DNA of 64,000 bases from positions 62,001 through 126,000 of the forward strand of contig NZ_CP024046.1 of assembly GCF_003430825.1 (NCBI RefSeq), in the 5' to 3' direction. The notes below the pieces were generated by a model. That model had not been told where the DNA came from and did no database searches. It saw only the letters and a list, made by a program, of their open reading frames with translations. The position numbers were made by a program, and so were the translations under genes. This document shows, one piece after another, positions 1 through 64,000 of this stretch; position 1 is the first letter of the stretch; every line of letters starts with the position of its first letter. This stretch comes from Natrarchaeobaculum sulfurireducens (lineage in GTDB: Archaea; Halobacteriota; Halobacteria; Halobacteriales; Natrialbaceae).

Positions 1-858
1 TCATCGGGATATAATCTGTTAGATTTGCTCATCGGGAGTGAGGGAACGCTTGCCATCATCACGAGACTGACCTTGCGGCTTGAAGGCAGGCCAGAGCAAG
101 TCTGGGCTGGTCGTGCAACGTTCACGAACTTAGAAGATGCGTCGGCGGCTGTTTTCGATACCGTCCGGTCAGGTGTCGATGTAGCGAAAATAGAACTTAT
201 TGACTCGATAAGTGCAGAAATCGCCAATGCAAGCTTAGATACTGATCTTCCGGACTCGCCGATGGTCTTTCTGGAGTTCCATGCCAACCATAGCATCGAG
301 TCGGAAGTCGAGTTTTGCCAAACGGTGTTTGAATCACACAACGTCTCTACCTTCGAGATCGCTGAAAGCGACGAAGAGATGGCGGAGCTGTGGGAAGCCC
401 GACGCGAGCTTGCTGAGGCCGTCGAACCGTTCGATCCAAATCTCTCGTCGCTCACTCCCGGTGACGTGACTGTCCCGATCAGCGCATTGCCGGACATCGT
501 CCGTTTCATCAAAAATATTGGCGACGAACACGGGCTGTTGATCCCATGCTTCGGACACGCGGGAGACGGGAATATCCACTACTTCGTGATGGTCGATCCG
601 GACGATCCTGAAACGGTTGAAACGGGCCAAGCGGTGTCGAAAGAGATCGTGGAATATGCTATTCAGTTAGGTGGAACTGCGACCGGTGAACACGGTGTCG
701 GTGTGGGAAAACAAGCCCATCTCGTCACCGAGCATGGTGAGGTAGCGGTCGACCTCATGCAATCTATCAAAAAGAGCTTCGATCCAAACGGTATTCTTAA
801 TCCCGGTAAAATCTTTCCTACTCACCGGTCTGACACCGATACGTCTTCACATCAGTGA
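1..858 (+). CDS. FAD-linked oxidase, C-terminal part (glycolate oxidase GlcD / D-lactate dehydrogenase type)
   Basis: The reading frame is open from the first base, so the gene starts left of the window and only about 285 C-terminal residues are present. The protein is the C-terminal part of a VAO/PCMH-type flavoprotein that oxidises 2-hydroxy acids such as glycolate or D-lactate. The fragment begins in the FAD-domain motif LIGSEGTLA and continues through the FAD-oxidase-C domain with GHAGDGNIH, GTATGEHGVG and the closing FDPNGILNPGKIFP, all hallmarks of GlcD-like enzymes. Substrate cannot be told from the fragment. No gene follows closely downstream; degenerate IS-like sequence comes next. 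Confidence 0.9.
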   Translation, partial: SSGYNLLDLLIGSEGTLAIITRLTLRLEGRPEQVWAGRATFTNLEDASAAVFDTVRSGVDVAKIELIDSISAEIANASLDTDLPDSPMVFLEFHANHSIESEVEFCQTVFESHNVSTFEIAESDEEMAELWEARRELAEAVEPFDPNLSSLTPGDVTVPISALPDIVRFIKNIGDEHGLLIPCFGHAGDGNIHYFVMVDPDDPETVETGQAVSKEIVEYAIQLGGTATGEHGVGVGKQAHLVTEHGEVAVDLMQSIKKSFDPNGILNPGKIFPTHRSDTDTSSHQ

Positions 859-869
859 CAGTCAATCGC

Positions 870-1460
870 TGAATTCACCCGCTGGCCGGCGCACAAACGT
901 TGGTAGCCGATGTAGCGTATTGACACCTTCCTCCGCCTGAAGGTGGGAGGAATCGCACGGCGCCGCACCGTTGAGTTGGGAATTTCAGGTTTGCAGACTG
1001 TAAGCACCACTCCGTTCGAATCGGTGTGATGCGGATCGATGGGCAGCCTCCTGGGAGTGCCAACCTCCCGGTACTCCTATCCTCGGTTGGGTTCGGCCCT
1101 CGTGGTTGTTTATGCCTGGAGAGGGTTGAGTTACCGTCAACGGACTTGGAGTTACTTGCGTCAGCTCGCTCGCCCGGTGCTTGTTGTTTGATTTCCGCGT
1201 CGGGGCACACCCTGTTTCCAGCGTGGGTGGACACTCGAACCGCCACCTGTCGGGCGCTCGGCTACACTGGGGTCGTAACCAGTGTGCCAACACATAGACG
1301 ACTGTCCTTGTGTAGCAAAAGCGTTCGAGAATTACCGCCGTGACGGCGCCTATCCACGTCGTGAACGGCGCGGTATTGTGCCTGTTCAACTTCTAGGCAC
1401 ATGCGGCCGCCGAAGCCATTGATGAGTTCGGCACTAAGGATGTGGTGGAGGCGTTCGACA
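870..1460. other. Gene-free stretch with IS200/IS605-like relic
   Basis: No credible gene is visible here. Around 925-960 there is a hairpin-like stretch (CTTCCTCCGCCTGAAGGTGGGAGG) split by a short loop, resembling the right ends of haloarchaeal IS200/IS605 elements (compare 3730-3760). The following GC-rich sequence has short overlapping frames only. A decayed transposon end is the likeliest reading, but no transposase motif remains. Confidence 0.3.
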
Positions 1461-1514
1461 GAAGCGTGCTAACACAGAACATATAGGCTTGAACATTGAC
1501 AGATCACATATGGT

Positions 1515-2147
1515 TCATGGTCCAAGCCTCGAGAACTTCCGATACATCCGCTTCCACCGACGGAAGGCGGTTTTTGCAGACTTAATCCCAGCAAGCAGCT
1601 CCGCGAATGTCGAGGGTTCGGCTTCGGCGTCCGTAATCGCCGTCGGTGCGACCGCGTTCCTCGAGTGAACAGCGTTGTGGCATGGTTCACACAGTGTAAT
1701 CAGGTTCTCCATTCGATGAACCCCACCGCGTGACTTCGGAACGATATGGTGGGCGTGCAATTCGACATCACCATACGGCCCGCCCCGACGACGGCAGTTT
1801 TGACACTGGTGGTCGTCACGGGCGTACACGCGTCGTCGACGTCGATCCCAGTCAGGCGGGTAGTCCTGGGTCGATTGGCGAACGACCCCCGCCGGAGTCT
1901 GGTTCTCTTCGACGGTGACGGGAGCCTCGAGGACATCCTCCAGATCGGCCTCATCGGGATCAACCGTCTTACCGTCGGCGGAGAGGTCCAACTCGAGGAT
2001 TTCCTGCAGGTCTGCAACACTCTCGAGGTCGGTCGGGTCGACACCCACCTCCTCGAGAAACTCACGAACTGTCTCGGGATCGTCGTCACCAACCTGTTCA
2101 TCCTCGGCATGAACGCCGGTAGAACCGGAAGGTGGTTCGCCAGTCAT
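1515..2147 (-). CDS. HNH endonuclease domain protein
   Basis: This 210-residue protein has an acidic N-terminal half (about residues 1-95) and an HNH nuclease domain at about 98-165. The domain shows the CxxC zinc knuckle (CQNC), the HHIVPKSRGG core with the catalytic His, and the second knuckle CEPCHNAVH, so the metal and zinc ligands look intact. A basic tail follows. Its ATG overlaps the stop of the upstream zinc-ribbon gene (ATGA), so the two are co-translated. HNH proteins of this size are common stand-alone nucleases in haloarchaea; the role here (defence, repair or mobile-element linked) is not evident. It is not an IscB: no RuvC segments are present. Confidence 0.85.
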   Translation of the reverse strand: MTGEPPSGSTGVHAEDEQVGDDDPETVREFLEEVGVDPTDLESVADLQEILELDLSADGKTVDPDEADLEDVLEAPVTVEENQTPAGVVRQSTQDYPPDWDRRRRRVYARDDHQCQNCRRRGGPYGDVELHAHHIVPKSRGGVHRMENLITLCEPCHNAVHSRNAVAPTAITDAEAEPSTFAELLAGIKSAKTAFRRWKRMYRKFSRLGP

Positions 2148-2287
2148 GGTCCTCGAGTTGCCTCACCGTTCACTATTTCTGTCGTCCCCATACACTCTCG
2201 GCAGCCGTGCACATTGCCATCGTTATCTCCGAATACCCGTTCGAACCGCGCCGTAACGTGTGATCCACAGTTTTGGCATTCAGGCAT
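2144..2287 (-). CDS. Small zinc-ribbon protein (DUF7563-like)
   Basis: A 47-residue protein carrying two Cys pairs, CQNC near the N-terminus and CREC about 20 residues later, which form a zinc ribbon. It matches the small haloarchaeal zinc-finger family I know as DUF7563. I chose the internal ATG at 2287 over longer alternatives because a strong Shine-Dalgarno sequence (GGAGGA) lies about 6 nt upstream and conserved residues begin at MPECQNCG. The stop overlaps the start of the HNH gene by ATGA. An IS630 element sits just upstream (from 2360), so the native promoter region may have been displaced. Confidence 0.8.
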   Translation of the reverse strand: MPECQNCGSHVTARFERVFGDNDGNVHGCRECMGTTEIVNGEATRGP

Positions 2288-2386
2288 GGTCGTTCCTCCA
2301 GACACTCGCGGTGCCCGCTTGTTCGAGTCGGTCGCTCTCTTCATCGAGTAGTTTTGATAGTGATGCAGATGTATTTTTACCGTTCA

Positions 2387-3459
2387 TCAGGGACACAGAT
2401 AATTCCAGATGTTTGGTTCGTTGATCTGTGAGATTCCTCTCGCTAGATGTTGTTTCAGCCTCGGGAGATCTGGGATCAACCGATGTTTGAACCACTCGTT
2501 TAGCTGATCCCAGCAACCTTCGACAGGGTTCAGCTCGGGGAGTTTCGACGGAAAGTACCACACTTCGAGGCCGTCTCCACGCACGCAGGCGACCGAACTG
2601 TCTCCGACAGTTTCGGTCGCCCGCTCACCACTAACGTGTTCCCACAGATCCCGTGCATAGAAGTACCCTGCCCGGTCAAGAAATACCACTAACTCCTCCC
2701 CAAACTTCTCTTTCAACGCTTCTAACAGCCGAATCCCGTGAAATCTGTTCAGGTTTTCTTCCGTCCAGAAGTAGAAGCTGTCACCGTCGTCGGTGACAGC
2801 GCCGAGCACTGTCACCTTCTTCCAAGAGTTCGAGGTCTCTATTGTTGGATTCGAGCCAATCGGATACCACCCACGTCGTTGAACCGTCCCGACTCGCTTG
2901 GTGAACTGATCAACGACAACGACAGTCTTCTCGCTCAGTTCGGGCCGTTTTTTTCGACTGTCTCTTTAAATTCGGCTTCTTCTTCGGGATCGGCTTCGTG
3001 ATTGCGAGGCCGCGCTGTCCGCCAGGACAGCCCGGCCTCGTGCAAGAGATATCGCGCGTGGCTTTCGGTGTACTCAACGTCGAACTCTTCTTTGACGTAG
3101 TGAAGCAGAAGCTTTGGCGACCACGCTTGGTGCTCGTAGCCAAGTTCGGTCGGTGGCTGCTGGAGAGCTTCTTCCAACTGCTCGCGTTCGTCAGCGGTGA
3201 GTTTCGATGGTCCACCCGGTCGAGGGTCGTCGTAGGGTGCCTGCTCGATCGGTTCTTCCTCGAACCGATCGAGCCAGTTACGGATGGTTTTCTCGACAAC
3301 CCCGTGACGTTCAGCCAGCGTCGCGATCTTGTCGCCCTGCTTGCGGCCGATCGCCGCAAGCACTCGCTCCCGTGGAATCTCTCCCTCTGTCTGCTCTCGA
3401 AGCTCGTGAAGCTCTTCTATAGAGATATCGTCCAGACGACCCATCACATCTCGTTGCAT
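2387..3459 (-). CDS. IS630 transposase, two frames joined by a likely -1 frameshift
   Basis: The first frame (3459 to stop 2935, 174 residues) carries the N-terminal helix-turn-helix and linker. The second frame (to 2387) carries the DDE catalytic domain: VVVVDQF, VVFLDRAG and LNPVEGCWD supply the D, D and E. The frames overlap at a run of seven A residues; reading AAA AAC in frame 0 and slipping back one base at A-AAA-AAC gives an uninterrupted product of about 357 residues. Such frameshifting is known in the IS630 family. A simple inactivating frameshift is the alternative, but the canonical slippery heptamer and the absence of other lesions favour a programmed event. Confidence 0.85.
2947..2953 (-). 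promoter_or_regulatory. Slippery heptamer A-AAA-AAC for -1 frameshift
   Basis: On the minus strand the zero-frame codons are GAA AAA AAC, forming X-XXY-YYZ = A-AAA-AAC. A -1 slip here leads straight into the DDE frame, and the zero frame stops four codons later at 2937-2935. Confidence 0.65.
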
Positions 3460-3535
3460 TCAGACCGGTAAATCACTTTGGACATCACTATGACTGCTTG
3501 TACATACAATTACTCCAGTATCGATAGCGGTGAAT

Positions 3536-3704
3536 CGTCTCGGGTCAAGTGGTTCGAGAATCAAAGATTCTCGTCATTACGAGAGAGCGAGGCTCTCTCG
3601 AACGATCCCGAGGCTTCCTGCTTCGATGGTGCGCTTTGCAGACACCGAAGTGGTGTCCGTAGGGAGCGCAGTCTCCACAGGCGTCCCTTCGGGCCATCCC
3701 GGCG
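3536..3704 (-). pseudogene. tnpB 3' end with right-end hairpins (IS200/IS605 relic)
   Basis: Reading leftward, the minus strand encodes the typical C-terminus of haloarchaeal TnpB (GTPVETALPTDT then KRTIEAGS) and stops near 3580. It is followed by two adjacent hairpins (CGAGAGAGCGAGGCTCTCTCG is one, GAGAATCAAAGATTCTC the other) and a TTCGAACCACTTGACCC-like end that recurs at 53.7 kb. The upstream part of the gene is missing; it is cut by the IS6 end at 3705. TnpB is the RNA-guided nuclease of these elements; here only the tail remains. Confidence 0.7.
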
Positions 3705-3726
3705 GTGTTCAGATAAGGTTCAAGAA

Positions 3727-4291
3727 TTGACCTCCTCCCGCGCCTGAAGACGCGGGAATCCGCGAAGCGGAGTTCAAGGTTGCGCGTTTCCTCGGTGGCG
3801 AAGTACGCTTTCGCGTCCCACGTCGACGGTCGCCGCCCAGTTGTGACCAAGGACGTGCGTTACAGCGCGTATAGCCCAGCCAAACGGGCCTTCCGTCCGA
3901 CGCGCGGTCGGCGTTTCGACGCGACGAATACCGCTCGTCGCTCCACGGCGGGGTATTCAGCCCGCACGGTACCACGATTCGCGTCGGCCAAGCCGTTACG
4001 TCGTGGACTGGTTCAGTCGGATTTGTTACCACGCGAGAAGTCACGGCGAAGCCGTGGTGTCGTCAAAGACGGCGTTTCTCAACGTGGGAACTCCGGTACT
4101 GCCGTCTACGGAACACAGCCTGATCAAGCTTACGCGCCTATCCACGGCCTGTAGTAGTTAGGAGAAGTTCTGAAAATAGGCTCGAGAGACACAGTTGATA
4201 GAAGCGTGATAGAAACGAATACTGTATGTGGCCACCTTCATTTCTTCTCTTCATTACTAAAGGCCGTGGCATTGCGCTACTCCGCCTGTAA
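3727..4291 (-). mobile_element. IS200/IS605-like relic inserted in IS6 copy A
   Basis: This sequence interrupts the IS6 left end. It opens with a right-end-like hairpin (CCTCCTCCCGCGCCTGAAGACGCGGG, split around GAAGA) and then about 400 bp with overlapping short frames but no intact transposase motifs. Its high GC and hairpin suggest the end of a TnpB-type element. The exact borders are estimated by comparison with the uninterrupted copies C and D. Confidence 0.45.
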
Positions 4292-4315
4292 GGCGTGACG
4301 TTTTCTGAGTGATTC

Positions 4316-4940
4316 ATGCCCGAAAACGCACGCCTCACAGGAAGTGTCGGCCAGCTCGACTTGGATTTTGTGGAGCGGGAAGCAACACCGCAACTGTTGA
4401 GGCAGCTCAGTATTCATCTTCACCTTGCTGGGCTCTCGCTTTCGGATACTGTTCGAGTCCTCTAGACTTTCGCTGTTGAACAGGCTCGATCGACCGTTCA
4501 CAACTGGGTTCACAAGGCCGATCTCCAGCCGGAATCCGGATCACGTTGCGGTCGACGAGACGGTGATCCGACTCAACGACGAACAGTACTGGCTGTACAC
4601 TGTCGCTGATCTCGACTCGAACGAATTGCTCCATACGAAGCTCGAACTAACGAGAAACAAGGTTATTGCGAGCAATTTCGTTCGAGAGCTTCGAGAGAAA
4701 CACGACGTCAACGACGCCGTGTTTCTCATCAGTGGTGATCGATTGCTACAGTATGGCTGTGAGCATCACGGCCTTGAGTTCCAGTACGAACGACACGGTG
4801 ACCGGAACAGCGTCGAACGTGTCTTTCGTGATATAAAACGACGAACAATCTTGTTCTCAAACTGCTTCAGCAACGCCAGAGCAACAACTGTCGATCAGTG
4901 ACTCAAATCGTTCGCGTTCGCATGGAACCAGCTTATCTGA
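4316..4940 (+). pseudogene. IS6 transposase, copy A (pseudogene)
   Basis: The protein is a small DDE transposase of the haloarchaeal IS6 group: VDETVIRL, FLISGD and NSVERVFRDIKRR supply the catalytic D, D and E. The copy is broken by an in-frame TAG after codon 49 (DTVRVL-stop), a short deletion near 4535 that shifts the frame, and a premature TGA at 4899-4901 where the other copies read TGG. Confidence 0.8.
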
Positions 4941-4984
4941 ACACGACCCAAAGACGAGCAATTATCTCTAACGTCTACAGATAA

Positions 4985-5030
4985 GCAAGGCGAGTGCCTC
5001 GGGGCTTGACCCCGAGGCGGTTCACCATAT
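4985..5030. repeat. Palindromic IS200/IS605 end-like hairpin
   Basis: The sequence GTGCCTCGGGGCTTGACCCCGAGGC forms a strong stem-loop. Close relatives occur at 53,152, 53,640-53,735, 54,039 and 57,985. Such hairpins are characteristic of the ends of TnpB elements and of palindrome-associated elements described in haloarchaea. Confidence 0.5.
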
Positions 5031-5572
5031 ACGACGGGAAGCTTTCTCTCTCGCACCACCTGTTCCCAAGGTAGTCTCCACAGATTTTCGCTACAAGGGA
5101 AGGCAACGAATTACACGAGTCGACAAACCACTCCTCGGATTTTACGGCCGTACTGTTGTAATCTTTGTGGCCTTTTGAAAAGCAACGTGAGTTCTGTGCT
5201 TATGCTATCAGCGTTACTTCGTTTTCTGGTCTCCTTTAGGAGAGGATTCAGTACCTAGCGCGTTAATCGAAGTCGCGACACCTACAAACTCTATCCGGCT
5301 TGAATTGTCCCCCACCAGACCGTGAGTTTGGACTCTGACCGACGTTATGTTACGTTGTCAACCTCGAATTGATGGGTTCACTATGTGAAATGCGCCGCGA
5401 TTGGATCGTCGGAATGGCTAGCAACCGACCTTCGAAGTTCTGCCGTTCCGAATATTGAAATACAGTCTGACGGATTCGAATCGACGGTAGAATCAGCACC
5501 TGAAGAGTCGATTCCTTCGAGTTCCTTACTGCTCGACGAGGGCGGCGACTGCTGGTTATGGGCAAGGTCTGA
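5031..5572. other. Gene-free stretch
   Basis: No supported gene is seen between the IS6 copy A debris and the IclR gene. The sequence is less GC-rich than its surroundings and contains only short frames without recognisable motifs. It probably is decayed intergenic DNA. Confidence 0.4.
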
Positions 5573-6337
5573 TCAGCCATATGCAAGCGTTACCCTGATT
5601 TCGCCGGCTTTGTCCCACAGCAGTTTGGGCAATTTTTCCCGGAGATAGTCGCCTTTAAACCGGCTTGTCGGGCCAAATACTCCGAGTGAACCGAGCAGTT
5701 CATCATCGGGCGTGTAGACCGGGACGGCGACGCCGCGTAGGCCGTTCATGTGCTCTTCGTCGTTGATTGCATAGCTACGCTCGCGGATCGTCTCGAGTTC
5801 CGTGAAGAGGTCGTCGGGGTTAGTAATCGTGTTCCGCGTGATCCGCTCGAGGCCACGCTCCTGAATAAACGTTTCGACGCGCTCGATTTCCCACTCTGAA
5901 AGGATGACCTTTCCCGACGCGAGACTGTGCAGGGGTCGGCGCTTGCCGATCATTGTGTCCGAGAGACTGCCATAGCGGTGGACATAGACGCCTTCGAAGT
6001 CCTCCTCGACGATGAACACCGCACGCTCATCGGTCTCTTGACCGAGTTCGAACACTTTCCGCTTGGCAGCGGTGTATCCCCTTTTTCGCGTCCGAGCGGT
6101 CTCGCTTAACTGGAGAAACCGGAATCCGATGTAGTAGCCGCCATTGCGCTCTATCAGGTAGCCAAGATCCGACAAGGTCGTCACGTGCCGGTAAACGGTA
6201 CTTTTTGTTAGCCCCGTCCGCCGCGTTAGTTCCGTGATGCTAAGTCCCTCTTCGTCGCGAACTTTCTCGATGATATCGAAAGTTTTCCGCGTCGTGCTCA
6301 CCCCTGCGGTCGTCTCCTGCTCACCGTTTGTTCCCAT
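5573..6337 (-). CDS. IclR-family transcriptional regulator (module 1)
   Basis: This 254-residue regulator has an N-terminal winged helix (about residues 15-80, with ITELTRRTGLTKSTVYRHV) and a C-terminal IclR effector-binding domain (about 85-250, with RRPLHSLASGK and GLRGVAVPVY). I chose the ATG at 6337; the longer frame would need a TTG start. It is divergent from the TRAP transporter and CoA-ligase genes and probably controls them in response to the imported acid or its CoA ester. A TATA-like box and an 8-bp palindrome TTCCGGAA lie 35-45 nt upstream, so autoregulation is plausible. The effector is unknown. Confidence 0.9.
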   Translation of the reverse strand: MGTNGEQETTAGVSTTRKTFDIIEKVRDEEGLSITELTRRTGLTKSTVYRHVTTLSDLGYLIERNGGYYIGFRFLQLSETARTRKRGYTAAKRKVFELGQETDERAVFIVEEDFEGVYVHRYGSLSDTMIGKRRPLHSLASGKVILSEWEIERVETFIQERGLERITRNTITNPDDLFTELETIRERSYAINDEEHMNGLRGVAVPVYTPDDELLGSLGVFGPTSRFKGDYLREKLPKLLWDKAGEIRVTLAYG

Positions 6338-6367
6338 ACGGAGAGTGTACGGCGGTAGCCCAATCAA

Positions 6368-6384
6368 TGTTCCGGAAAATAAAA
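6368..6384 (-). promoter_or_regulatory. Promoter and possible IclR operator
   Basis: On the minus strand a TATA-like TTTTATTTTC (about 6375-6384) is immediately followed by the palindrome TTCCGGAA (6370-6377), about 35 nt upstream of the IclR start. The location would suit autoregulation. Similarity to the operator-like repeats of the second IclR gene (33.6-33.8 kb) is limited to a GTTCCG core. Confidence 0.4.
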
Positions 6385-6920
6385 CAGCTAGTGCATTATG
6401 TGAAACGACCGTCGGATCCTACGCTTTCGGAGGTGATTTTGTTCCACTAAACGAAACAAGACGTCACTAGAATGGTGAACGGGTCTGTAGTAGCAACCGC
6501 TGGTGTACTATCGTGTCTCCTGAGATCTCCTGTAGGAACACCTGGTTCTAACTTTCAATGCAACCAGCGTTGACGAAGCAACTGACCGTTCTCACAGAGC
6601 CAGACAAAGCCGTCACTGGGAAACGATTCAACAGGGCCTAATGGCTGATATTGTTCCCTGCACGAAGGCCCTCCACGTGAATTCTTCTCGAGAGTTTGCA
6701 TTGACGTCTTTCCGGTTTGTGGGTGTAGACGCCCTCCAATTTGTTGTCACTGAACGAGTTTCAGTCAATAGACGCGCCGATACGTGTGGCCCCGAGAGCA
6801 CGACGTTTTTGCTGGCCGTCGTTGATGGATATCTGAATTCGAGATACAATGCGAACCAAACCGGATAACGGGATAGACGTCGATTACGCTTTTGTTGACT
6901 CCATCACACTGGGGCGGAAC
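6385..6920. other. Long intergenic region between divergent operons
   Basis: About 540 bp with no recognised gene. A 75-residue frame at 6641-6868 has no family resemblance and I do not call it. The region must carry the promoters of both the IclR gene and the TRAP operon; a CGGAAC half-site lies at about 6915-6920 just before the TATA box. Confidence 0.4.
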
Positions 6921-6932
6921 AATTATACTAAT
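6921..6932 (+). promoter_or_regulatory. TATA box of the TRAP operon
   Basis: AATTATACTAAT is centred about 26 nt upstream of the ATG at 6953, the spacing expected for a leaderless haloarchaeal transcript. This supports ATG 6953 over the GTG at 6944. Confidence 0.6.
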
Positions 6933-6952
6933 GGAATTTGTGAGTGTTAGAT

Positions 6953-8056
6953 ATGGATTCAGGAAAAAAGATCACGCAGGTAGGCTTGAGTAGGCGGTCC
7001 TTCCTGGCAGCAGGTGTCGGATCGACGGTGGCATTGGCGGGCTGTCTTGGCAACGGAGAGGAAGACGGCGTGGACGGCAGCGGAAGCGACAATGGTTCCA
7101 GATACGAACGCATCAGCGTTAGCTTCTCCGAGCAGGGTGGTGCGCTGAACGAGGGACGTCTCGACATCGGTGTCGGGACGATGATGAATTTCTCTATCAC
7201 TCCGGGCTGGGTCCAGGAGGCCGTCGCCTCAGTCGACGACTTTCGTATTCTTGACGTGGAAGACGCGACCGCCGATGCTTGGAACGACGATGACACGCTG
7301 TTCATCGAGGATCTTGACACCGACGAACTCGAAGGCGCCGATAACGATCACGTGGACGTTCCCGGCGAGGTCCCGTGCCCGACGTTTGCATACAACTTCG
7401 TCTCTCGAGTGGAACTCGACTACGATGTCGTGTATACGTTCCTCGAGACAATGTGGGACGTGCGTGAAGACCTCGCTGACGAGTTTGGAATCTTTGCGTT
7501 TCACGAGGATCCAGAGTTCTGGGTTCAGAACCACTACGAGGGCATCCCGTTTCACCCCGCTGCAGCGGATTTCTACCAGGACGAACTTGACGTCTGGAGC
7601 GATGAGTTCGAGCGTGCCGACGAATCCGACGACGTACTCGAGGCCGATACGATCAGGATGAAGACCTCCGAGCAGGGGACAACGGGACATGCTGCCAATG
7701 AGGCGCTGGCCGCGGTTATGAACGACCATCTGGACGAGCTGTCGATCGAAGCCCAGACGAGCGATGGATCGGAAGAGAACATTGGAGACATCGCCTCGGA
7801 GAACATCGAAATGGGATTCCTCCAGAACTGGACTGCCCGGGAGTTCCGTGAGGGCGTTGCCCCGTTCGACGACCTCGACTTTGAGATGACACAAGTGTTT
7901 CACTACTACGACCTGCCGTGGTACTTCATTACCAATAACATGGATCTCGAGACGTTGTCCGACATCGAGCCCGATATGGCAGTTTCGCCGACGCCGAGCG
8001 GATCTGGCACTGCACCCGGCCTCGAGCGCGCACTTGAGTACGCCCTGGACGACTAA
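6953..8056 (+). CDS. TAXI-family TRAP solute-binding lipoprotein, halves in swapped order
   Basis: This 367-residue protein has a Tat signal with lipobox (RRSFLAAGVGSTVALAGC, Cys31) and is therefore membrane-anchored outside the cell, where it would capture the substrate for the adjacent permease. Residues 51-212 resemble the second half of TAXI proteins (SFSEQGGALNEGRLDIG, then the closing HPAAADFY). Residues 232-367 resemble the first half (EQGTTGHAANE, SDGSEENIGDIASENIEMG, and terminal SGSGT). The order is thus reversed, consistent with a circular permutation cut in the loop after the GSGT segment. Family assignment rests on these motifs and on the permease next door (6 nt gap). Substrate is probably the carboxylate activated by the downstream ligase. 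Confidence 0.85.
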   Translation: MDSGKKITQVGLSRRSFLAAGVGSTVALAGCLGNGEEDGVDGSGSDNGSRYERISVSFSEQGGALNEGRLDIGVGTMMNFSITPGWVQEAVASVDDFRILDVEDATADAWNDDDTLFIEDLDTDELEGADNDHVDVPGEVPCPTFAYNFVSRVELDYDVVYTFLETMWDVREDLADEFGIFAFHEDPEFWVQNHYEGIPFHPAAADFYQDELDVWSDEFERADESDDVLEADTIRMKTSEQGTTGHAANEALAAVMNDHLDELSIEAQTSDGSEENIGDIASENIEMGFLQNWTAREFREGVAPFDDLDFEMTQVFHYYDLPWYFITNNMDLETLSDIEPDMAVSPTPSGSGTAPGLERALEYALDD

Positions 8057-8062
8057 CGATCG

Positions 8063-10354
8063 ATGTCAACTGTGAGCTCCCGTCTTGGACAGCTAACACG
8101 GTATCGACTGTTAGCTGGCGTCACGTACGGCATGGCGGCGTCGTTTACGATCTTTACGCTCTACTACGCGTTCTTCATCTTGACAAATCTGACAATCGCC
8201 GGTGTCTCCCTTCGGCCGCTGGTTCCGTCGGTACTCGTCTTCTCCGAGCAGGCGGAGTACGTCGTCGTGTTTACCGGCTGGGGATTGGCGGTTTACTACT
8301 TGGACTATGCGCGTCGGCAACTAGATGACCGCCGAGAGCTTGATACCGCGGACGACAACGAGTCGAACCCCAAGAGTCTCGCAGCAGTGTCCGATCAGCT
8401 GTCGGTTCTCGGTGACCAAGGCGATCGTCAACTCATGGATAGGGTTGACGGGTTCAAACGAGCCTACAGCAGGTGCGATCCGTTCGTCGCCATCGCGCTC
8501 GCCTTCCTCTCGCTCGTCACAATGGCCTACATGCTCGGGGAGTTCTCCCGACTAGACGGTGAGGCGTACATCGCTGGCTTCACCACGATGGACCATGTCA
8601 TCGGCGCAGCACTCATCGTCCTCGTCACCGACGCGACGCGGCGAGCGTTCGGCTGGATTATTGCTTCCGTAGCAGTCTTCGCGATCATCTACTCCCACGA
8701 GTCGGTCAGCACACTTCCGGTTCTTCCTGAGTTGCTCGCTTGGTCTGGCGAAGACCTAACGGGTATCGTCGAAGAGGCTGCCCTCGGAGTTCAGTCCGGC
8801 ATCTTCGACAGTACCATCATGGGAATCGGCGCGACGTGGGTCGCGATCTTCATCATGTTCGCCGGAATTGCCAAGTCCTACGGACTCATGGAATTCATCC
8901 GGGAAGTCGGAACAGAACTGGGTTCTACGCTTCGAACCGGCGTCGTCCAAATTGCGGTCGTCTCGAGTATGATCATGGGCTCGATCACCGGAAGCGCGGC
9001 CGCGAACACTGCGACGACCGGAAGTTTCACAATCCCCATGATCAAGGACCAAGGCGTTCGCGATGACTTCGCGGCGTCGATCGAAGCCGTCGCTTCCGCT
9101 GGTGGCCAGATGCTCCCACCAGTGATGGGTGTCGCAGCGTTCCTCATGGCCGACATTGTTGGCGTCCCGTACTTGGACATCGTTCAGGCCGGCGTAATTC
9201 CAGCAATGCTGTTTTATGTGAGCGTCTGTGTGGCAGTTCACTTCACGATCCTCAAGTTCGGCTGGACCTCAACCAGCCTCTCGCCGTTCGACTGGCGAGT
9301 TCTTCTTGGCGGAGTCCACTTCGCAATCCCGTTGGCAGTGCTCCTGTACACCCTTATCTACCTCCGCTTTACGCCTTTAACGGCGGGATTCTACACGATC
9401 CTGTCTATCGTGGCGGTCATCTTCGTCCGCAATTACCTTATCGACGTGTTCGAGATCGATCGAGTGGTGCGGTCGAAACTTGGTGCCGGCGACGATGGGA
9501 CCGGCACCGCGACGACCAACGTGTCGGTCGTCACTGCATCTTACCGTTCCGCCATGCGAACGGCTAGACAGAGTATCAATGGACTCAAACAGGGCGGCCT
9601 CGAGATGGCACCACTTGTCGGTGTCCTCGCGGCGATGGGACTGATCGTTGAACTGCTCGAGACGAGTGGACTAACCGGCCGTCTCGGTGCGGGAATCATC
9701 GGCTTTGCAGATGTGACGGTCCTTGGGGTTACGGGCGGACTGGCACTCGTGTTGGTGCTTGCGATGATCGCCAGCATTGCTTTCGGTCTTGGTATGCCGA
9801 CCCCGGCGGCGTACATCTTGGTTGCGTTTCTGATCGCGGATGCGGTGACAGAGATGGCCGTCCCGGAGATTACGACCCACATGTTCGTGTTTTATTTCGC
9901 GATGTTGTCGGCGATCACGCCGCCGGTGGCTATCTCCGTCGCAGTGGGGGCTCGAATCGCTGGGACGAATTTCATGAACGCTTGTGTCCAAGCGTTGCGC
10001 ATCGGTGCACCCGGGTTCGTTATTCCGTTCGCGTTTGTCGCGAACAACAGCTTGATTGAGTGGTCGACGGCGACACTGTACGAGTTCCCGGTCGTCCTCG
10101 CGGGGACTATCGGACTGATCGTTGCGACGGTCGGCTTCGACGGTGCTCGTACTCTCTCTATTCCTGTCCGTGTCTTCTACCTTGTCGTCGGATTCGCTGC
10201 AATGTTCGGCTCGGTCGCAGCCGGCGCCGTCGGAATGGGGATTCAGATCGCTGCAGCGGTGACCATCGCTCTGCTGTTGCTTCGAGCACGGTACCTCGTT
10301 GGCTACGAAGTCGATAGCAGGCGCCCAGACGTTGACGCATCCTCATTCGACTGA
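8063..10354 (+). CDS. TRAP transporter fused permease (4TM/12TM)
   Basis: A 763-residue membrane protein fusing the small DctQ-like and large DctM-like subunits, the form that pairs with TAXI binding proteins. The N-terminal part has several membrane helices and an acidic cytoplasmic loop (about residues 90-130). The large domain shows SITGSAAANTATTGSFTIP (about 310-330) and a second repeat with FGLGMPTPAAYIL (about 575-590), the paired substrate- and sodium-site motifs of DctM. It would import an organic acid driven by an ion gradient. It starts 6 nt after the binding-protein stop and is followed 65 nt later by the CoA ligase, so the three form one uptake-activation unit. Confidence 0.92.
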   Translation: MSTVSSRLGQLTRYRLLAGVTYGMAASFTIFTLYYAFFILTNLTIAGVSLRPLVPSVLVFSEQAEYVVVFTGWGLAVYYLDYARRQLDDRRELDTADDNESNPKSLAAVSDQLSVLGDQGDRQLMDRVDGFKRAYSRCDPFVAIALAFLSLVTMAYMLGEFSRLDGEAYIAGFTTMDHVIGAALIVLVTDATRRAFGWIIASVAVFAIIYSHESVSTLPVLPELLAWSGEDLTGIVEEAALGVQSGIFDSTIMGIGATWVAIFIMFAGIAKSYGLMEFIREVGTELGSTLRTGVVQIAVVSSMIMGSITGSAAANTATTGSFTIPMIKDQGVRDDFAASIEAVASAGGQMLPPVMGVAAFLMADIVGVPYLDIVQAGVIPAMLFYVSVCVAVHFTILKFGWTSTSLSPFDWRVLLGGVHFAIPLAVLLYTLIYLRFTPLTAGFYTILSIVAVIFVRNYLIDVFEIDRVVRSKLGAGDDGTGTATTNVSVVTASYRSAMRTARQSINGLKQGGLEMAPLVGVLAAMGLIVELLETSGLTGRLGAGIIGFADVTVLGVTGGLALVLVLAMIASIAFGLGMPTPAAYILVAFLIADAVTEMAVPEITTHMFVFYFAMLSAITPPVAISVAVGARIAGTNFMNACVQALRIGAPGFVIPFAFVANNSLIEWSTATLYEFPVVLAGTIGLIVATVGFDGARTLSIPVRVFYLVVGFAAMFGSVAAGAVGMGIQIAAAVTIALLLLRARYLVGYEVDSRRPDVDASSFD

Positions 10355-10419
10355 CTTGGCAGGCTTCGGCTCGCCGGGATGAAAATTCTTTTGTGATCTT
10401 CACTCGGTCTAGCTATTAG

Positions 10420-11985
10420 ATGGCAAGTCTCATAACTGACGTCGCCGAGACGGTAGAGTCGACTCCGGATTCGCCGGCGATCGTTTTTGACGGTTCTGAA
10501 CAGACTTACAGGCAGTTCTGGCACCGGACTGGACAATTCGCACAGGCGTTGGCCGACCACGGTATCGGCGAGGGCGATCGTGTCGGGATCTACCTCCCGA
10601 ATCTCCCCCAGTTCGTGACGGCCTTCTACGGCACCCTCCGTGCAGGCGGCATTGTCGTCCCGATGAATCCGCAGTACAAAGCTCGCGAAATTAGTCATCT
10701 GCTTGGCGATAGCGGCGCAAAGGCTGTCATCTCGCTGGCCGACAACGTTCCCGAGGTTGTCGAAGTCCTCAGTGAAACCGACGTGGAGGAGGTCGTCAGT
10801 GTAGGTGGAGCCGTCGACGGTGCGACTGCGTTCAAGAATTTCCTGGCTGACGAAACGCTCGACGTCGTCGAGCGTGCGGATGACGACGTTGCGGTGCAGC
10901 CATACACCTCAGGGACGACGGGCACGCCGAAAGGAGTCTTGCTCACCCACCGCAACATCCGGTGGACGACGAACGCGAACGCGAACGTCCCTCACGGTGG
11001 GTTTCAGTCCTCTGATCGACTCGTCGGCACGCTCCCACTGTTTCACATCTACGGGATGTCCGTCGTGATGAACGGCGCGATGTACAGCGGCGGCGCCTAT
11101 TACCCTATACCCGAGTGGAACGCCTCCGCGGTGATGGACGTACTTGAGGAGGATGCGATCACTATCATGTTCGGCGTGCCCGCGATGTTCAACGACATGA
11201 TCAACCAGCCCGACGCCGACACGTACGAGTTCGAGGCGCTGCGCTTCGTCAACTCTGGCGGTTCGAGCCTGCCGCTCGAGGTGCTCGAACGCTTCGAGAA
11301 GCTATACGATATCGAACTCTACGAAGGATACGGCCTCACTGAAACAAGTCCGGTCACCCACGCCAACCGTGGCAGCGCCCGTCGGAAGGGTTCGATCGGT
11401 ACCCCCCTTGATGGCGTCGACGCGAAGGTTGTCACCGAACTGTTCGAGACGGTCCCGCGAATTGAGGAGGGACCGATAGACGAAGATGAAGCGGAACTAC
11501 ACGAAATCACGGGAGAGCTCGTTGTGAGCGGACCGAACGTGATGAAGGGGTACTACGGCCTACCCAAGGCCACCGAGGAGGCCTTCACTGAGGAGGACGG
11601 AACAACCTGGTTCCACACTGGCGACATCTGTTACTGGGACGAAGACGACTTCTTTTACGTCGTGGACCGGGAGAAGCACATGATCGTCACCGGCGGCTAC
11701 AACGTCTATCCCCGTGAGATAGAGGAGTTACTGTTCGAACACGAAGCCGTCGCCGACGCCGCAGTCGTCGGTGTACCGGACGAGCGCCGTGGTGAAACGG
11801 TGAAGGCGTTTATCGTTCCGATGCCCGATGCGACGGCTGAACCCGAGGACATCAAAGAGTACTGTCTTGAGCACATTGCAGCGTACAAACACCCGCGCGA
11901 GGTCGAGTTCGTCGAAGAACTTCCGCGGACAACGACCGGCAAGGTTCAGAAGTTCAAGATCAGCGGCGAAGACGCGGACGGCTAG
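10420..11985 (+). CDS. Acyl-CoA synthetase (AMP-forming)
   Basis: A 521-residue ANL-superfamily ligase that activates a carboxylic acid to its CoA thioester with ATP. The P-loop-like motif YTSGTTGTPKGV (about residue 165), the YGLTETSP motif (about 305), the hinge DREKHMIVTGGYNVYPREIE and the C-terminal PRTTTGKVQK with the catalytic Lys are all intact. Length is normal. It follows the TRAP permease and precedes an acyl-CoA dehydrogenase, so it probably acts on the imported acid. Chain length or ring content of the substrate cannot be read from the sequence. Confidence 0.92.
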   Translation: MASLITDVAETVESTPDSPAIVFDGSEQTYRQFWHRTGQFAQALADHGIGEGDRVGIYLPNLPQFVTAFYGTLRAGGIVVPMNPQYKAREISHLLGDSGAKAVISLADNVPEVVEVLSETDVEEVVSVGGAVDGATAFKNFLADETLDVVERADDDVAVQPYTSGTTGTPKGVLLTHRNIRWTTNANANVPHGGFQSSDRLVGTLPLFHIYGMSVVMNGAMYSGGAYYPIPEWNASAVMDVLEEDAITIMFGVPAMFNDMINQPDADTYEFEALRFVNSGGSSLPLEVLERFEKLYDIELYEGYGLTETSPVTHANRGSARRKGSIGTPLDGVDAKVVTELFETVPRIEEGPIDEDEAELHEITGELVVSGPNVMKGYYGLPKATEEAFTEEDGTTWFHTGDICYWDEDDFFYVVDREKHMIVTGGYNVYPREIEELLFEHEAVADAAVVGVPDERRGETVKAFIVPMPDATAEPEDIKEYCLEHIAAYKHPREVEFVEELPRTTTGKVQKFKISGEDADG

Positions 11986-12148
11986 CCCCGTTCTTGTGAC
12001 AGACCTCGGTCTCGGTTTTGATTGCGCTCGCCCGATTGACGACCGGTCTGACTAGTTACTACGTTATGCCCTCCAGTTGTGGTTGGTCATTACTGTGAAT
12101 ACCGCTATTCACCGGAACTGTTTTGTGTAGCCTCTACAACCGTTTAGT

Positions 12149-13288
12149 ATGGCGTTTAGTCTATCAGCTGAACACGAGGCGATCCGTGATGCCGTTCGCG
12201 AGTTCGGTGAGAACGAAATCGAACCTGTCGCTGAGGAGTACGATAGGGAGGGCACGTATCCCGAGGACCTCCGCAAGACGGCTGCCGAGTATGATTTCGT
12301 CGCGCCGAGCATTCCGCTCGAGTACGGCGGTGCCGGCATGGACAAGCTCTCGAGCACGATCGTCACTGAGGAGCTGTGGCGTGCAGACCCCGGTATCGGC
12401 TCCGCAGTCGGTAGCGCCGGTTTCGGGACGAACATGATCCTCGAGTTCGGCGACGAGTGGATGAAAGAAGAGTGGCTTCCGAAGATTGCCGCCGGTGAGA
12501 CGGCCTCCTGTTCGATGATCTCCGAGCCGGCCCACGGTTCGAACGTTGCAGGCATCGAGACGGTCGCTGAAGCCGACGGCGACGAGTACGTCCTGAACGG
12601 GAACAAGATGTGGATCACGAACGGGACCGTCGCCGACGTCGGCGTCCTGATGGCCAAGACCAGTCCTAGCGAGGGTCACCGCGGCATCACTGCGTTTCTC
12701 GTCGAAATGGATCGGGATGGGGTTTCGACCGAGAAGATCGACAACAAGCTCGGTATCCGCGCCTCGGACCTCGCGGAAGTACTCATCGACGACGTTCGCG
12801 TCCCCGAAGAGAATGTTATTGGCGAGGTCGATGAGGGCTTCTACCAGCTCATGGAGTTCTTCGCAGCCGGGCGCACCAGCGTTGCCGCGCAGGCAGTCGG
12901 CGCGGCCCAGGGAGCCCTCGATGCCGCCGTCGAGTACGCAAACGAGCGCGAGCAGTTCGGCCAGAAAATCGGCGACTTCCAGGCCATTGAACACAAAATC
13001 GCGGAGATGGCGACCAAGGTCGAGGCCGCCCGCTCGCTGACTTACCGTGCTGCGACCCAGGTTGAACAGGAGAACCAGGACGTCGCCGCGAAGTATTCGA
13101 GCATGGCAAAACTGTTCGCCTCCGAGATCTCGGTTGAAGTCGCGGACGAGGGCATCCAGGTCCACGGTGGATCGGGCTACGTGACCGACTATCCTGCCGA
13201 GCGTTACTACCGCGACGCCCGAATCACGAAGATCTACGAGGGTACGAGCGAGATCCAGAAGAACATTATCGCCGACCGCGTTCTCTGA
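12149..13288 (+). CDS. Acyl-CoA dehydrogenase (module 1)
   Basis: A full-length 379-residue flavin-dependent acyl-CoA dehydrogenase catalysing alpha,beta-desaturation, the first oxidative step of beta-oxidation, with electrons passed to an electron-transfer flavoprotein. It has the three-domain layout: helical N-domain, beta-domain with SEPAHGSNVAGI and the FAD-contact MWITNG, and C-terminal helical domain with GGSGYVTDYPAERYYRD and IYEGTSEIQ, whose Glu is the usual catalytic base. It is 163 nt downstream of the ligase and likely has its own promoter. No etf genes are in this module; EtfAB at 31.7-33.5 kb could serve. Confidence 0.92.
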   Translation: MAFSLSAEHEAIRDAVREFGENEIEPVAEEYDREGTYPEDLRKTAAEYDFVAPSIPLEYGGAGMDKLSSTIVTEELWRADPGIGSAVGSAGFGTNMILEFGDEWMKEEWLPKIAAGETASCSMISEPAHGSNVAGIETVAEADGDEYVLNGNKMWITNGTVADVGVLMAKTSPSEGHRGITAFLVEMDRDGVSTEKIDNKLGIRASDLAEVLIDDVRVPEENVIGEVDEGFYQLMEFFAAGRTSVAAQAVGAAQGALDAAVEYANEREQFGQKIGDFQAIEHKIAEMATKVEAARSLTYRAATQVEQENQDVAAKYSSMAKLFASEISVEVADEGIQVHGGSGYVTDYPAERYYRDARITKIYEGTSEIQKNIIADRVL

Positions 13289-13412
13289 TTTTCGGTCGAA
13301 ACGCCGTCTCTCAACTGTACGCCCGGCAATTCACAGAAATGCAAGGAGGAAGCGCACAACCTTGGTCGTGCGAGGAATCCGACCTGCCCTGTTGTCCCTG
13401 AACGTCAGCCCG

Positions 13413-14555
13413 CTACTGACCGGGCACGCGGAATTCTACCGCCATTCCCTGACCATAGCCGACACACATCGTTGAGAGGCCGAGTCCGCCGCCGCGGCGC
13501 TCGAGTTCGTGAATGAGGGTAACGGGTAGGCGCGAACCCGAGGCCCCGAGAGGGTGGCCGATAGCGATCGCACCGCCGTTGACGTTGAAGACGTCGTCAT
13601 CGAAGCCGAGTTCACGCTGACAGTACAGCGTCTGGCTGGCAAAGGCCTCGTTTAGCTCGACGAGGTCGTACTCCGCAGCAGAACGGCCGTTGCGCTCCCA
13701 CAGGCCGCGGACTGCAGGGACTGGACCAATTCCCATGACCCTCGGATCGACGCCCGCAACTTCATGCCCGAGGATTTCCGCCCGAATCTCGAGCCCGTTC
13801 TCCTGGGCAAACGCACGCGAGGTGATCAGCAGGCCCGCAGCACCGTCGGAAATTTGGGAGGCGTTAGCGGCCGTGACGGTTCCGTCCTCCTCGAACGCTG
13901 GTGGAAGGTCTGCAATCGATTCTTTCGTGGTACCTGGACGGAGCCCTTCATCTTCCTCGACAACTTCCTTGCCCGTGTCGATCGGAACGATTTCGTCGTC
14001 AAACTTCCCCCTTTTGGCCGCTGCACAGGCGCGCTGCTGGCTACGGGCGCCGTAGGCGTCCTGCTCCTCTCGGTTGATATCATATTCTCGGGCCACCGTC
14101 TCGGCGGTCTGTCCCATTTGGAGGCCCGCGACATCGTATTGCTCAGCGATGCCATCGTAGACATCGATCCCTTTCCGTCGCTCGTTTCGGGTCATGTTCT
14201 CAACGCCACCGGCGACGATTACTTCGCGTTGGCCCGCACGGATGGAGTCTGCCGCACTGGATATTGCCTCTGCGGAGGACGCACAAAGCCTATTAATAGT
14301 CGTTCCCGGAACGTCCTCACCCAGTTCTGAGAGCAGAGCGATAACACGGGCAATATTGTTGCTCTGCTCGTTCACAGGCTTGGCACAGCCCCAACGAACA
14401 TCATCTACGTGCTCACTGCTGAGACCCGTTCGCTCGAGCATCGCATTGACAAGTGGAACGGAGAGTTCTTCACTCCCAGTATCAGCGAAGACTCCACCTT
14501 GTTTTCCCTGTGGCGTTCTGACTGCTTGTACGACTACTGGTTGCTGCTCGGACAT
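13413..14555 (-). CDS. Acetyl-CoA acyltransferase (thiolase)
   Basis: A 380-residue degradative-type thiolase that cleaves 3-ketoacyl-CoA with CoA to acetyl-CoA and a shortened acyl-CoA. The nucleophilic Cys lies in [11 protein letters not shown] (about residue 88), the catalytic His in [14 protein letters not shown] (about 335-350) and the second Cys in [10 protein letters not shown] near the C-terminus. The gene runs opposite to the rest of the module and is divergent from the 3-hydroxyacyl-CoA dehydrogenase gene, with about 110 bp between the starts. Together with the ligase, dehydrogenase and hydratase it completes a beta-oxidation set. Confidence 0.93.
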
Positions 14556-14665
14556 CAGTTTTACAACTCACCCCCTGGGTAAAGATGCTGCGTCTTTTGA
14601 TCCGGGATTTGACTGAAAATGGATGAACCAGAACGTTTTTTACTATCTGTTTGGTTCTGTATCAC

Positions 14666-15556
14666 ATGCAAATCGCAGTTCTCGGTGCCGGTAGCATGGG
14701 GCACGGAATCGCGCAAGTGTCCGCAATGGCAGGACACAAAATCATTCTACGGGATATCGAACCTGAACTGGTCGAGAAGGGGCTTGAGGGAATTCAGGAG
14801 AACCTACAGGGTGGCGTGGACCGAGACAAACTCACGGAATCGGAGATGGTGGAAACTCTCGAGCGTATCGAGGTAACGACTGACCTCGCGGACGCTGTCG
14901 GTGACGCTGACCTCGTAATCGAAGCGGTACCCGAGAGCGTGGAGTTGAAGCAGGACGTCTTTTCAGATGTCGAAGAAATCATAGACAGCGAGACAATCAT
15001 CGCCTCGAACACCTCTTCGCTCTCAGTAACGGAAATAGCGAGCGTACTCGACCACCCTGAACGTGCGATTGGCCTTCATTTCTTTAATCCGCCACACTTG
15101 ATGGATCTAGTTGAGGTCGTGATTGCCGAACAAACTGATAACCGTACCGAAGAGTTTGCAGTTGACTACATTCGTGACATCCAGAAAGAAGAGGTTATTG
15201 TCCGTGACAGCGCTGGCTTCGCGACCTCGCGGCTTGGTCTCGCAGTAGGGCTTGAAGCAATCCGAATGGTCGAGGAAGGCGTTGCGAGTCCCGCGGACAT
15301 TGATAAAGCGATGAAACTGGGGTACGGCTACCCGATGGGGCCGATCGAACTCGGCGATCACGTCGGCCTCGATGTTCGTCTTCACATAGCAGAACACCTA
15401 CGTGAGGAACTGGGAGAGAGATTTAAGCCGCCTCAGTCGCTCCGCCAAAAAGTCCGGGCGGGAAAACTGGGGAAGAAGACCGGTGAGGGGTTCTACGTTT
15501 GGAAGGATGGCAAGCGTGTAGAAAAGCGCCAAACGAGGGAGGAAAACAATGACTAA
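14666..15556 (+). CDS. 3-hydroxyacyl-CoA dehydrogenase
   Basis: A 296-residue NAD-dependent L-3-hydroxyacyl-CoA dehydrogenase of beta-oxidation. It has the Rossmann motif GAGSMGHGIAQ at the very N-terminus, the catalytic-His motif GLHFFNPPHLMDLVEVV (about 135-150) and the C-terminal dimerisation domain. I chose ATG 14666 because the glycine-rich loop follows at once and a TATA-like TTTTTTACTAT lies about 25 nt upstream, fitting a leaderless mRNA; the longer frame would begin with TTG. Its last 8 nt overlap the enoyl-CoA hydratase gene, showing co-translation. Confidence 0.93.
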   Translation: MQIAVLGAGSMGHGIAQVSAMAGHKIILRDIEPELVEKGLEGIQENLQGGVDRDKLTESEMVETLERIEVTTDLADAVGDADLVIEAVPESVELKQDVFSDVEEIIDSETIIASNTSSLSVTEIASVLDHPERAIGLHFFNPPHLMDLVEVVIAEQTDNRTEEFAVDYIRDIQKEEVIVRDSAGFATSRLGLAVGLEAIRMVEEGVASPADIDKAMKLGYGYPMGPIELGDHVGLDVRLHIAEHLREELGERFKPPQSLRQKVRAGKLGKKTGEGFYVWKDGKRVEKRQTREENND

Positions 15557-16355
15557 ATTGGTGGATGAGTACGAGCTGTTATCGGTCACCGTCGGAGATC
15601 GTGCTGACCACGTCGCGACGATCGCTATCAACCGTCCGGATGTCCGAAATGCGCTTAACGAACAGGTGCGGACCGAGTTGAAAGATGCGGTTACGACTGC
15701 CGATAAAGATGATCGGGTGCGTGTACTCGTACTCACAGGGGGAGAAGAATCTGGCTCATTCATCGCCGGCGCTGACATCACCGAGTTTCGGGACCGTGAC
15801 CTCGTCGATCAACGCAAGGCCAGTGAACGGCCTCGCATCTACGAGACCGTCGACGACGCGTCAATTCCTATTATCGCTCGGATCAACGGTCACGCACTTG
15901 GCGGTGGCTGTGAACTCGCGCAGGCTTGTGACATTCGGATCGCCGAAGCGGGCGCAAAGCTTGGCCAACCCGAGATCAACCTCGGACTCATTCCTGGTGG
16001 CGGCGGCACACAGCGACTCACTCGCCTCGTTGGTGAGGGGCACGCGATGCGACTCGTCTTATCCGGGAAATTGATTGACGCCGAGGAAGCGAAAGAGATA
16101 GGTCTTGTCGATGAAGTCTACGACGCGGAACAGCTCAACGATAGAGTCTACGAACTCGCGAGTTCGATGGCTGAAAAGAGCCCAATCGCTCTGAAGTTGG
16201 CCAAGAAAGCGATCAAGGGAAGCTCACGCATGGGTCTCGAGGAAGGGCTCAAATACGAGTCTGAACTGTTTGTCCAAACATTTGCGACTCAGGATAAGGA
16301 TGAGGGAATCGACGCATTCCTCGAAGGGCGGGAACCAGATTTCACTGGGAAGTAA
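15549..16355 (+). CDS. Enoyl-CoA hydratase
   Basis: A 268-residue crotonase-superfamily hydratase that adds water to 2-enoyl-CoA. The oxyanion-hole segments FIAGADITEF and GHALGGGCELAQACD are present, and both catalytic glutamates are seen, in GGGCELAQ and in GQPEINLGLIPGGGG. The ATG lies inside the end of the 3-hydroxyacyl-CoA dehydrogenase gene (8-nt overlap), so the two enzymes are made together and act in sequence. IS6 copy B begins only 23 nt after the stop, which marks the edge of module 1. Confidence 0.92.
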   Translation: MTKLVDEYELLSVTVGDRADHVATIAINRPDVRNALNEQVRTELKDAVTTADKDDRVRVLVLTGGEESGSFIAGADITEFRDRDLVDQRKASERPRIYETVDDASIPIIARINGHALGGGCELAQACDIRIAEAGAKLGQPEINLGLIPGGGGTQRLTRLVGEGHAMRLVLSGKLIDAEEAKEIGLVDEVYDAEQLNDRVYELASSMAEKSPIALKLAKKAIKGSSRMGLEEGLKYESELFVQTFATQDKDEGIDAFLEGREPDFTGK

Positions 16356-16378
16356 GTCTTGGGTTGCAGGACACGGTC

Positions 16379-17065
16379 GTGTTCAGATAAGCTGGTTTCA
16401 TACGAACGCGAACCTCGAGCCACTGATCGACAGTTGTTCCTTTGGTGTTGCTGAAGCAGTTTGAGAACGTGGTTGTTCGTCGTTTTATCTCACGGAAGAC
16501 ATGTTTAGTGCTGTTCTGACCACCGTGTCGTTCGTACCGAAACTCGAGATCGTGACGCTCACAGACGTACTGTAACGAAATATCTCTACTGATGAGAAAG
16601 ACGGCGTCGTTGACGTCGTGTTCCTCTCGAAGCTCTCGAACGAAATCACTCGCAATAACCTTGGTTCCCGTCGGCTCGAGCTTTGTATGGAGTAATTCGT
16701 TTGATTCCAGATTGACGGCGGCGTCCAGCCAGTACTGTTCGTCGTTGAGTCGAATCACTGCCTCGTCAACCGCAATGTGATCCGAATTCCGACCTAATTC
16801 CAGCTGTAAATCGGCCTTGTGAACCCAGTTATGAATAGTCAAGCGAGCCCGTTCAATGCCGAAATCCTAAGATACTCGAACAGTACTCGAAAGCGAGAGT
16901 AAAGCAAGGTAAAGTTGAATACCGAGCTGTATCAACAGCCGCGGTGTTGCTTCTCGCTCCACAAAATCCAAGTCGATCTGGCCGATGCTTCCTGTGAGGC
17001 GTGCGTTTTCGGCATAGGTCACTCAGAAAACGCCACGCCTTATTCCTTGATCCATATCTGAACAC
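16379..17065 (-). mobile_element. IS6-family element, copy B (degenerate)
   Basis: The ends GTGTTCAGATAAGC (16379) and ATATCTGAACAC (to 17065) match the other copies; length is about 687 bp. The flanking 8-mers differ, so no target duplication is visible. It lies inverted relative to copy A, on the other side of module 1. Confidence 0.82.
16383..17015 (-). pseudogene. IS6 transposase, copy B (pseudogene)
   Basis: The C-terminal DDE region is readable (VDEAVIRL, FLISRD, NSTKHVFREIKRR), but the second motif has changed and VE has become TK near the catalytic Glu. Upstream, one base is missing after the start codon (ATGCCGAAAAC against ATGCCCGAAAAC in the other copies) and an in-frame TAG interrupts the N-terminal part. 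The copy is inactive. Confidence 0.8.
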
Positions 17066-17130
17066 CGCCTCATTGACGCCGTACGTGCGCGAAGCTGACA
17101 GTCGCGGAACTGTCTGTACCGCGGTCATAC

Positions 17131-18645
17131 TCATTCAGCCGATTTACGTGCCCCAACAATCTTCTCGTAGGCTTGACGATCAACCGATTCGATGCCAAAT
17201 AAGAACAAAACACCAGCGTACAGCACGATACCGACTACGGCGCCGAGAACGACAGCCGGGAGCGGTGGCAACAACGCACTGACGACGAGCATTCCCACTG
17301 CCGCAATTACGCCCGCAAAAAGAGGTTTAAAAAACGATCGCGAGTACGGATGGAGACGCTCAAAGTACCACACTTCGGCGACTTTCGTCAGGTTTCGGAC
17401 GGCGAGCACACCGGCCGAGGCAACTGCTGCACCGACGAAGCCGTACTGTTGGATCAGTACGATGTTGAGGACGACGTTAGCGATCCCAAACACCCACTCG
17501 TTGGCCATCACGGTGTACTGGTGATCCGTCATCATTAGCAGAGAGTCACTCGGACCGGTGGCACAATTGAATAGTTGACTTACGACAAAGAGCGTCAATA
17601 CGAGTGTTCCAGCGGTGAATTCGGAACCAAATACCATCAAAATCTCGGTGCGGAAGACGACCACGATGAGGCCAAGCAAGAGACTGATTGTAAAGATCCA
17701 GCGCGTCGTCGCGCCGTAGATCGCCGCCAAGTCGGCTCGTTCGTCGTTGGCATACAGCCGTGCAGCGATCGGCGGAAACAGCTGGTTGAACGCCAGTATC
17801 GGAATGTACAGCAGACTCGACACGAGCACCGAAACGTTGTAGATGCCGACCGCAGTCGATGAGAGGAAGACACCGACAATTAATACGTCAATCCGCCCTT
17901 GCATGACCGTGCCCGCCTCTTTGGCCGTCAATGGTAAGGAGAAATTGTAGTACTCTGTGACGGTCCCGCGTGTCGCATGCGGACCATGCAGGGTCGGACG
18001 GATCTCAAGTCGGCGAAAAAAGAAGGCAATCGCAACGATGAGTGTCACCGCGCTCGCAACGACCATCGCTACGACGACCCCGTACACCGAGGCACCAGCG
18101 AGCAGTGCACCCCCGACGCCGACGACGCGAAGGATGGGTTTGAGTATTCGGCCGGTGAGCACCTCGTACTCAATCAACTCGACTGCTCGGAACGTCGCGT
18201 AGAGCAGGTTTGCGAGCGTATCCAGAAACAGTATCCCGGCGAACAGACGCAATACGGCGACAAACCCGGCCTCGTCAAGAGTAAGCGCCGCGATTGTCGG
18301 GGCGAATACGAACAGGGCCACCGAGACGACGAGCGCGCCAAGAAATGAAGTGACCCATGCAAGGCCAAGGAGGAACCGGCGTTTCTTGGGTTGATCCTCG
18401 TACTGTGGGAGGTACTTGAGGATGGACGTATCGGAGCCGAGGTTCGTCAGAAGCAGGGCAGTGAACGCGAGTGTTTTTCCGTACGCGAACAGCCCGTAGA
18501 GTCCAGCTCCGAGATAGCGGGAGACGAGCAGGTGGAGGACGAACTCACCAGCATCGGAAACGACTTTCCCGACAGTGTAGAGGGAGGCCCCACGTGCAAT
18601 GGAGACGAGCGCCTGGATACGGGACTCGCCACCCGCGTCGGTCAT
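17131..18645 (-). CDS. Polysaccharide flippase-type membrane protein (Wzx/MATE-like)
   Basis: A 504-residue polytopic membrane protein of the oligosaccharide-flippase (RfbX/Wzx, MOP superfamily) type, with about 14 hydrophobic helices. The N-terminal region SRYLGAGLYGLFAYGKTL and the GSDTSILKYLPQY segment are typical. Such proteins move lipid-linked glycans across the membrane for S-layer or exopolysaccharide glycosylation. I prefer the ATG at 18645 (MTDAGGES) to the ATG at 18672, since family members usually begin close to the first helix. No glycosyltransferases are nearby, so the substrate is open. It is divergent from the arfA operon. Confidence 0.85.
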   Translation of the reverse strand: MTDAGGESRIQALVSIARGASLYTVGKVVSDAGEFVLHLLVSRYLGAGLYGLFAYGKTLAFTALLLTNLGSDTSILKYLPQYEDQPKKRRFLLGLAWVTSFLGALVVSVALFVFAPTIAALTLDEAGFVAVLRLFAGILFLDTLANLLYATFRAVELIEYEVLTGRILKPILRVVGVGGALLAGASVYGVVVAMVVASAVTLIVAIAFFFRRLEIRPTLHGPHATRGTVTEYYNFSLPLTAKEAGTVMQGRIDVLIVGVFLSSTAVGIYNVSVLVSSLLYIPILAFNQLFPPIAARLYANDERADLAAIYGATTRWIFTISLLLGLIVVVFRTEILMVFGSEFTAGTLVLTLFVVSQLFNCATGPSDSLLMMTDHQYTVMANEWVFGIANVVLNIVLIQQYGFVGAAVASAGVLAVRNLTKVAEVWYFERLHPYSRSFFKPLFAGVIAAVGMLVVSALLPPLPAVVLGAVVGIVLYAGVLFLFGIESVDRQAYEKIVGARKSAE

Positions 18646-18785
18646 TGCGAAGGTCTTCGGGCGAACGCACATCCGTGTTATTGTTGGGGATTGCGTTGCT
18701 CCGGTCGGTTATTGAACCACCAGTCTTTGGGCGACGAGAGACACTTTGCCGGAATAAGACCGGTTAAGGCGTGAGCATCGTGAAT

Positions 18786-19580
18786 ATGAACGTGACCAGC
18801 ACACGAGAGTCGATCCAGATCTCGCTCGTCCAACTGGACAACTACGGGCCGTGGACGGTGACGCCATCACCACGACGGGAAACAGATCTGCAAGCGCTTC
18901 AGGCACGCCTGTACGCCACGCTCGCCGATTTTGTCAGTACTCACGACGGCTACGCTTTCTTCGACCGGTTCGATAACATGATCGCCGTCACCGACGGGAT
19001 GACTGTAGCGGATCACAAGCGATTCCAAGAGCAGGTCAGAAACCAGTACCCAGTAACGGTGAGCATCGGGATCGGTGTCGGCGAAACACCGACCAACGCG
19101 CTGGGTGCTGCTTCGCAGGCGCTCCAAGCGGAAGGTAGTGCACAGGATGCGGAGAGAACGGAGCGACTGGCGACAGCAGGACCAATCGGAGACACACCGG
19201 GGCCACTGACCATCGCCCACTTTGACGTCGTCGATGTCACGAGCGAGTTCACTGACCGCAAAGACGCCGGCGAGACTTCCCTCACGATCCAGCGAGCGAC
19301 CGTTTCGCTCTCGTCGTACTTGCGAGAAGAACACGATGGGGTCACCCGCTTTGTCGGTGGCGATAATATCATCGCGCTCTGTCCCTCGCTTGATCTGGAG
19401 GCGTTCGAAGCGGCCAGAGAGCACGTGCAGGCGACGACCGGGATCGATCTACAAGTCGGAATTGGCGAAGGTGAAACGCCACACGAGGCGGGGTATCGTG
19501 CGAAATTAGCGCTTGAAGAGTGCCGGGAGACAGGACAGCGGATCGACCGGGTTGGTTTACGGGCAACCATCGATCGATGA
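18786..19580 (+). CDS. arfA: GTP cyclohydrolase III (GTP cyclohydrolase IIa)
   Basis: A 264-residue archaeal enzyme that hydrolyses GTP to a formylated pyrimidine nucleotide (FAPy), the first step toward riboflavin and F420 in archaea. The protein has two related GGDEF-like halves, visible in YAFFDRFDNMIAVT with VSIGIGVGETP in the first and FVGGDNIIALCP with VGIGEGETPHEAG in the second. I chose ATG 18786; upstream GTGs are possible. Its stop overlaps the start of the dehydrogenase gene (ATGA), making a translationally coupled operon. The family is widespread in Halobacteria and the assignment is firm. Confidence 0.9.
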   Translation: MNVTSTRESIQISLVQLDNYGPWTVTPSPRRETDLQALQARLYATLADFVSTHDGYAFFDRFDNMIAVTDGMTVADHKRFQEQVRNQYPVTVSIGIGVGETPTNALGAASQALQAEGSAQDAERTERLATAGPIGDTPGPLTIAHFDVVDVTSEFTDRKDAGETSLTIQRATVSLSSYLREEHDGVTRFVGGDNIIALCPSLDLEAFEAAREHVQATTGIDLQVGIGEGETPHEAGYRAKLALEECRETGQRIDRVGLRATIDR

Positions 19581-20566
19581 GTGCGAGGGCACTGTACTTT
19601 ACCGGCGAACGGACCGTTGAGACCCGTTCAATCGAGATTGACGGCCCCGAATCGGACGAACTACTGATAGAGACGGAGTTCTCGGCGGTGAGCGCGGGAA
19701 CTGAATTGCTCGTATACCGTAACGAGACCCCATCTGAAATCGCGGTCGACGAGACCATCGAGAGTCTCAGCGGTGAGTTCTCGTATCCAATGCAGTACGG
19801 CTACGCTGCAGTCGGCAAGGTGACCAGTGTCGGTCGCGATGTCGATAGCGACTGGATCGGCACGCGCGTATTCGGGTTCAATCCACACCAGACGCGGTTC
19901 AGTGCCCACCCGGACGACGTCCTGAAGCTACCGCCAGGTGTCCACGCCGAAAGCGCTACGCTGTTGCCGACCGTCGAGACAGCGACGAATCTGACGCTCG
20001 ATACCGGTCCACGCCTGAACGAGCAAGTCGTCGTGTTCGGTGCCGGGGTTATCGGGTTGTGGACGGTGCGGCTCTTGTCCGAGTTTCCACTCTCAGATCT
20101 TGTCGTCGTCGATCCGATCGAGAACCGTCGAAAACTCGCTGCGGAGTTAGGAGCCGATACCGTCTGTCCTCCCGAGCGACTCGACGAGAACATCACCGGA
20201 GTCGACGTCGCGGTCGAGCTGTCGGGCCAGCCCGACGTGCTCGACGATGCGATCGACGTTGTTGGCTATGACGGTCGGGTCATTGTTGGCTCTTGGTATG
20301 GGACCAAGCGAGCTCCGATCGACCTCGGCGGGCGATTCCACCGCAACCGGATCGACCTCGTCTCCAGTCAGGTGAGTACCATCACACCCGAACTCCGTGG
20401 CAGATGGGACACCGACCGACGGATGGACACGGCCAGAGAGTGGCTCGAACGGACCGACACGGACGCCTTTGTCAGTCATCGGATCCCCTTCGAAGAAGCC
20501 AAACGGGCCTACGAACTGCTTGACGAGCGCGCGGAGTCGGCGGTACAGGTGGTGTTGACCTACTGA
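19577..20566 (+). CDS. MDR-superfamily dehydrogenase lacking zinc ligands
   Basis: A 329-residue medium-chain dehydrogenase/reductase with a GroES-like N-terminal domain and a Rossmann domain (VFGAGVIGLWTVRLL, then VVDPIENRR). The usual zinc-binding Cys in the CGTD motif is replaced by SAGTE, and the four-Cys structural zinc loop is absent, so it is probably a zinc-independent member, similar in this respect to BchC-like proteins. It overlaps arfA by ATGA and is followed directly by a small membrane-associated protein. The coupling suggests a link to flavin or pterin metabolism, but the substrate is unknown. Confidence 0.8.
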   Translation: MSARALYFTGERTVETRSIEIDGPESDELLIETEFSAVSAGTELLVYRNETPSEIAVDETIESLSGEFSYPMQYGYAAVGKVTSVGRDVDSDWIGTRVFGFNPHQTRFSAHPDDVLKLPPGVHAESATLLPTVETATNLTLDTGPRLNEQVVVFGAGVIGLWTVRLLSEFPLSDLVVVDPIENRRKLAAELGADTVCPPERLDENITGVDVAVELSGQPDVLDDAIDVVGYDGRVIVGSWYGTKRAPIDLGGRFHRNRIDLVSSQVSTITPELRGRWDTDRRMDTAREWLERTDTDAFVSHRIPFEEAKRAYELLDERAESAVQVVLTY

Positions 20567-21118
20567 ATGGCTTCCAAATATCGTGATCTGCTAGTTCGCG
20601 CTGGTCTCCCCTGGTTCGGCGGTATGCTCGCGTGGATCATCCTCACCTACGTCTCCCTCTGGAAGGTTCGACTACACGGTGCGCGGATCTCACGACGGTT
20701 CCCGGGTAGGCTCGTCCCGAAACCGTTCCGCGTGCTTCCTCCGCCCGACAGCGAGTACGTCGGCGTATGGGACGTATCGCCTGCAACCGCACGTGATCGA
20801 CTCATCGAGGACTACGACTTCAGCCAGATGATCCGGGCGTATCTCCACGCATACGAGCGTGATGGGACAGTATTGTACGAAGTTGCCAGCTGCTCCTACC
20901 GACCCAGTGGTGTCTTCGGGCGCTGGCAGCTACACGTCAGACTGTTCCCGACGCCCGAGGGAAAGACGGATGTCTGGTGTCACTGGGAATTGAATCCGAA
21001 CGTCGCCCCAATAGCCCACCTCAGACAGGAGGGATACGATCCGGAAGAGGGGGAACGACGGCTTCGCGAACTGCTCGAAAACGTGACGTTTGACCGTGTG
21101 GACGACTCAAAAGCCTGA
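20567..21118 (+). CDS. Conserved hypothetical protein with one N-terminal membrane helix
   Basis: A 183-residue protein I do not assign to a named family. One hydrophobic helix (about residues 12-32) is followed by a soluble domain rich in Trp, Tyr and Arg (YVGVWDVSPATARDRL and WCHWELNPN). The ATG abuts the stop of the dehydrogenase gene without a gap, so it belongs to the arfA operon as third gene. A role attached to the membrane in the same pathway is possible but not shown. Confidence 0.75.
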   Translation: MASKYRDLLVRAGLPWFGGMLAWIILTYVSLWKVRLHGARISRRFPGRLVPKPFRVLPPPDSEYVGVWDVSPATARDRLIEDYDFSQMIRAYLHAYERDGTVLYEVASCSYRPSGVFGRWQLHVRLFPTPEGKTDVWCHWELNPNVAPIAHLRQEGYDPEEGERRLRELLENVTFDRVDDSKA

Positions 21119-21131
21119 CTTTTCATATTTG

Positions 21132-22069
21132 GGCTCTGGTGAATCGCTAGACGGCGGCGGAACGGATCACTAAATCTAAGGAAGTGAAGCGGGAGACCGC
21201 GGATATCCTATGTCCAAGATTTCCCGCTTCACTGGGAAGGTCGTGTCGCTGGCTAAAAGTGCTGTTGGTGGCCGAGACGAATCCGCCGCCCCGCAGGGTG
21301 GCGGCGGATTCGCCGACTACGCCGTCGTTTCGCTGCATTGTCTGCGGATTTACCTGGGGAAATCCTACCGCGAAGCGCTCGACCTGTTGAGTGAGATGCC
21401 ACAAATACTGGCTAAGATAGGCCTCAACGCGGCGGATCTCCCAGATCACTCGACGTTAGTTAATGCGTTTGATAGAATCAAGATGGCCGTTTGGCGAGTG
21501 ATGCTGCGCCTGTCGGCGCAGCTTCACGAGTCATCTGGTCATGCAGCAATGGACGCGACGTTTTTCGATCGCGAAAACGCAAGCAAGCACTACTGCCGTC
21601 GAATGAATTATCGCGTGCAGACGCTCAAAACCACTGCCCTCGTCGATACAGCGTCACAAGCTGTCCTTGACGTCCACTGTACGACGAGGAAACGTCACGA
21701 CACGCAAATTGGCTGGCAACTCGCCCGCCGCAACGCGGGCGAGTTGCATAGCCTCGCCGCAGACAAAGGCTACGACTGGCAACGATTACGCGATAAGCTT
21801 CGGCAAGAAGGCGTGAGACCGCTAATCAAGCATCGAGAGTTCCGCCCCATCGATCACGCGCACAATGCGCGGATCGATGAGACTCTCTACGGCCAGCGAG
21901 CACTGTCTGAAACCGTCTTCTCGGTGATCAAGCGCACGCTCGGCGATGCCGTGCGTGCGCGATCCTGGTATCGAGAGTTCCGTGAAATCGCCCTGATGTG
22001 TGTCGTCTACAACATCAAGCGTGCCGTCAAACAGTGAAATCCAACGCCCTATGGCGATTCACCACGGCC
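21132..22069 (+). mobile_element. IS5-family insertion sequence, type 1
   Basis: The element is about 940 bp with imperfect inverted ends, GGCTCTGGTGAATCGC at 21132 and the complement of GGCCGTGGTGAATCGC ending at 22069. No target duplication is obvious. Short non-coding relatives with the same ends (MITEs) lie at 29,395, 45,727 and 52,926, so this element is the likely source of their transposase. Confidence 0.8.
21210..22037 (+). CDS. IS5-family transposase
   Basis: A 275-residue DDE transposase, complete. The N-terminal part has the DLPDHSTLVNAFDRIK motif of haloarchaeal IS5 proteins. The catalytic residues are likely in AAMDATFFDRE (first D), SLAADKGYDW (second D) and the C-terminal YGQRALSETVFSVIKR (E), ending in the conserved RARSWYREFREIAL. 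It shares its architecture with the transposase at 35,142-35,966 but the two are clearly different elements. Confidence 0.9.
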   Translation: MSKISRFTGKVVSLAKSAVGGRDESAAPQGGGGFADYAVVSLHCLRIYLGKSYREALDLLSEMPQILAKIGLNAADLPDHSTLVNAFDRIKMAVWRVMLRLSAQLHESSGHAAMDATFFDRENASKHYCRRMNYRVQTLKTTALVDTASQAVLDVHCTTRKRHDTQIGWQLARRNAGELHSLAADKGYDWQRLRDKLRQEGVRPLIKHREFRPIDHAHNARIDETLYGQRALSETVFSVIKRTLGDAVRARSWYREFREIALMCVVYNIKRAVKQ

Positions 22070-22372
22070 AAGTCGAGCGATCATCGTCGAGATGAAGAAC
22101 AGTCACCGATTTCATGGTCTAAACACACAAGTTGGCTATTTAAGTGCGCTTCCCAACAGTGTCGGTAATTAGATATATGGGCCCAGTAACATTGTGGTCT
22201 TGGCATACGATACGATTTAGCGCCTTGTGTTGAATGGATACTGAGTCACAACTCTTCGGCAGAGATCTCGTCGAGGTGATCCACTGTCTTTCGTAACACT
22301 CTGCGAACAAATAGTTCTAACGACTACTATAGTAGCCAAAACCTACATTTTGTATTAGGATAGCTTGAACCC
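22070..22372. other. Intergenic region upstream of the KaiC operon
   Basis: No gene is seen. A perfect 12-bp palindrome CTACTATAGTAG sits at 22324-22335 and a TATA-like TGTATTAGG at about 22351-22359, roughly 20 nt before the KaiC start. The palindrome could be an operator for the kinase operon. Confidence 0.4.
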
Positions 22373-23830
22373 ATGAGCCAGTTTAGTAGCCCCAGCCGAA
22401 TCGAGACTGGAATCCGACAGGTCGACACGATACTCGACGGCGGGTTGCTCCCTGCTTCTGCGACGCTTCTCAGGGGAGAACCCGGATCAGGAAAGACGAT
22501 TTTTGGCCTCCATTTTCTCGCAGAAGGGGTACGGGCTGACGATACGGGACTGTATATCAATCTCGGTGAACCGACTGCGTATCTTCGCGACACCGCCGAT
22601 AGCTTTGGGTTGGATATCGATCCGGTCAATTTTCTCACGCTGTCACCCTCTGGGGAAGAGTTTCGGGCCGACCAGACGTATGACCTCTTTCGGTCTGGTG
22701 AGACAGAAAACCCACCGTTAGTCGAGAATATTCGAGGTGAAGTCGAAACAGTCGGACCGGATCGGGTCGTCATCGATCCGATCACAGAACTTCGATATCT
22801 GACCATGGACGACCACCAGTTCCGGACGCAGGTTCTCGCACTTATCGATTTTCTCAAATCGCAGGAAGCGACCGTCTTGTTGACTTCACAGGCTGCCGAC
22901 TCCGTTCCCGACGATGATTTGCAGTTTCTCGTCGATACGGTCATCACACTTGAGCGCGATCAGCGTCAGCGGACGCTCGACGTCTCGAAGTTCCGTGGTT
23001 CTTCTTCCAAGCGAGGGCCGCATACGGTAACGATTTCTGACGACGGAATGCACGTCTGGCCGCAGCTGGTTCCCAGCGACCATCAACGGGAGTTCAGTTC
23101 GGAGAAGCTTTCTTCGGGCGTCCCGGAACTTGACTCGCTTCTCTGTGGAGGGCTCACGACCGGGACGGTCACGTTTCTCAGTGGCCCAACCGGTGTCGGG
23201 AAAACGACCACTGGTCTCCAATTTATGAAAGAGGCTGCCGGCCGTGGGCAGCGATCTGTACTTTACAGCTTCGAAGAAAATCGGTCGACCATGCTCGAAC
23301 GGGCAGAGGCTGTCAACATTCCAGTCAAAGCGATGATTGAGCGGGGAACACTCCGTATTGAGGAAGTCAGCCCTGACGAACTGACGATCGACGAATTTAC
23401 CCATTACCTCCAGCAGGAGGTTGAAGAGCATGGGTCGGAAATCATCATGATTGACGGTGTGAGCGGATACGAGCGAGCACTTCGAGGGACCGGCGGCAAG
23501 GAGACTCATCATCTCATCAAGATCGGACGGTATCTACGGAACATGGGTGTAACTGGCCTGGTCACGAACGAAGTTCATCAAATCACTGGCGAGTTTCGGG
23601 CCACAGAACAGCAGATGAGCCACCTCGCCGACAACATCATTGTCCTTCGCCACGTGGAATACAAGGGCGAACTCCGCAAGGTGATCGGCGTGCTCAAGAT
23701 GCGAACGAGCGATTACGAGAACTGGCTCCGCGAGCTCAATATCACCGAACACGGGCTAACAGTCGGCGAACCAATGTCCAATCTCCGTGGGATCCTGACT
23801 GGCACACCCAACTGGCAGGATGACGAGTGA
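22373..23830 (+). CDS. KaiC-domain ATPase, double domain
   Basis: A 485-residue RecA-superfamily ATPase with two tandem KaiC domains. Walker A motifs are GEPGSGKT (about residue 40) and GPTGVGKT (about 275); Walker B-like strands are VVIDPITEL and IIMIDGVSGY. Unlike cyanobacterial KaiC there is no KaiA or KaiB gene nearby. In haloarchaea such proteins are usually encoded next to histidine kinases and are thought to act in signalling rather than in a classical clock. The last 11 nt overlap the next kinase gene, so this ATPase and the two kinases are expressed as a unit. Confidence 0.88.
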   Translation: MSQFSSPSRIETGIRQVDTILDGGLLPASATLLRGEPGSGKTIFGLHFLAEGVRADDTGLYINLGEPTAYLRDTADSFGLDIDPVNFLTLSPSGEEFRADQTYDLFRSGETENPPLVENIRGEVETVGPDRVVIDPITELRYLTMDDHQFRTQVLALIDFLKSQEATVLLTSQAADSVPDDDLQFLVDTVITLERDQRQRTLDVSKFRGSSSKRGPHTVTISDDGMHVWPQLVPSDHQREFSSEKLSSGVPELDSLLCGGLTTGTVTFLSGPTGVGKTTTGLQFMKEAAGRGQRSVLYSFEENRSTMLERAEAVNIPVKAMIERGTLRIEEVSPDELTIDEFTHYLQQEVEEHGSEIIMIDGVSGYERALRGTGGKETHHLIKIGRYLRNMGVTGLVTNEVHQITGEFRATEQQMSHLADNIIVLRHVEYKGELRKVIGVLKMRTSDYENWLRELNITEHGLTVGEPMSNLRGILTGTPNWQDDE

Positions 23831-24941
23831 ACAGTTCGAGCCGCGCGGAAGCGCCGCAGAACCGATGGCGACGACCCGTGTCTTGGTCACGATCGAAAAC
23901 CCTGGCAACCGACGGGTCCTCCTCGAGTGGATGCAGGCTCAGGACGAGTACGAGGCGGTGTCAGGGGGAGCGGAGCGGCTCCGTGATGCAGAGTATGATA
24001 TCTGTGTTCTCGACGAGAAGAGGCTGCGAGAAAACGCCGTCGCTATTCGTGACCGTCGACGCGCTGAAACCGGTGTGCTGCCGATGTTGTTGGTCAGTTC
24101 TGCCACAGACTTCGCAACGGTCAAATCGTGGACTCACCACACCATGGATCAGGATCTCTGGCACCTCCTCGACGAAATCGTCACGACGCCGATCGAGCAC
24201 GTCGAACTACGGAGCCGACTCGAGAATCTTCGTCGGGTCCGGACCCAATCAGTCGCGCTCGCACAGAAAACTGAGCAACTCCTGCTGCTGAATCGGATCA
24301 CCCGCCACGACATTCGAAATGAGATGAACGTCATCACTGGCTGGGCAGGGCAGCTCGACAATCACGTCGACGAAGCCGGCAAAGAGATCTGTGAACGAAT
24401 TCTCGACAGCAGTCACAACGTCGTAGAGTTAACGCGAGCCGTGCGAGAGTTCGTCGAGGTCCTCGAGATGGATAACGACCCGAAACTAAAGCCAATCACC
24501 CTCGAGACCGCATTGGCCGACGAAATCGAGAAACGACGCTCGCTGTTCGAAGACGCCGAGTTCGTTGTTGATGGTGAGATACCTCCCATCGAAGTTCAAG
24601 CAAACGAGCTGCTTCCGTCAGTGTTCCGCAATCTGCTAAACAATGCTGTCCAGCACAACGACTCGAAGACACCCCGTGTCACGGTGACAGTCACAGAACA
24701 GGACACAAGTGTCGAGGTGGTGATCGCCGACAACGGACCCGGCATTCCGGCGGATCGACGGGACGCGGTGTTGGGCCGCACCGAAGAAAAGCTTGATAAT
24801 CCGAGTGCGGGAGTCGGGCTATACCTCGTCGATACACTCGTTGACCAGTACGGAGGGACCATTCGAATCACTGGCTCCGATAACGGAGGCGCCGCCGTTA
24901 CGGTCACTCTTGAGACGGTTTCTCAGGGGGACGAACGATGA
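23820..24941 (+). CDS. Histidine kinase with receiver-like N-terminal domain
   Basis: A 373-residue soluble histidine kinase. Residues about 16-125 form a receiver-like domain in which an Asp remains (DICVLDEKRL) but the usual MPxxDG context is missing. The dimerisation domain has the phospho-acceptor His in ITRHDIRNEMNVI, and the ATPase domain has LLNNAVQHN, DNGPGIP and GVGLYLVDTL. No membrane helix is present, so it senses a cytoplasmic or partner signal, possibly from the KaiC ATPase whose gene it overlaps. Translation could also start at the internal ATG at 23865. The stop overlaps the next kinase gene by ATGA. Confidence 0.88.
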   Translation: MTSEQFEPRGSAAEPMATTRVLVTIENPGNRRVLLEWMQAQDEYEAVSGGAERLRDAEYDICVLDEKRLRENAVAIRDRRRAETGVLPMLLVSSATDFATVKSWTHHTMDQDLWHLLDEIVTTPIEHVELRSRLENLRRVRTQSVALAQKTEQLLLLNRITRHDIRNEMNVITGWAGQLDNHVDEAGKEICERILDSSHNVVELTRAVREFVEVLEMDNDPKLKPITLETALADEIEKRRSLFEDAEFVVDGEIPPIEVQANELLPSVFRNLLNNAVQHNDSKTPRVTVTVTEQDTSVEVVIADNGPGIPADRRDAVLGRTEEKLDNPSAGVGLYLVDTLVDQYGGTIRITGSDNGGAAVTVTLETVSQGDER

Positions 24942-26416
24942 CTATAGATGACTCACACACGAACGAGAATTCTGAGTCCAGATCGTCTTTGTCCGTCGAA
25001 TCCGCAACGATCTATCTGTTCGTCGCCGAGGATGGAAACCGCCGCGTCCTTGGAGAGTGGCTAGCAAAGCACGGCTCCTACCAAGTAGTCGATCCCAACG
25101 CAGACCGTGAGGTGGGTGACTGCGACCTCTGTATCGTCGATTACAATGGGCTACGACAACATGCAGACGACCTCAGACAGGTCAAAGCCGAAACTGAGCC
25201 AGTGCTCTTTCCTGTCCTCCTGTTGTTGCCCGAACGGCACTCTAGCATCATTGAGGTCGACCAGGGCAAAATTGCCGACAACGTATTCGGGAGCACGATC
25301 GACGAAATTGTGTCGCTCCCGATGCGACAGGCCGAACTCGAATGGCGAATCAAAGCATTACTTCGGCTTCGTGACCAGTCCCTTCGGTTACAGCAGCAAA
25401 CGGATGAACTCCGGTGGTTCAAGAAGGTCGTTGAAGCATCGGGTCATGCCGTCTACATCACTGACCCAGATGGCACGATCAAGTACGTCAACCCCGCTTT
25501 CGAGAGGCTAACGGGCTACGAACGTGAAGAAGCGATCGGTCAGACACCGAATATTCTTAACTCCGGGGAGATGTCGCCTGACTACTTTGAGGAGCTTTGG
25601 GAGACGGTGCTTCTAGGGGAGGGATGGGAAGAAAAAATCGTTGACTGCCGAAAAAATGGAGAACTCTATACCGCCCATCAGACAATCTCACCGATCACGT
25701 ACGACGGGGAAGTACAGGCACTCGTCGCAATCCAGGCCGATATTACCGAACTAAAAGAATTACATCGACAGCTTCGCGTAGTCGATCAGATCCTACGCCA
25801 CAATCTCCGAAACGATCTGACGGTGATTCGTGGCCAAGCCGAACAGATCCACTCTCAGACCACGGGAGAAGTTGCTGACGCTGCCGGGGAGATTATCACC
25901 CTCTCAGACGCCCTACTAACGACGAGTCAAAAATCTCGAGCAATTACTGCTGTGTTGAGTGACCAACCAGATACCCGACAGATAGACATCGTGGACACTC
26001 TCAAACGAATTGTTAACTCGGCTACTGCAGCCTTCCCGGATGCGCAGGTTGATTTAGACGCTCCCAGCGAAGCGATAGTCTCGGCGACGACGAATATCCA
26101 TGAGGCGATGAGCGAGCTCGTCGGAAATGCACTCGTCCACAACAGTAACGAGACACCCGTGGTCTCACTCTCAGTCGCAAAGAAGGGCGAGGTTGTTGAA
26201 ATACGCGTCACCGACAACGGCGACGGCATCCCAGAGATGGATTGTGCTGTGTTAGAAACTGGCGACGCAATTGATGATCTCTATCATGGGAGTGGTCTCG
26301 GTCTATGGGTTGTCTATTGGATTATCAACCGATCTGAGGGTTCTGTCGTTGTCGAAAATGGAGAAACCGACGGAACGACAGTCAAAGTGAGTCTCCCAAC
26401 TGGGCGAACAAGGTAA
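24938..26416 (+). CDS. PAS-domain histidine kinase with receiver-like N-terminal domain
   Basis: A 492-residue soluble kinase, third gene of the KaiC operon. It has a receiver-like N-terminal domain (about 20-140, with DLCIVDYNGL), a PAS/PAC domain (about 160-275, with AVYITDPDGTIKYVNPAF), a dimerisation domain with the His in LRHNLRNDLTVI and an ATPase domain with LVGNALVHN, DNGDGIP and GSGLGLWVVYW. The N-terminal domain is similar in layout to that of the preceding kinase, which suggests duplication. IS6 copy C starts 19 nt after the stop. No dedicated response regulator is encoded nearby. Confidence 0.88.
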   Translation: MTIDDSHTNENSESRSSLSVESATIYLFVAEDGNRRVLGEWLAKHGSYQVVDPNADREVGDCDLCIVDYNGLRQHADDLRQVKAETEPVLFPVLLLLPERHSSIIEVDQGKIADNVFGSTIDEIVSLPMRQAELEWRIKALLRLRDQSLRLQQQTDELRWFKKVVEASGHAVYITDPDGTIKYVNPAFERLTGYEREEAIGQTPNILNSGEMSPDYFEELWETVLLGEGWEEKIVDCRKNGELYTAHQTISPITYDGEVQALVAIQADITELKELHRQLRVVDQILRHNLRNDLTVIRGQAEQIHSQTTGEVADAAGEIITLSDALLTTSQKSRAITAVLSDQPDTRQIDIVDTLKRIVNSATAAFPDAQVDLDAPSEAIVSATTNIHEAMSELVGNALVHNSNETPVVSLSVAKKGEVVEIRVTDNGDGIPEMDCAVLETGDAIDDLYHGSGLGLWVVYWIINRSEGSVVVENGETDGTTVKVSLPTGRTR

Positions 26417-26434
26417 GTGTCTCTTGTTACCATA

Positions 26435-27122
26435 GTGTTCAGATAAGCTGGTCCCATGCGAACGCGAACGATTTGAGCCACTGACCGGCAGTTTTTGCTC
26501 TGGTGTTGCTGAAACAGTTCGAGAACGAGATGGTTCGTCGTTTTATCTCACGAAAGACACGTTCGACGCTGTTCCGATCACCGTGTCGTTGGTACCGGAA
26601 CTCGAGGCCGTGACGCTCACAGGGGTCTGTAACGATCGATCACCACCGATGAGAAACACGGCGTCGTCGACGTCGCATTTCTCTCGAAGCTCTCGAACAA
26701 GTTGCTCACAATAACCTTGATTCTCGTCGGTTCGAGCTTTGTATGGTGCAATTCGTTCGGATCGGGATCGACGGCAGCGTACAGCCAGTACTGTTCGTCG
26801 TCAAGTCGGATCACCGTCTCGTCAACCGCAACGTGATCCGGGTTCTGACCGGATTCCGGCTGGAGATCGGCCTTGTGAACCCAGTCGTGAACGGTCGATC
26901 GAGCCCGTTCAACACCGAAAATTTCGAGGGTTCGAACAGTATTCGAAAGCTAGAGTCCAGCAAGGTGAAGTTGAATACTGAGCTGCCTCAACAGCCGCGG
27001 TGTTGCTTCCCGCTCCACAAAATCCAAGTCGAACTGGCCGATACTTCCTGTGAGGCGTGCGTTTTCGGGCATGAATCACTCAGAAGACGCCACGCGCCAC
27101 TTCTTGAACCTTATCTGAACAC
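26435..27122 (-). mobile_element. IS6-family element, copy C (degenerate)
   Basis: The ends GTGTTCAGATAAGC (26435) and CCTTATCTGAACAC (to 27122) match the other copies; length is 688 bp. No target duplication is visible. It is inverted relative to copy D, and the two bracket catabolic module 2. Confidence 0.82.
26439..27072 (-). pseudogene. IS6 transposase, copy C (pseudogene)
   Basis: The N-terminal half is readable from ATG 27072, and the central part keeps VDETVIRL, but an in-frame TAG follows the LHLAGL segment. A shift near 26,630-26,690 disrupts the second catalytic region. The C-terminal NSVERVF motif survives in another frame. The copy is inactive. Confidence 0.8.
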
Positions 27123-27198
27123 CGCCGTTAATTTCGGTTTTGTCTGGGTTCCGTCGTATTCTTGCCCGTTATATAATATCCCATCTCACAAGACCAGC

Positions 27199-27220
27199 TT
27201 TACAAAGGTACTTTTGTAAA
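27199..27220. promoter_or_regulatory. Near-perfect 22-bp palindrome, site 1
   Basis: The core TTACAAAGGTACTTTTGTAA is an inverted repeat with one mismatched pair. A near-identical copy lies at 36,078-36,098. It sits upstream of the truncated CoA-transferase and could be a regulator-binding site or a transposon end. Confidence 0.5.
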
Positions 27221-27362
27221 TTCGAGGGCTTGATACTATAGTTCAGAGTGGTTTAACAGGTTATTTGCCGGGAGTAACATCTTATGGGCCACTTTTCGGT
27301 AGGAGCGAGCCGTTCAAACATGCGGAACGGATCTATGTGTACTGGATGTCGAGCGCAAGTTC

Positions 27363-28114
27363 ATAATGACCGCCTTGCATTTATCAACGGCTCGCCAGAC
27401 GCCCCCGCGAAGATTCCCCTATCGGTCTGTGACATCAACGCGGACAACTACGGCGCAATCGGGACTCTGCTCGCGCTGCTCCACCGCGAACGCACGGGTG
27501 AGGGACGGGAGATCGACGTCACGATATTTGGCAGGATGCTCTCCTGGCTCGGGTACTTCCCACACAAGTACTGGCACAACGACGAGGTTCCCGAACGCGT
27601 CGGGATGCGCCACCACTCGCTCACCCTGTATGGTCCCCACGAGACCGCGAACGACCAGTATGTCAACTTCGCCATCCTGAGCGAACACCACTGGGAACCC
27701 CTCTGTACTGACGTCCTTGAACGACCAGACCTCCTCGAAAACGAGCGCTTCGACGCCAACGAGAAACGCGTCGAACACCGCGATGTGCTCGAACCCGAGC
27801 TCGAATCAATCATCGCCGAGAACCCACGGGACTACCGGGCTGAACACCTGGCTGACGCCGGCATTCCGTAGGGCGACGTCAACCAACTCGACAACGTCCT
27901 CTCACACCCACAGGCCGACCACCTCGGACTCATCAAGGAACTCGAGGCCGGCGACGGCCCCGTCCCCTACGTCGAGAACCCAATCGACTTCGAGGAACTG
28001 GAGTTCGCGAGTGAACCGATGCCCGACCTGGGCGAACACACCGACGACGTACTCTCCGCGCTCGGTTACGACGACGAGGAGATCGAAACGTTGCGGGAGT
28101 CAAACGCGATCTAA
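27363..28114 (+). pseudogene. Family III (CaiB/BaiF) CoA-transferase, truncated and with internal stop
   Basis: The readable part is the C-terminal two thirds of a class III CoA-transferase, which moves CoA between carboxylic acids. Family features include PLSVCDINADNYGAIGTLLAL, split here by alignment, and RTGEGREIDVTIFGRML. About 170 N-terminal residues, including the catalytic Asp region, are missing; unrelated sequence joins at about 27,363. A TAG at 27,869-27,871 stops translation after GIP, but the frame resumes at once with GDVNQLDNVLSHPQ and runs to a TAA at 28,112. In the haloarchaeal methylaspartate cycle a related enzyme forms mesaconyl-CoA, which fits the mesaconyl-CoA-hydratase gene nearby. 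As it stands this copy is dead. Confidence 0.82.
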
Positions 28115-28183
28115 TCCCATCAATTAATTAACTAAATCCTGATGATAGTGTAACACCCGTTTCGAGTAGGTGTGAAGATTTAT

Positions 28184-28192
28184 TAAACCGCA
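28184..28192 (+). promoter_or_regulatory. TATA box of the acyl-CoA dehydrogenase gene
   Basis: TTTATTAAA lies about 23 nt before the ATG at 28,211, which fits a leaderless transcript and supports this start. Confidence 0.5.
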
Positions 28193-28210
28193 ACGAGAAC
28201 CTCTACTTGT

Positions 28211-29368
28211 ATGAGCCAGATTTCGGACACGATACTGTCGAGTGAGCATAAAATGTTGCGGGATGAGACGAAACGGTTTGTTGAGAACGAAGTACTATCA
28301 GAGGCAAGCGAGCGTGACCCCAACGAAGAACCGATGTCGAACGAACTTATCAACCAACTCGCCGAGATGGGTTTCTTTGGAATACTCATTGATGAGGAGT
28401 ATGGGGGACTCGGGATGGATCTGAAGTCATACGCAGTAATTGCCGAGGAACTCTCTCGCGGGTGGCTCAGCGTTGGCAGTATTATTGCTCGAGGTCAAAG
28501 TCTCTCTGGAGCAACTGAGGAGCAAAAAGAGAAATACCTGTCAAAGATGGCGTCTGGGGAGATGCTCAAAAGCATCGCTATCAGCGAGCCAAGTGCGGGA
28601 AGCGATGTCGCAAACATGCAGACCCGTGCTGAACGCGATGGCGACGAATACGTTCTCAATGGACAAAAAACATGGATCACGTTTGCAAAAGGGTCAGATT
28701 TCATTCTCACATACGCCGTAACCGACCCTGATGCGGAGCCTGCTTACCGAGGAATTTCGGGTTTCATCGTCGAGAAACCAGCTGGCACATTCGACCGTGA
28801 TGGTCTTAGCGGACAACCAATTGACAAAATTGGATATCATGGCTGGAAAACGTGGGAAGTAAACTTCGACGATGTGCGCATCAGTGCTGACAAGCTCGTT
28901 GGTGGTGAAGAAAGTAAGGGATTCTATCAAATAATGGATTTTTTTGAAGAAGGTCGTGTTCACACCGCTGCTCGGTCAGTTGGATTGGCTCGTGGTGCAC
29001 TTGAAGACTCACTTCAGTACGCACAGGAGCGGGCACAGTTCGGAGAACCTATCTCAGAGTTTCAGGCGATTCGGTTTAAATTGGCAGATATGGCAACGCA
29101 AATTGAAGCTGCACGAGCGTTAATGCTGCTCGTTGCTGACGCTGTCGACTCAGACGAACAAGCTAATGCTGAGGCCGCGATGGCGAAGCTCTTTGCAAGC
29201 GATATAGCCGAGCAAGTAACCAGCGAAGGAATTCAGATCCACGGTGGTTACGGGTACACAACGGACTTCGACGTCGAAAGGTACTGGAGAGACGCTCGAT
29301 TGACACGAATCTTCGAAGGAACAAACGAAATCCAAAAGCGAATTATCGCTGATTCACTGCTCCCGTAG
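28211..29368 (+). CDS. Acyl-CoA dehydrogenase (module 2)
   Basis: A complete 385-residue acyl-CoA dehydrogenase with the usual three domains. The flavin-contact motifs SEPSAGSDVANM and TWITFAKGSDF, the GGYGYTTDFDVERYWRDARLTRI segment (split by the loop after GYGY) and the catalytic Glu in IFEGTNEIQ are intact. It is on the opposite strand from the etfBA-hydratase-lyase operon but within the same module, and EtfAB would be its natural electron acceptor. From context the substrate could be a branched or dicarboxylic C5-CoA such as methylsuccinyl-CoA; glutaryl-CoA or a plain short-chain acyl-CoA are alternatives. Specificity residues cannot be judged by eye. Confidence 0.9.
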   Translation: MSQISDTILSSEHKMLRDETKRFVENEVLSEASERDPNEEPMSNELINQLAEMGFFGILIDEEYGGLGMDLKSYAVIAEELSRGWLSVGSIIARGQSLSGATEEQKEKYLSKMASGEMLKSIAISEPSAGSDVANMQTRAERDGDEYVLNGQKTWITFAKGSDFILTYAVTDPDAEPAYRGISGFIVEKPAGTFDRDGLSGQPIDKIGYHGWKTWEVNFDDVRISADKLVGGEESKGFYQIMDFFEEGRVHTAARSVGLARGALEDSLQYAQERAQFGEPISEFQAIRFKLADMATQIEAARALMLLVADAVDSDEQANAEAAMAKLFASDIAEQVTSEGIQIHGGYGYTTDFDVERYWRDARLTRIFEGTNEIQKRIIADSLLP

Positions 29369-29394
29369 CAGCAGCCACCTATTCGGGCTGGTCG

Positions 29395-29442
29395 GCTCTG
29401 GTGAATCACTAGAGCCCGGCAAAATATGGCGATTCATCAAAG
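29395..29442. repeat. Miniature IS5 type 1 relic (paired ends only)
   Basis: CTCTGGTGAATCACTAGAG is followed within 20 nt by TATGGCGATTCATCAAAG, so left and right ends of the IS5-type-1/MITE family lie back to back with almost no interior. This looks like an internally deleted MITE. Confidence 0.6.
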
Positions 29443-29556
29443 TCGCCTGCTTCAACCCCAACGTATTCATCCACCGGTCAGGAGCTTAAACAGGCCCCTG
29501 ATAAAATTAGATACTCGAGAGATAACAGCAGCAGTCGCTACCGATGAGCGACTGGG

Positions 29557-30606
29557 TTACTGATAAGACAGTTCGAGTTCGAGCGCGCGCTCGAGCAGAC
29601 TCTGATCGTAGTGGGCCTGGGTCTGCTCGGGTCGGGTCTCGTGGATCGAACGGACCTGTAGGATGGTGTTTCGGAAGACCTTGAACGTGGCTTCGTCGAC
29701 CATCTGCCCGTCGAGGGTTACCGCGCCGGTGCCCTCGCGTTTGGCCGCGTTGAAGCGTTCGATCTTGCTCACGTCACGCTCGAGTTCCTGGGACGTCGGC
29801 ATGTGGATGGTGTTGGCCTGAATCGTCTGTTTGGGGTACAGCGACCAGGAGCCGTCGAGGCCGAGGTGGGCTTCGTATTCGACCTGGTCGGCGTAATCGT
29901 CGGCGTTGTAGTAGGTCAAGCCGGCACGCTCTTTGAACAGGTCGTCGAACGGGCCGCCGATCGAGAGCAGCCCGCCAGCGCTCGCCTCGTTCGAGAGCGC
30001 CTCGAGCAGGCCATCCCAGCGCGGGCGACCGTCGCCGAGATCGCGTGCGCCGAGTTCGGCAGCGTAGTCGACGGGGCCGAAAACGAGCGCGGTGAGCCGC
30101 GAGTCGCCACCGAACGTCGCTATTTCGCGGAGGTCCGATCGAGCGCGGCCGGTCTCGACGATGATCGACATCCCGATCGATCCGTCGGGGTAGCCGTGTT
30201 CGGCTTCCGCCTCGGCGACGACCTCGGCCGCGCGTTCGACGTCTGCGAGGCGACCGACCTTCGGGACGACGACGCCGTCGATCTCGTCACCGATCTCTGC
30301 GACGAGTTGGTCGATCTGCTCTCGGCCGCGGTCGCGGAACGATTCGTCCTCGTAACTCCACTCGACGCGAGGCCAGATCTCGCCAGGGAAGTCGTACTCG
30401 GGGACGAGTTCGATCGTGTTCTCGAGGCCCTCGGCTTTCATATCCGGTGCGGTCCCGTCTTCCATGTCGGGAACGAGCCAGTCAGGTGCCTGAAAGCCCT
30501 CGGCCTCTAAACCCGAGCGAAGGTACTTCGCCGTGTCATCTTTCGGAACGGCGGCCGGTGCAGTCTGGAACGTACGGCAGAGTCGGATGTCAGTGTCGTC
30601 AATCAT
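29557..30606 (-). CDS. mcl: HpcH/HpaI-family CoA lyase (beta-methylmalyl-CoA / malyl-CoA lyase type)
   Basis: A 349-residue CitE/HpcH-fold lyase that would split a 3-hydroxyacyl-CoA, for example beta-methylmalyl-CoA into propionyl-CoA and glyoxylate. Conserved regions include PDMEDG near residue 45, VVVPKVGRLADVERA (about 115), MSIIVETGRA (about 145) and LVFGPVDYAAELGARD (about 175). The length and sequence type match the haloarchaeal malyl-CoA lyases of the methylaspartate cycle. It is the last gene of the minus-strand operon etfB-etfA-hydratase-lyase, 57 nt after the hydratase gene. Citramalyl-CoA lyase activity is a reasonable alternative. Confidence 0.82.
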   Translation of the reverse strand: MIDDTDIRLCRTFQTAPAAVPKDDTAKYLRSGLEAEGFQAPDWLVPDMEDGTAPDMKAEGLENTIELVPEYDFPGEIWPRVEWSYEDESFRDRGREQIDQLVAEIGDEIDGVVVPKVGRLADVERAAEVVAEAEAEHGYPDGSIGMSIIVETGRARSDLREIATFGGDSRLTALVFGPVDYAAELGARDLGDGRPRWDGLLEALSNEASAGGLLSIGGPFDDLFKERAGLTYYNADDYADQVEYEAHLGLDGSWSLYPKQTIQANTIHMPTSQELERDVSKIERFNAAKREGTGAVTLDGQMVDEATFKVFRNTILQVRSIHETRPEQTQAHYDQSLLERALELELSYQ

Positions 30607-30663
30607 GTCTGAGTGGGGTCTGAATTCGTGCGTGTCAGCGTTCGTCTGTAACGTTCGATCGTG

Positions 30664-31722
30664 TTAGTTAGAACGTTTTTGAATCTCCGCGGTTCGTGTT
30701 CCCGAGTAGACGGGAACGTCGTCCTGGTTGAACGCGATGTGCTGGAAGCGCACGGTGCCTGCCACGTCGCTCGAGGCGTCGTCGTCTGCCTCAAGCACGC
30801 GCGTGAAGGCGTAGACAGTGTCACCAGGGGTGACGAACGTGTGAAACGATTCGTCGTCGAAACCGACCTCGCGCCAAGTTCGCTCGTCCGAACGGGCGTG
30901 ACCCAGCGCGGTCGAACGGGTGACGTCGCCGTAAGTGACGATATCGCCCGACGGCGAGTCGGCCATCACGTCCACGTTGTGGTGTTGCTTGGCGGTGTTC
31001 AGCGTCGCGAGTGGGAGCTGGGCGACCGTGACATCGTCCTGGGTGCGCCCGCGTTCGTGCCGGTAGGCGACCGCCCCGTTCTCCTCGTCTGCGATCTCGA
31101 GTGCGTCGACGAAGTCCTCGAAGTAGCCACCTTCGGGAGTGACGAACGTTTCTGGAAGGTCGTTGTCATCGTCTTCCTCTGTCGCCGTCGCGCCACCGTC
31201 CGTCTCGAGCGGTTCCCGTCGTGGGATCATGTTCGTCCGCTCGTAGGACATGAGCAGGTCGTCGGTCTCGAGGTCTTTCGCACGGGTGCGCCAGGAGACG
31301 ATGCCGTACTGGGGCCGGGAACTCGAGGTCGCGGTGTTGACGACCTCGCTTTCGACGGACATATCGGTGCCCGGATAGACGGCGTCCTGGGCGAAGCGAA
31401 CGTCCGTCCGTCCGAGGAAGTAACCGCCTTTCTCGCTCAGATCCTCGACGGTGATCCCAAGCGTTGCGGCGGTGAGGTAGTCCGGGTGAATCGGTGGCTC
31501 CTCGAAGCCGCGGTCGGCGGCCGCGTCGGGTCGCCAGTAGGCCGGATCGTGGTTGAGCGTCTGGCCCATCCACACCTCGTTACCCCACTTCGTGAGCGTA
31601 AGTCCGGGGTCGTGTTCGATAACAGCCCCCTCTTCGAAGTCCTCGAAGCAGTTGCCCTTCTCGCGCGTTTCGGCGTGCTCGAGTGCCTGTGCGAACGTGT
31701 CAGGATCGGTCCAGTCAGTCAT
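30664..31722 (-). CDS. mch: Two-domain MaoC-type hydratase (mesaconyl-CoA hydratase type)
   Basis: A 352-residue protein with two hot-dog (MaoC-like) domains, about residues 15-165 and 205-350, joined by an acidic linker (ATATEEDDDND). The N-terminal part (CFEDFEEGAVIEHDPGLTLT) and the C-terminal part (GDIVTYGDVTRSTALGHAR) match the mesaconyl-CoA hydratases of haloarchaea, which add water to mesaconyl-C1-CoA to give beta-methylmalyl-CoA. It begins 2 nt after the etfA stop and is followed by the lyase that would use its product. The pair hydratase-lyase is the strongest functional clue in the module. Confidence 0.82.
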   Translation of the reverse strand: MTDWTDPDTFAQALEHAETREKGNCFEDFEEGAVIEHDPGLTLTKWGNEVWMGQTLNHDPAYWRPDAAADRGFEEPPIHPDYLTAATLGITVEDLSEKGGYFLGRTDVRFAQDAVYPGTDMSVESEVVNTATSSSRPQYGIVSWRTRAKDLETDDLLMSYERTNMIPRREPLETDGGATATEEDDDNDLPETFVTPEGGYFEDFVDALEIADEENGAVAYRHERGRTQDDVTVAQLPLATLNTAKQHHNVDVMADSPSGDIVTYGDVTRSTALGHARSDERTWREVGFDDESFHTFVTPGDTVYAFTRVLEADDDASSDVAGTVRFQHIAFNQDDVPVYSGTRTAEIQKRSN

Positions 31723-31724
31723 TG

Positions 31725-32678
31725 TTACTCGAATGTTTCAGTCAGTGCTGGAACGACATCGAAGAGGTCGTCGTGGATCGCGTAGTCGGCGATGTCCATG
31801 ATGGGCGCGTTGGGGTCCGTGTTGATCGCGACGATCGTATCGGAGCCCTTCATGCCGGCGACGTGCTGGACCGCACCGGAGATGCCGATCGCGATGTAGA
31901 CATCGGGGGTGACGACCTTCCCGGACTGGCCGACCTGCCGGTTTTTGGGCAGCCAGCCGTTGTCGACGATCGGGCGCGACGAGGAGACCGTCGCGTCGAG
32001 TGCGTCGGCGAGTTCTTCGATGATCGGAATGTTGTCCTCTTCCTCGATCCCACGGCCGACCGAGACGAGCACGTCCGCTTCGCTGATGTCGACGTCGCCG
32101 CCGCCGACTTCCTCGAAGCCGGTGACGGTAGAGCCGAGCGCACCCTCGTCGATCTCGACGTCGAAGGCGTCGATCGCGGCGTCACCGGTCCCTTCGGCGA
32201 CAGGCCACTCCGCGCTTCGGATCGTAACGATCGCCTCACCTTCGAGTTCGGTCGTCGTTTCGACTTTGCCCCCGAACATCTCGCGGGTGACTGCGAGCGT
32301 ATCGCCGTCGGTCTCGAGGCCGACAGCGTCGGTGACGATCGGCAGGTCGAGTTCGTTCGCGACGGCGGGTGCGTAGTCGAGGCCGTTGACGCTGTTGGGC
32401 GCCAGCACGTACTGGGGTGCGAGTTCGTCGTAAAGCTGAGTAACGGCCTGGCTGTAGACGCCGTGGTTGAACTCCTCGCCGTAGTCGACGGTGTGGATGG
32501 CGTCGACGCCGTCACGATCGAGCTTCTCGGCGAACTCGTCGACGGTGCCGCTGATGACCGCGAGGTGGAGGTCGCCACCGGTTTCGTCAGCGAGTTCGCG
32601 GCCGGCGGTGATGATCTCGTAGCTGATATCTCGCAGCTCGCCGCGTCGGTGGTCGGTAATGGCCAGGACGTCAGTCAT
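31725..32678 (-). CDS. etfA: Electron transfer flavoprotein, alpha subunit
   Basis: A 317-residue FAD-binding EtfA that accepts electrons from acyl-CoA dehydrogenases together with EtfB. The C-terminal FAD domain is clear: [26 protein letters not shown] (20 residues), [15 protein letters not shown] and the closing [11 protein letters not shown]. Length is normal. It sits between etfB (58 nt upstream) and the mesaconyl-CoA hydratase gene (2 nt downstream), tying electron transfer to the dehydrogenase and hydratase steps of this module. Confidence 0.93.
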
Positions 32679-32736
32679 CGGTTCTCACCTCCGGTGAAAG
32701 CGATGACGTCGTTGCGCGCGAAGCGTGCAACGGAAG

Positions 32737-33528
32737 TCATGGTGCCACCCCCTTCTCGCGGAGGAGTTCAGCGAGTTGTCCGGCGGTGTCTTCGGCACCG
32801 CCTTCCCAGACGGTGACGTCGCTTTCGCTTTCGGGTTCGTACATCTCGGTGAGTGTGACTGCGCCTTCGACGGCCGCTGCGTCAACGCCGAGGTCGCCCA
32901 GTCCCTGGACGTCAAGCGGCTTGCGCTGAGCCTGACGGATACCGCGGAGGCTCGCGTAGCGTGGTTCGTTGATACCCGTCTGAATCGTCAGGACGGCCGG
33001 AAGCTCCACGTCAGTAAGCTCCTCGACACCACCCTCGAGTTCACGACGAACCGAGGCGACGCCGTCGTCGAGGTCGTGTTCTAAGTGGTTGACGACGGCA
33101 GCCCACTCGAAGCCGAGGTCCTCGGCGAGTGCAACACCGGTTGCCCCCCAGCTATCGTCGCCGGACTGGACACCGGTCAGGATCAGGTCGGGGTCTTCGT
33201 CCTCGACGACGGCCTCGAGAATGTCGGTCTTCGCGCCGACATCGAGTACATCGACGTCCTCGAGTGCGTCGTCCCAGACGCGGATCGCGCGGTCTGCCCC
33301 CTTTGCGAGCGCCTGTCGGATGGTCTGCTCGCAGTCTTCCGGGCCGATGGTGACGGTGACGACTTCGTCGGCGAGACCGGCTTCCTGAAGCTGGACAGCT
33401 TCTTCGACGGCGTAATCGTCCCACTCGTTGAGATCGGCACCGAGGTACTGGTCGGCGATCGCCGTCCCCTCGATTTCGAACTCGTCTTCGACGGTCGCAA
33501 CTTCTTTGACCGTTACGAGGATTTTCAT
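32737..33528 (-). CDS. etfB: Electron transfer flavoprotein, beta subunit
   Basis: A 263-residue EtfB, the AMP-binding partner of EtfA. It starts with the typical MKILVTVKEV and has LNEWDDYAVEEAVQL, TGVQSGDDSWGATGV and AVLTIQTGINEPRYASLRGI. I chose the ATG at 33,528 because the family begins exactly there; the frame is open further upstream but that extension has no similarity. It is the first gene of the four-gene minus-strand operon and is divergent from the IclR regulator gene, with operator-like repeats in the shared intergenic region. Confidence 0.93.
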   Translation of the reverse strand: MKILVTVKEVATVEDEFEIEGTAIADQYLGADLNEWDDYAVEEAVQLQEAGLADEVVTVTIGPEDCEQTIRQALAKGADRAIRVWDDALEDVDVLDVGAKTDILEAVVEDEDPDLILTGVQSGDDSWGATGVALAEDLGFEWAAVVNHLEHDLDDGVASVRRELEGGVEELTDVELPAVLTIQTGINEPRYASLRGIRQAQRKPLDVQGLGDLGVDAAAVEGAVTLTEMYEPESESDVTVWEGGAEDTAGQLAELLREKGVAP

Positions 33529-33641
33529 CGTTTGATTGACGAGACCCCTATTATATAAAATATTTGGTTTTTGAATAGCTATGCCGAGGCGGTTTACCCT
33601 CAAAGAACAGAAGCCGTGACCGAGTGAGTGGAAAACCATAC

Positions 33642-33658
33642 GTTCGATAATACGGAAC
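33642..33658. promoter_or_regulatory. Operator-like repeat 1 (IclR candidate site)
   Basis: GTTCGATAATACGGAAC is an imperfect inverted repeat with GTTCG and CGGAAC arms. It matches the repeat at 33,782 in all arm positions and lies about 115 nt upstream of etfB. Confidence 0.55.
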
Positions 33659-33781
33659 AAAGATCGGAAGGCTGTATAGATGACTCACGAAATAGACGGG
33701 TCCCAACGGCTGATGATAGGAATCTCAAAGCCATTCGCTCTGTTCGAAGCTCCGGATGACAAACATGGCTCAGTAATCCAT

Positions 33782-33798
33782 GTTCGAATATTCGGAAC
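33782..33798. promoter_or_regulatory. Operator-like repeat 2 (IclR candidate site)
   Basis: GTTCGAATATTCGGAAC contains the perfect 10-bp palindrome CGAATATTCG and the same arms as repeat 1. It directly precedes the TATA-like TTTAATAAA of the IclR gene, so binding here would be expected to affect the regulator's own promoter. Confidence 0.55.
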
Positions 33799-33799
33799 G

Positions 33800-33808
33800 T
33801 TTAATAAA
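33800..33808 (+). promoter_or_regulatory. TATA box of the second IclR gene
   Basis: TTTAATAAA is centred about 26 nt before ATG 33,830, the leaderless spacing, and decides the start choice for the regulator. Confidence 0.55.
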
Positions 33809-33829
33809 CCAGCGAAGCTTCTAATGTTC

Positions 33830-34597
33830 ATGAAAGACAATAGCAGTCGAAACCGGGTCACAACCACCGAAACTACCTTCGAGATTATTGAGCTGCTAAA
33901 GAAACGAGACGGTGGTCGTTTGTCCGAGATTGCTACAGAGCTTGGTCTTGCGAAGAGCACCATTCATCGCCACCTCTCAACGCTCAAGGATCTTGAATAC
34001 GTTATCCAAGAAGACGATGTATATCGAACGGGGTTTCGTTTTCTCGAGATCGGAGAGCAAACACGAACGCGCTGTAGCGAATATCAACTAGCTCATGAAA
34101 AGGTCACTGCTCTGGCCTCGGAGACCGAAGAAAGAGCGCAGTTTATAACAGAGGAATTTGGAAGAGGAGTTTACATCTTTAGAGAGATAGGCGAGCATGC
34201 TGTTCAAACTGACTCCGAGATTGGAAAGCGGATTCCAATTCACGCAACGGCCGCCGGCAAAGCGATCCTCGCTAGCCTGCCGGACAGTCGCGTCGATGAA
34301 ATCATTGAACAGCGTGGGCTTCCATCACTGACGAAACATACAATCACGAGTAAAAGCACTCTTTTAAAAGAAATCGATGAGATTAGAGAGCAGGGATACA
34401 GTGTCAACGATCAAGAAAATACAGTTGGTCTTCGCGCGGTTAGTGTACCTGTTAAGTATGAAAATGGAGAACCACTTGGTGCCCTGAGTATCTCGGGACC
34501 CACACATCGATTTCAGGGAGAACTTCTCGAACAAACGTTACCGGACCTGTTACTTGGGACTGCAAACGAACTCGAGCTCAATATCCAATACCTGTGA
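33830..34597 (+). CDS. IclR-family transcriptional regulator (module 2)
   Basis: A 255-residue regulator with a winged helix at about residues 12-75 (LSEIATELGLAKSTIHRHL) and an IclR effector domain behind it (RIPIHATAAGKAIL, then VGLRAVSVPV). A longer frame opens at 33,680, but the TATA box at 33,800 and the operator-like repeat at 33,782 would then lie inside the gene, so I take ATG 33,830. It is divergent from etfBA-mch-mcl and is the obvious candidate to regulate that operon. It resembles the module 1 IclR in overall architecture only. Confidence 0.88.
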   Translation: MKDNSSRNRVTTTETTFEIIELLKKRDGGRLSEIATELGLAKSTIHRHLSTLKDLEYVIQEDDVYRTGFRFLEIGEQTRTRCSEYQLAHEKVTALASETEERAQFITEEFGRGVYIFREIGEHAVQTDSEIGKRIPIHATAAGKAILASLPDSRVDEIIEQRGLPSLTKHTITSKSTLLKEIDEIREQGYSVNDQENTVGLRAVSVPVKYENGEPLGALSISGPTHRFQGELLEQTLPDLLLGTANELELNIQYL

Positions 34598-34599
34598 AT

Positions 34600-35110
34600 T
34601 ACTCCACCACACTCGCTCGCTTGCGCTCGCTCCTTGAACGGAGCGCGGGACCGAAGGTCCCACTGACCATGTGAACGGCGCTGTGCATCCGTGAACAGAT
34701 GGGTTTCCTGCTTCCAAGACATGCCTTGCAGGACCCGAAAGGGATCTCATGGGGAATGCGCTCTCCACAGGTGTTAATCCAAAGCGTCCTGCCGTTAGGT
34801 GCTCGATACCGAGAAAAAAGTTCCACGCTGCGTTCCAATCCATATCGATGGTGAACCCGGACGCCGGACAACGAGTGTTTGCGGATCCACAACAGTTTCT
34901 CTGTCGGACCAGCATCCGCTGCATATCGCTTAGTTGTTCCGTAGGGTCAACGGCGACGAAGTACGTCCTATCCCCTCACACTTGGGCTCATCCAGCTGAA
35001 GAACGTCCCCCCTCGCTGCTCCAGCACGATTCCGAGGGTTATCATAAAGGTCGGTCAACCGTTTCGCGTTGAGATCTTCGACGGCTACGAGATTGTACTC
35101 TTGAGCGTAG
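34600..35110 (-). pseudogene. tnpB relic split by IS5 type 2
   Basis: Minus-strand fragments show TnpB features in several frames: YNLVAVEDLNAKRL near 35,060-35,110, CPASGFTIDMDWNAAWN (zinc-finger tail) near 34,850 and the closing GLTPVESAFP and VLEAGNPSVHG near 34,690-34,790. Frames shift several times, so the gene is dead. The interruption point continues across the IS5 element at 36,052-36,075 (IEFSNCYAQ), and the 8-bp duplication GAGCGTAG shows IS5 jumped into an already present tnpB. Confidence 0.75.
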
Positions 35111-36043
35111 TGCTCTGTTGAATAGCGGTACGGCGTCGCGGTCATAGTGGCTCACAAAGCTGTTCGATGTTATGGATGGCGAACATGAGTACAATCTCAC
35201 GGAACTCTCGATACCAGAATCGCGCTCGCACGGCATCGCCGAGCGAGCGCTTCACTGAGGAATACGACGTTTCAGCCATCCATCGCTGCGTGTAGTCGTA
35301 CTCTTGGATGAGTGCGTTGTTGCTGACTGCGTTCACCGACGAGCCGCGGTAGTAAATCGCGGGCTCAATACCAAGCGTGTAGTACTCGTATTCTGTCTGC
35401 CAGTTTTGGAACGCGTTGTCCGCGAGGACGTACTGCAGGTCGTCCGCGTTCCGGCGGACGACCTGCGGTCCAGTTTTCGTATCATGCCTCCAATGAGCGT
35501 GGCACTGTACATCTAGGACAGCAAGTGACTCTGTATCGGTCAGTGTCGTCACTTTGAGCGTTTCTACCGAGCGGTTCGACCGTTTCTGGTAGTATGCTGA
35601 GGCGTGCCCACGATCAAAGAACGTGCTGTCGAGAGCGACGTGACCGGACTGCGGGTGTTGCTGCGCTGAAAGGCGCAGCAACGCCCGCCAGACCCACATT
35701 TTGAGCCGGTCGAACGATTTGTAGATCGTGGTGTAGTCCGGGAGATCGTCTCGATCAAGCTCAACAACCTCACGGATCTCGGCCATGTATTTCAGCCGAT
35801 TTGCAGTCTCACGGAAGCTGTGCTCCTCTTCGAGCCTGAAACAGTGAAGAACAACATGCACCCAGCGGGCGAACCCGCCGCTGGCGGGCTCGCCCGCGTG
35901 CTTCCCCAAAGCTTGTTTGGCCAGCCGTTTACTCTTCTGAACGAAGTCGAGGAGATCGATTTCCATAGGACAGAATCGAATTCCTCGGCTTCATCCTTCT
36001 AAATCCGTGATTTCGACTGATTCAATCGCTATTCAACACAGCA
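35111..36043 (-). mobile_element. IS5-family insertion sequence, type 2, with target duplication
   Basis: The 933-bp element has 17-bp inverted ends (TGCTCTGTTGAATAGCG and TGCTGTGTTGAATAGCG) and is flanked by the 8-bp direct repeat GAGCGTAG at 35,103-35,110 and 36,044-36,051. This clean structure marks a fairly recent insertion into the tnpB relic. Confidence 0.88.
35142..35966 (-). CDS. IS5-family transposase (type 2)
   Basis: A complete 274-residue DDE transposase. It has the DLPDYTTIYKSFDRLK motif, a first catalytic D in VALDSTFFDRGHAS, a second likely D in YVLADNAFQNW and the C-terminal YTQRWMAETSYSSVKR with the Glu, ending in RARFWYREFREIVL. Together with the clean ends and target duplication this suggests that the element may still be active. 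Confidence 0.9.
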   Translation of the reverse strand: MEIDLLDFVQKSKRLAKQALGKHAGEPASGGFARWVHVVLHCFRLEEEHSFRETANRLKYMAEIREVVELDRDDLPDYTTIYKSFDRLKMWVWRALLRLSAQQHPQSGHVALDSTFFDRGHASAYYQKRSNRSVETLKVTTLTDTESLAVLDVQCHAHWRHDTKTGPQVVRRNADDLQYVLADNAFQNWQTEYEYYTLGIEPAIYYRGSSVNAVSNNALIQEYDYTQRWMAETSYSSVKRSLGDAVRARFWYREFREIVLMFAIHNIEQLCEPL

Positions 36044-36077
36044 GAGCGTAGCAGTTCGAGAACTCAATATAGGTGTC

Positions 36078-36098
36078 TTACAAAGGTACTTGTGTAAA
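36078..36098. promoter_or_regulatory. 22-bp palindrome, site 2
   Basis: The core TTACAAAGGTACTTGTGTAA differs from site 1 (27,199) at one position. It lies at the junction between tnpB relic and an M48 gene fragment, which hints at a recombination or insertion site as much as an operator. Confidence 0.5.
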
Positions 36099-36099
36099 C

Positions 36100-36200
36100 A
36101 GTGCCCGCGAGAACGGCACGAGCGGCCAGACCGATCGGTCCCGTCAGTCGCATAGTAGAATCTCAACCGGCCAGGGGAAAAACAGTTCCACTCTTACCTT
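36100..36200 (-). pseudogene. 5' end of an M48 peptidase gene (promoter and first ~18 codons)
   Basis: From ATG 36,153 leftward the minus strand encodes MRLTGPIGLAARAVLAGT, the same as the N-terminus of the intact peptidase at 51,046, and the similarity extends upstream into the leader (GGAACTGTTTTTC and CTACTATG). It ends abruptly at about 36,100 next to the palindrome. It is a broken duplicate of that locus. Confidence 0.75.
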
Positions 36201-36204
36201 TCGG

Positions 36205-36299
36205 ACAACGCTCTTGAGTTCCAGTCTTCGCTTGTCGACTGGTTACCGACCGCTATCGATCTGTTCGATTGGGCTACTGTCGTCCAGTTTTCCGAGTAG
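36205..36299 (+). pseudogene. C-terminal relic of an unknown haloarchaeal protein
   Basis: The frame reads SSLVDWLPTAIDLFDWATVV and closes with QFSE-stop at 36,297-36,299. A related tail (FAIDLFDRATAVQSLE-stop) is found at 47,909-48,064. I do not know the family. No start or N-terminal part is present. Confidence 0.5.
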
Positions 36300-36330
36300 A
36301 GGTTCAATCTTGACGCTCACGAGCAAGGCG

Positions 36331-37020
36331 GTGTTCAGATAAGGTTCAAGGAGTGGGACGTGGCGTTTTCTGAGTGATGTATGCCCGAAAACGCACGCCT
36401 CGCAGGAAGTATCGGTCAGATCGACTTGGATTTTGTGGGGCGGGAAGCAACACCGCGGCTGTTGATGAAGCTCAGTATTCAACTTCACCTTGCTTGACTC
36501 TCGCTTTCGAATACTGTTCGAGTCCTCTATGTTTTCGGTGTTAAACGGGCTCGACCGACCGTTCATAACTGGGCTCACAAGGCCAATCTACAGCCGGAAT
36601 CAGGTCGGAATCCGGATCACGTTGTGGTTGACGAGACGGTGATTCGACTCGACGACGAACAGTACTGGCTGTACGCTGTCGCCGATCTCGATTCGAACGA
36701 ATTGCTCCATACAAAGCTCGAACCCACGAGAAACAAGGTTATTGCAAGCAACTTCGTTCGAGAGCTTCGAGAGAAACACGACGTCGACGACGCCGTGTTT
36801 CTCATCGACGGTGATCTCTTGTTACAGTACGCCTGTGAGCGTCACGGCCTCGAGTTTCGGTACGAACGACACGGTGATCGGAACAGCGTCGAACGTATCT
36901 TTCGTGAGATAAAACGCCGAACAATCTCGTTCTCGAACTGCTTCAGCAACGCCAGAGAGACAACTGCCGATCAGTGGCTCAAATCGTTCGCGTTCGCATG
37001 GAACCAGCTTATCTGAACAC
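36331..37020 (+). mobile_element. IS6-family element, copy D (best preserved)
   Basis: Full 690-bp copy with ends GTGTTCAGATAAGG and CTTATCTGAACAC. It is inverted relative to copy C across module 2. No target duplication is seen. Confidence 0.85.
36381..37016 (+). pseudogene. IS6 transposase, copy D, one nonsense codon
   Basis: The frame from ATG 36,381 to TGA 37,014 would encode 211 residues with all three catalytic residues in place (VDETVIRL, FLIDGD and NSVERIFREIKRR). The only lesion seen is TGA at codon 39 (36,495-36,497), where copies A and C read GGA. This copy is one base from a full-length transposase. Confidence 0.85.
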
Positions 37021-37129
37021 GACCACCAGTGGTACTCTGTCAGTCAACCATTCGGTTAAATTGAAACCGATAAATCTCCTCGAGCCGGCTACTTATATTG
37101 CATTTGAGATTGTTTTTCCTTCACTCTCC

Positions 37130-37290
37130 GCCGAGAGTTGGAGGTAGGCATCTGCCAGTAGGCCGTGAAGCACCCCGCGCACGGTGGCGCGAGGCGTCCG
37201 CGTTTAGTCCTGCACAGCTGACGCAACGGACTTTAATTCCTCCCGCGCTCGGCAGCTGCCTTGCGCCGACGTTCCGTGTCGGCTCGGAAT
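37130..37290. mobile_element. Probable IS200/IS605-like end fused to DUF7847-like gene
   Basis: A GC-rich stretch with the hairpin-like CTCTCCGCCGAGAG and short overlapping frames interrupts the membrane-protein gene that runs from 37,581. It resembles the debris at 925-1,250 in general structure. No transposase motif is preserved. Confidence 0.35.
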
Positions 37291-37581
37291 CGAGGATAGC
37301 TGGTGGACTGGACGAGCGAATGCTCGTGCAACGACCACGAAGTACACAGCCATCACCAGATACGTCCCGAGAAGTAAGATGCCGGCGACTGATCCCGAAA
37401 TTGGGAGGGTAAGTCCGAACTGTTCCATCGCTTCGGGCGGGGCGATAGATTCCAGGAGGGTGTTGAACGACGCGATCGTGAGGAACTGCAGGGTGATCAA
37501 CACGCCGAACAGTATCCCGCCGGTTCGGGTTGTTGCCCGGTCGATACCGCCACACACTGCGTTCGTTAACTGGAGGGCCAT
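37204..37581 (-). pseudogene. Truncated haloarchaeal membrane protein (DUF7847-like)
   Basis: About 100 residues match the N-terminus of a multi-spanning haloarchaeal membrane protein family as I remember it (MALQLTNAV, TRTGGILFGVL and LTLPISGSVAGILLLGTYL). Two or three membrane helices are seen. The remainder of the usual length (about 250 residues) is missing and is replaced by unrelated sequence from about 37,290, so the gene is a remnant. Family members are of unknown function. Confidence 0.6.
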
Positions 37582-37975
37582 AACATCAGATCATCGACTG
37601 ATCCATCTAGGGTTTTATAGTGTTTCGTAAGCCGGGGGGATAGCTGGGTGCTCCGAGTCTTGTAGCTGCAGTGGTCGGCTTCCGAACCGAATCGATCGTA
37701 TCGGTGTCGGGTCATGGAGATTGACGCTTGACCCACCCCGTCACGAGTCAAAGTCACGGGCGTCAGCAGCGTTTCTTCACCTCGAACTGCCGGACAGTGG
37801 GTAGAATCGAAACGGAAGCAATCTCTTCCAGAAATCACGAGATTCAAGCTTTAATACGATTTTTCTCAACTTGTGAGAACACGATCATGATCGTTTCGAG
37901 CCCGTGAAACGATAGTTCGCGCACTCGAAATCCCTGCTTTGCTTTAATATCCCCCGTCAATTATCCGATGATACC
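37582..37975. other. Intergenic stretch with promoter
   Basis: No gene is seen in about 390 bp. A TATA-like TTTAATAT at about 37,942-37,949 serves the GTG start at 37,976. The rest shows no recognised feature. Confidence 0.4.
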
Positions 37976-38566
37976 GTGTCCGCGATTCCGCCCTGGATCG
38001 ACGAACGAATCGATCGGAACCTCGACAATGCGCTCACACAGGAACACGTCGTCGAGACGATGCTCGAGTCCGATCGACCGTTTTTCTCGATTCGCCAACT
38101 GCACGCGCGCATTAAGCCCGACGTCAGTAGGGCCACCGTCCGCAACCGGCTTCGGGAATTACAGGAGATTGACGTTGTCGCAACGGAGACGTACCCTGAC
38201 TCGATCACGCTGTACTACATCAACCACCCGGAGTCAGAATGGCCACTCTCGCCTGAGGGTAAACGTGCGCTGAACGCAGACACCCCGCTGGATCGGCTCT
38301 CCACCCGCGGATTCCTCACGCTCTCGGACACGGCGGGAATCCGCACCCTCGTGCTCGCTGGCTTCCAGTTGAGTCTGGTACTGTTCGCACTCGGCGGTGT
38401 GCTCACGATTACCGGCACCGACGTCGGCAGTACGGGGAGCGATATTGTCCTCTGGGATACTGCATTCGACCTCCTATTCGTGAGTCTGACGCTGCTCATT
38501 GCAGAGCGGACGGTCCGATGGATTCGCGAGAGATACGGCCCATTGAATATCCTCCCATCGACGTAA
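37976..38566 (+). CDS. Winged-helix protein with two C-terminal membrane helices
   Basis: A 196-residue protein. An N-terminal winged helix (about 20-85, with HARIKPDVSRATVRNRLRELQ, 20 residues after the first His) is followed by a linker and two hydrophobic helices (about 120-140 and 155-175). It could be a membrane-tethered transcription regulator, a type found in several haloarchaeal families. The GTG start is supported by the TATA box about 27 nt upstream. The next genes encode DUF4870-like membrane proteins and may be its targets or partners; this is inference. Confidence 0.78.
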   Translation: MSAIPPWIDERIDRNLDNALTQEHVVETMLESDRPFFSIRQLHARIKPDVSRATVRNRLRELQEIDVVATETYPDSITLYYINHPESEWPLSPEGKRALNADTPLDRLSTRGFLTLSDTAGIRTLVLAGFQLSLVLFALGGVLTITGTDVGSTGSDIVLWDTAFDLLFVSLTLLIAERTVRWIRERYGPLNILPST

Positions 38567-38616
38567 TCGATGGACGAAACACCCGCAAATCGCAGATCAC
38601 AAATCACCACATACCC

Positions 38617-39060
38617 ATGACGTCTAAATCAACTCCACCTGGTCCCGAACTGCTCGATGAACGCTCCATTGGTGGTATCCTCGTCCACCTACTTGGACTG
38701 TTTACTGGATTTTTCGGCCCTATACTCCTGTATGCTGTTTCAGATCACGAGTTTACGCGGACGAACGCCCGTTACGTTATCAATTGGCATCTCACCGTCT
38801 TTGCTCTCATGGTCATCGCCTTTGTGATGTTCTTCCTCGGCGCCGATGAGATCACTGTTGGCGGAGAAACAACTGAGGTTACCTTGCTCCCACCCCCGCT
38901 CGATATCGTGTTTGGACTCGTCGGATTCTTCCTCGTGCTCATCCTACTAATCGCGATTCTGCTTACGTTCGTGTACACAATCGTCGCAACGATAAAGGCG
39001 ATATTTGGATCGGTCTGGACGTATCCTGGGTCAATCGCTTTCGTCGAACGATACTGGTAG
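38617..39060 (+). CDS. DUF4870-like membrane protein 1
   Basis: A 147-residue membrane protein with three hydrophobic helices. It opens with LLDERSIGGILVHLLG, has the NARYVINWHLTVFAL segment typical of DUF4870 (Tic20-like fold) and ends FGSVWTYPGSIAFVERYW. The function of DUF4870 proteins is unknown. I chose ATG 38,617, where similarity to the neighbouring paralogue begins. Its stop lies 7 nt before the next gene, a clear tandem duplicate. Confidence 0.8.
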   Translation: MTSKSTPPGPELLDERSIGGILVHLLGLFTGFFGPILLYAVSDHEFTRTNARYVINWHLTVFALMVIAFVMFFLGADEITVGGETTEVTLLPPPLDIVFGLVGFFLVLILLIAILLTFVYTIVATIKAIFGSVWTYPGSIAFVERYW

Positions 39061-39067
39061 AATATCC

Positions 39068-39922
39068 ATGCCTCCTCAACAAACCCAAGGCCCACCGTCG
39101 ACAGCCGAGGGGCCGAAACTCCTCGAGGAGCGATCGATCGGTGGTATTTTCGTCCATTTCGTCGCGATTCCGACCGGCGCTGTCGGAGCCGGGCTGGTGT
39201 ATCTCGTCTCGACCAACGAGTTCACCAAACGAAACGCTCGCAATGCGCTCGATTGGCATCTCACGGTACTGGCATTAACTGTGCTTACGTTCGGTTCACT
39301 GTTTACCTACGCTGAGCTAACAGGGCAGGGTGCCACTGACATTGCCGTCCTCCCCTCGCCCCTCACCACCGTCGCCAGTGTCCTCATCCCTGCATTGCTG
39401 TCGGTCTGGATGCTGGTGTGGTTTTGGACGTTTATTGTCGGATTCATTGCAATGGGCAAAGCGACGTTCGGAACTGCATGGCGATACCCGCTGACACCCG
39501 CACTCGTCGATCGGTTCGCCCCCCGTGTTTCGGTTCCCGGTGGCTGGCCCCTGCTAATCGTCGTGTACACTGTTTTCACACCCCTCGTCATCGGGGCCGT
39601 CTTATTCGGTCCACGAGATGGCGCGATGTTCCTGGCATCGGGGCTCGCGTTGATCGGCCTGATTATGGTACTGACTCCGTTCGCAGGCGTTGCCATGTAT
39701 CTCCACGGAGAACGTACCCGTCCAGCGGACGCGGCGTGGCACCCATCGGTCGTCGTGTACATCGGCGCTCCGATCGTCGTTGCCGTTGCCGGATACGTGC
39801 TCTCAAGAACGTTCACTGACTCGATTAACCCCGCCGGAGATGCGATGTACGTTTTCCTTGCTGCGTTTTGGGTATCTTCGCTTGTGTATGTCGTCCGGTG
39901 GCTGACGACGTCGCGGTCGTAG
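39068..39922 (+). CDS. DUF4870-like membrane protein 2 with extra C-terminal membrane domain
   Basis: A 284-residue protein. The first half repeats the DUF4870 features of the preceding gene (LLEERSIGGIFVHFVA, NARNALDWHLTVLAL, FGTAWRYPLTPALVDRF). The second half adds about four more membrane helices not found in the neighbour. The two genes evidently arose by duplication, with later extension of this one. Function unknown. Confidence 0.8.
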   Translation: MPPQQTQGPPSTAEGPKLLEERSIGGIFVHFVAIPTGAVGAGLVYLVSTNEFTKRNARNALDWHLTVLALTVLTFGSLFTYAELTGQGATDIAVLPSPLTTVASVLIPALLSVWMLVWFWTFIVGFIAMGKATFGTAWRYPLTPALVDRFAPRVSVPGGWPLLIVVYTVFTPLVIGAVLFGPRDGAMFLASGLALIGLIMVLTPFAGVAMYLHGERTRPADAAWHPSVVVYIGAPIVVAVAGYVLSRTFTDSINPAGDAMYVFLAAFWVSSLVYVVRWLTTSRS

Positions 39923-40063
39923 CGATCGTCCTCAGCGTGAACCGAATACATTCAGTCCGCTCGTGTTGAGGTTTTTACCAGTCTTTTCCAGGTAGCGCAT
40001 TGAACGACCCACGGGATGGAGGGCCACATACAAACCCTGTCAGGAAGTGTTGAATGATTGACT

Positions 40064-40711
40064 TTATATAGATGATCCACAGCGAGCAACGACGAGTTCG
40101 ACTGGGACGATGAGTACCCTCTCGATTTGGGTCCGGACGATCTCGAAACCGGCCTCGGTAAGGACAGCACTGACACTGAGAGGGGAACTATCGACCAGTT
40201 TCGGAAAAGCCTCGTTGAGTCGCGCATAAAGTGGAGAAACGATAGTGCTCGTTGATTTCGAGGGACTGATGACACAGATTCGACCATGAGGTTTAAGTAC
40301 ACGACGAACTTCCTCGAGCAACGTCATCTGGTGATTGTCCTCGAACAGTTCGAGTGTGAAGCTCACGAGAACAATATCGAAACTGTCAGTATCGAATGGC
40401 AACATCAAGGCATCGCCACAGACGACTGTTGATGGACTCCCGTTGTCGAGGCGACCACGTGTGAGATCGCACATCCGCTCTGCAACGTCGATCCCTACGA
40501 CATGTCCGTCGGCTCCAACAGCGGTTTGCAATCTGGCAACCCCACGACCGGTTCCACAGCCCACATCGAGGACGAAGTCATCGCGAGACGCGTTGAGGTA
40601 CTCGATTCCGCGTCGCCGAAGACGACCCTGGAATGGATCGATGAAGACGTCGTAGTACCGACTGAGCCAATTATACCAGTCTTTGCTATGGCGCGTCTGT
40701 TCCCGTGTCAC
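40064..40711 (-). CDS. Class I SAM-dependent methyltransferase
   Basis: A 215-residue methyltransferase of the UbiE/Methyltransf_11 type. The SAM-binding motif VLDVGCGTGRG (about 47-58), VVGIDVAERMCDLTR, the GDALMLPF motif and SFTLELFED (motif post-II region) are present. It starts with GTG, overlapping the stop of the upstream small membrane protein (GTGA), so the two are co-translated. The acceptor is unknown; quinone, lipid or small-molecule methylation are possibilities. Confidence 0.85.
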   Translation of the reverse strand: MTREQTRHSKDWYNWLSRYYDVFIDPFQGRLRRRGIEYLNASRDDFVLDVGCGTGRGVARLQTAVGADGHVVGIDVAERMCDLTRGRLDNGSPSTVVCGDALMLPFDTDSFDIVLVSFTLELFEDNHQMTLLEEVRRVLKPHGRICVISPSKSTSTIVSPLYARLNEAFPKLVDSSPLSVSAVLTEAGFEIVRTQIERVLIVPVELVVARCGSSI

Positions 40712-40890
40712 TGTCCTGTAGGCTCTTCAGGTCTACGAGTGAACCTCCGGAAGAGATAGACGAGACCGAGTAATAGCCCCCCAGTAATCAGACCCCCTAC
40801 AAGGAGAAGAAGCAGGATGAGGGTGACAGGGATTGCAACGTTGGCGATCGGGAACATCGACACCGAGCGAGGATTCACAATAATTGACAT
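40708..40890 (-). CDS. Small single-pass membrane protein
   Basis: A 60-residue protein with one long hydrophobic segment (about residues 18-47, Leu/Gly-rich) and a basic, Arg-rich cytoplasmic tail (LFRRFTRRPEE). The gene ends inside the start of the methyltransferase gene. It may anchor or accompany that enzyme. An internal ATG twelve codons in is an alternative start. Family not recognised. Confidence 0.6.
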   Translation of the reverse strand: MSIIVNPRSVSMFPIANVAIPVTLILLLLLVGGLITGGLLLGLVYLFRRFTRRPEEPTGQ

Positions 40891-41125
40891 TGATTGAAAT
40901 TTACCGTTGCCACATTTGTAGCTTGTGTTATGTTTCTACTCCGGCATTTGAGGGCGACTTAAACGGGACGATCCGATTCGAAAGACTGCGGTGTACGTGA
41001 ATATCGAATCAAGGATTACGACGAGAGGAGCCTCTATGACTGCTCTCAGGACGCATCAAGCAATCGAAAGTGGTTCCGTTCATCGTCTTCGGCATACTTT
41101 CCCTCCTACAGTACTGTCAACTCGA

Positions 41126-42202
41126 TCACTGATTATCGCGAAGTCGGTCAACGCGTTCCCCCAGCGGTGGTCTTCGCGAGATCAGGTTCTGACGTGATCC
41201 ATCTTCGACGTCGACACCGGCCGCCGCGGCACGTTCGAACGCATCTGCGAGCGTCTCCGACCCAACGGTTTCCCCGGCACGGGCATCAGTGTAGTACCGG
41301 AATCTCCGGACTCCAGCAAGGCCGATTACGACGGCTACGATCGCTACCAGTATTGCAGGAAGGATTGAGATTACCTCGAAAAAGACTGCCAGTAGTACCC
41401 AGATCAAGGGAGCAATGTATGGTATCATCGAGACGATCGCTTCGTAATAGGCCGCTTGTTCCCGACGGGCAGCGAGCAGGGCTCGCAGGGTTTCGTCGTC
41501 GAACGTCTCGAGCGCGCTACTCGAGACGAACAGGAACCGGCCGCCAGGAGCGCCAGATAGTTCGACTGCGAGGTACTTGTCATCTGCCTCGATGACCCGG
41601 ACCCCGCGGACCGACAGATCGACGCTCTCGAGGAGCGAATCGATCCGCATTCGCTCGTCGTCGGTTGGTCGGCGCGTTCTCGAAGAGAGTCCGGACAGCA
41701 GCGGCGCACCAGCCCAGGCTACACCCCAGAATCCGAGAACTAGAAGGACAAGTCCGACTGGTCCACCCTCAAGTGCTGTAAGGATGCCGGAAGCGAGCAA
41801 GAATATGAGGACGAAGAGGACGGTCAGATACCGCAGGTAGTGACGACGGACCGTCGGTACGTGGTCGACACCCGGTAACCCTGGGTTGGCGTGGAGAATC
41901 GCGGTGATCGTCGCTACGGCAACAACGATCGCAGCGCCGGCGCTGGCAAGAATCGTGACGAGTGTATCGAGGAGTCCGTCTGCCGGTGTGAGGAAGCCGG
42001 CATTACCAACGACCCAGGTTGCGACACCAGCGAGAAAGCCTGTTGCACCCGTGAGGATATTCGTCCATCTGGCGGCAGTTTCGTCCGACCGGTTCTGAGA
42101 GAAGCGACCGTACAGGTAGCCAACCCCGAGCGAGCAGATCGCACTAACAGCGACGAAAATAACGAGGAGGAACCAGGTGACTGCGGTGACCACCAGTGAC
42201 AT
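41126..42202 (-). CDS. M48-like membrane protein without zinc ligands (pseudo-protease)
   Basis: A 358-residue protein with several N-terminal membrane helices and a domain that aligns with the M48 peptidases at 46.6 and 51.0 kb. Where the active enzymes read LAHELAH this one reads LAARREQ, and where they read REYVAD it reads RYYTDA, so all zinc ligands and the catalytic Glu are lost. Two further helices (about 260-305) and the C-terminal GERVDRLRDN, matching EKRIDRLRET, are kept. The frame is intact and long, which argues for a maintained non-catalytic role, for example as partner of the active proteases. Confidence 0.72.
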   Translation of the reverse strand: MSLVVTAVTWFLLVIFVAVSAICSLGVGYLYGRFSQNRSDETAARWTNILTGATGFLAGVATWVVGNAGFLTPADGLLDTLVTILASAGAAIVVAVATITAILHANPGLPGVDHVPTVRRHYLRYLTVLFVLIFLLASGILTALEGGPVGLVLLVLGFWGVAWAGAPLLSGLSSRTRRPTDDERMRIDSLLESVDLSVRGVRVIEADDKYLAVELSGAPGGRFLFVSSSALETFDDETLRALLAARREQAAYYEAIVSMIPYIAPLIWVLLAVFFEVISILPAILVAIVAVVIGLAGVRRFRYYTDARAGETVGSETLADAFERAAAAGVDVEDGSRQNLISRRPPLGERVDRLRDNQ

Positions 42203-42276
42203 ACGCAGATCTGTTGTGACGAATAGTCTAAAATATTATCGAATCGACCTGTCTAAAGCAATGATCCAGCTAATGC

Positions 42277-43563
42277 TCACTGGGTCCGGTTTTGGTTGGA
42301 CTCGAGCCGATTGATTCGTCTCGCAACCGGCTCCCCTGCCGTGAGTAACCGATAGCCGGGAACCTCTTTGAAGGAGTTGGCGAGCGTATCCCCATGGCGT
42401 TCATACGTTTCTCGAACGGCATCCACTCCGTAGACCTCAGCGGCAAGATCGTCAGCATAGGCAAAGACTCGTATTCCAGTCCAGACGTGGAGCGCGAACG
42501 CTACAAACGCAAGGAGGATCCAGATAACGACGATCCAGTAGTTTGTTAGCCAGCCAATGAGCAGAGACAGAGAAGTCAAAAATCCGGCGAGGAAGATCCA
42601 CAGCGTGAGCCAATATCGGAGTTCCAGCTGTCGGCGGTACAGCCCCTCTGCCTGCGCAATAGTAACTCCTAACTCTCGAGGAGAGCGTGTCATAGAATAC
42701 GTCTCATACCCGCTACTCGGCGATGATACTGGTCTCATTTCGCGTGTCTCCCAGTAATTCTTGCCAGTGGCCTTTTTCATTCAGAGGTCAGACCGTGAAC
42801 GATGGCTGTTGGGAACTATTGTATGACACCCTCCTCGAGGAGATAACTCATCGAGGAACGCTTCGTCGACGACTACCCATCGTTTCCCGGGCCGGCCTCG
42901 AATCTTGACTGGCGCCTCGAGCTCGCCACGAGACGCGAGGACGATCCGGTCGGGCTCGACCTGGAGTGGATCAAATGCATGCTCGATTCGGCGCCGCTCA
43001 TCGTCCGTTGGGGGTCGTGATTCAGGATCCCTCGCCAGCAGACGGTGGCCACCGAGATACGCAAGGATGCAGGCTCCTAACGATCCGATCAGAAGGAAGC
43101 CGAGAGGACCAAGCAGTGACTGCCCGGTCACGACGAAGTCAAACCCAATCCAGAGTGCGACTGCGAGAATCGCAATGCAAATCCAGGTCGCCGAGGCCTG
43201 AGCCATCGACACTTCGTGACCTGTCGTCTCCACCCACAAGGGATGCAAAGAGAGAACCGTTGCAGAGAACGCCAACAATACTGAAAGGACTGTGATGGAC
43301 TCTGCAAGGATTCCTACTGCTGCTTCTGGTACACCAACGGTAGCGAGTGATCCCACGAGCTCGTCACGGATCCCAAACCACCAGTGGCTCGTGACAATAG
43401 CTGAGCCAGTCACGACGACGATTCCGACCCCAGAATAATATATCGCGCTAACTTGTGTCCGCGGTTGCCAATCGCGGCCTGCAATCAACACGCGACAAAG
43501 CCAGCCCACAGCATATGCACCGATGATCAAGCCGACCGTCAAACCGAGCACTGGCTGCGGCAT
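42277..43563 (-). pseudogene. Second M48-like pseudo-protease gene, split by a MITE
   Basis: The N-terminal part (from ATG 43,563) has four to five membrane helices and runs into LDELSPR. A 151-bp MITE then introduces unrelated codons and a stop at 42,781. Beyond the MITE the frame continues with SPRELGVTIAQAEGLYRR, two membrane helices and a C-terminal tail ending ARRINRLES. Removing the MITE and one target-site copy restores one frame of about 375 residues. The position of the zinc motif reads AQAEGLY and that of the third ligand reads AYADD, so this protein, like its neighbour at 41.1 kb, had already lost the catalytic site. Confidence 0.8.
42683..42833. mobile_element. 151-bp MITE with 8-bp target duplication
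   Basis: Inverted ends GAGCGTGTCATAGAATAC (42,683) and GAGGGTGTCATACAATAG (complement, ending 42,833) match at 15 of 18 positions. The 8-bp direct repeat CTCGAGGA flanks it at 42,675-42,682 and 42,834-42,841. It carries no gene. The transposase that mobilised it is not in this window. Confidence 0.85.
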
Positions 43564-43612
43564 AACAGATTTTTAAGTTGACTCTGTATTAACTACTGAC
43601 TATTCACGTCGG

Positions 43613-44611
43613 TTACGGGATGTACTGCTCTCTGTGGACGACTTCGGATTCGTTTTCCTCCTCATTGATCGCGGTGACGACGATCTGATCGCCGTCAGTG
43701 TCGTAAGGAACGTACAAGGTTACGTCCTCCCACGTGGCAGTAAACTCGTCATCGTCACGATCAAACGCCCCGTTGCTTGCACCCTCAATAGTAGATTCGA
43801 TCTCGATCCGATTGGCATCGACCCCGCGCTCATCGGTGAGCACGACCGCCGCCTGCTGAATATCGCTTGTTGGACTGTCGTGTTCCCAATCGATCTCGAC
43901 GACTGCGTCGTCGTTTTCGTCCTCGATTGGTTCCTCAAACACTTCTTCAGGATCGTCTGGCCTGTCATCGATTGGTGCAGCAAACAGAGACCGCCACTCA
44001 CCATCCTCAGTGGCGAGCATCCAGATCGTATCATCTTCAGTTGGATCATCGACAGTGATTTCCGCTGCTGCCATATCCTCTCCATCAAGCGTCTCAGTGA
44101 GTTCTTCCTCTTCAAACCAGAACTCCGCGCCTTCTAGCTCAAACACATCTTCGACTACGGCGTCGTCGTCAACCACCTCAGCATCGAGTCCCTCGAGGTC
44201 CTCCTCATCGCCGCCGCCACGAAACTCCCAGCCGTCCTCGACCCATGCCACAGGATCTAATGGATTAAGTGAGTGTGACAACTCGCTCATTCGATCGAGG
44301 TCATCTTCGACAGCCGCTTCGAGAAACTCATAGACTACGGACAGTGGATCTTCGTCCGTGTCATCACTCTCTTCTGTCTCCGCATCGTCGTCAGTCGCTT
44401 CCTCCTCCGGTTCGTCGCTACCGCCGTTGCTATCGGACTCGTCGCCACCCCCATTGGTTGGGTCGCTCGAGGACTCGTTATCCAGACATCCCGCAAGCGA
44501 GACGACGGTGACGAGCCCAGCCTGTAGTGCACGCCGACGAGAAACCGTGGTGGTTTCGGTAGTACGGTGGACATTGCTGGTCTGGAGGAAGTCGTCTCTA
44601 TCGAGGACCAT
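43613..44611 (-). CDS. Acidic Tat-exported lipoprotein
   Basis: A 332-residue protein with a Tat signal and lipobox (SRRRALQAGLVTVVSLAGC), hence a membrane-anchored lipoprotein facing outside. A low-complexity acidic linker of about 50 residues (many Asp, Glu, Ser and Gly) follows the Cys. The rest contains two mixed domains without recognised motifs; one region (DPLSVVYEFLEAAVEDD) resembles the helical start of NTF2-like or DUF-type lipoprotein domains. ATG 44,611 is chosen because it precedes the signal by a normal distance. It is transcribed in the same direction as the pseudo-protease genes. Confidence 0.75.
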   Translation of the reverse strand: MVLDRDDFLQTSNVHRTTETTTVSRRRALQAGLVTVVSLAGCLDNESSSDPTNGGGDESDSNGGSDEPEEEATDDDAETEESDDTDEDPLSVVYEFLEAAVEDDLDRMSELSHSLNPLDPVAWVEDGWEFRGGGDEEDLEGLDAEVVDDDAVVEDVFELEGAEFWFEEEELTETLDGEDMAAAEITVDDPTEDDTIWMLATEDGEWRSLFAAPIDDRPDDPEEVFEEPIEDENDDAVVEIDWEHDSPTSDIQQAAVVLTDERGVDANRIEIESTIEGASNGAFDRDDDEFTATWEDVTLYVPYDTDGDQIVVTAINEEENESEVVHREQYIP

Positions 44612-44842
44612 AACTTGGCTACGGAAGTTGGAATTTTGAATGTTTTGTATCCCTGAACAGAGGTTGATCAGACCTCGAAAGTACCAACCTCGGTCGTTCA
44701 CTCACAGCCAGTAGCGATTGGTAGTGTTCAGCCGCTCAACAGACCTTTCTTCGTAAAAACATTTATTCGGTTTACGTCACTAGATACTATCAATGTACCA
44801 CTATCTGTCAGAAAGCATTCTCCGGACACAAAATGAAAGCGT

Positions 44843-45667
44843 ATGCCGGTAGCAGGACTGGTCTTCTCTGGAGTGGTCGCAGCGTTCGGTATCCTTGTTC
44901 TTCGTGATGCACGGAACACACGTGATCGAGTCTTGACAGCAACCGAACTGCACGAACACGGTGAGCAACTCGAGGATAGCGGGACCGGGACGACAGCCAG
45001 AGGACCAGTCTCAGTGACGGCACCCGGACGACCCGATCGAGCCCCGCCTGCGGAGGTAGAAACGACCGATGGGGAACCGGCACTGTGGGCGTGGCGCGTT
45101 CGATCGAAACATGCAAAAAGGAGGGGCGGAAGTGCGTGGCGTACCTCGGATAGCGGTCTCGCGATTGGAGAATTCTCCCTCAGACAGGACTGGGAGGACA
45201 TTACTATCGACACTGACTCGCTCCTCGACGAGGAGGTCGGTGTTCTACAGGGCCACACGGATCCGTTCGAGGCACCAAACTGTTATCTCGGCGAGCCAAA
45301 ACTTGACGTCCTACTTGGCGAACTCGACCCGATCAACAAGCTGCTTGAGCGGTGGGGACTGACCGGAGACGACGGACTCCTGAGCGAGCTAGAAATTACG
45401 ATTAGCAGCGGTCGAAAGACGATGACTCCAGACCGGTATCAAGCAACCGTCATCCGGGACGGCGACGAACTCCTTGTCCAGGGTGAACTCGATGAGACGG
45501 GCGATACACCAGTGCTTCGTGGCACCGAAAACGTTCCAATGCTCGTTGCTGTAGGGAATCTCGAGAAACGTGCCGAGCAAATCAAAAAACAGGCACGACG
45601 GAAAGCGATAACTGGTGTCGGGATTATCGGATTTGGATGCCTCGTCGCCGCTATCGCTGTGCTGTAG
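44843..45667 (+). CDS. GIDE-domain membrane protein 1
   Basis: A 274-residue protein with one N-terminal helix (about 3-20), a central GIDE-type domain and a C-terminal helix (about 255-274). The domain shows the pattern of the family related to mitochondrial MUL1/MAPL: a short beta segment (ARGPVSVTAPGRPDRAPPAE, 20 residues), WAWRVRSKHAKRRG, and later VIRDGDELLVQGEL. No RING finger is present, as usual for prokaryotic members, so ligase activity should not be assumed. M48 peptidase genes lie on both sides, and a second GIDE-like gene is at 52.1 kb next to another M48 gene. Confidence 0.72.
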   Translation: MPVAGLVFSGVVAAFGILVLRDARNTRDRVLTATELHEHGEQLEDSGTGTTARGPVSVTAPGRPDRAPPAEVETTDGEPALWAWRVRSKHAKRRGGSAWRTSDSGLAIGEFSLRQDWEDITIDTDSLLDEEVGVLQGHTDPFEAPNCYLGEPKLDVLLGELDPINKLLERWGLTGDDGLLSELEITISSGRKTMTPDRYQATVIRDGDELLVQGELDETGDTPVLRGTENVPMLVAVGNLEKRAEQIKKQARRKAITGVGIIGFGCLVAAIAVL

Positions 45668-45726
45668 CCGTGATCAGCAATTCGGTTTTGTCGAGAGTTG
45701 AAATCACTTCCTGATTTCTCTCTCGA

Positions 45727-45908
45727 GGGCTCTGGTGAATCACTAGACAGCGGCGACTCCGGGTGGGAAAATAGGTCGCTCGAGGCCCCACGCTGGAACA
45801 ATCATGGCTGCAATCTCGACAAATCCTTCGATGGCGAACTGATTTGCCGGTCTCAGCAAGAGAGCAAGACAGTACAACTCGGCGCAGTATGGCGATTCAC
45901 CAGACCCC
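45727..45908. mobile_element. IS5 type 1-derived MITE, copy 1
   Basis: About 180 bp, non-coding, with ends GGGCTCTGGTGAATCACTAG and the complement of GGGGTCTGGTGAATCGCCAT. The interior is similar to the MITE at 52,926. It has removed or replaced the 5' part of the following M48 gene. Confidence 0.75.
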
Positions 45909-46535
45909 TCTCAATGAGATCGTCACTCGCCTTGCCGGACAAACCGACCTGCCGTCCCCTGAGATTCGGATATTCGAGCACAGTACACCTCTCGCGCTCA
46001 CCGTGGGCTATCGTCTCACTACATCGACCCTCATTCTCTCTCGAGGGTTGATCGAGACGCTCGGCGATCGCAAATTGGAGGCTGTCATCGCCCACGAACT
46101 TGCTCACGTCGCTAACCGGGATACTGCAGTGCTCACTGCACTGTCAGTACCCAGTGCCGTCGCACGGCTCGCTCACAGCCGGTACGGCTACAACCCCGTC
46201 ATTGAACCGCTCTCGATGCTAGTTCGAATCCTTAGCCAGTGGTACGTCGCTCTCATCTCGCGTGGCCGAGAGTACGCTGCCGACGACGGCGCGGTCGCAA
46301 TCGCCGGCGATTCAGCCCCTCTCGCGAGCGCACTTGAGTCGCTCGACGCCACCTCGATCGTCACCCGTCGACAGACCTCCGCGAACGGGATACGGCCGCT
46401 GCGTTCGCTATAGTCCCGCCACCGTGGGAAGAACACCGCTTCTTCGATCGGACCAGACGGTTTATCGCGCGTCAGATCTTCGGCACGCATTCTCCAACGG
46501 AAAGACGCATTCAACGCCTCCAGGATCGCCTGTAG
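45889..46535 (+). pseudogene. M48 peptidase, N-terminally truncated and frameshifted
   Basis: The remaining part includes the complete zinc motif AHELAHVANRD, the third-ligand motif REYAADDGAV and part of the tail. The N-terminal membrane helices are missing; the MITE end supplies an in-frame ATG (ATGGCGATTCACC), so a short product MAIHQTPLNEI... could be made. Near 46,390 the frame shifts: one frame stops at 46,413, while the normal C-terminus (PPPWEEHRFFDRTRRF, TERRIQRLQDRL) continues in another frame to 46,535. It is a decayed paralogue of the intact gene just downstream. Confidence 0.8.
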
Positions 46536-46627
46536 AGACGGACGCGAGGACGGAACCGAACGCTTTTTTGTCGAACGTGTGATGGTAGATCAAAATCGGA
46601 CGGAGAGATGCCGGTTTACAGGGACGG

Positions 46628-47866
46628 ATGAAAACACCAATGCAACCACTGTGGATGACGTTCGGGCTCTGGCTTCGAATGCTTATCGCCAGCCTTATTG
46701 CCGCGCTTGGGATTGCAACGCTGCTCGTCATCGAGTTCGTGATGATCGCTGGCGTCACGGTGGTGTTCTTGACGCTCGCTCCGTGGGCGCTCGCCGTCTG
46801 CCTGCTTCTCGTCGTTCCCTGGCTCGTCGTCGCGACCGCCTACCGGTGGGTGATACCGGCCCCACTCGTGGTCGGTCGTCTCGGCCACGACCCCTTATCC
46901 GAAGCGTTCGAACTACTGGCACGCGGTATCGCGAGTCCCGATACTCGCGAGGTGCTTCGCTCAAGCGCCGTCGCCTTCGGACTGCTCGTTGCCTGGTTCA
47001 TCGGTTTCGTTTTCGTCGAAACTAGTTCGCTGACGCCGTTTCGAGCCGTCGCTCCGCTCGCTGTTGTCGCCGGGGTCGTCGGTTCGCTCGTTCTGACTGG
47101 ACGCCTCATCGCCGACGAACTGGGCGAGGGCGGCAGCGTCCAGCGACGACTCGAGGAGGAGATTTGCGTGTTTGAGCGCGACGAACTGGACGCCGACGAT
47201 ACTGAGCGCCTCGAGGATCTGCAGGCCCGCCTCGACCGGCTCGCGAACCAGGCGGGCGTTCCGGCCCCGACCGTTCGACTCGGTCGTGAACGGACGCCGA
47301 TCGCAGCCACCGTCGGCGTCCGGCCAGAGACGTCAGCGATCGTCCTCTCGCGTGGACTGTGCGAGCAGCTTTCGGACCGTGAACTCGAGGGCGTCCTCGC
47401 CCACGAACTTGCTCACGTGCTTAACCGCGACGCGGCAATACTGACGTTCCTGTCGATCCCGCGGGTGAAAGCCCACACGATGCTCGAGACCGAACAGGAC
47501 GGCCACCGAAACCCGTACCACCACCCGATCGTTGCCATTCCCATATTCGTCGTCGCCGGTCTGAGTCGGTGGGTCAGCACCGTCGTCGCTCGCTATCGCG
47601 AGTACGTCGCCGATCGGAGCGCCGTCGCGATCACCGGCGATCCCGCAGCACTGGCCAGTGCCCTCGAGACGCTGGATCGCGACCTCAAGTCTCGTCCCTC
47701 GAGGGACCTTCGTGAACACCGGTCGACGACGGTGTTCTCGATCGTGCCGCCACCGTGGGAGGAACACCCCTTCTTCGATCGGACCAGGTGGTTCATCGTG
47801 CGTCGAATCTTTGGCACGCACCCCCCGACCGAGAAACGCATCGATCGACTCCGCGAGACCGACTAG
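46628..47866 (+). CDS. M48-family membrane metalloprotease (HtpX-like), intact
   Basis: A 412-residue integral membrane protease. The first 180 residues hold about four membrane helices. The catalytic domain has the zinc motif VLAHELAHVLNRD (His, Glu, His), a membrane hairpin, and the third ligand in YREYVADRSAV, followed by a C-terminal tail (PPPWEEHPFFDRTRWF and EKRIDRLRETD). HtpX-type enzymes degrade damaged membrane proteins. All catalytic residues are present. Four M48-related genes or relics lie within 11 kb, and this is the longest intact one. Confidence 0.9.
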   Translation: MKTPMQPLWMTFGLWLRMLIASLIAALGIATLLVIEFVMIAGVTVVFLTLAPWALAVCLLLVVPWLVVATAYRWVIPAPLVVGRLGHDPLSEAFELLARGIASPDTREVLRSSAVAFGLLVAWFIGFVFVETSSLTPFRAVAPLAVVAGVVGSLVLTGRLIADELGEGGSVQRRLEEEICVFERDELDADDTERLEDLQARLDRLANQAGVPAPTVRLGRERTPIAATVGVRPETSAIVLSRGLCEQLSDRELEGVLAHELAHVLNRDAAILTFLSIPRVKAHTMLETEQDGHRNPYHHPIVAIPIFVVAGLSRWVSTVVARYREYVADRSAVAITGDPAALASALETLDRDLKSRPSRDLREHRSTTVFSIVPPPWEEHPFFDRTRWFIVRRIFGTHPPTEKRIDRLRETD

Positions 47867-47908
47867 TGAAGAGGCCGACCCAACTATTCGAGCGCCGAGA
47901 TCGAAGCC

Positions 47909-48064
47909 TCACTCGAGTGACTGGACGGCAGTGGCCCGATCGAACAGATCGATAGCGAACGGAACACACTCGACGATCGAAGTCTGGAGCTCAGAGTGGT
48001 CGTCCACGACGTAGTCCAACGGTTCTGTCGACCAGTCTCGGTACTCGTTCTGCGTCGGTGATTC
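47909..48064 (-). pseudogene. C-terminal relic related to 36.2 kb
   Basis: The minus strand reads DWSTEPLDYVVDDHSELQTS, then FAIDLFDRATAVQSLE and a TGA stop at 47,909-47,911. The last 16 residues are close to the relic at 36,205-36,299. No start codon or N-terminal domain is present. The family is unknown to me. Confidence 0.45.
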
Positions 48065-48125
48065 GTTTCGATACCGGGTCGGCCGAGCGTAAGCCAGATT
48101 CCAGAACGAAGATTGGCAGACGAGT

Positions 48126-49736
48126 TCACTCGAAGCGATATGACTCTACCCGATGGATCGCAATGTACGTAGAGATGCTACCGAACAGTACGACGAGAAG
48201 AGCCGAAAAGATGGCACCAGCAGCGTTGATCACGATTTCGTGAACGCCAAATACAGACGTCAACCAATGACTGACGATTGCCGAGTGACCGAGAATCGTT
48301 GGGAGCGTTACCAGGAGAATCACCACAGAGTACACAGCAAAAGCGGTCTTGCTGGGAACAATCGCTTTCGTGCTTCGGGAGACGCTCACGGCTTCGAACC
48401 GTGGAAATACTGTCCCGATCCCCGTCGCGATAAACCCGGAACCCGCCGCGAGTATTAGCGCCGAGAATGAGAACGTAACGAGCGCTGTGGACTGGTGGGG
48501 ACTCAAAATAACGAGGACTATCACGGCACCAACGGTAATCGGAGTTCCCAGAAGTGCGCTCGCAACAGCATGTCCACCGACGAGTGCCCGTCCAGGAACG
48601 GCTCCAAGCAGTGTCACAGGAAGTGTAGCACCTTCCGCCCCCAAGATATTCAGCGCAAACAACGATCCTGTGATCCAGATACCGCTCAACAGTACCCACA
48701 ATGGGAGCGAGCGGCCGACGGTTCCCGTCTGCACGGCCGTCGTAATCGGTCCGATGAGAATAATCAACGGGTACAGCGTAAACGATAGCATGACCGGCGC
48801 ACGACGGGCGCGCTTCCAGTCCACTTGGATTACACCGAGCAGTGGAGCTGGAACGATGCCAGTAAGTCTAGAACGACGCGACTCTGTTCGTTCCACGGAT
48901 CGATCGTGTTCGATCGAGACGCCGTCTGCGTACCAGAGCCACTCGGCCAATCGGTAGAGCACAGGAATCGCGGCGGCCAGCAAGACACCTGAAATGACGA
49001 GTGATCCTCCTGCTCTGAGCGCCGAACCATCGACTTTAGTGCCAATTGTCGCGAGATCACCGTACCATCCAACTGGAGTTGGAGAAAGTACCTGATATGT
49101 CGGATCGAACACTGATACCAAATTTTGCGTCACGATCAGCCACAGATACGCAATCGCGGCTCCCGCAAGCAGAACCGTCCGAATGCGTGTGAGGAATTTG
49201 GATCGGACGCCACTGTTTCTCACGGCGAGTGCAACGATGAACCCGGTCACGAGTGCAGTGACCAACACCACACAGATGGTGAGTAGAATAAACGGTGTCG
49301 CTAACGGGGAGCCGAGGCCAATCGCGAACACCAGAGAGACGGCCGCACCGAACACCACCGCCGGTACTCCCCAGAGGAGCAACTCAGCGACCACCAGTCC
49401 ACCGACCAACTCACGATGGGACACGGTCGTCAGTAACCCGTCAGCGTTGTCGGGACGTAGTGCAATCGAATAGGCTCGATATCCCCCGAGGCCAGCGACT
49501 CCGATCCACCCGTACACGAACGCCATCTGAATCCACTCGAGTGGCGTCTCGATCTCTCCGGAACCGATCGCCGCTCCGAAGAAAAACACGCCAGCCAGGC
49601 CTACAAGGGAAAAAGGAAGAAACACGACGAGCACAACGACACTCGCCACTAGCTGCACGGTGTTCGACGTAAGCGCCCGCCATCGCCGACGTAACTCGGT
49701 TATGGCAATCGTGCTGAGAAGTGTCCACTGAAACAT
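48126..49736 (-). CDS. ABC transporter permease (ABC-2-like)
   Basis: A 536-residue membrane protein with about twelve hydrophobic helices, arranged as two halves separated by a basic loop (SVERTESRRSRL). It has the general layout of haloarchaeal ABC exporter permeases. Its gene starts 3 nt after the ATPase gene stop, so the two make a transporter. Substrate unknown; the location among membrane proteases and GIDE proteins suggests export or envelope maintenance, but this is inference. Confidence 0.85.
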   Translation of the reverse strand: MFQWTLLSTIAITELRRRWRALTSNTVQLVASVVVLVVFLPFSLVGLAGVFFFGAAIGSGEIETPLEWIQMAFVYGWIGVAGLGGYRAYSIALRPDNADGLLTTVSHRELVGGLVVAELLLWGVPAVVFGAAVSLVFAIGLGSPLATPFILLTICVVLVTALVTGFIVALAVRNSGVRSKFLTRIRTVLLAGAAIAYLWLIVTQNLVSVFDPTYQVLSPTPVGWYGDLATIGTKVDGSALRAGGSLVISGVLLAAAIPVLYRLAEWLWYADGVSIEHDRSVERTESRRSRLTGIVPAPLLGVIQVDWKRARRAPVMLSFTLYPLIILIGPITTAVQTGTVGRSLPLWVLLSGIWITGSLFALNILGAEGATLPVTLLGAVPGRALVGGHAVASALLGTPITVGAVIVLVILSPHQSTALVTFSFSALILAAGSGFIATGIGTVFPRFEAVSVSRSTKAIVPSKTAFAVYSVVILLVTLPTILGHSAIVSHWLTSVFGVHEIVINAAGAIFSALLVVLFGSISTYIAIHRVESYRFE

Positions 49737-49739
49737 TGA

Positions 49740-50501
49740 TTAGACGTCCGGTGAGGTCGCACGATCGGTCGTGACAGCAAGGAATACATCCTCGAGGGTC
49801 GATCCAGCATCAGTCTCGACCTGAGCAGTCAACTCGATAGGCGTCCCCTCCGTGACGAGTCGGCCCTCGTAGAGGACGCCGACGAGATCCGCGAGTTCTT
49901 CGACGACAGAAAGGATGTGCGTCGAGAGAAATACCGTCTGACCTGCTGCCGTAACCTCTGTGATAACGTCGAGGACGGTTCGGGCCGCTCGAGGATCGAG
50001 ACCGCTGGTCGGCTCGTCGAGGAAGACGACCGCAGGTTCGTGCAATAGGGCCTGAATGAGACCGACTTTCTGGCGCATTCCCTTCGAGTAATCGTCGATT
50101 CGTTTTCCGGCATCGGCCGTCAGGTCGAATCGGTCCATCCAGTGATCGATCCGCTGGTCGGCCTCGTCCGGGGGGATGTCTCGCAATCGAGCGAAGTACT
50201 CCAGTTGCTCGAGGCCGGTGAGTTCGTCGAACACAGGTGGGTCTTCGGGAAGGTAGCCAATCGATGCACGGATGGCATCACGGTCAGAAACCGGATTCCC
50301 TTCGATCCACGCGTCGCCACTCGTCGGCTTCGTCAGTGAGGTTAACATCCGCATGGTCGTCGTCTTTCCGGCACCGTTCGGACCGAGAAAGCCGTAGACA
50401 CTTCCCTCGGGAACAGATAAATCGACGCCATCGACAGCAACGGTGGTCCCGAATCGTTTAGTCAAACCGGACGTCTCGATCGCGTAATTCGTGTTCGTCA
50501 T
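49740..50501 (-). CDS. ABC transporter ATP-binding protein
   Basis: A 253-residue ATPase of the CcmA/drug-exporter type. Walker A is GPNGAGKTT (about 38-46), the signature is YSKGMRQK, Walker B is AVVFLDEPTSGLDPR, and the H-loop is STHILS. I chose ATG 50,501 (MTNTNYAIETSGL) because the family begins there; an upstream ATG would add 18 unrelated residues. It pairs with the permease gene immediately downstream. Confidence 0.92.
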   Translation of the reverse strand: MTNTNYAIETSGLTKRFGTTVAVDGVDLSVPEGSVYGFLGPNGAGKTTTMRMLTSLTKPTSGDAWIEGNPVSDRDAIRASIGYLPEDPPVFDELTGLEQLEYFARLRDIPPDEADQRIDHWMDRFDLTADAGKRIDDYSKGMRQKVGLIQALLHEPAVVFLDEPTSGLDPRAARTVLDVITEVTAAGQTVFLSTHILSVVEELADLVGVLYEGRLVTEGTPIELTAQVETDAGSTLEDVFLAVTTDRATSPDV

Positions 50502-51045
50502 TTTCAAATGCGGGTCGCATCGGAGGGTTAGTTTCGATACATCGAGGGCATCCATTAGTCAAGTGGATTCTCGTAAGGCGGTCACGTCAACTTCATCCGC
50601 TGTCGAGAAATCGACAGCTGGGTGCGCTACCGGCCGGGTTCGTAGACGCTTCACACACTGGCTCTTAATGCTGCGTGTGGTGGGGGCTTGTGATGTGAAA
50701 TCGTGGAGGGGCCATGGCAGGGTAGCGGTAGAGTACTATATCTCTCGGAATTAGTTAAACTGTTCGGAGAGTAACAGTCTATTTGAGACCGAGTTGCCTT
50801 TCGACGAGCGATCACACTGGGAAAGATGTCCAGGAACGGACGTAGCTGAGGGTAATACACACTTCGTTCATGAGGATGAGACTACTGTGAGAGAAGTGTT
50901 GCACGAACTCGAGGCCACCGCTGATCGGCCGAGCGGAAGGGTGGAGACGACACGTGGATTCGGTACAGAGCAAACAATAGTATTTCAGCCGACGAGAACG
51001 ATTAGGAGTCGAACTGTTTTTCGCCTCGCCGGATGAGGCCCTACT
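50502..51045. other. Intergenic region before the second intact M48 gene
   Basis: No supported gene. A plus-strand frame at about 50,794-51,036 (80 codons) has no family resemblance. The last 80 bp, including GGAGTCGAACTGTTTTTC, is repeated with changes at 36,150-36,200 and is the leader of the M48 gene. Confidence 0.4.
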
Positions 51046-51987
51046 ATGCGACTGACGGGACCAATCGGTCTGGCCGCTCGTGCCGTTCTCGCGGGCACTA
51101 TCACTGTCGGGGCGTTGCTCGTGAGCGCATACACGGTCACGGTCTTCGTCACGGCGTTCCTCATGATTCTCCCGATGCAGCTTGGGCTGCTAGAGATCAC
51201 CGAAACACGATTCTTGTGGGCGCTCGCCGTCGGTTCCGTGCTCACTCTCCCCTGTTTCGCACTCGTCATCGCCCACGCAATCAGGCGAGAGCGACAGCAT
51301 CTGCTCGAGGGAACTGTCAGCACTGACTCGGTCGACACCGAAGCGGCCCGGATACTCGAGGCTACGGCGACCCGTCTTGCTAAACAGTTTGGCATCGCTA
51401 CACCCGAGGTCCGACTACATCCGTCGAACGAGCCGCTTGCGTACACGACGTCCGGACCGACTGATCCCGTCGTCGCCATTCGACGGCAAGGAACGCCGTT
51501 CGTGGTAGTTTCGAGAGGGGTCGTCAGGATGCTCTCGAGGGCGGAACTTGAGGCTGTGCTCGCCCACGAATTCGCCCATGTGGGGAACGACGATCTGCAG
51601 TTGACCTCGTGGCTCCTCGTCCCACTGTTCGCCGCCGAGTTCATCTACGAGAACGACGAGAACGAGAAGTGGCAGTTCGATCCATTCGGCTGGACGATCA
51701 CGGCCGTCGCGCTCGTCGGGCTGGGCGTATTCTCGCGCGGTCGGGAACTCGCAGCTGATCGGGCTGCCGTTGAGGCAACCGGCGATCCCGGCACACTCGC
51801 GTCGGCTCTCGAACGCCTTGCCGACCGTCGCTCACGACGACCAGCGACTGATCTCCGCCACACTCAGTCGCGGAGCGCAGTCAACGTCCTGCCGACACTC
51901 AACGAAGCCGGTGATCTGAGTGGCTTTCGTGCGACACATCCCCCGCTGGAGGTGCGTCTCGAGCAGCTTCGGTCGGTGGCTGCCTGA
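51046..51987 (+). CDS. M48-family membrane metalloprotease, compact form, intact
   Basis: A 313-residue protease with two N-terminal membrane helices (about 10-70), the zinc motif VLAHEFAHVGNDD (about 168-180), a membrane hairpin and the third-ligand motif RGRELAADRAAV. The C-terminal tail has THPPLEVRLEQLRS. All catalytic residues are present. It is shorter than the 46.6-kb paralogue, with fewer N-terminal helices. Its promoter and first codons are duplicated as a fragment at 36.1 kb. A GIDE-like gene lies next to it in the opposite orientation. Confidence 0.9.
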   Translation: MRLTGPIGLAARAVLAGTITVGALLVSAYTVTVFVTAFLMILPMQLGLLEITETRFLWALAVGSVLTLPCFALVIAHAIRRERQHLLEGTVSTDSVDTEAARILEATATRLAKQFGIATPEVRLHPSNEPLAYTTSGPTDPVVAIRRQGTPFVVVSRGVVRMLSRAELEAVLAHEFAHVGNDDLQLTSWLLVPLFAAEFIYENDENEKWQFDPFGWTITAVALVGLGVFSRGRELAADRAAVEATGDPGTLASALERLADRRSRRPATDLRHTQSRSAVNVLPTLNEAGDLSGFRATHPPLEVRLEQLRSVAA

Positions 51988-52065
51988 CCGGTATCAAGAT
52001 GCCGGTCCGAAGCGTGGACTCTGATGAATCGCTGTAATGTGGTGGACTTTAGATGCTTGATTTTA

Positions 52066-52791
52066 CTATAATAATTCTAAAACAACATAGACTAATGCAA
52101 AGGATGTGAAAACAAACCCAAATATGAAGGTACCAATTGCTGTTTTCTGTAAACTGCTAATTTTGTCGCCGGTGTCTTTATCAAAGATGTATATTATATC
52201 ATCAGAAGTTATTTCAACATTTTCACGGCCATCCGTTTTAGTTCCACTGAATGTTCCAATGACAGATATCCAGTCACCCGGCCTTATGGTTCCTTCAGTA
52301 AATCGCAACCTGTCTTTGAAATCAAAGTTTGTTGGATCAAACGGGATCGGGTCTCCTGTGGCTGTAGTCGGGACTGAGGATGAACCAGATATTGTGTATC
52401 TCGAATCGTGTGTGAGTGAAATGTCAGAACTATCGACATTTATATGGGCCGTTCCAGTATGGTCCTCAAGCATGAAATCAACAGATTCTTTTGTTTTTTC
52501 CAAATCTTTCCAATAGTGGTCATTTTCTGGATCTGCACTATCTCTTGAAGTTTTAGAGATTTTATATTCGTATACAACACATTCTTTACCTTCGATTGGA
52601 GATTTTATCGAATTGCCATAACCTATAACAGTTCCACTTATTTGTACCATATTTCCCCGACATAATGCTGCTGATATCGATATTTCATCTGATTTTTTAA
52701 TCGCTCTCAATTTTCGAAATGGTTTGATAGAATACGCAATCATCATGATTCCGGCCGACAGAATTACTATAACAGTGATAATTTCATTCAT
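52066..52791 (-). CDS. GIDE-like membrane protein 2, AT-rich
   Basis: A 241-residue protein with an N-terminal helix (about 3-22) and a C-terminal helix (about 215-240) around a soluble domain with VQISGTVIGYGNSIKSPIEG (20 residues), CVVYEYKISKTSRDS and GDWISVIGTFSG. The layout follows the GIDE-type protein at 44.8 kb. The gene is notably AT-rich and Lys/Ile-rich compared with its neighbours, which suggests recent transfer from a less halophilic or lower-GC source. It is convergent with the M48 gene at 51.0 kb. Confidence 0.68.
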   Translation of the reverse strand: MNEIITVIVILSAGIMMIAYSIKPFRKLRAIKKSDEISISAALCRGNMVQISGTVIGYGNSIKSPIEGKECVVYEYKISKTSRDSADPENDHYWKDLEKTKESVDFMLEDHTGTAHINVDSSDISLTHDSRYTISGSSSVPTTATGDPIPFDPTNFDFKDRLRFTEGTIRPGDWISVIGTFSGTKTDGRENVEITSDDIIYIFDKDTGDKISSLQKTAIGTFIFGFVFTSFALVYVVLELL

Positions 52792-52925
52792 ACTCCTGTT
52801 ACTAAGAGATGCCTGCCAATAGATATCTTGCTCGGAACGAGCGATTAATCGACTCGTCTTTGCCGTCCAGCTGTTGTAAAAGCCTCAACTGGCCCGTCTC
52901 ACCACCTTCGTCTTTCGAGAGGACC

Positions 52926-53097
52926 TTGGTGAATCACTAGACGGCGGCGACTTACCGTGTATAATCTTGTCACTCAAGGCGTCACGATGGAGCAATTGTG
53001 AGTGTATCCTCTAGGAATCCGACGGTGACGAACCGATTAACCAATCTTAGGACGACTGCGAGACACTTCAACCCAATGCTGTATGGCGATTCACCAA
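52926..53097. mobile_element. IS5 type 1-derived MITE, copy 2
   Basis: About 172 bp with ends TTGGTGAATCACTAGACGGC and the complement of TTGGTGAATCGCCATAC. The interior aligns loosely with copy 1 (45,727), including a shared CACG-TGGA-CAAT pattern. Non-coding. Confidence 0.75.
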
Positions 53098-53102
53098 AGC
53101 CA

Positions 53103-53184
53103 ATTCGCCTGCGCCCATCCGTCCGTTTCTGGACGGCATGGGCAAAACGGTGAAGCCTCGGGGCTTATCGCCGAGGTACTTCAC
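53103..53184. repeat. 82-bp double-hairpin repeat, copy 1
   Basis: Two consecutive stem-loops: one with CCGTCC/GGACGG arms enclosed by GCCCAT/ATGGGC, and one with GTGAAG...CCTCGGGG and CCCCGAGG...CTTCAC arms. A copy with two differences lies at 53,983-54,064. The second hairpin is related to the IS200/IS605-like hairpins elsewhere in the window. Confidence 0.7.
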
Positions 53185-53199
53185 CGCAAACAACTGTCG

Positions 53200-53445
53200 T
53201 CAAATGCCAAATCTAGAAGTAACTATCGAAAAAAGGGCGATACCGAAACCGGCGATCATACACAGGATGCCGAGCAGCTGGATTCGATCCCTTAGATTGT
53301 CGGATAATACACTCTCATCGAACATCATACTATAGTGGAACAGCGCTGCTGGCCACCGAAAGCAGATGAATCCGACAGAAAGTAGTAAGAGCCCGACACC
53401 AACGTTCATACCAGTTGTTACAAATACGGCTTCTTTATTCAGCAA
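53200..53445 (-). CDS. Small two-helix membrane protein
   Basis: An 81-residue protein with two hydrophobic helices (about 9-32 and 58-77) separated by a short charged loop (FDESVLSDNLRDR). Family not recognised. The gene is AT-rich and lies between the two 82-bp double-hairpin repeats, so it may have come in as cargo between them. Confidence 0.6.
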   Translation of the reverse strand: MLNKEAVFVTTGMNVGVGLLLLSVGFICFRWPAALFHYSMMFDESVLSDNLRDRIQLLGILCMIAGFGIALFSIVTSRFGI

Positions 53446-53579
53446 CCGGCGTCATATTTCACGAGGAATTTCGGGCATTCTTTGGAGTTGCTCAGCGAGT
53501 GATTCACACTATTTTCTTAGTTTATAATAGCCTTTTCGATGGTACCACTCGGAGTTTTCCGAAGCCGTAGCGCGAGTGT

Positions 53580-53982
53580 CATCGATCCACGACTTCAGTC
53601 GTGGGCCTCCTCCTTGTATTTCTGTGAACCGCGGATTCTACCGAGGTACAGCGAGAGTGCCTCGGGGTCGTACGGAAGACTTCGTCTTCCGTGATGACGA
53701 GACGCGAAGCGTCTCGAACCACTTGACCCCGAGGCTGAATCTCGTAAGCTATATGATGAATCTCACCGTATTGACGAGTACAGTTGCGACGTGGATTAAA
53801 GACCTTAATCCGAAGCAACTGCGCGCAGTTGCGAGGAATGCGACACCTCTCAAAACCCGCGTCGTTAACGTGGTGAGACGGGTGTTGTCGGGTCGTGGTG
53901 GAGCGACCGACCCCCACGGACGCACCGAGCGTTCGGGTGTTAATTCCAACCGACCCATTCCGGGAAGGTCGAGGGGGATTAC
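53580..53982. mobile_element. IS200/IS605-like or palindrome-associated element
   Basis: The stretch begins with a hairpin ACGACTTCAGTCGT, continues with two adjacent hairpins CGGAAGACTTCGTCTTCCG and GAGACGCGAAGCGTCTC between CCTCGGGG and CCCCGAGG arms, and then about 250 bp without a supported gene. The two-hairpin unit is the same design as at 3,545-3,605, the end of a tnpB relic. No transposase remains. Confidence 0.6.
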
Positions 53983-54064
53983 ATTCGCCTGCGCCCATCC
54001 GTCCGTTTCTGGACGGCATGGGCAAAACGGTGAAGCCTCGGGGCTTGTCCCCGAGGTACTTCAC
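53983..54064. repeat. 82-bp double-hairpin repeat, copy 2
   Basis: Same orientation as copy 1 with two base differences in the second loop and stem (CTTGTCCCC against CTTATCGCC). In this copy the second stem is perfect, so copy 1 appears to be the more decayed one. Confidence 0.7.
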
Positions 54065-54336
54065 GCCATTGATGTGTTTGAGCGGAAAAAAGAGTACCGA
54101 GAGCCCGGGAAGTGTCGAGAGGTATGAGGGCCGTGGCGAGACAACGTGGAGACGTGATCCATCGTGCTAAAGGAGAAAGACGACGACCTCGATCCCGAAT
54201 CGAAGGGGAACAATCTCCTGGAAAGCACTGTTGAACCACCGTTGAGATCGGCCACTGCTGTCGTGTTGTGATCGATCTAGTCAGTTCAAATCGACGAAAA
54301 TTAGTAACCCGAGCAGATAGTAATATTGTCTATCAA

Positions 54337-57300
54337 ATGATGCGGGTGCTCCACGTTGACGACGAGTGTGTGGAGCAGACGGCCAATCGACTTGAATGCG
54401 CCGACGATCGGCTTACAGTCTGTTCCGAGACTGACCCGCAAGCTGCCCTCCAACGGATTCAAACCGAGCGGGTCGACTGTGTGATTTCGGGGTATCGTGT
54501 TCGTGGAATCGACGGTCTCGAGTTGTTCGAACAAGCGCGTGAGATCCAGCCCGGTCTGCCGTTCGTGTTCTACACCGGCTGGAATCCAGCAGATGTCGTC
54601 AGTGGCGCCCTCACCGCCGACGCCACTGAGTTCGTCCGCAAGTCGACCGAAGAGAACGATTACGAGTACAATCTTCTCGCAAAGAGAGTCACGAACGTTG
54701 TAGCTCAATCACACACAGAACAGAGACAAAGGGACGGTCGACTTGAGGAGGTAATCAGAGCGGTCCAATCAGCCCTTGTTAACGCGACTACGCGTGAGGA
54801 AGTCGATACGGCGGTCTGTGAGACGATCGTCGATTCCGAGCGGTACGCTGGGGCATGGATCGGCGAGTACGAGGAGGAAGATGACCGGGTCGTTCCACGG
54901 ATGACTGCTGGTGTCAGGACTGAGGCTCACACGAAAGTCACGGTCTCGCTCAGTTGCGATGAGAAGCAGTATGGCGTATTAACTATCGCTACCGATCGAC
55001 CGACAACTGTCTCCCCCGAGGAACGAGAGTTGTTCGACCATCTCGGGGAGACAATCACTCATGCTTACGACCGTGTGCGAACGCAGAAGCGATACGAGGG
55101 CCAGTATCGGGAGTTGTTCGAGGACGCACCGGTGATGATCGCGTTTACACGTGAGGAGGACGGTGAGCCACTCATCGAGGACTGTAACCAACGGTTCGCT
55201 AATAAGTTAGGATACACAGTAGCCGAGCTACGGGACCGGCCTCTCGCAGAACTGTACACCGAGGAGTCAGCCGAACGGCTACTCAGCAGCGGCTACGAAC
55301 GAGCCCTGGAGAGTGATTTTACCCCGAAAGAACGCGAGTTTCTCACGGCAGATGGTGAGCAACTGTCCACGTTGCTTCAGGCCTCCCCTCGTCTGGACAA
55401 CGAAGGAGAGGTTGTCGGCACCCATGCGCTGTACGTCGATGTAACCAGCCACAAACGGGCCCAGAAGGTGCTCAAGCGGGCAGGAGCGATGGAAGCGTCG
55501 ATTGACGGGGTGGCAATCCTCAACGAAAACGAGGAATACATTTATCTTAACCAGGCCCACGCAAAGATCTACGGCTATGACGATCCAGAACCGTTACTCG
55601 GCACTACTTGGCGAGAACTCTACGAGGACACCGAAATCGAGCGGTTCGAGGACGAGGTCTTTCCGGCTCTCGAAGACGATGGCGAATGGCGTGGAGAGGC
55701 AACCGGCCTCCGTGCAGATGGTACCACGTTCCCACAGGAGCTGTCGCTCAGCTACTTTGAGGGCGGAGACATAGTCTGTATCGTTCGGGATATAACTGCC
55801 CAGAAAGAACGAGAACGAACGCTCCGTGCGTCGAAACAGTCCTACCAAGATCTGTTCGAGAACATCCACGAGATGGTATTCGTTCACGATCACGACGGGA
55901 ACATTCTCTCGGTCAATCAAGCAGCCTGTGAGACACTTGGGTACAACAGGGAGGTTCTCGAAGACCGTCACATGGCTGAGATCCATCCCGAGGAGTTCCA
56001 GGTTCCCGACAAATGGGATATTAAAGACGAGTCGCCGAAGATTTTCGAGGTGGAACTCGAAACCAGTGACGGGCAACGATTGTCGGTGGCAGTCTCACTC
56101 AACGAGATTGAGTTCTTCGGCTGTGAGGCGGTCCTTGGCGTCGCGCGAGACGTCACTGAACAGCGCGAGAAGGAAGCCTACCTCGAGAAGTCCCAGGAGG
56201 TCGGTAACATCGGGTGGTGGCGAAAGGATATGTCCACCGATCAAACCATCTGGTCTGACCGAGTGTACGAGATGTGGGGGGTAGAAGAAGAAAAACGAGT
56301 GATCGGTGACGATACCGTCCTCGAGTTGTTTCACCCTGATGACAGAGAAGACGTCGACGAACAGTTAGCAGCCGCCCTCAAAGGCGAACCCTACGACGTC
56401 GAACACCGTATCGTCACCCCCGACGGCGAGGTACGGTGGATGCGCCAGAAGGCAGATGTCAACTTTGATGAAAGCGGAGAGCCGGTCTCGATGATAGGAA
56501 TCGTTCAGGACATCACCGAACAGAAGGTCCGTGAGCAAGAGCTCCAGCAATTCCGCGAAGCCGTCGAAGAGACCGCACACGCGGTATACATCACTGACAG
56601 GGATGGTCGAATCGAATACGCGAATCCCGCAGTCACGGAGATTACTGGCTACGGAGAGAAAGAACTCCTCGGGGCACGCCCAAGCCTGTTTGGTTCCGGA
56701 GAATACGACGACTCCTACTACGAGGTGCTTTGGGATACGGTTCTCTCGGGTGAGAAATGGCAAAACGAAATAATAGACGAACGAAAGGACGGCGAACAGA
56801 TCGTTCTCGACCAGACGATCACGCCGATCACCGGTCCCGACGGCGAGATCAGCAACTTCGTCGCAGTCGCTCGAGACGTGACCGACCGCAAACGCCGCGA
56901 AGAGTCACTCGAACGCGCTCATAATGAACTCCGGAAGGTAATCGATCTGGTCCCGGACCAGCTATTCGTAAAGAATCGTGACGGCGAATACGTCCTCGCC
57001 AACGAGGCAACGGCCGACATCTACGGCCTTTCGCCGATGGACCTCGAGGGGAAAACCGACTTCGAGTTACTCCCCTCCAAGCAGCAGGTCCGAGAGTTCC
57101 GTGAGGACGACCTCGAGGTGATCAACTCGGGCGAGCCGAAACGGATCCCGCAAAAAGAGTTGACCACTGCCGACGGTGAGACCCGACTGTTCCAGACAAC
57201 GAAGATCCCCTACGAGGTCGCGGAGACCGGCGAAGATGCCGTTCTCAGCTACGCCCGTGACGTGACCGATCTGAAAGCGTACGAGCAACGACTCGAGAGA

Positions 57301-57960
57301 CAGCGAGATAACCTGTCCATGCTCAATCAAATCGTTCGTCACGACATCCGGAACGAACTCCAGTTGGTGTTAGCATACACTGAGACCCTAGAAGAGTATG
57401 TCAAAGAAGGAGGACAACAGTACGTCGAACAGGTCCTCAACAGCGCACGTAATGCCGTCGAAATCACGGAGGAAGCCCGAGACGTAGCACAGGTGACGCT
57501 GAAAGGTGGCGTCGAGCCAACGTCGGTTGACCTTCTGTGCACGCTCAACGCGCAAATCGACGAGGTTCGGTCGAGTTACGAGAGTGCCGTTATCCAGACT
57601 CGAGGAGAACTTCCAGCTGTTGACGTTGTCGCTGATAACATGCTCGACTCGGTATTCAGAAATCTCCTGAAAAATGCTATCGAACACAACGATTCGGAGG
57701 TTCCGGAAGTAACGGTTTCTGTGACCGACACTGACGATCACGTCGTCATCCACGTTGCAGATAACGGTCCAGGAATTCCCGACGAGCGGAAAGACAGCGT
57801 TTTCGAGAGAGGAGAGATGGGACTCGAGAGCGACGGAACAGGGCTTGGACTTTACCTTGTTGAGACACTCGTCGACGGATACGGTGGTACGGTCTGGATC
57901 GAGGACAATGATCCGAACGGCACCGTGTTCAACGTCGAGCTACCCCTTACAGACCGTTGA
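54337..57960 (+). CDS. Multi-PAS histidine kinase with phospho-acceptor-less receiver domain
   Basis: A 1,207-residue soluble sensor kinase. Order: receiver-like domain (1-110), GAF-like segment (about 130-255), six PAS domains (about 260-990), dimerisation domain with the His in IVRHDIRNELQLV, and an ATPase domain with LLKNAIEHN, DNGPGIP and GTGLGLYLVETL. In the receiver, HVDDE and the FYTG and RKST positions are kept, but the phospho-acceptor Asp is replaced by Gly (VISGYRVRGIDG). I chose ATG 54,337; a second ATG follows directly. No response regulator or output gene is adjacent. Signals sensed by the PAS domains are unknown; haem or flavin binding cannot be judged by eye. Confidence 0.88.
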   Translation: MMRVLHVDDECVEQTANRLECADDRLTVCSETDPQAALQRIQTERVDCVISGYRVRGIDGLELFEQAREIQPGLPFVFYTGWNPADVVSGALTADATEFVRKSTEENDYEYNLLAKRVTNVVAQSHTEQRQRDGRLEEVIRAVQSALVNATTREEVDTAVCETIVDSERYAGAWIGEYEEEDDRVVPRMTAGVRTEAHTKVTVSLSCDEKQYGVLTIATDRPTTVSPEERELFDHLGETITHAYDRVRTQKRYEGQYRELFEDAPVMIAFTREEDGEPLIEDCNQRFANKLGYTVAELRDRPLAELYTEESAERLLSSGYERALESDFTPKEREFLTADGEQLSTLLQASPRLDNEGEVVGTHALYVDVTSHKRAQKVLKRAGAMEASIDGVAILNENEEYIYLNQAHAKIYGYDDPEPLLGTTWRELYEDTEIERFEDEVFPALEDDGEWRGEATGLRADGTTFPQELSLSYFEGGDIVCIVRDITAQKERERTLRASKQSYQDLFENIHEMVFVHDHDGNILSVNQAACETLGYNREVLEDRHMAEIHPEEFQVPDKWDIKDESPKIFEVELETSDGQRLSVAVSLNEIEFFGCEAVLGVARDVTEQREKEAYLEKSQEVGNIGWWRKDMSTDQTIWSDRVYEMWGVEEEKRVIGDDTVLELFHPDDREDVDEQLAAALKGEPYDVEHRIVTPDGEVRWMRQKADVNFDESGEPVSMIGIVQDITEQKVREQELQQFREAVEETAHAVYITDRDGRIEYANPAVTEITGYGEKELLGARPSLFGSGEYDDSYYEVLWDTVLSGEKWQNEIIDERKDGEQIVLDQTITPITGPDGEISNFVAVARDVTDRKRREESLERAHNELRKVIDLVPDQLFVKNRDGEYVLANEATADIYGLSPMDLEGKTDFELLPSKQQVREFREDDLEVINSGEPKRIPQKELTTADGETRLFQTTKIPYEVAETGEDAVLSYARDVTDLKAYEQRLERQRDNLSMLNQIVRHDIRNELQLVLAYTETLEEYVKEGGQQYVEQVLNSARNAVEITEEARDVAQVTLKGGVEPTSVDLLCTLNAQIDEVRSSYESAVIQTRGELPAVDVVADNMLDSVFRNLLKNAIEHNDSEVPEVTVSVTDTDDHVVIHVADNGPGIPDERKDSVFERGEMGLESDGTGLGLYLVETLVDGYGGTVWIEDNDPNGTVFNVELPLTDR

Positions 57961-57964
57961 CATC

Positions 57965-58015
57965 CACTCTGCAAGCGGAGCAAGCCGAGTGCATCGGGGC
58001 TTGACCTCGAGCTGA
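57965..58015. repeat. IS200/IS605 end-like hairpin
   Basis: GTGCATCGGGGCTTGACCTCGAGC just after the kinase stop is a decayed relative of the GTGCCTCGGGGCTTGACCCCGAGG hairpins. It may double as a transcription terminator for the two convergent genes. Confidence 0.4.
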
Positions 58016-58047
58016 TCGATCCTGAGTGACGGGACATGCTCCTTGGC

Positions 58048-58473
58048 CTACTGGGAGACCAATATCACTCCAATGACTGCGAAGATTATTCCAGCAGATC
58101 TCGTTATCGTAACGTCGTCTCCAAGAAGGACCATACCGATGAGAGCCGCGACGACGAAGTACATCGCACCGAGAGTCGAAACGACGGTTGTTGATCCCCC
58201 TGAAAGGCCGATGTACATCGAAATCAGGCCAATTCCGGTGAATAATCCGGCTATGCCAGCGAGCAGTCCTCCTTTCGCAGTAATGGCGAGCGATGCGTCC
58301 GAAACGAGGATGTACCCGAGTGCAAAAGGTGTCGCGACGAGATAAGAGATCGCAGCGGCCGTCCTCGGGTCGATAGACTCCGACGCAGCGTTGCCCAAGA
58401 CGACCCAGATTCCCCAAGTTACCATTGTAATCGAACCAAAGAACACAGCCGAATCTATCTCAGAAAATGCCAT
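58048..58473 (-). CDS. EamA-type small transporter subunit (drug/metabolite transporter superfamily)
   Basis: A 141-residue membrane protein with about five helices, corresponding to a single EamA repeat (WGIWVVLGNAASESIDPR; GLSGGSTTVVSTLGAMY, GDDVTITRSAGIIFAVIGV). Such half-size members usually work as dimers. The start overlaps the stop of a 48-residue upstream frame (TAATG). Substrate unknown. It faces the multi-PAS kinase gene tail to tail. Confidence 0.82.
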   Translation of the reverse strand: MAFSEIDSAVFFGSITMVTWGIWVVLGNAASESIDPRTAAAISYLVATPFALGYILVSDASLAITAKGGLLAGIAGLFTGIGLISMYIGLSGGSTTVVSTLGAMYFVVAALIGMVLLGDDVTITRSAGIIFAVIGVILVSQ

Positions 58474-58619
58474 TATGATGATTCAACGTACTCCTTGAAC
58501 AGTGACGACCAGAGACGCTCGAGGCGATCGGCATAGAACGGTAGGACTTCCACGGCGGGAAGGTAGAACTTTGGGTCAGTGTCGCTGCCTTGGTCATCGG
58601 CACGATCTCTCTGTGACAT
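58473..58619 (-). CDS. Short protein coupled to the EamA gene
   Basis: A 48-residue frame (MSQRDRADDQGSD..., ending FKEYVESS) with an acidic N-terminus and a helical C-terminal part (PFYADRLERLWSSLFKEYV). Its TAA overlaps the ATG of the EamA gene as TAATG, and a TATA-like ATATAAATGG lies about 55-65 nt upstream, which together argue for a real leader gene. No family recognised; a small regulatory or partner protein is possible, and chance cannot be excluded. Confidence 0.5.
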   Translation of the reverse strand: MSQRDRADDQGSDTDPKFYLPAVEVLPFYADRLERLWSSLFKEYVESS

Positions 58620-58689
58620 ACATGATGTATACCAGCCGTGCCCGGATTGGTCTCTCTGTTAATCGAATAATCCATTTATATCGGGTCTA

Positions 58690-59085
58690 GAAGAGTTATG
58701 CATGCCACACCGCTCTCGCAGGGTGGTCGGTGAATACAGTGAGGAAGACGAGGGCGAGCAACAAGGATGATAGAGAGACGAGCGTATACCCCCTATCCTC
58801 CGGTGGGTGACGAATGTTCCGACACCCTATCGAAGTTAAGGAGCGAACAGTCGCGGTTGAGGGGACAGCGGAGCGTGACAGCTCGCCGTTTTCTTGCAGT
58901 GCCGGATTTTCCTCACAGTTTCATTTCGACGCAAGATAGCTGACTCGTAGTTGCGAAGGGCACCACCGGAGACGCATACTCGTGCGGATGCTGTATCCCT
59001 GCCTACTCACTCAGCTCCGTTTCGCTCCTTGAGGACGGGGCTTAGCGCCATCTCTTTGGGCTAAGGACACCTACCCTATAGAAAA
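58690..59085. other. Intergenic stretch
   Basis: About 400 bp with no supported gene. Short GC-rich pieces resemble IS debris, but no motif is clear. The promoter of the following regulator must lie near the right end. Confidence 0.35.
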
Positions 59086-59751
59086 GTGAGCGATATTAAA
59101 GCAGTAGTCAGAATCGAGCACCCTGACATAGTGCTCACAAAGACAGTCACACACGACCAAAGTGCGAAAGTCAAGTCGGTGTTAGAGGCAGGAACTGATC
59201 CTACATCGGGGAAGTTTTTCTATCGCATACAGTCATCTGATTTCCGCCAGTTCGAAGACGGGCTACGGAAGGATCACACCATTGGCGAGTTTGAACGGGT
59301 TATCGAGACCAGAGACGAGAAGGCGATCTATAGTTTCACGTACACAGACGAATCGAAGATTATCTCGCCAATTATTTCGACCGCGAACGGTGTCATACTC
59401 GACATGAAAAACGACGGAAACAGTTGGGTTCTAACAGTGTGGATGCCTGATCGGACGAATCTGGCCACTCTATGGGACTATGCAGAACAGAACGGCATTG
59501 ATATCGGTTTGCTGCGCGTGAACGAATACGCTAGTTTAGGGAGTACAGACGCAGGATTGACCGATAGCCAACGAGAGGCACTCCTCGTCGCACTCGACAC
59601 AGGGTATTTCGAAGACCCACGGAACGCAACTCTCAGCGAAGTGGCCACTAATCTGGATATCTCTCAACCTGCAGCCAGTGGCCTCCTTCGGCGTGGGATC
59701 AAACGACTCATCATTTCTTCTCTGATGGATGACAGTGAAAAGCCAGATTGA
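59086..59751 (+). CDS. Bacterio-opsin-activator-type HTH regulator
   Basis: A 221-residue regulator with an N-terminal alpha-beta sensory part (Bat-type, about 1-150) and a C-terminal HTH_10 domain (about 155-215: LTDSQREALLVALDTGYF, EVATNLDISQPAASGLLRRG). This family is the most common Halobacteria-specific regulator type. The GTG start follows ACCCTATAGAAAA. A weakly divergent relation to the SDR gene is not evident; targets unknown. Confidence 0.85.
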   Translation: MSDIKAVVRIEHPDIVLTKTVTHDQSAKVKSVLEAGTDPTSGKFFYRIQSSDFRQFEDGLRKDHTIGEFERVIETRDEKAIYSFTYTDESKIISPIISTANGVILDMKNDGNSWVLTVWMPDRTNLATLWDYAEQNGIDIGLLRVNEYASLGSTDAGLTDSQREALLVALDTGYFEDPRNATLSEVATNLDISQPAASGLLRRGIKRLIISSLMDDSEKPD

Positions 59752-59924
59752 TGATCCAGGTTCGAAGAGCCGGCACGCGAGCCGAAGTTGGGCTAATTCG
59801 AAGCTCTCCACGTTGAGTCTGGCTTCTATCACCATCGAAGATTCCCTACGCGACCGTTCGCCAGCCGGTAAATTGGGATGGAAAAGTGCTTTGGACAGAT
59901 CGCCAATACTGTCCCATGGGCGTA

Positions 59925-60677
59925 CTACACGAGGGTAATTCCGCCGTCGACGACCAGTGATGCACCGGTGATGAACGCTGCCGGTTCGGAAGCGAGGTAG
60001 ACGATCGCACTCGCCAGCTCTTCAGGATCGCCCTGTCGGCCGACAGGTGTTGCATCCACGGCCGCCTGAATTGCGTCTTCGTCGGCAACCTGTTCGGCAG
60101 CACCGGTGTCGACCATTCCAGGAACGATAGCATTCATCGTGATCCCGTCAGGTCCGAGATCGATCGCGGCACTTCGGGTAAAGCCAACGACCCCACCCTT
60201 GCTCGCCGCATAGTGCGATAGGTCACCCGACCAGCCAACATGACCGCCTGCCGCTGATGAGACATTGACGACCCGACCATAGCCCGCGTCGCGCATCGCT
60301 GGAAGGACTGCCTTCGTGCAGTTGAATACGCCGGTCAAGTTGATATCGATCACCTGTTGCCAGTCCTCAGCAGTCATCTCCTCGAGCGTCGCTGTCGGGA
60401 AAATTCCCGCGTTGTTCACGAGAATGTCGACACGACCGAACGCCTCGAGTGTGTCCTCGACAACTGACTCCGCTGCCTCGCGGTCGGTGACGTCGAGTTC
60501 GCGTACGAGCGCATTCGCTCCGCGCTCTTCGACCGCTTCGCCGACGTCTTCACGTTCGGGGATGACGTCCGTCACGACGACGTCTGCACCCTGTTCTGCC
60601 AGCAATAGCGCAGTCTCCTCGCCGATGCCGCCTCCTGCTCCAGTAACAATCGCCACTCGGTCAGTAAAGTCAATCAT
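59925..60677 (-). CDS. Short-chain dehydrogenase/reductase (FabG-like)
   Basis: A complete 250-residue classical SDR. It has the nucleotide motif TGAGGGIG (about 11-18), an Asp after the second strand (VVVTDV) that favours NAD over NADP, the NNAG motif, the catalytic Ser in VNVSSAAGG and the YAASK catalytic Tyr and Lys. The tail FITGASLVVDGGITLV is typical. It could reduce or oxidise a 3-oxoacyl or other hydroxy compound; the context gives no hint of the substrate. Confidence 0.9.
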   Translation of the reverse strand: MIDFTDRVAIVTGAGGGIGEETALLLAEQGADVVVTDVIPEREDVGEAVEERGANALVRELDVTDREAAESVVEDTLEAFGRVDILVNNAGIFPTATLEEMTAEDWQQVIDINLTGVFNCTKAVLPAMRDAGYGRVVNVSSAAGGHVGWSGDLSHYAASKGGVVGFTRSAAIDLGPDGITMNAIVPGMVDTGAAEQVADEDAIQAAVDATPVGRQGDPEELASAIVYLASEPAAFITGASLVVDGGITLV

Positions 60678-60741
60678 TGCATTGTACCCTCCGAGCCAAA
60701 GGATGATAACCCTATCAGTGGGGGCGAACGCGTTCTGTTAA

Positions 60742-60989
60742 CTGGCTGGCATCAATAAAGATGGCATATAAGTTATATTCTTGTGAGCTGTCCATTCCAA
60801 CCCGTTCGCTTGCGCTCGTTCCGTACCCGAAGCACCTCGCCTATGAGATGAACAGGCGCAAAACTTCGCCCTTCAGTACGGAGAGGATGTCAATCCTGTT
60901 TGAGACTGCGAGAAAGGGAGCGACACACTGCATTGCAATTCCCGCCAGCCGTATACCCAGAACGGGACAGCCGCCAGTCCATCAGCTGC
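60742..60989. other. Gene-free stretch
   Basis: About 250 bp with no supported gene; several short overlapping frames only. It could be decayed IS sequence. Confidence 0.3.
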
Positions 60990-61196
60990 TCAGTCGGGAA
61001 ATTTCTGCTGGTTAGTCGGATACGCATGACGTTGATCCACCGTCGTGTGGCACTCGGGGCAGATCAGAGACCGGTATTCCTTCGACTTCTCTTCGATCCA
61101 CTCGCCGTATATCTGTTCTTCATACCCGCATGTCTGACAGATCAGACTCAATTTGGTTTTGCTGGACGTGTTCGTTGAAGGGTAGGTGTGAGCCAT
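60990..61196 (-). CDS. Small zinc-ribbon protein
   Basis: A 68-residue protein with two Cys pairs, CQTCG and CPECH, separated by about 24 residues (YGEWIEEKSKEYRSLI), forming a zinc ribbon. Small proteins of this sort are common in haloarchaea and often of unknown role. No operon partner is evident. A terminal QKFPD tail follows. Confidence 0.7.
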   Translation of the reverse strand: MAHTYPSTNTSSKTKLSLICQTCGYEEQIYGEWIEEKSKEYRSLICPECHTTVDQRHAYPTNQQKFPD

Positions 61197-61310
61197 CAGA
61201 TGTAATTACGATTGGCCGAATATATGGGTTTCTGAAACCACTATTAGTTACCACAGTGGCGCCTCCATCGATATTTGTCCTATGACGCAGGATCTGGTAC
61301 AGCGTACCAC

Positions 61311-61511
61311 CTATCGCGTACTGAGAACATCTTCGGTTGGGAGCAGAACACGGCCAGTGATGGTAAACAGGACACCGATTCCGACAAGCACGGCACTCGA
61401 GTCAACCCACAACCAGAAGGTGCCCGTATAGGCCGTAACGGCACCAACGAACGTTCCGACCAGTAGCGTTCCCAGACCGAAAAGAATCAGCGCTTTGGCT
61501 ATGCTAGTCAT
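61311..61511 (-). CDS. Small two-helix membrane protein
   Basis: A 66-residue protein with two hydrophobic helices (about 5-28 and 33-53). The first helix has Gly-rich small-residue packing (FGLGTLLVGTFVGAV). The ATG is preceded by AT-rich sequence. Family not recognised. Confidence 0.55.
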   Translation of the reverse strand: MTSIAKALILFGLGTLLVGTFVGAVTAYTGTFWLWVDSSAVLVGIGVLFTITGRVLLPTEDVLSTR

Positions 61512-61926
61512 AGTACGCTACTACTGTCGAACAGCATTAACTGTTCTTTTCGCGGAAACGCTCTTAACCAATTAACCATGGCTAATCAAGCAATATAATG
61601 AAAATATCTGTGGTTCAATCGCAGACTGTACATTGATCGACCCATTCCAGTTGGTGACGAGAAAGAAGCAACCGGGGCAAAGCGAGTGGTCAAGATCAAG
61701 CAGTCAATCCGAAAGCGGGGCTGTCGTGTCCGGGGGCTGTCGGTAACCAGTCACTTGTTCAAAGACACAGAGCATCGGTTCCTCGAACTATGCATCGAAC
61801 CGTGGAATTTCGGCCGGCTCCACGAGCGTTGTACCGAAGTTCGACATGATAGCTAGCGCTCTTTCGGTAACGTTATTTAGAAGGTGAATTTAAACTAACT
61901 CTTTTATTGTTATTAACAATATTTGA
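61512..61926. other. AT-rich intergenic stretch with decayed frame
   Basis: Between about 61,630 and 61,855 a plus-strand frame reads VVKIKQSIRKRGCRVRGLSV and later HLFKDTEHRFLELCIEP before a stop, but without a start codon or recognised family. I take it as a gene relic. The rest is AT-rich and empty. Confidence 0.35.
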
Positions 61927-63321
61927 TTAAGTATTACAGTACGTTGTATATGCTGCATCGAATTCTCGTCGCGGCGGTTGCTGGAATTGTGAACCCATAT
62001 CCCTCGCGGTATAGGGGTTTTCCAACACGGTCAATAACTCCTCGAATGTGGATAGGTCCCCAGCTTCGAGATATTCGTCCAGTGCCTTTTCAACCAGATA
62101 GTTGCGGGGGATATACCGCGGGTTGGCGTCCTGCATCACCTCCTCTTCTAGGCCGACAGCAGCCAATTTCTCTCTCAGCCGTTCAAATTCTGCAGTTGCA
62201 AACACTGGGTCATCAAACCTACCGGGCGCCTCTAATTCGAGGAATGTATTGGTATAGTCAGCGTTCGATTTGCGGAGCCACTCCAGGAATTCATCGACGA
62301 GTTCTTTCTCAGCGTCTGAGTTGATCCCCAGTTTCTTCCGCATCATCGTGTAGTATTGCACAGCAAACCGGTTCTCAAATTCATCTAGTTTGCCTTTGAG
62401 TTCATCATGCGTGAGCGCAGATTGTTTACAGAGCGGTTGGAGTGCCTCTGCGAATCGTTCAAGATTCCACTGCAGGATGCGTTGTTGGTTTCCGAATGCA
62501 TATCTCCCGTGCGTATCGATTGAGCTGAACACCGTCTCCTCATCATAGTAATTCATGAACGCGCAGGGTCCATAATCAAATGTTTCTCCGTTGACGCTCA
62601 TATTGTCCGTATTCATGACGCCATGAATGAATCCGACACGCAGCCAGTCAACAACCATCTCAATCGACGACTGCATGACTGCATCGAAGAACTCTAGATA
62701 TGTGCGATCCGTTTCATTTAGCTGCGGGTAATGTCTGTCGATAACGTAATCAGTGAATCGCTGTAATTCGTCGGGTCCTTGGCCTGCAACATACTGGAAG
62801 GTCCCGTATCGAATGTGGCTGTTCATCACTCGGACAAGGATGGCCCCGGGTTCTGTCCGGCGTCGTCGGACTGCTTCGTCGGTTTCGACAACTGCCAGGC
62901 TTCTCGATGTTTTGATGTTTAAATTCTGCATCGCATGTGAATACAGAAATTCTCTGAGCATCGAGCTGACAGTTGCGTTACCATCGCCTCTTCTGGAGTA
63001 CGGCGTCCGACCAGACCCTTTCAGTTGAATGTCATATCTATTACCATCGTGTACATGCTCGCCGAGTATCATCGCCCTTCCATCACCTAGGACAGTAAAA
63101 CTCCCATACTGGTGGCCTGCATATGCCTGCGCGATTGGTTCCTCCAAGAGGTTCTGGCCTGCTAGAACGTTAGCATTGAGCTCTGCTGTATCCAATCCAA
63201 GATCAGCACACAGTCGGTCGTTAAGAAGCAGAACTTTCGGATTAGCGATGCGCTTGGGCGTTACCCTCGAATAAAGGCTTGAGTCTACACTTTTGTAAGT
63301 GGTGTCAAATGAAAAGGGCAT
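61927..63321 (-). CDS. selO: Protein adenylyltransferase SelO
   Basis: A 464-residue SelO/YdiU pseudokinase, which transfers AMP from ATP to Ser, Thr or Tyr of target proteins, linked to redox control in other organisms. Recognisable are AYAGHQYGSFTVLGDGRA, the glycine-rich GSGRTPYSRRGDGNAT, the catalytic-loop region HGVMNTDNMS and the metal-binding DYGPCAFMN. Length is near the family norm; the C-terminus lacks the selenocysteine of animal enzymes (ends TTYCNT). The gene is lower in GC and less acidic than its neighbours, suggesting acquisition from bacteria. Confidence 0.92.
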   Translation of the reverse strand: MPFSFDTTYKSVDSSLYSRVTPKRIANPKVLLLNDRLCADLGLDTAELNANVLAGQNLLEEPIAQAYAGHQYGSFTVLGDGRAMILGEHVHDGNRYDIQLKGSGRTPYSRRGDGNATVSSMLREFLYSHAMQNLNIKTSRSLAVVETDEAVRRRRTEPGAILVRVMNSHIRYGTFQYVAGQGPDELQRFTDYVIDRHYPQLNETDRTYLEFFDAVMQSSIEMVVDWLRVGFIHGVMNTDNMSVNGETFDYGPCAFMNYYDEETVFSSIDTHGRYAFGNQQRILQWNLERFAEALQPLCKQSALTHDELKGKLDEFENRFAVQYYTMMRKKLGINSDAEKELVDEFLEWLRKSNADYTNTFLELEAPGRFDDPVFATAEFERLREKLAAVGLEEEVMQDANPRYIPRNYLVEKALDEYLEAGDLSTFEELLTVLENPYTARDMGSQFQQPPRREFDAAYTTYCNT

Positions 63322-63633
63322 TTAGTTTCATATGGTGTTATGTCCCTTGGTGTATTAACCTTGTGCTCGAGGTTGTTAACAATCGATTGGTTAGAGAAGC
63401 TCTAGTTTGGGTGTGCTGCATATACACTCGATATCTTACTTGTCTTTCTCACAGGATGTTTTAATTACTTGCGACCGCATTGTATTGCATCTTTCTGTGA
63501 AGCACTCTTGCCACATCGATGCCATTACGCAGAGATGTCAGCTACGGCGTTGTTGCACCGCTACCACAGCTAGTTCTGAGGGAGTTTCCGACACGACCAA
63601 GCTATTAAGACTGCACAGTGTAAGTGATTACAA
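63322..63633. other. AT-rich intergenic stretch with promoter
   Basis: No gene is seen in about 310 bp. CTATTAAG at about 63,602-63,609 is a TATA-like box about 28 nt before the cupin start. Confidence 0.4.
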
Positions 63634-63984
63634 ATGACTCATATTTCAATCACCGACGTGGCCGACGACCTCGATCCAGCTGAACTCCAGCACAAGGAAG
63701 TGCTCACTGCGGGGCCACTCACCATCGAAGTCGGAAAGTATCCGGCTGACAGTGCTGTCCCAAAGAATTCCCACAACGAAGAGGAACTGTACTACATCCT
63801 GTCGGGATCAGGCAAACTCCGCGTTGGCGACGACACTCACGAAATTAAGACAGGTGATCTCGTCTATGTGGAACCCGACCTCGAGCACGATTTTTTCCAC
63901 ATCACCGAGGAGATTACCGTCCTGATTATCCTTGGACCATCGGCTAATCCCACCTCGTACGGTATTCGTGAACAAGACAAGTGA
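63634..63984 (+). CDS. Cupin-domain protein
   Basis: A 116-residue single-domain cupin. The metal-binding motif 1 is seen as NSHNEEELYYILSGSGKLRV (20 residues; His and Glu ligands, one His replaced) and motif 2 as VYVEPDLEHDFFHI. Small haloarchaeal cupins are often sugar isomerase-like or regulatory proteins, but the function here is unknown. The ATG is placed for a leaderless transcript from the TATA box at 63,602. Confidence 0.85.
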   Translation: MTHISITDVADDLDPAELQHKEVLTAGPLTIEVGKYPADSAVPKNSHNEEELYYILSGSGKLRVGDDTHEIKTGDLVYVEPDLEHDFFHITEEITVLIILGPSANPTSYGIREQDK

Positions 63985-64000
63985 ACTACCTGCCCTACCG

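Follow-up and report, generated by a model that had tools for sequence, protein, structure and literature searches.

A circularly permuted TAXI-type TRAP substrate-binding protein in haloarchaea, and indications of repeated permutation within one operon family

Circular permutation has usually been recognised in pairs of proteins so remote that it can no longer be seen by what route the change came about, how often it happened or in what setting. A gene in the 64,000 nucleotides of Natrarchaeobaculum sulfurireducens DNA that were analysed here (the window) raises the question of whether a TAXI-type substrate-binding protein (SBP) of a TRAP transporter has had its two halves exchanged, and if so by what route, how many times in its family and with what consequence for transport. 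Our findings make it very probable that the gene encodes a lipid-anchored, permuted TAXI-type TRAP SBP that most likely keeps its fold and its role, and that permutation arose in place, in at least three events at two sites.

The open reading frame at 6953-8056 begins with ATG at 6953, has its stop codon at 8054-8056 and encodes 367 amino acids with a Tat lipobox. Along the chain, RRSFLAAG...LAGC is followed by SFSEQGGALNEGRLDIG...IPFHPAAADFY and then by EQGTTGHAANE...GSEENIGDIASENIEMG...SGSGT; the coordinates, the lipobox and the signatures of both halves, which had been described in an earlier note on this DNA, were all re-read at these positions. The protein is 100% identical to WP_117362453.1 of plasmid pAArc-Mg-01 from N. 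sulfurireducens, which the plasmid record names merely 'substrate-binding domain-containing protein'. Its parts and its neighbours are listed in Table 1.

Table 1. Parts of the permuted SBP gene and its neighbours in the window
Feature	Coordinates	Strand	Evidence
Tat signal peptide and lipobox (RRSFLAAGVGSTVALAGC; Cys is residue 31)	6953..7045	+	direct reading; weak TAT_signal matches; aligned in relatives
Flexible tether from lipid anchor to folded part	7046..7102	+	pLDDT <50 at model residues 1-18; varies among relatives
TAXI C-terminal part (residues 51-218), now first	7103..7606	+	TIGR02122 positions 176-318; BLAST to C part of standard homologues
Linker from old C-terminus to old N-terminus (residues ~219-232)	7607..7648	+	aligns with standard-homologue C-termini and tethers
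TAXI N-terminal part (residues 233-367), now last, with SGSGT	7649..8053	+	TIGR02122 24-139; PF16868 2-125; BLAST
Fused TRAP permease (TIGR02123)	8063..10354	+	397 bits, above cut-off; conserved downstream neighbour
AMP-binding acyl-CoA synthetase	10420..11985	+	plasmid annotation; synteny kept at most of the clade's loci
Acyl-CoA dehydrogenase	12149..13288	+	plasmid annotation; syntenic
IclR-family regulator, divergent	5573..6367	-	PF01614 and PF09339; syntenic

The TAXI profile TIGR02122 (320 positions) matches the window protein solely as two swapped pieces, profile positions 176-318 falling in the first half of the protein and 24-139 in the second (E=2e-17), in keeping with the exchange of halves that the earlier note had described. 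A collinear match to a TAXI profile, which that note had named as evidence against its own claim, was looked for and none was found. We attribute the score of 63.0 bits, below the curated cut-off of 84.35 bits, to the permuted chain; the standard-order sister L017 scores just 72 bits and also lies below the cut-off. PF16868 matches above its cut-off (E=1e-14), again in two stretches, with residues 237-355 aligned to the start of the profile (2-125 of 289). Each of the three standard-order homologues that were scanned with TIGR02122 gave one collinear match reaching position 320. At 16 standard-order loci (L017-L032) both halves match the window protein in swapped order with BLASTP E values of 1e-50 to 1e-81, which is far beyond chance. 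A search of PDB sequences with the single window protein returned nothing relevant, and profiles were compared with the solved TAXI structures: the standard-family profile is collinear with them (e.g. 1us4, 8s4j, 9ibp), and the profiles of two permuted groups, CP1 (the window type) and CP2 (described below), each match 1us4 as swapped pieces. Because the profile pieces are swapped in the permuted groups and collinear in the standard homologues, the swapped order is truly real. BLAST of the parts, the order table and the alignment show both segments to be homologous to the parent, their order to be exchanged and the length to be kept, and the SGSGT and PFHP motifs are retained in the alignment. 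In sequence terms, the window protein is best described as a permuted derivative of the TAXI family rather than as a regular member. Circular permutation of a TAXI-type receptor, the central proposal of the earlier note, is supported by these profile matches and homologues of both orders, and by the phylogeny, synteny and confident predicted structure that are presented below.

Relatives were surveyed over 844 genome searches, with some genomes searched repeatedly; a single contig scan gave three relatives only and the survey was therefore based on the genome searches, bacterial TAXI proteins being outside the survey for permutation. The CP1 arrangement (order C-N1-N2) was found in the window genome and, as the earlier note had suggested looking for, in five other haloarchaeal genomes (G077, G116, G166, G408 and G351). 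Four of these belong to Natrialbaceae, with proteins 77-84% identical to that of the window and synteny conserved in all three that were checked; the fifth, G351, is a distant haloarchaeon of another family whose protein has the CP1 order at ~54% identity. A second arrangement, CP2 (order N2-C-N1), occupies the same operon slot in ten genomes and has its break at the hinge. Its chain starts with N2 (window residues 328-367), continues with the C part, a Gly/Ser-rich linker and N1, and comes to its stop just past N1's long strand (...HFYDLPWFFIADGGN). Both the CP2 type and the independent permutation at the CP1 site in the distant haloarchaeon are new beyond the earlier note. The standard order is kept in many other haloarchaea, including Halovenus carboxidivorans (L017 = L035), the halves of whose protein are 64-68% identical to those of the window protein and are its nearest standard homologues. 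Families f9 and f4 showed the standard order alone among the matches listed. At one locus (L073 3510-4043, genome G120) the C part of a standard-order gene is split over two reading frames, perhaps by a frameshift or a sequencing error.

AlphaFold2 gave confident models of the window protein (pLDDT 90.9, pTM 0.86) and of a CP2 protein (pLDDT 91.2, pTM 0.87), and since the underlying alignments held half-length rows from standard-order relatives these models are informed by the family fold rather than independent of it. After rotation, the secondary structures of the CP1 and CP2 models agree at 96% of 311 aligned positions, as against at best 44% unrotated. Foldseek, which keeps the chain order, found for CP1 matches with TM ~0.3 and no TAXI chain among the best 50 listed, and for CP2 one TAXI chain among the matches listed (9ibp, TM 0.46-0.48 over 226 columns). 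For both permuted models order-dependent structure comparison returned two-lobe binding proteins as weak matches, with OpuAC chains top or tied, and not the other kind of fold that the earlier note had said would count against it. Such weak matches are expected for a permuted chain; they prove nothing in themselves, and we do not read them as pointing to another fold.

The window model contains two long strands, at residues 139-152 and 312-327, that we take to form the hinge, as in a type II binding protein. Read from these strands, the standard chain would run lobe 1-2-1, the CP1 chain lobe 2-1-2 and the CP2 chain lobe 2-1, with one covalent crossover. In CP1, lobe 1 would become the continuous middle domain and lobe 2 the split one, and on this lobe order the lipid tether would move from lobe 1 to lobe 2. 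The model places the new termini between the helix that follows the GSGT motif and the next strand, apparently within lobe 2. The earlier note had put a linker near residues 213-232 and the new termini in the loop between the lobes; the linker is confirmed, though nearer residues 219-232, and the position of the termini has to be revised.

The linkers contain a possible record of how the chain was rejoined, for they resemble the C-terminus of a standard protein (...WSDEFERADE) with the final stretch of a standard lipoprotein tether attached to it. The CP2 linker GSGGSGETTVRMRTS (L008) resembles the tether GDGGSGETTVRMRTS of L021, and the CP1 linker ESVENDTIRMKT (L006) resembles the tether ESVQNVDTIRMKT of L017, these all being short stretches of low complexity. 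Permutation probably occurred at the gene's existing position within a standard operon, most likely when the mature part was duplicated in tandem and in frame; the inner signal peptide would then have been lost and the redundant outer ends trimmed, leaving the tether as the linker between the old termini. A permutation-by-duplication model of this kind has been described (PMC3320104). Tandem duplication followed by truncation was also the route proposed in the earlier note: the linker sequences fit it, but no intermediate carrying any part twice was found among the ORFs of the fetched loci, and the step keeps the standing of a proposal. The missing intermediate lends some weight to fission and fusion, in which half-genes are re-fused in the other order, or to a cut-and-paste event, a possible route that we nevertheless regard as considerably the less probable one. 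Apart from one probable frameshift, the fetched loci showed no separate half-genes, and the joint retains an apparent lipoprotein tether between the old ends, a remnant to be expected if a duplicated gene lost its inner signal peptide, although re-fusion could leave one too. We therefore prefer tandem duplication as the likely route. The layout of a secreted lipoprotein, with its cleaved signal and flexible tether, may ease permutation, because the tether is a ready-made linker.

For an estimate of the number of events, the SBPs were rotated into one common order before a tree was built. This tree contains three changes of arrangement, each forced by well-supported branches. The permease, which is not permuted, provides an independent data set, the groups having been set by chain order before any tree, and its tree has the same three origins: CP2 forms a single clade, the main CP1 clade has the standard-order operon of Halovenus as its sister, and G351 lies elsewhere. 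In approximately unbiased (AU) tests, for which the exact subsets were picked after the first tree had been seen, a single CP1 clade was rejected with the SBP tree (p=1.6e-6) and with the permease tree (p=5e-4), as were CP1 and CP2 together (SBP, p=9e-77) and the main CP1 clade with CP2 (permease, p=3e-82). The third origin is represented by one genome only, G351. Three independent permutations in one operon family are the most economical reading of these sequences. Change counts by themselves cannot separate gain from loss, and it is conceivable that CP1, CP2 and G351 descend from one ancient permutation or from a duplicated ancestor through different losses and reversions; the C-to-N joint is of the same kind in CP1 and CP2, and the Halovenus standard-order sister of CP1 has an unusual and slightly longer loop (EPTGGN; L017 1490-1520) exactly at the CP1 break site. 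We consider this improbable: the break points of CP1 and CP2 differ, each permuted clade is nested among standard-order genes in both the SBP and permease trees with one-clade trees rejected, a search of the fetched loci found no duplicated gene, and common descent from a permuted ancestor would require the exact standard order to have been restored several times. With three separate events as the preferred reading, the TAXI SBP family is probably a natural hot-spot of permutation, in which three events at two sites have given rise to three connectivities, all still working with a permease of the same kind.

The genetic setting of the SBP has changed little. A divergent IclR gene, the SBP, the fused permease, acyl-CoA synthetase and acyl-CoA dehydrogenase are common to the Natrialbaceae CP1 loci, the CP2 loci and many standard genes; the TRAP membrane subunit is co-encoded, the permease following the SBP in the neighbourhoods fetched. 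At the G351 locus the SBP-permease pair was the only part of this operon to be found. The plasmid record has genes for thiolase, hydroxyacyl-CoA dehydrogenase and enoyl-CoA hydratase farther along. In pairwise comparisons dN/dS ranges over 0.05-0.18 in the main CP1 clade and 0.09-0.22 in CP2, values that are rough in the comparisons with the window gene, where dS is near saturation. Gene order and family membership suggest an unchanged role, in which the protein captures a carboxylate outside the cell and passes it to the permease. With a short linker connecting the old termini and the new ones opening a loop in lobe 2, the permuted protein most likely still folds as a normal two-lobe clamshell; the carboxylate would be bound between the lobes and handed to the co-encoded fused permease. 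The neighbouring acyl-CoA enzyme genes suggest that the substrate is an organic acid which, once imported, would be activated to its CoA thioester by the synthetase and degraded by enzymes of the beta-oxidation type. That permutation has recurred in one family hints at an advantage, and the lipid anchor would sit on the other lobe, so that selection for a new role (hinge dynamics, a changed ligand or sensing) in a protein that is no longer a classical transport receptor deserves mention. There is little to recommend it given that the same permease gene still follows the SBP gene immediately in the same operon, that SGSGT and PFHP are kept and that purifying selection acts across the gene.

The unusual order and the presence of an IS6 transposase near the gene on its plasmid are scarcely enough to make misassembly, a chimeric join of two gene fragments or a pseudogene in decay credible, and we reject them because the order recurs in the four other Natrialbaceae genomes, with synteny conserved in the three that were checked, and the joined gene is under selection throughout, while its total length is kept and its model is confident.

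Solved TAXI-family TRAP SBPs (TIGR02122) include 1us4/1us5, 8s4j, 9ibo, 9ibp, 8u79 and 9oz4. The window protein resembles the family in its homology along both halves, its predicted elements, the adjoining fused TRAP permease and the GSGT and PFHP motifs; it differs in its swapped parts, its new termini in lobe 2, an anchor that would lie on the other lobe and its score of 63 rather than 84.35 bits. The earlier note knew of no described case of such a permutation, and in the open-access literature we found no report of permutation in TRAP or TAXI proteins, nor of any orthologous family with multiple recent events. Permutation is known, however, between remote ABC-type binding proteins: 2b4l (OpuAC, glycine betaine-binding), 1r9l and 1sw1 (ProX) and molybdate-binding proteins are related by natural circular permutation, with less than 24% identity in any pair (CPSARST, PMC2395249). 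Those too are two-lobe binding proteins linked by natural permutation, whereas the permuted and unpermuted TAXI proteins are ~54-68% identical, belong to orthologous operons of TRAP rather than ABC type and record three events. The route of tandem duplication and trimming is the one proposed for saposin/swaposin and for DNA methyltransferases (PMC3320104); unlike those cases, ours concerns repeated events in one orthologous secreted lipoprotein, with no duplicated intermediate found. The individual parts are familiar; what is unfamiliar is a recent permutation that has recurred at two sites within the operon.

The existence of close permuted and unpermuted forms in the same operon makes the route of permutation and the tolerated sites directly testable, together with the effect of connectivity and anchor position on SBP dynamics and on docking to the permease. 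This is a rare natural experiment in protein rewiring, in which a chain has apparently been rejoined at least three times, in two places, while its shape and its place in the operon seem to have been kept. It also reveals a blind spot in annotation by collinear profiles, which drops the TAXI name for permuted proteins.

Other features of these neighbourhoods may be recorded. At window 3201-4901, upstream of the IclR gene, the plasmid record has an HNH endonuclease (~3201-3833, - strand) and an IS6-family transposase (~4305-4901, + strand), giving the operon mobile surroundings. Window positions 6368-6952 are without the divergent acyl-CoA dehydrogenase-like gene that is present between the IclR and SBP genes in syntenic loci. 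In G352 a standard-order SBP-permease pair is accompanied by a second SBP gene several kb downstream (L061 3329-10924), and in G064, a member of the window's genus, two tandem standard-order SBP-permease units occupy the operon slot (L069 3256-7428).
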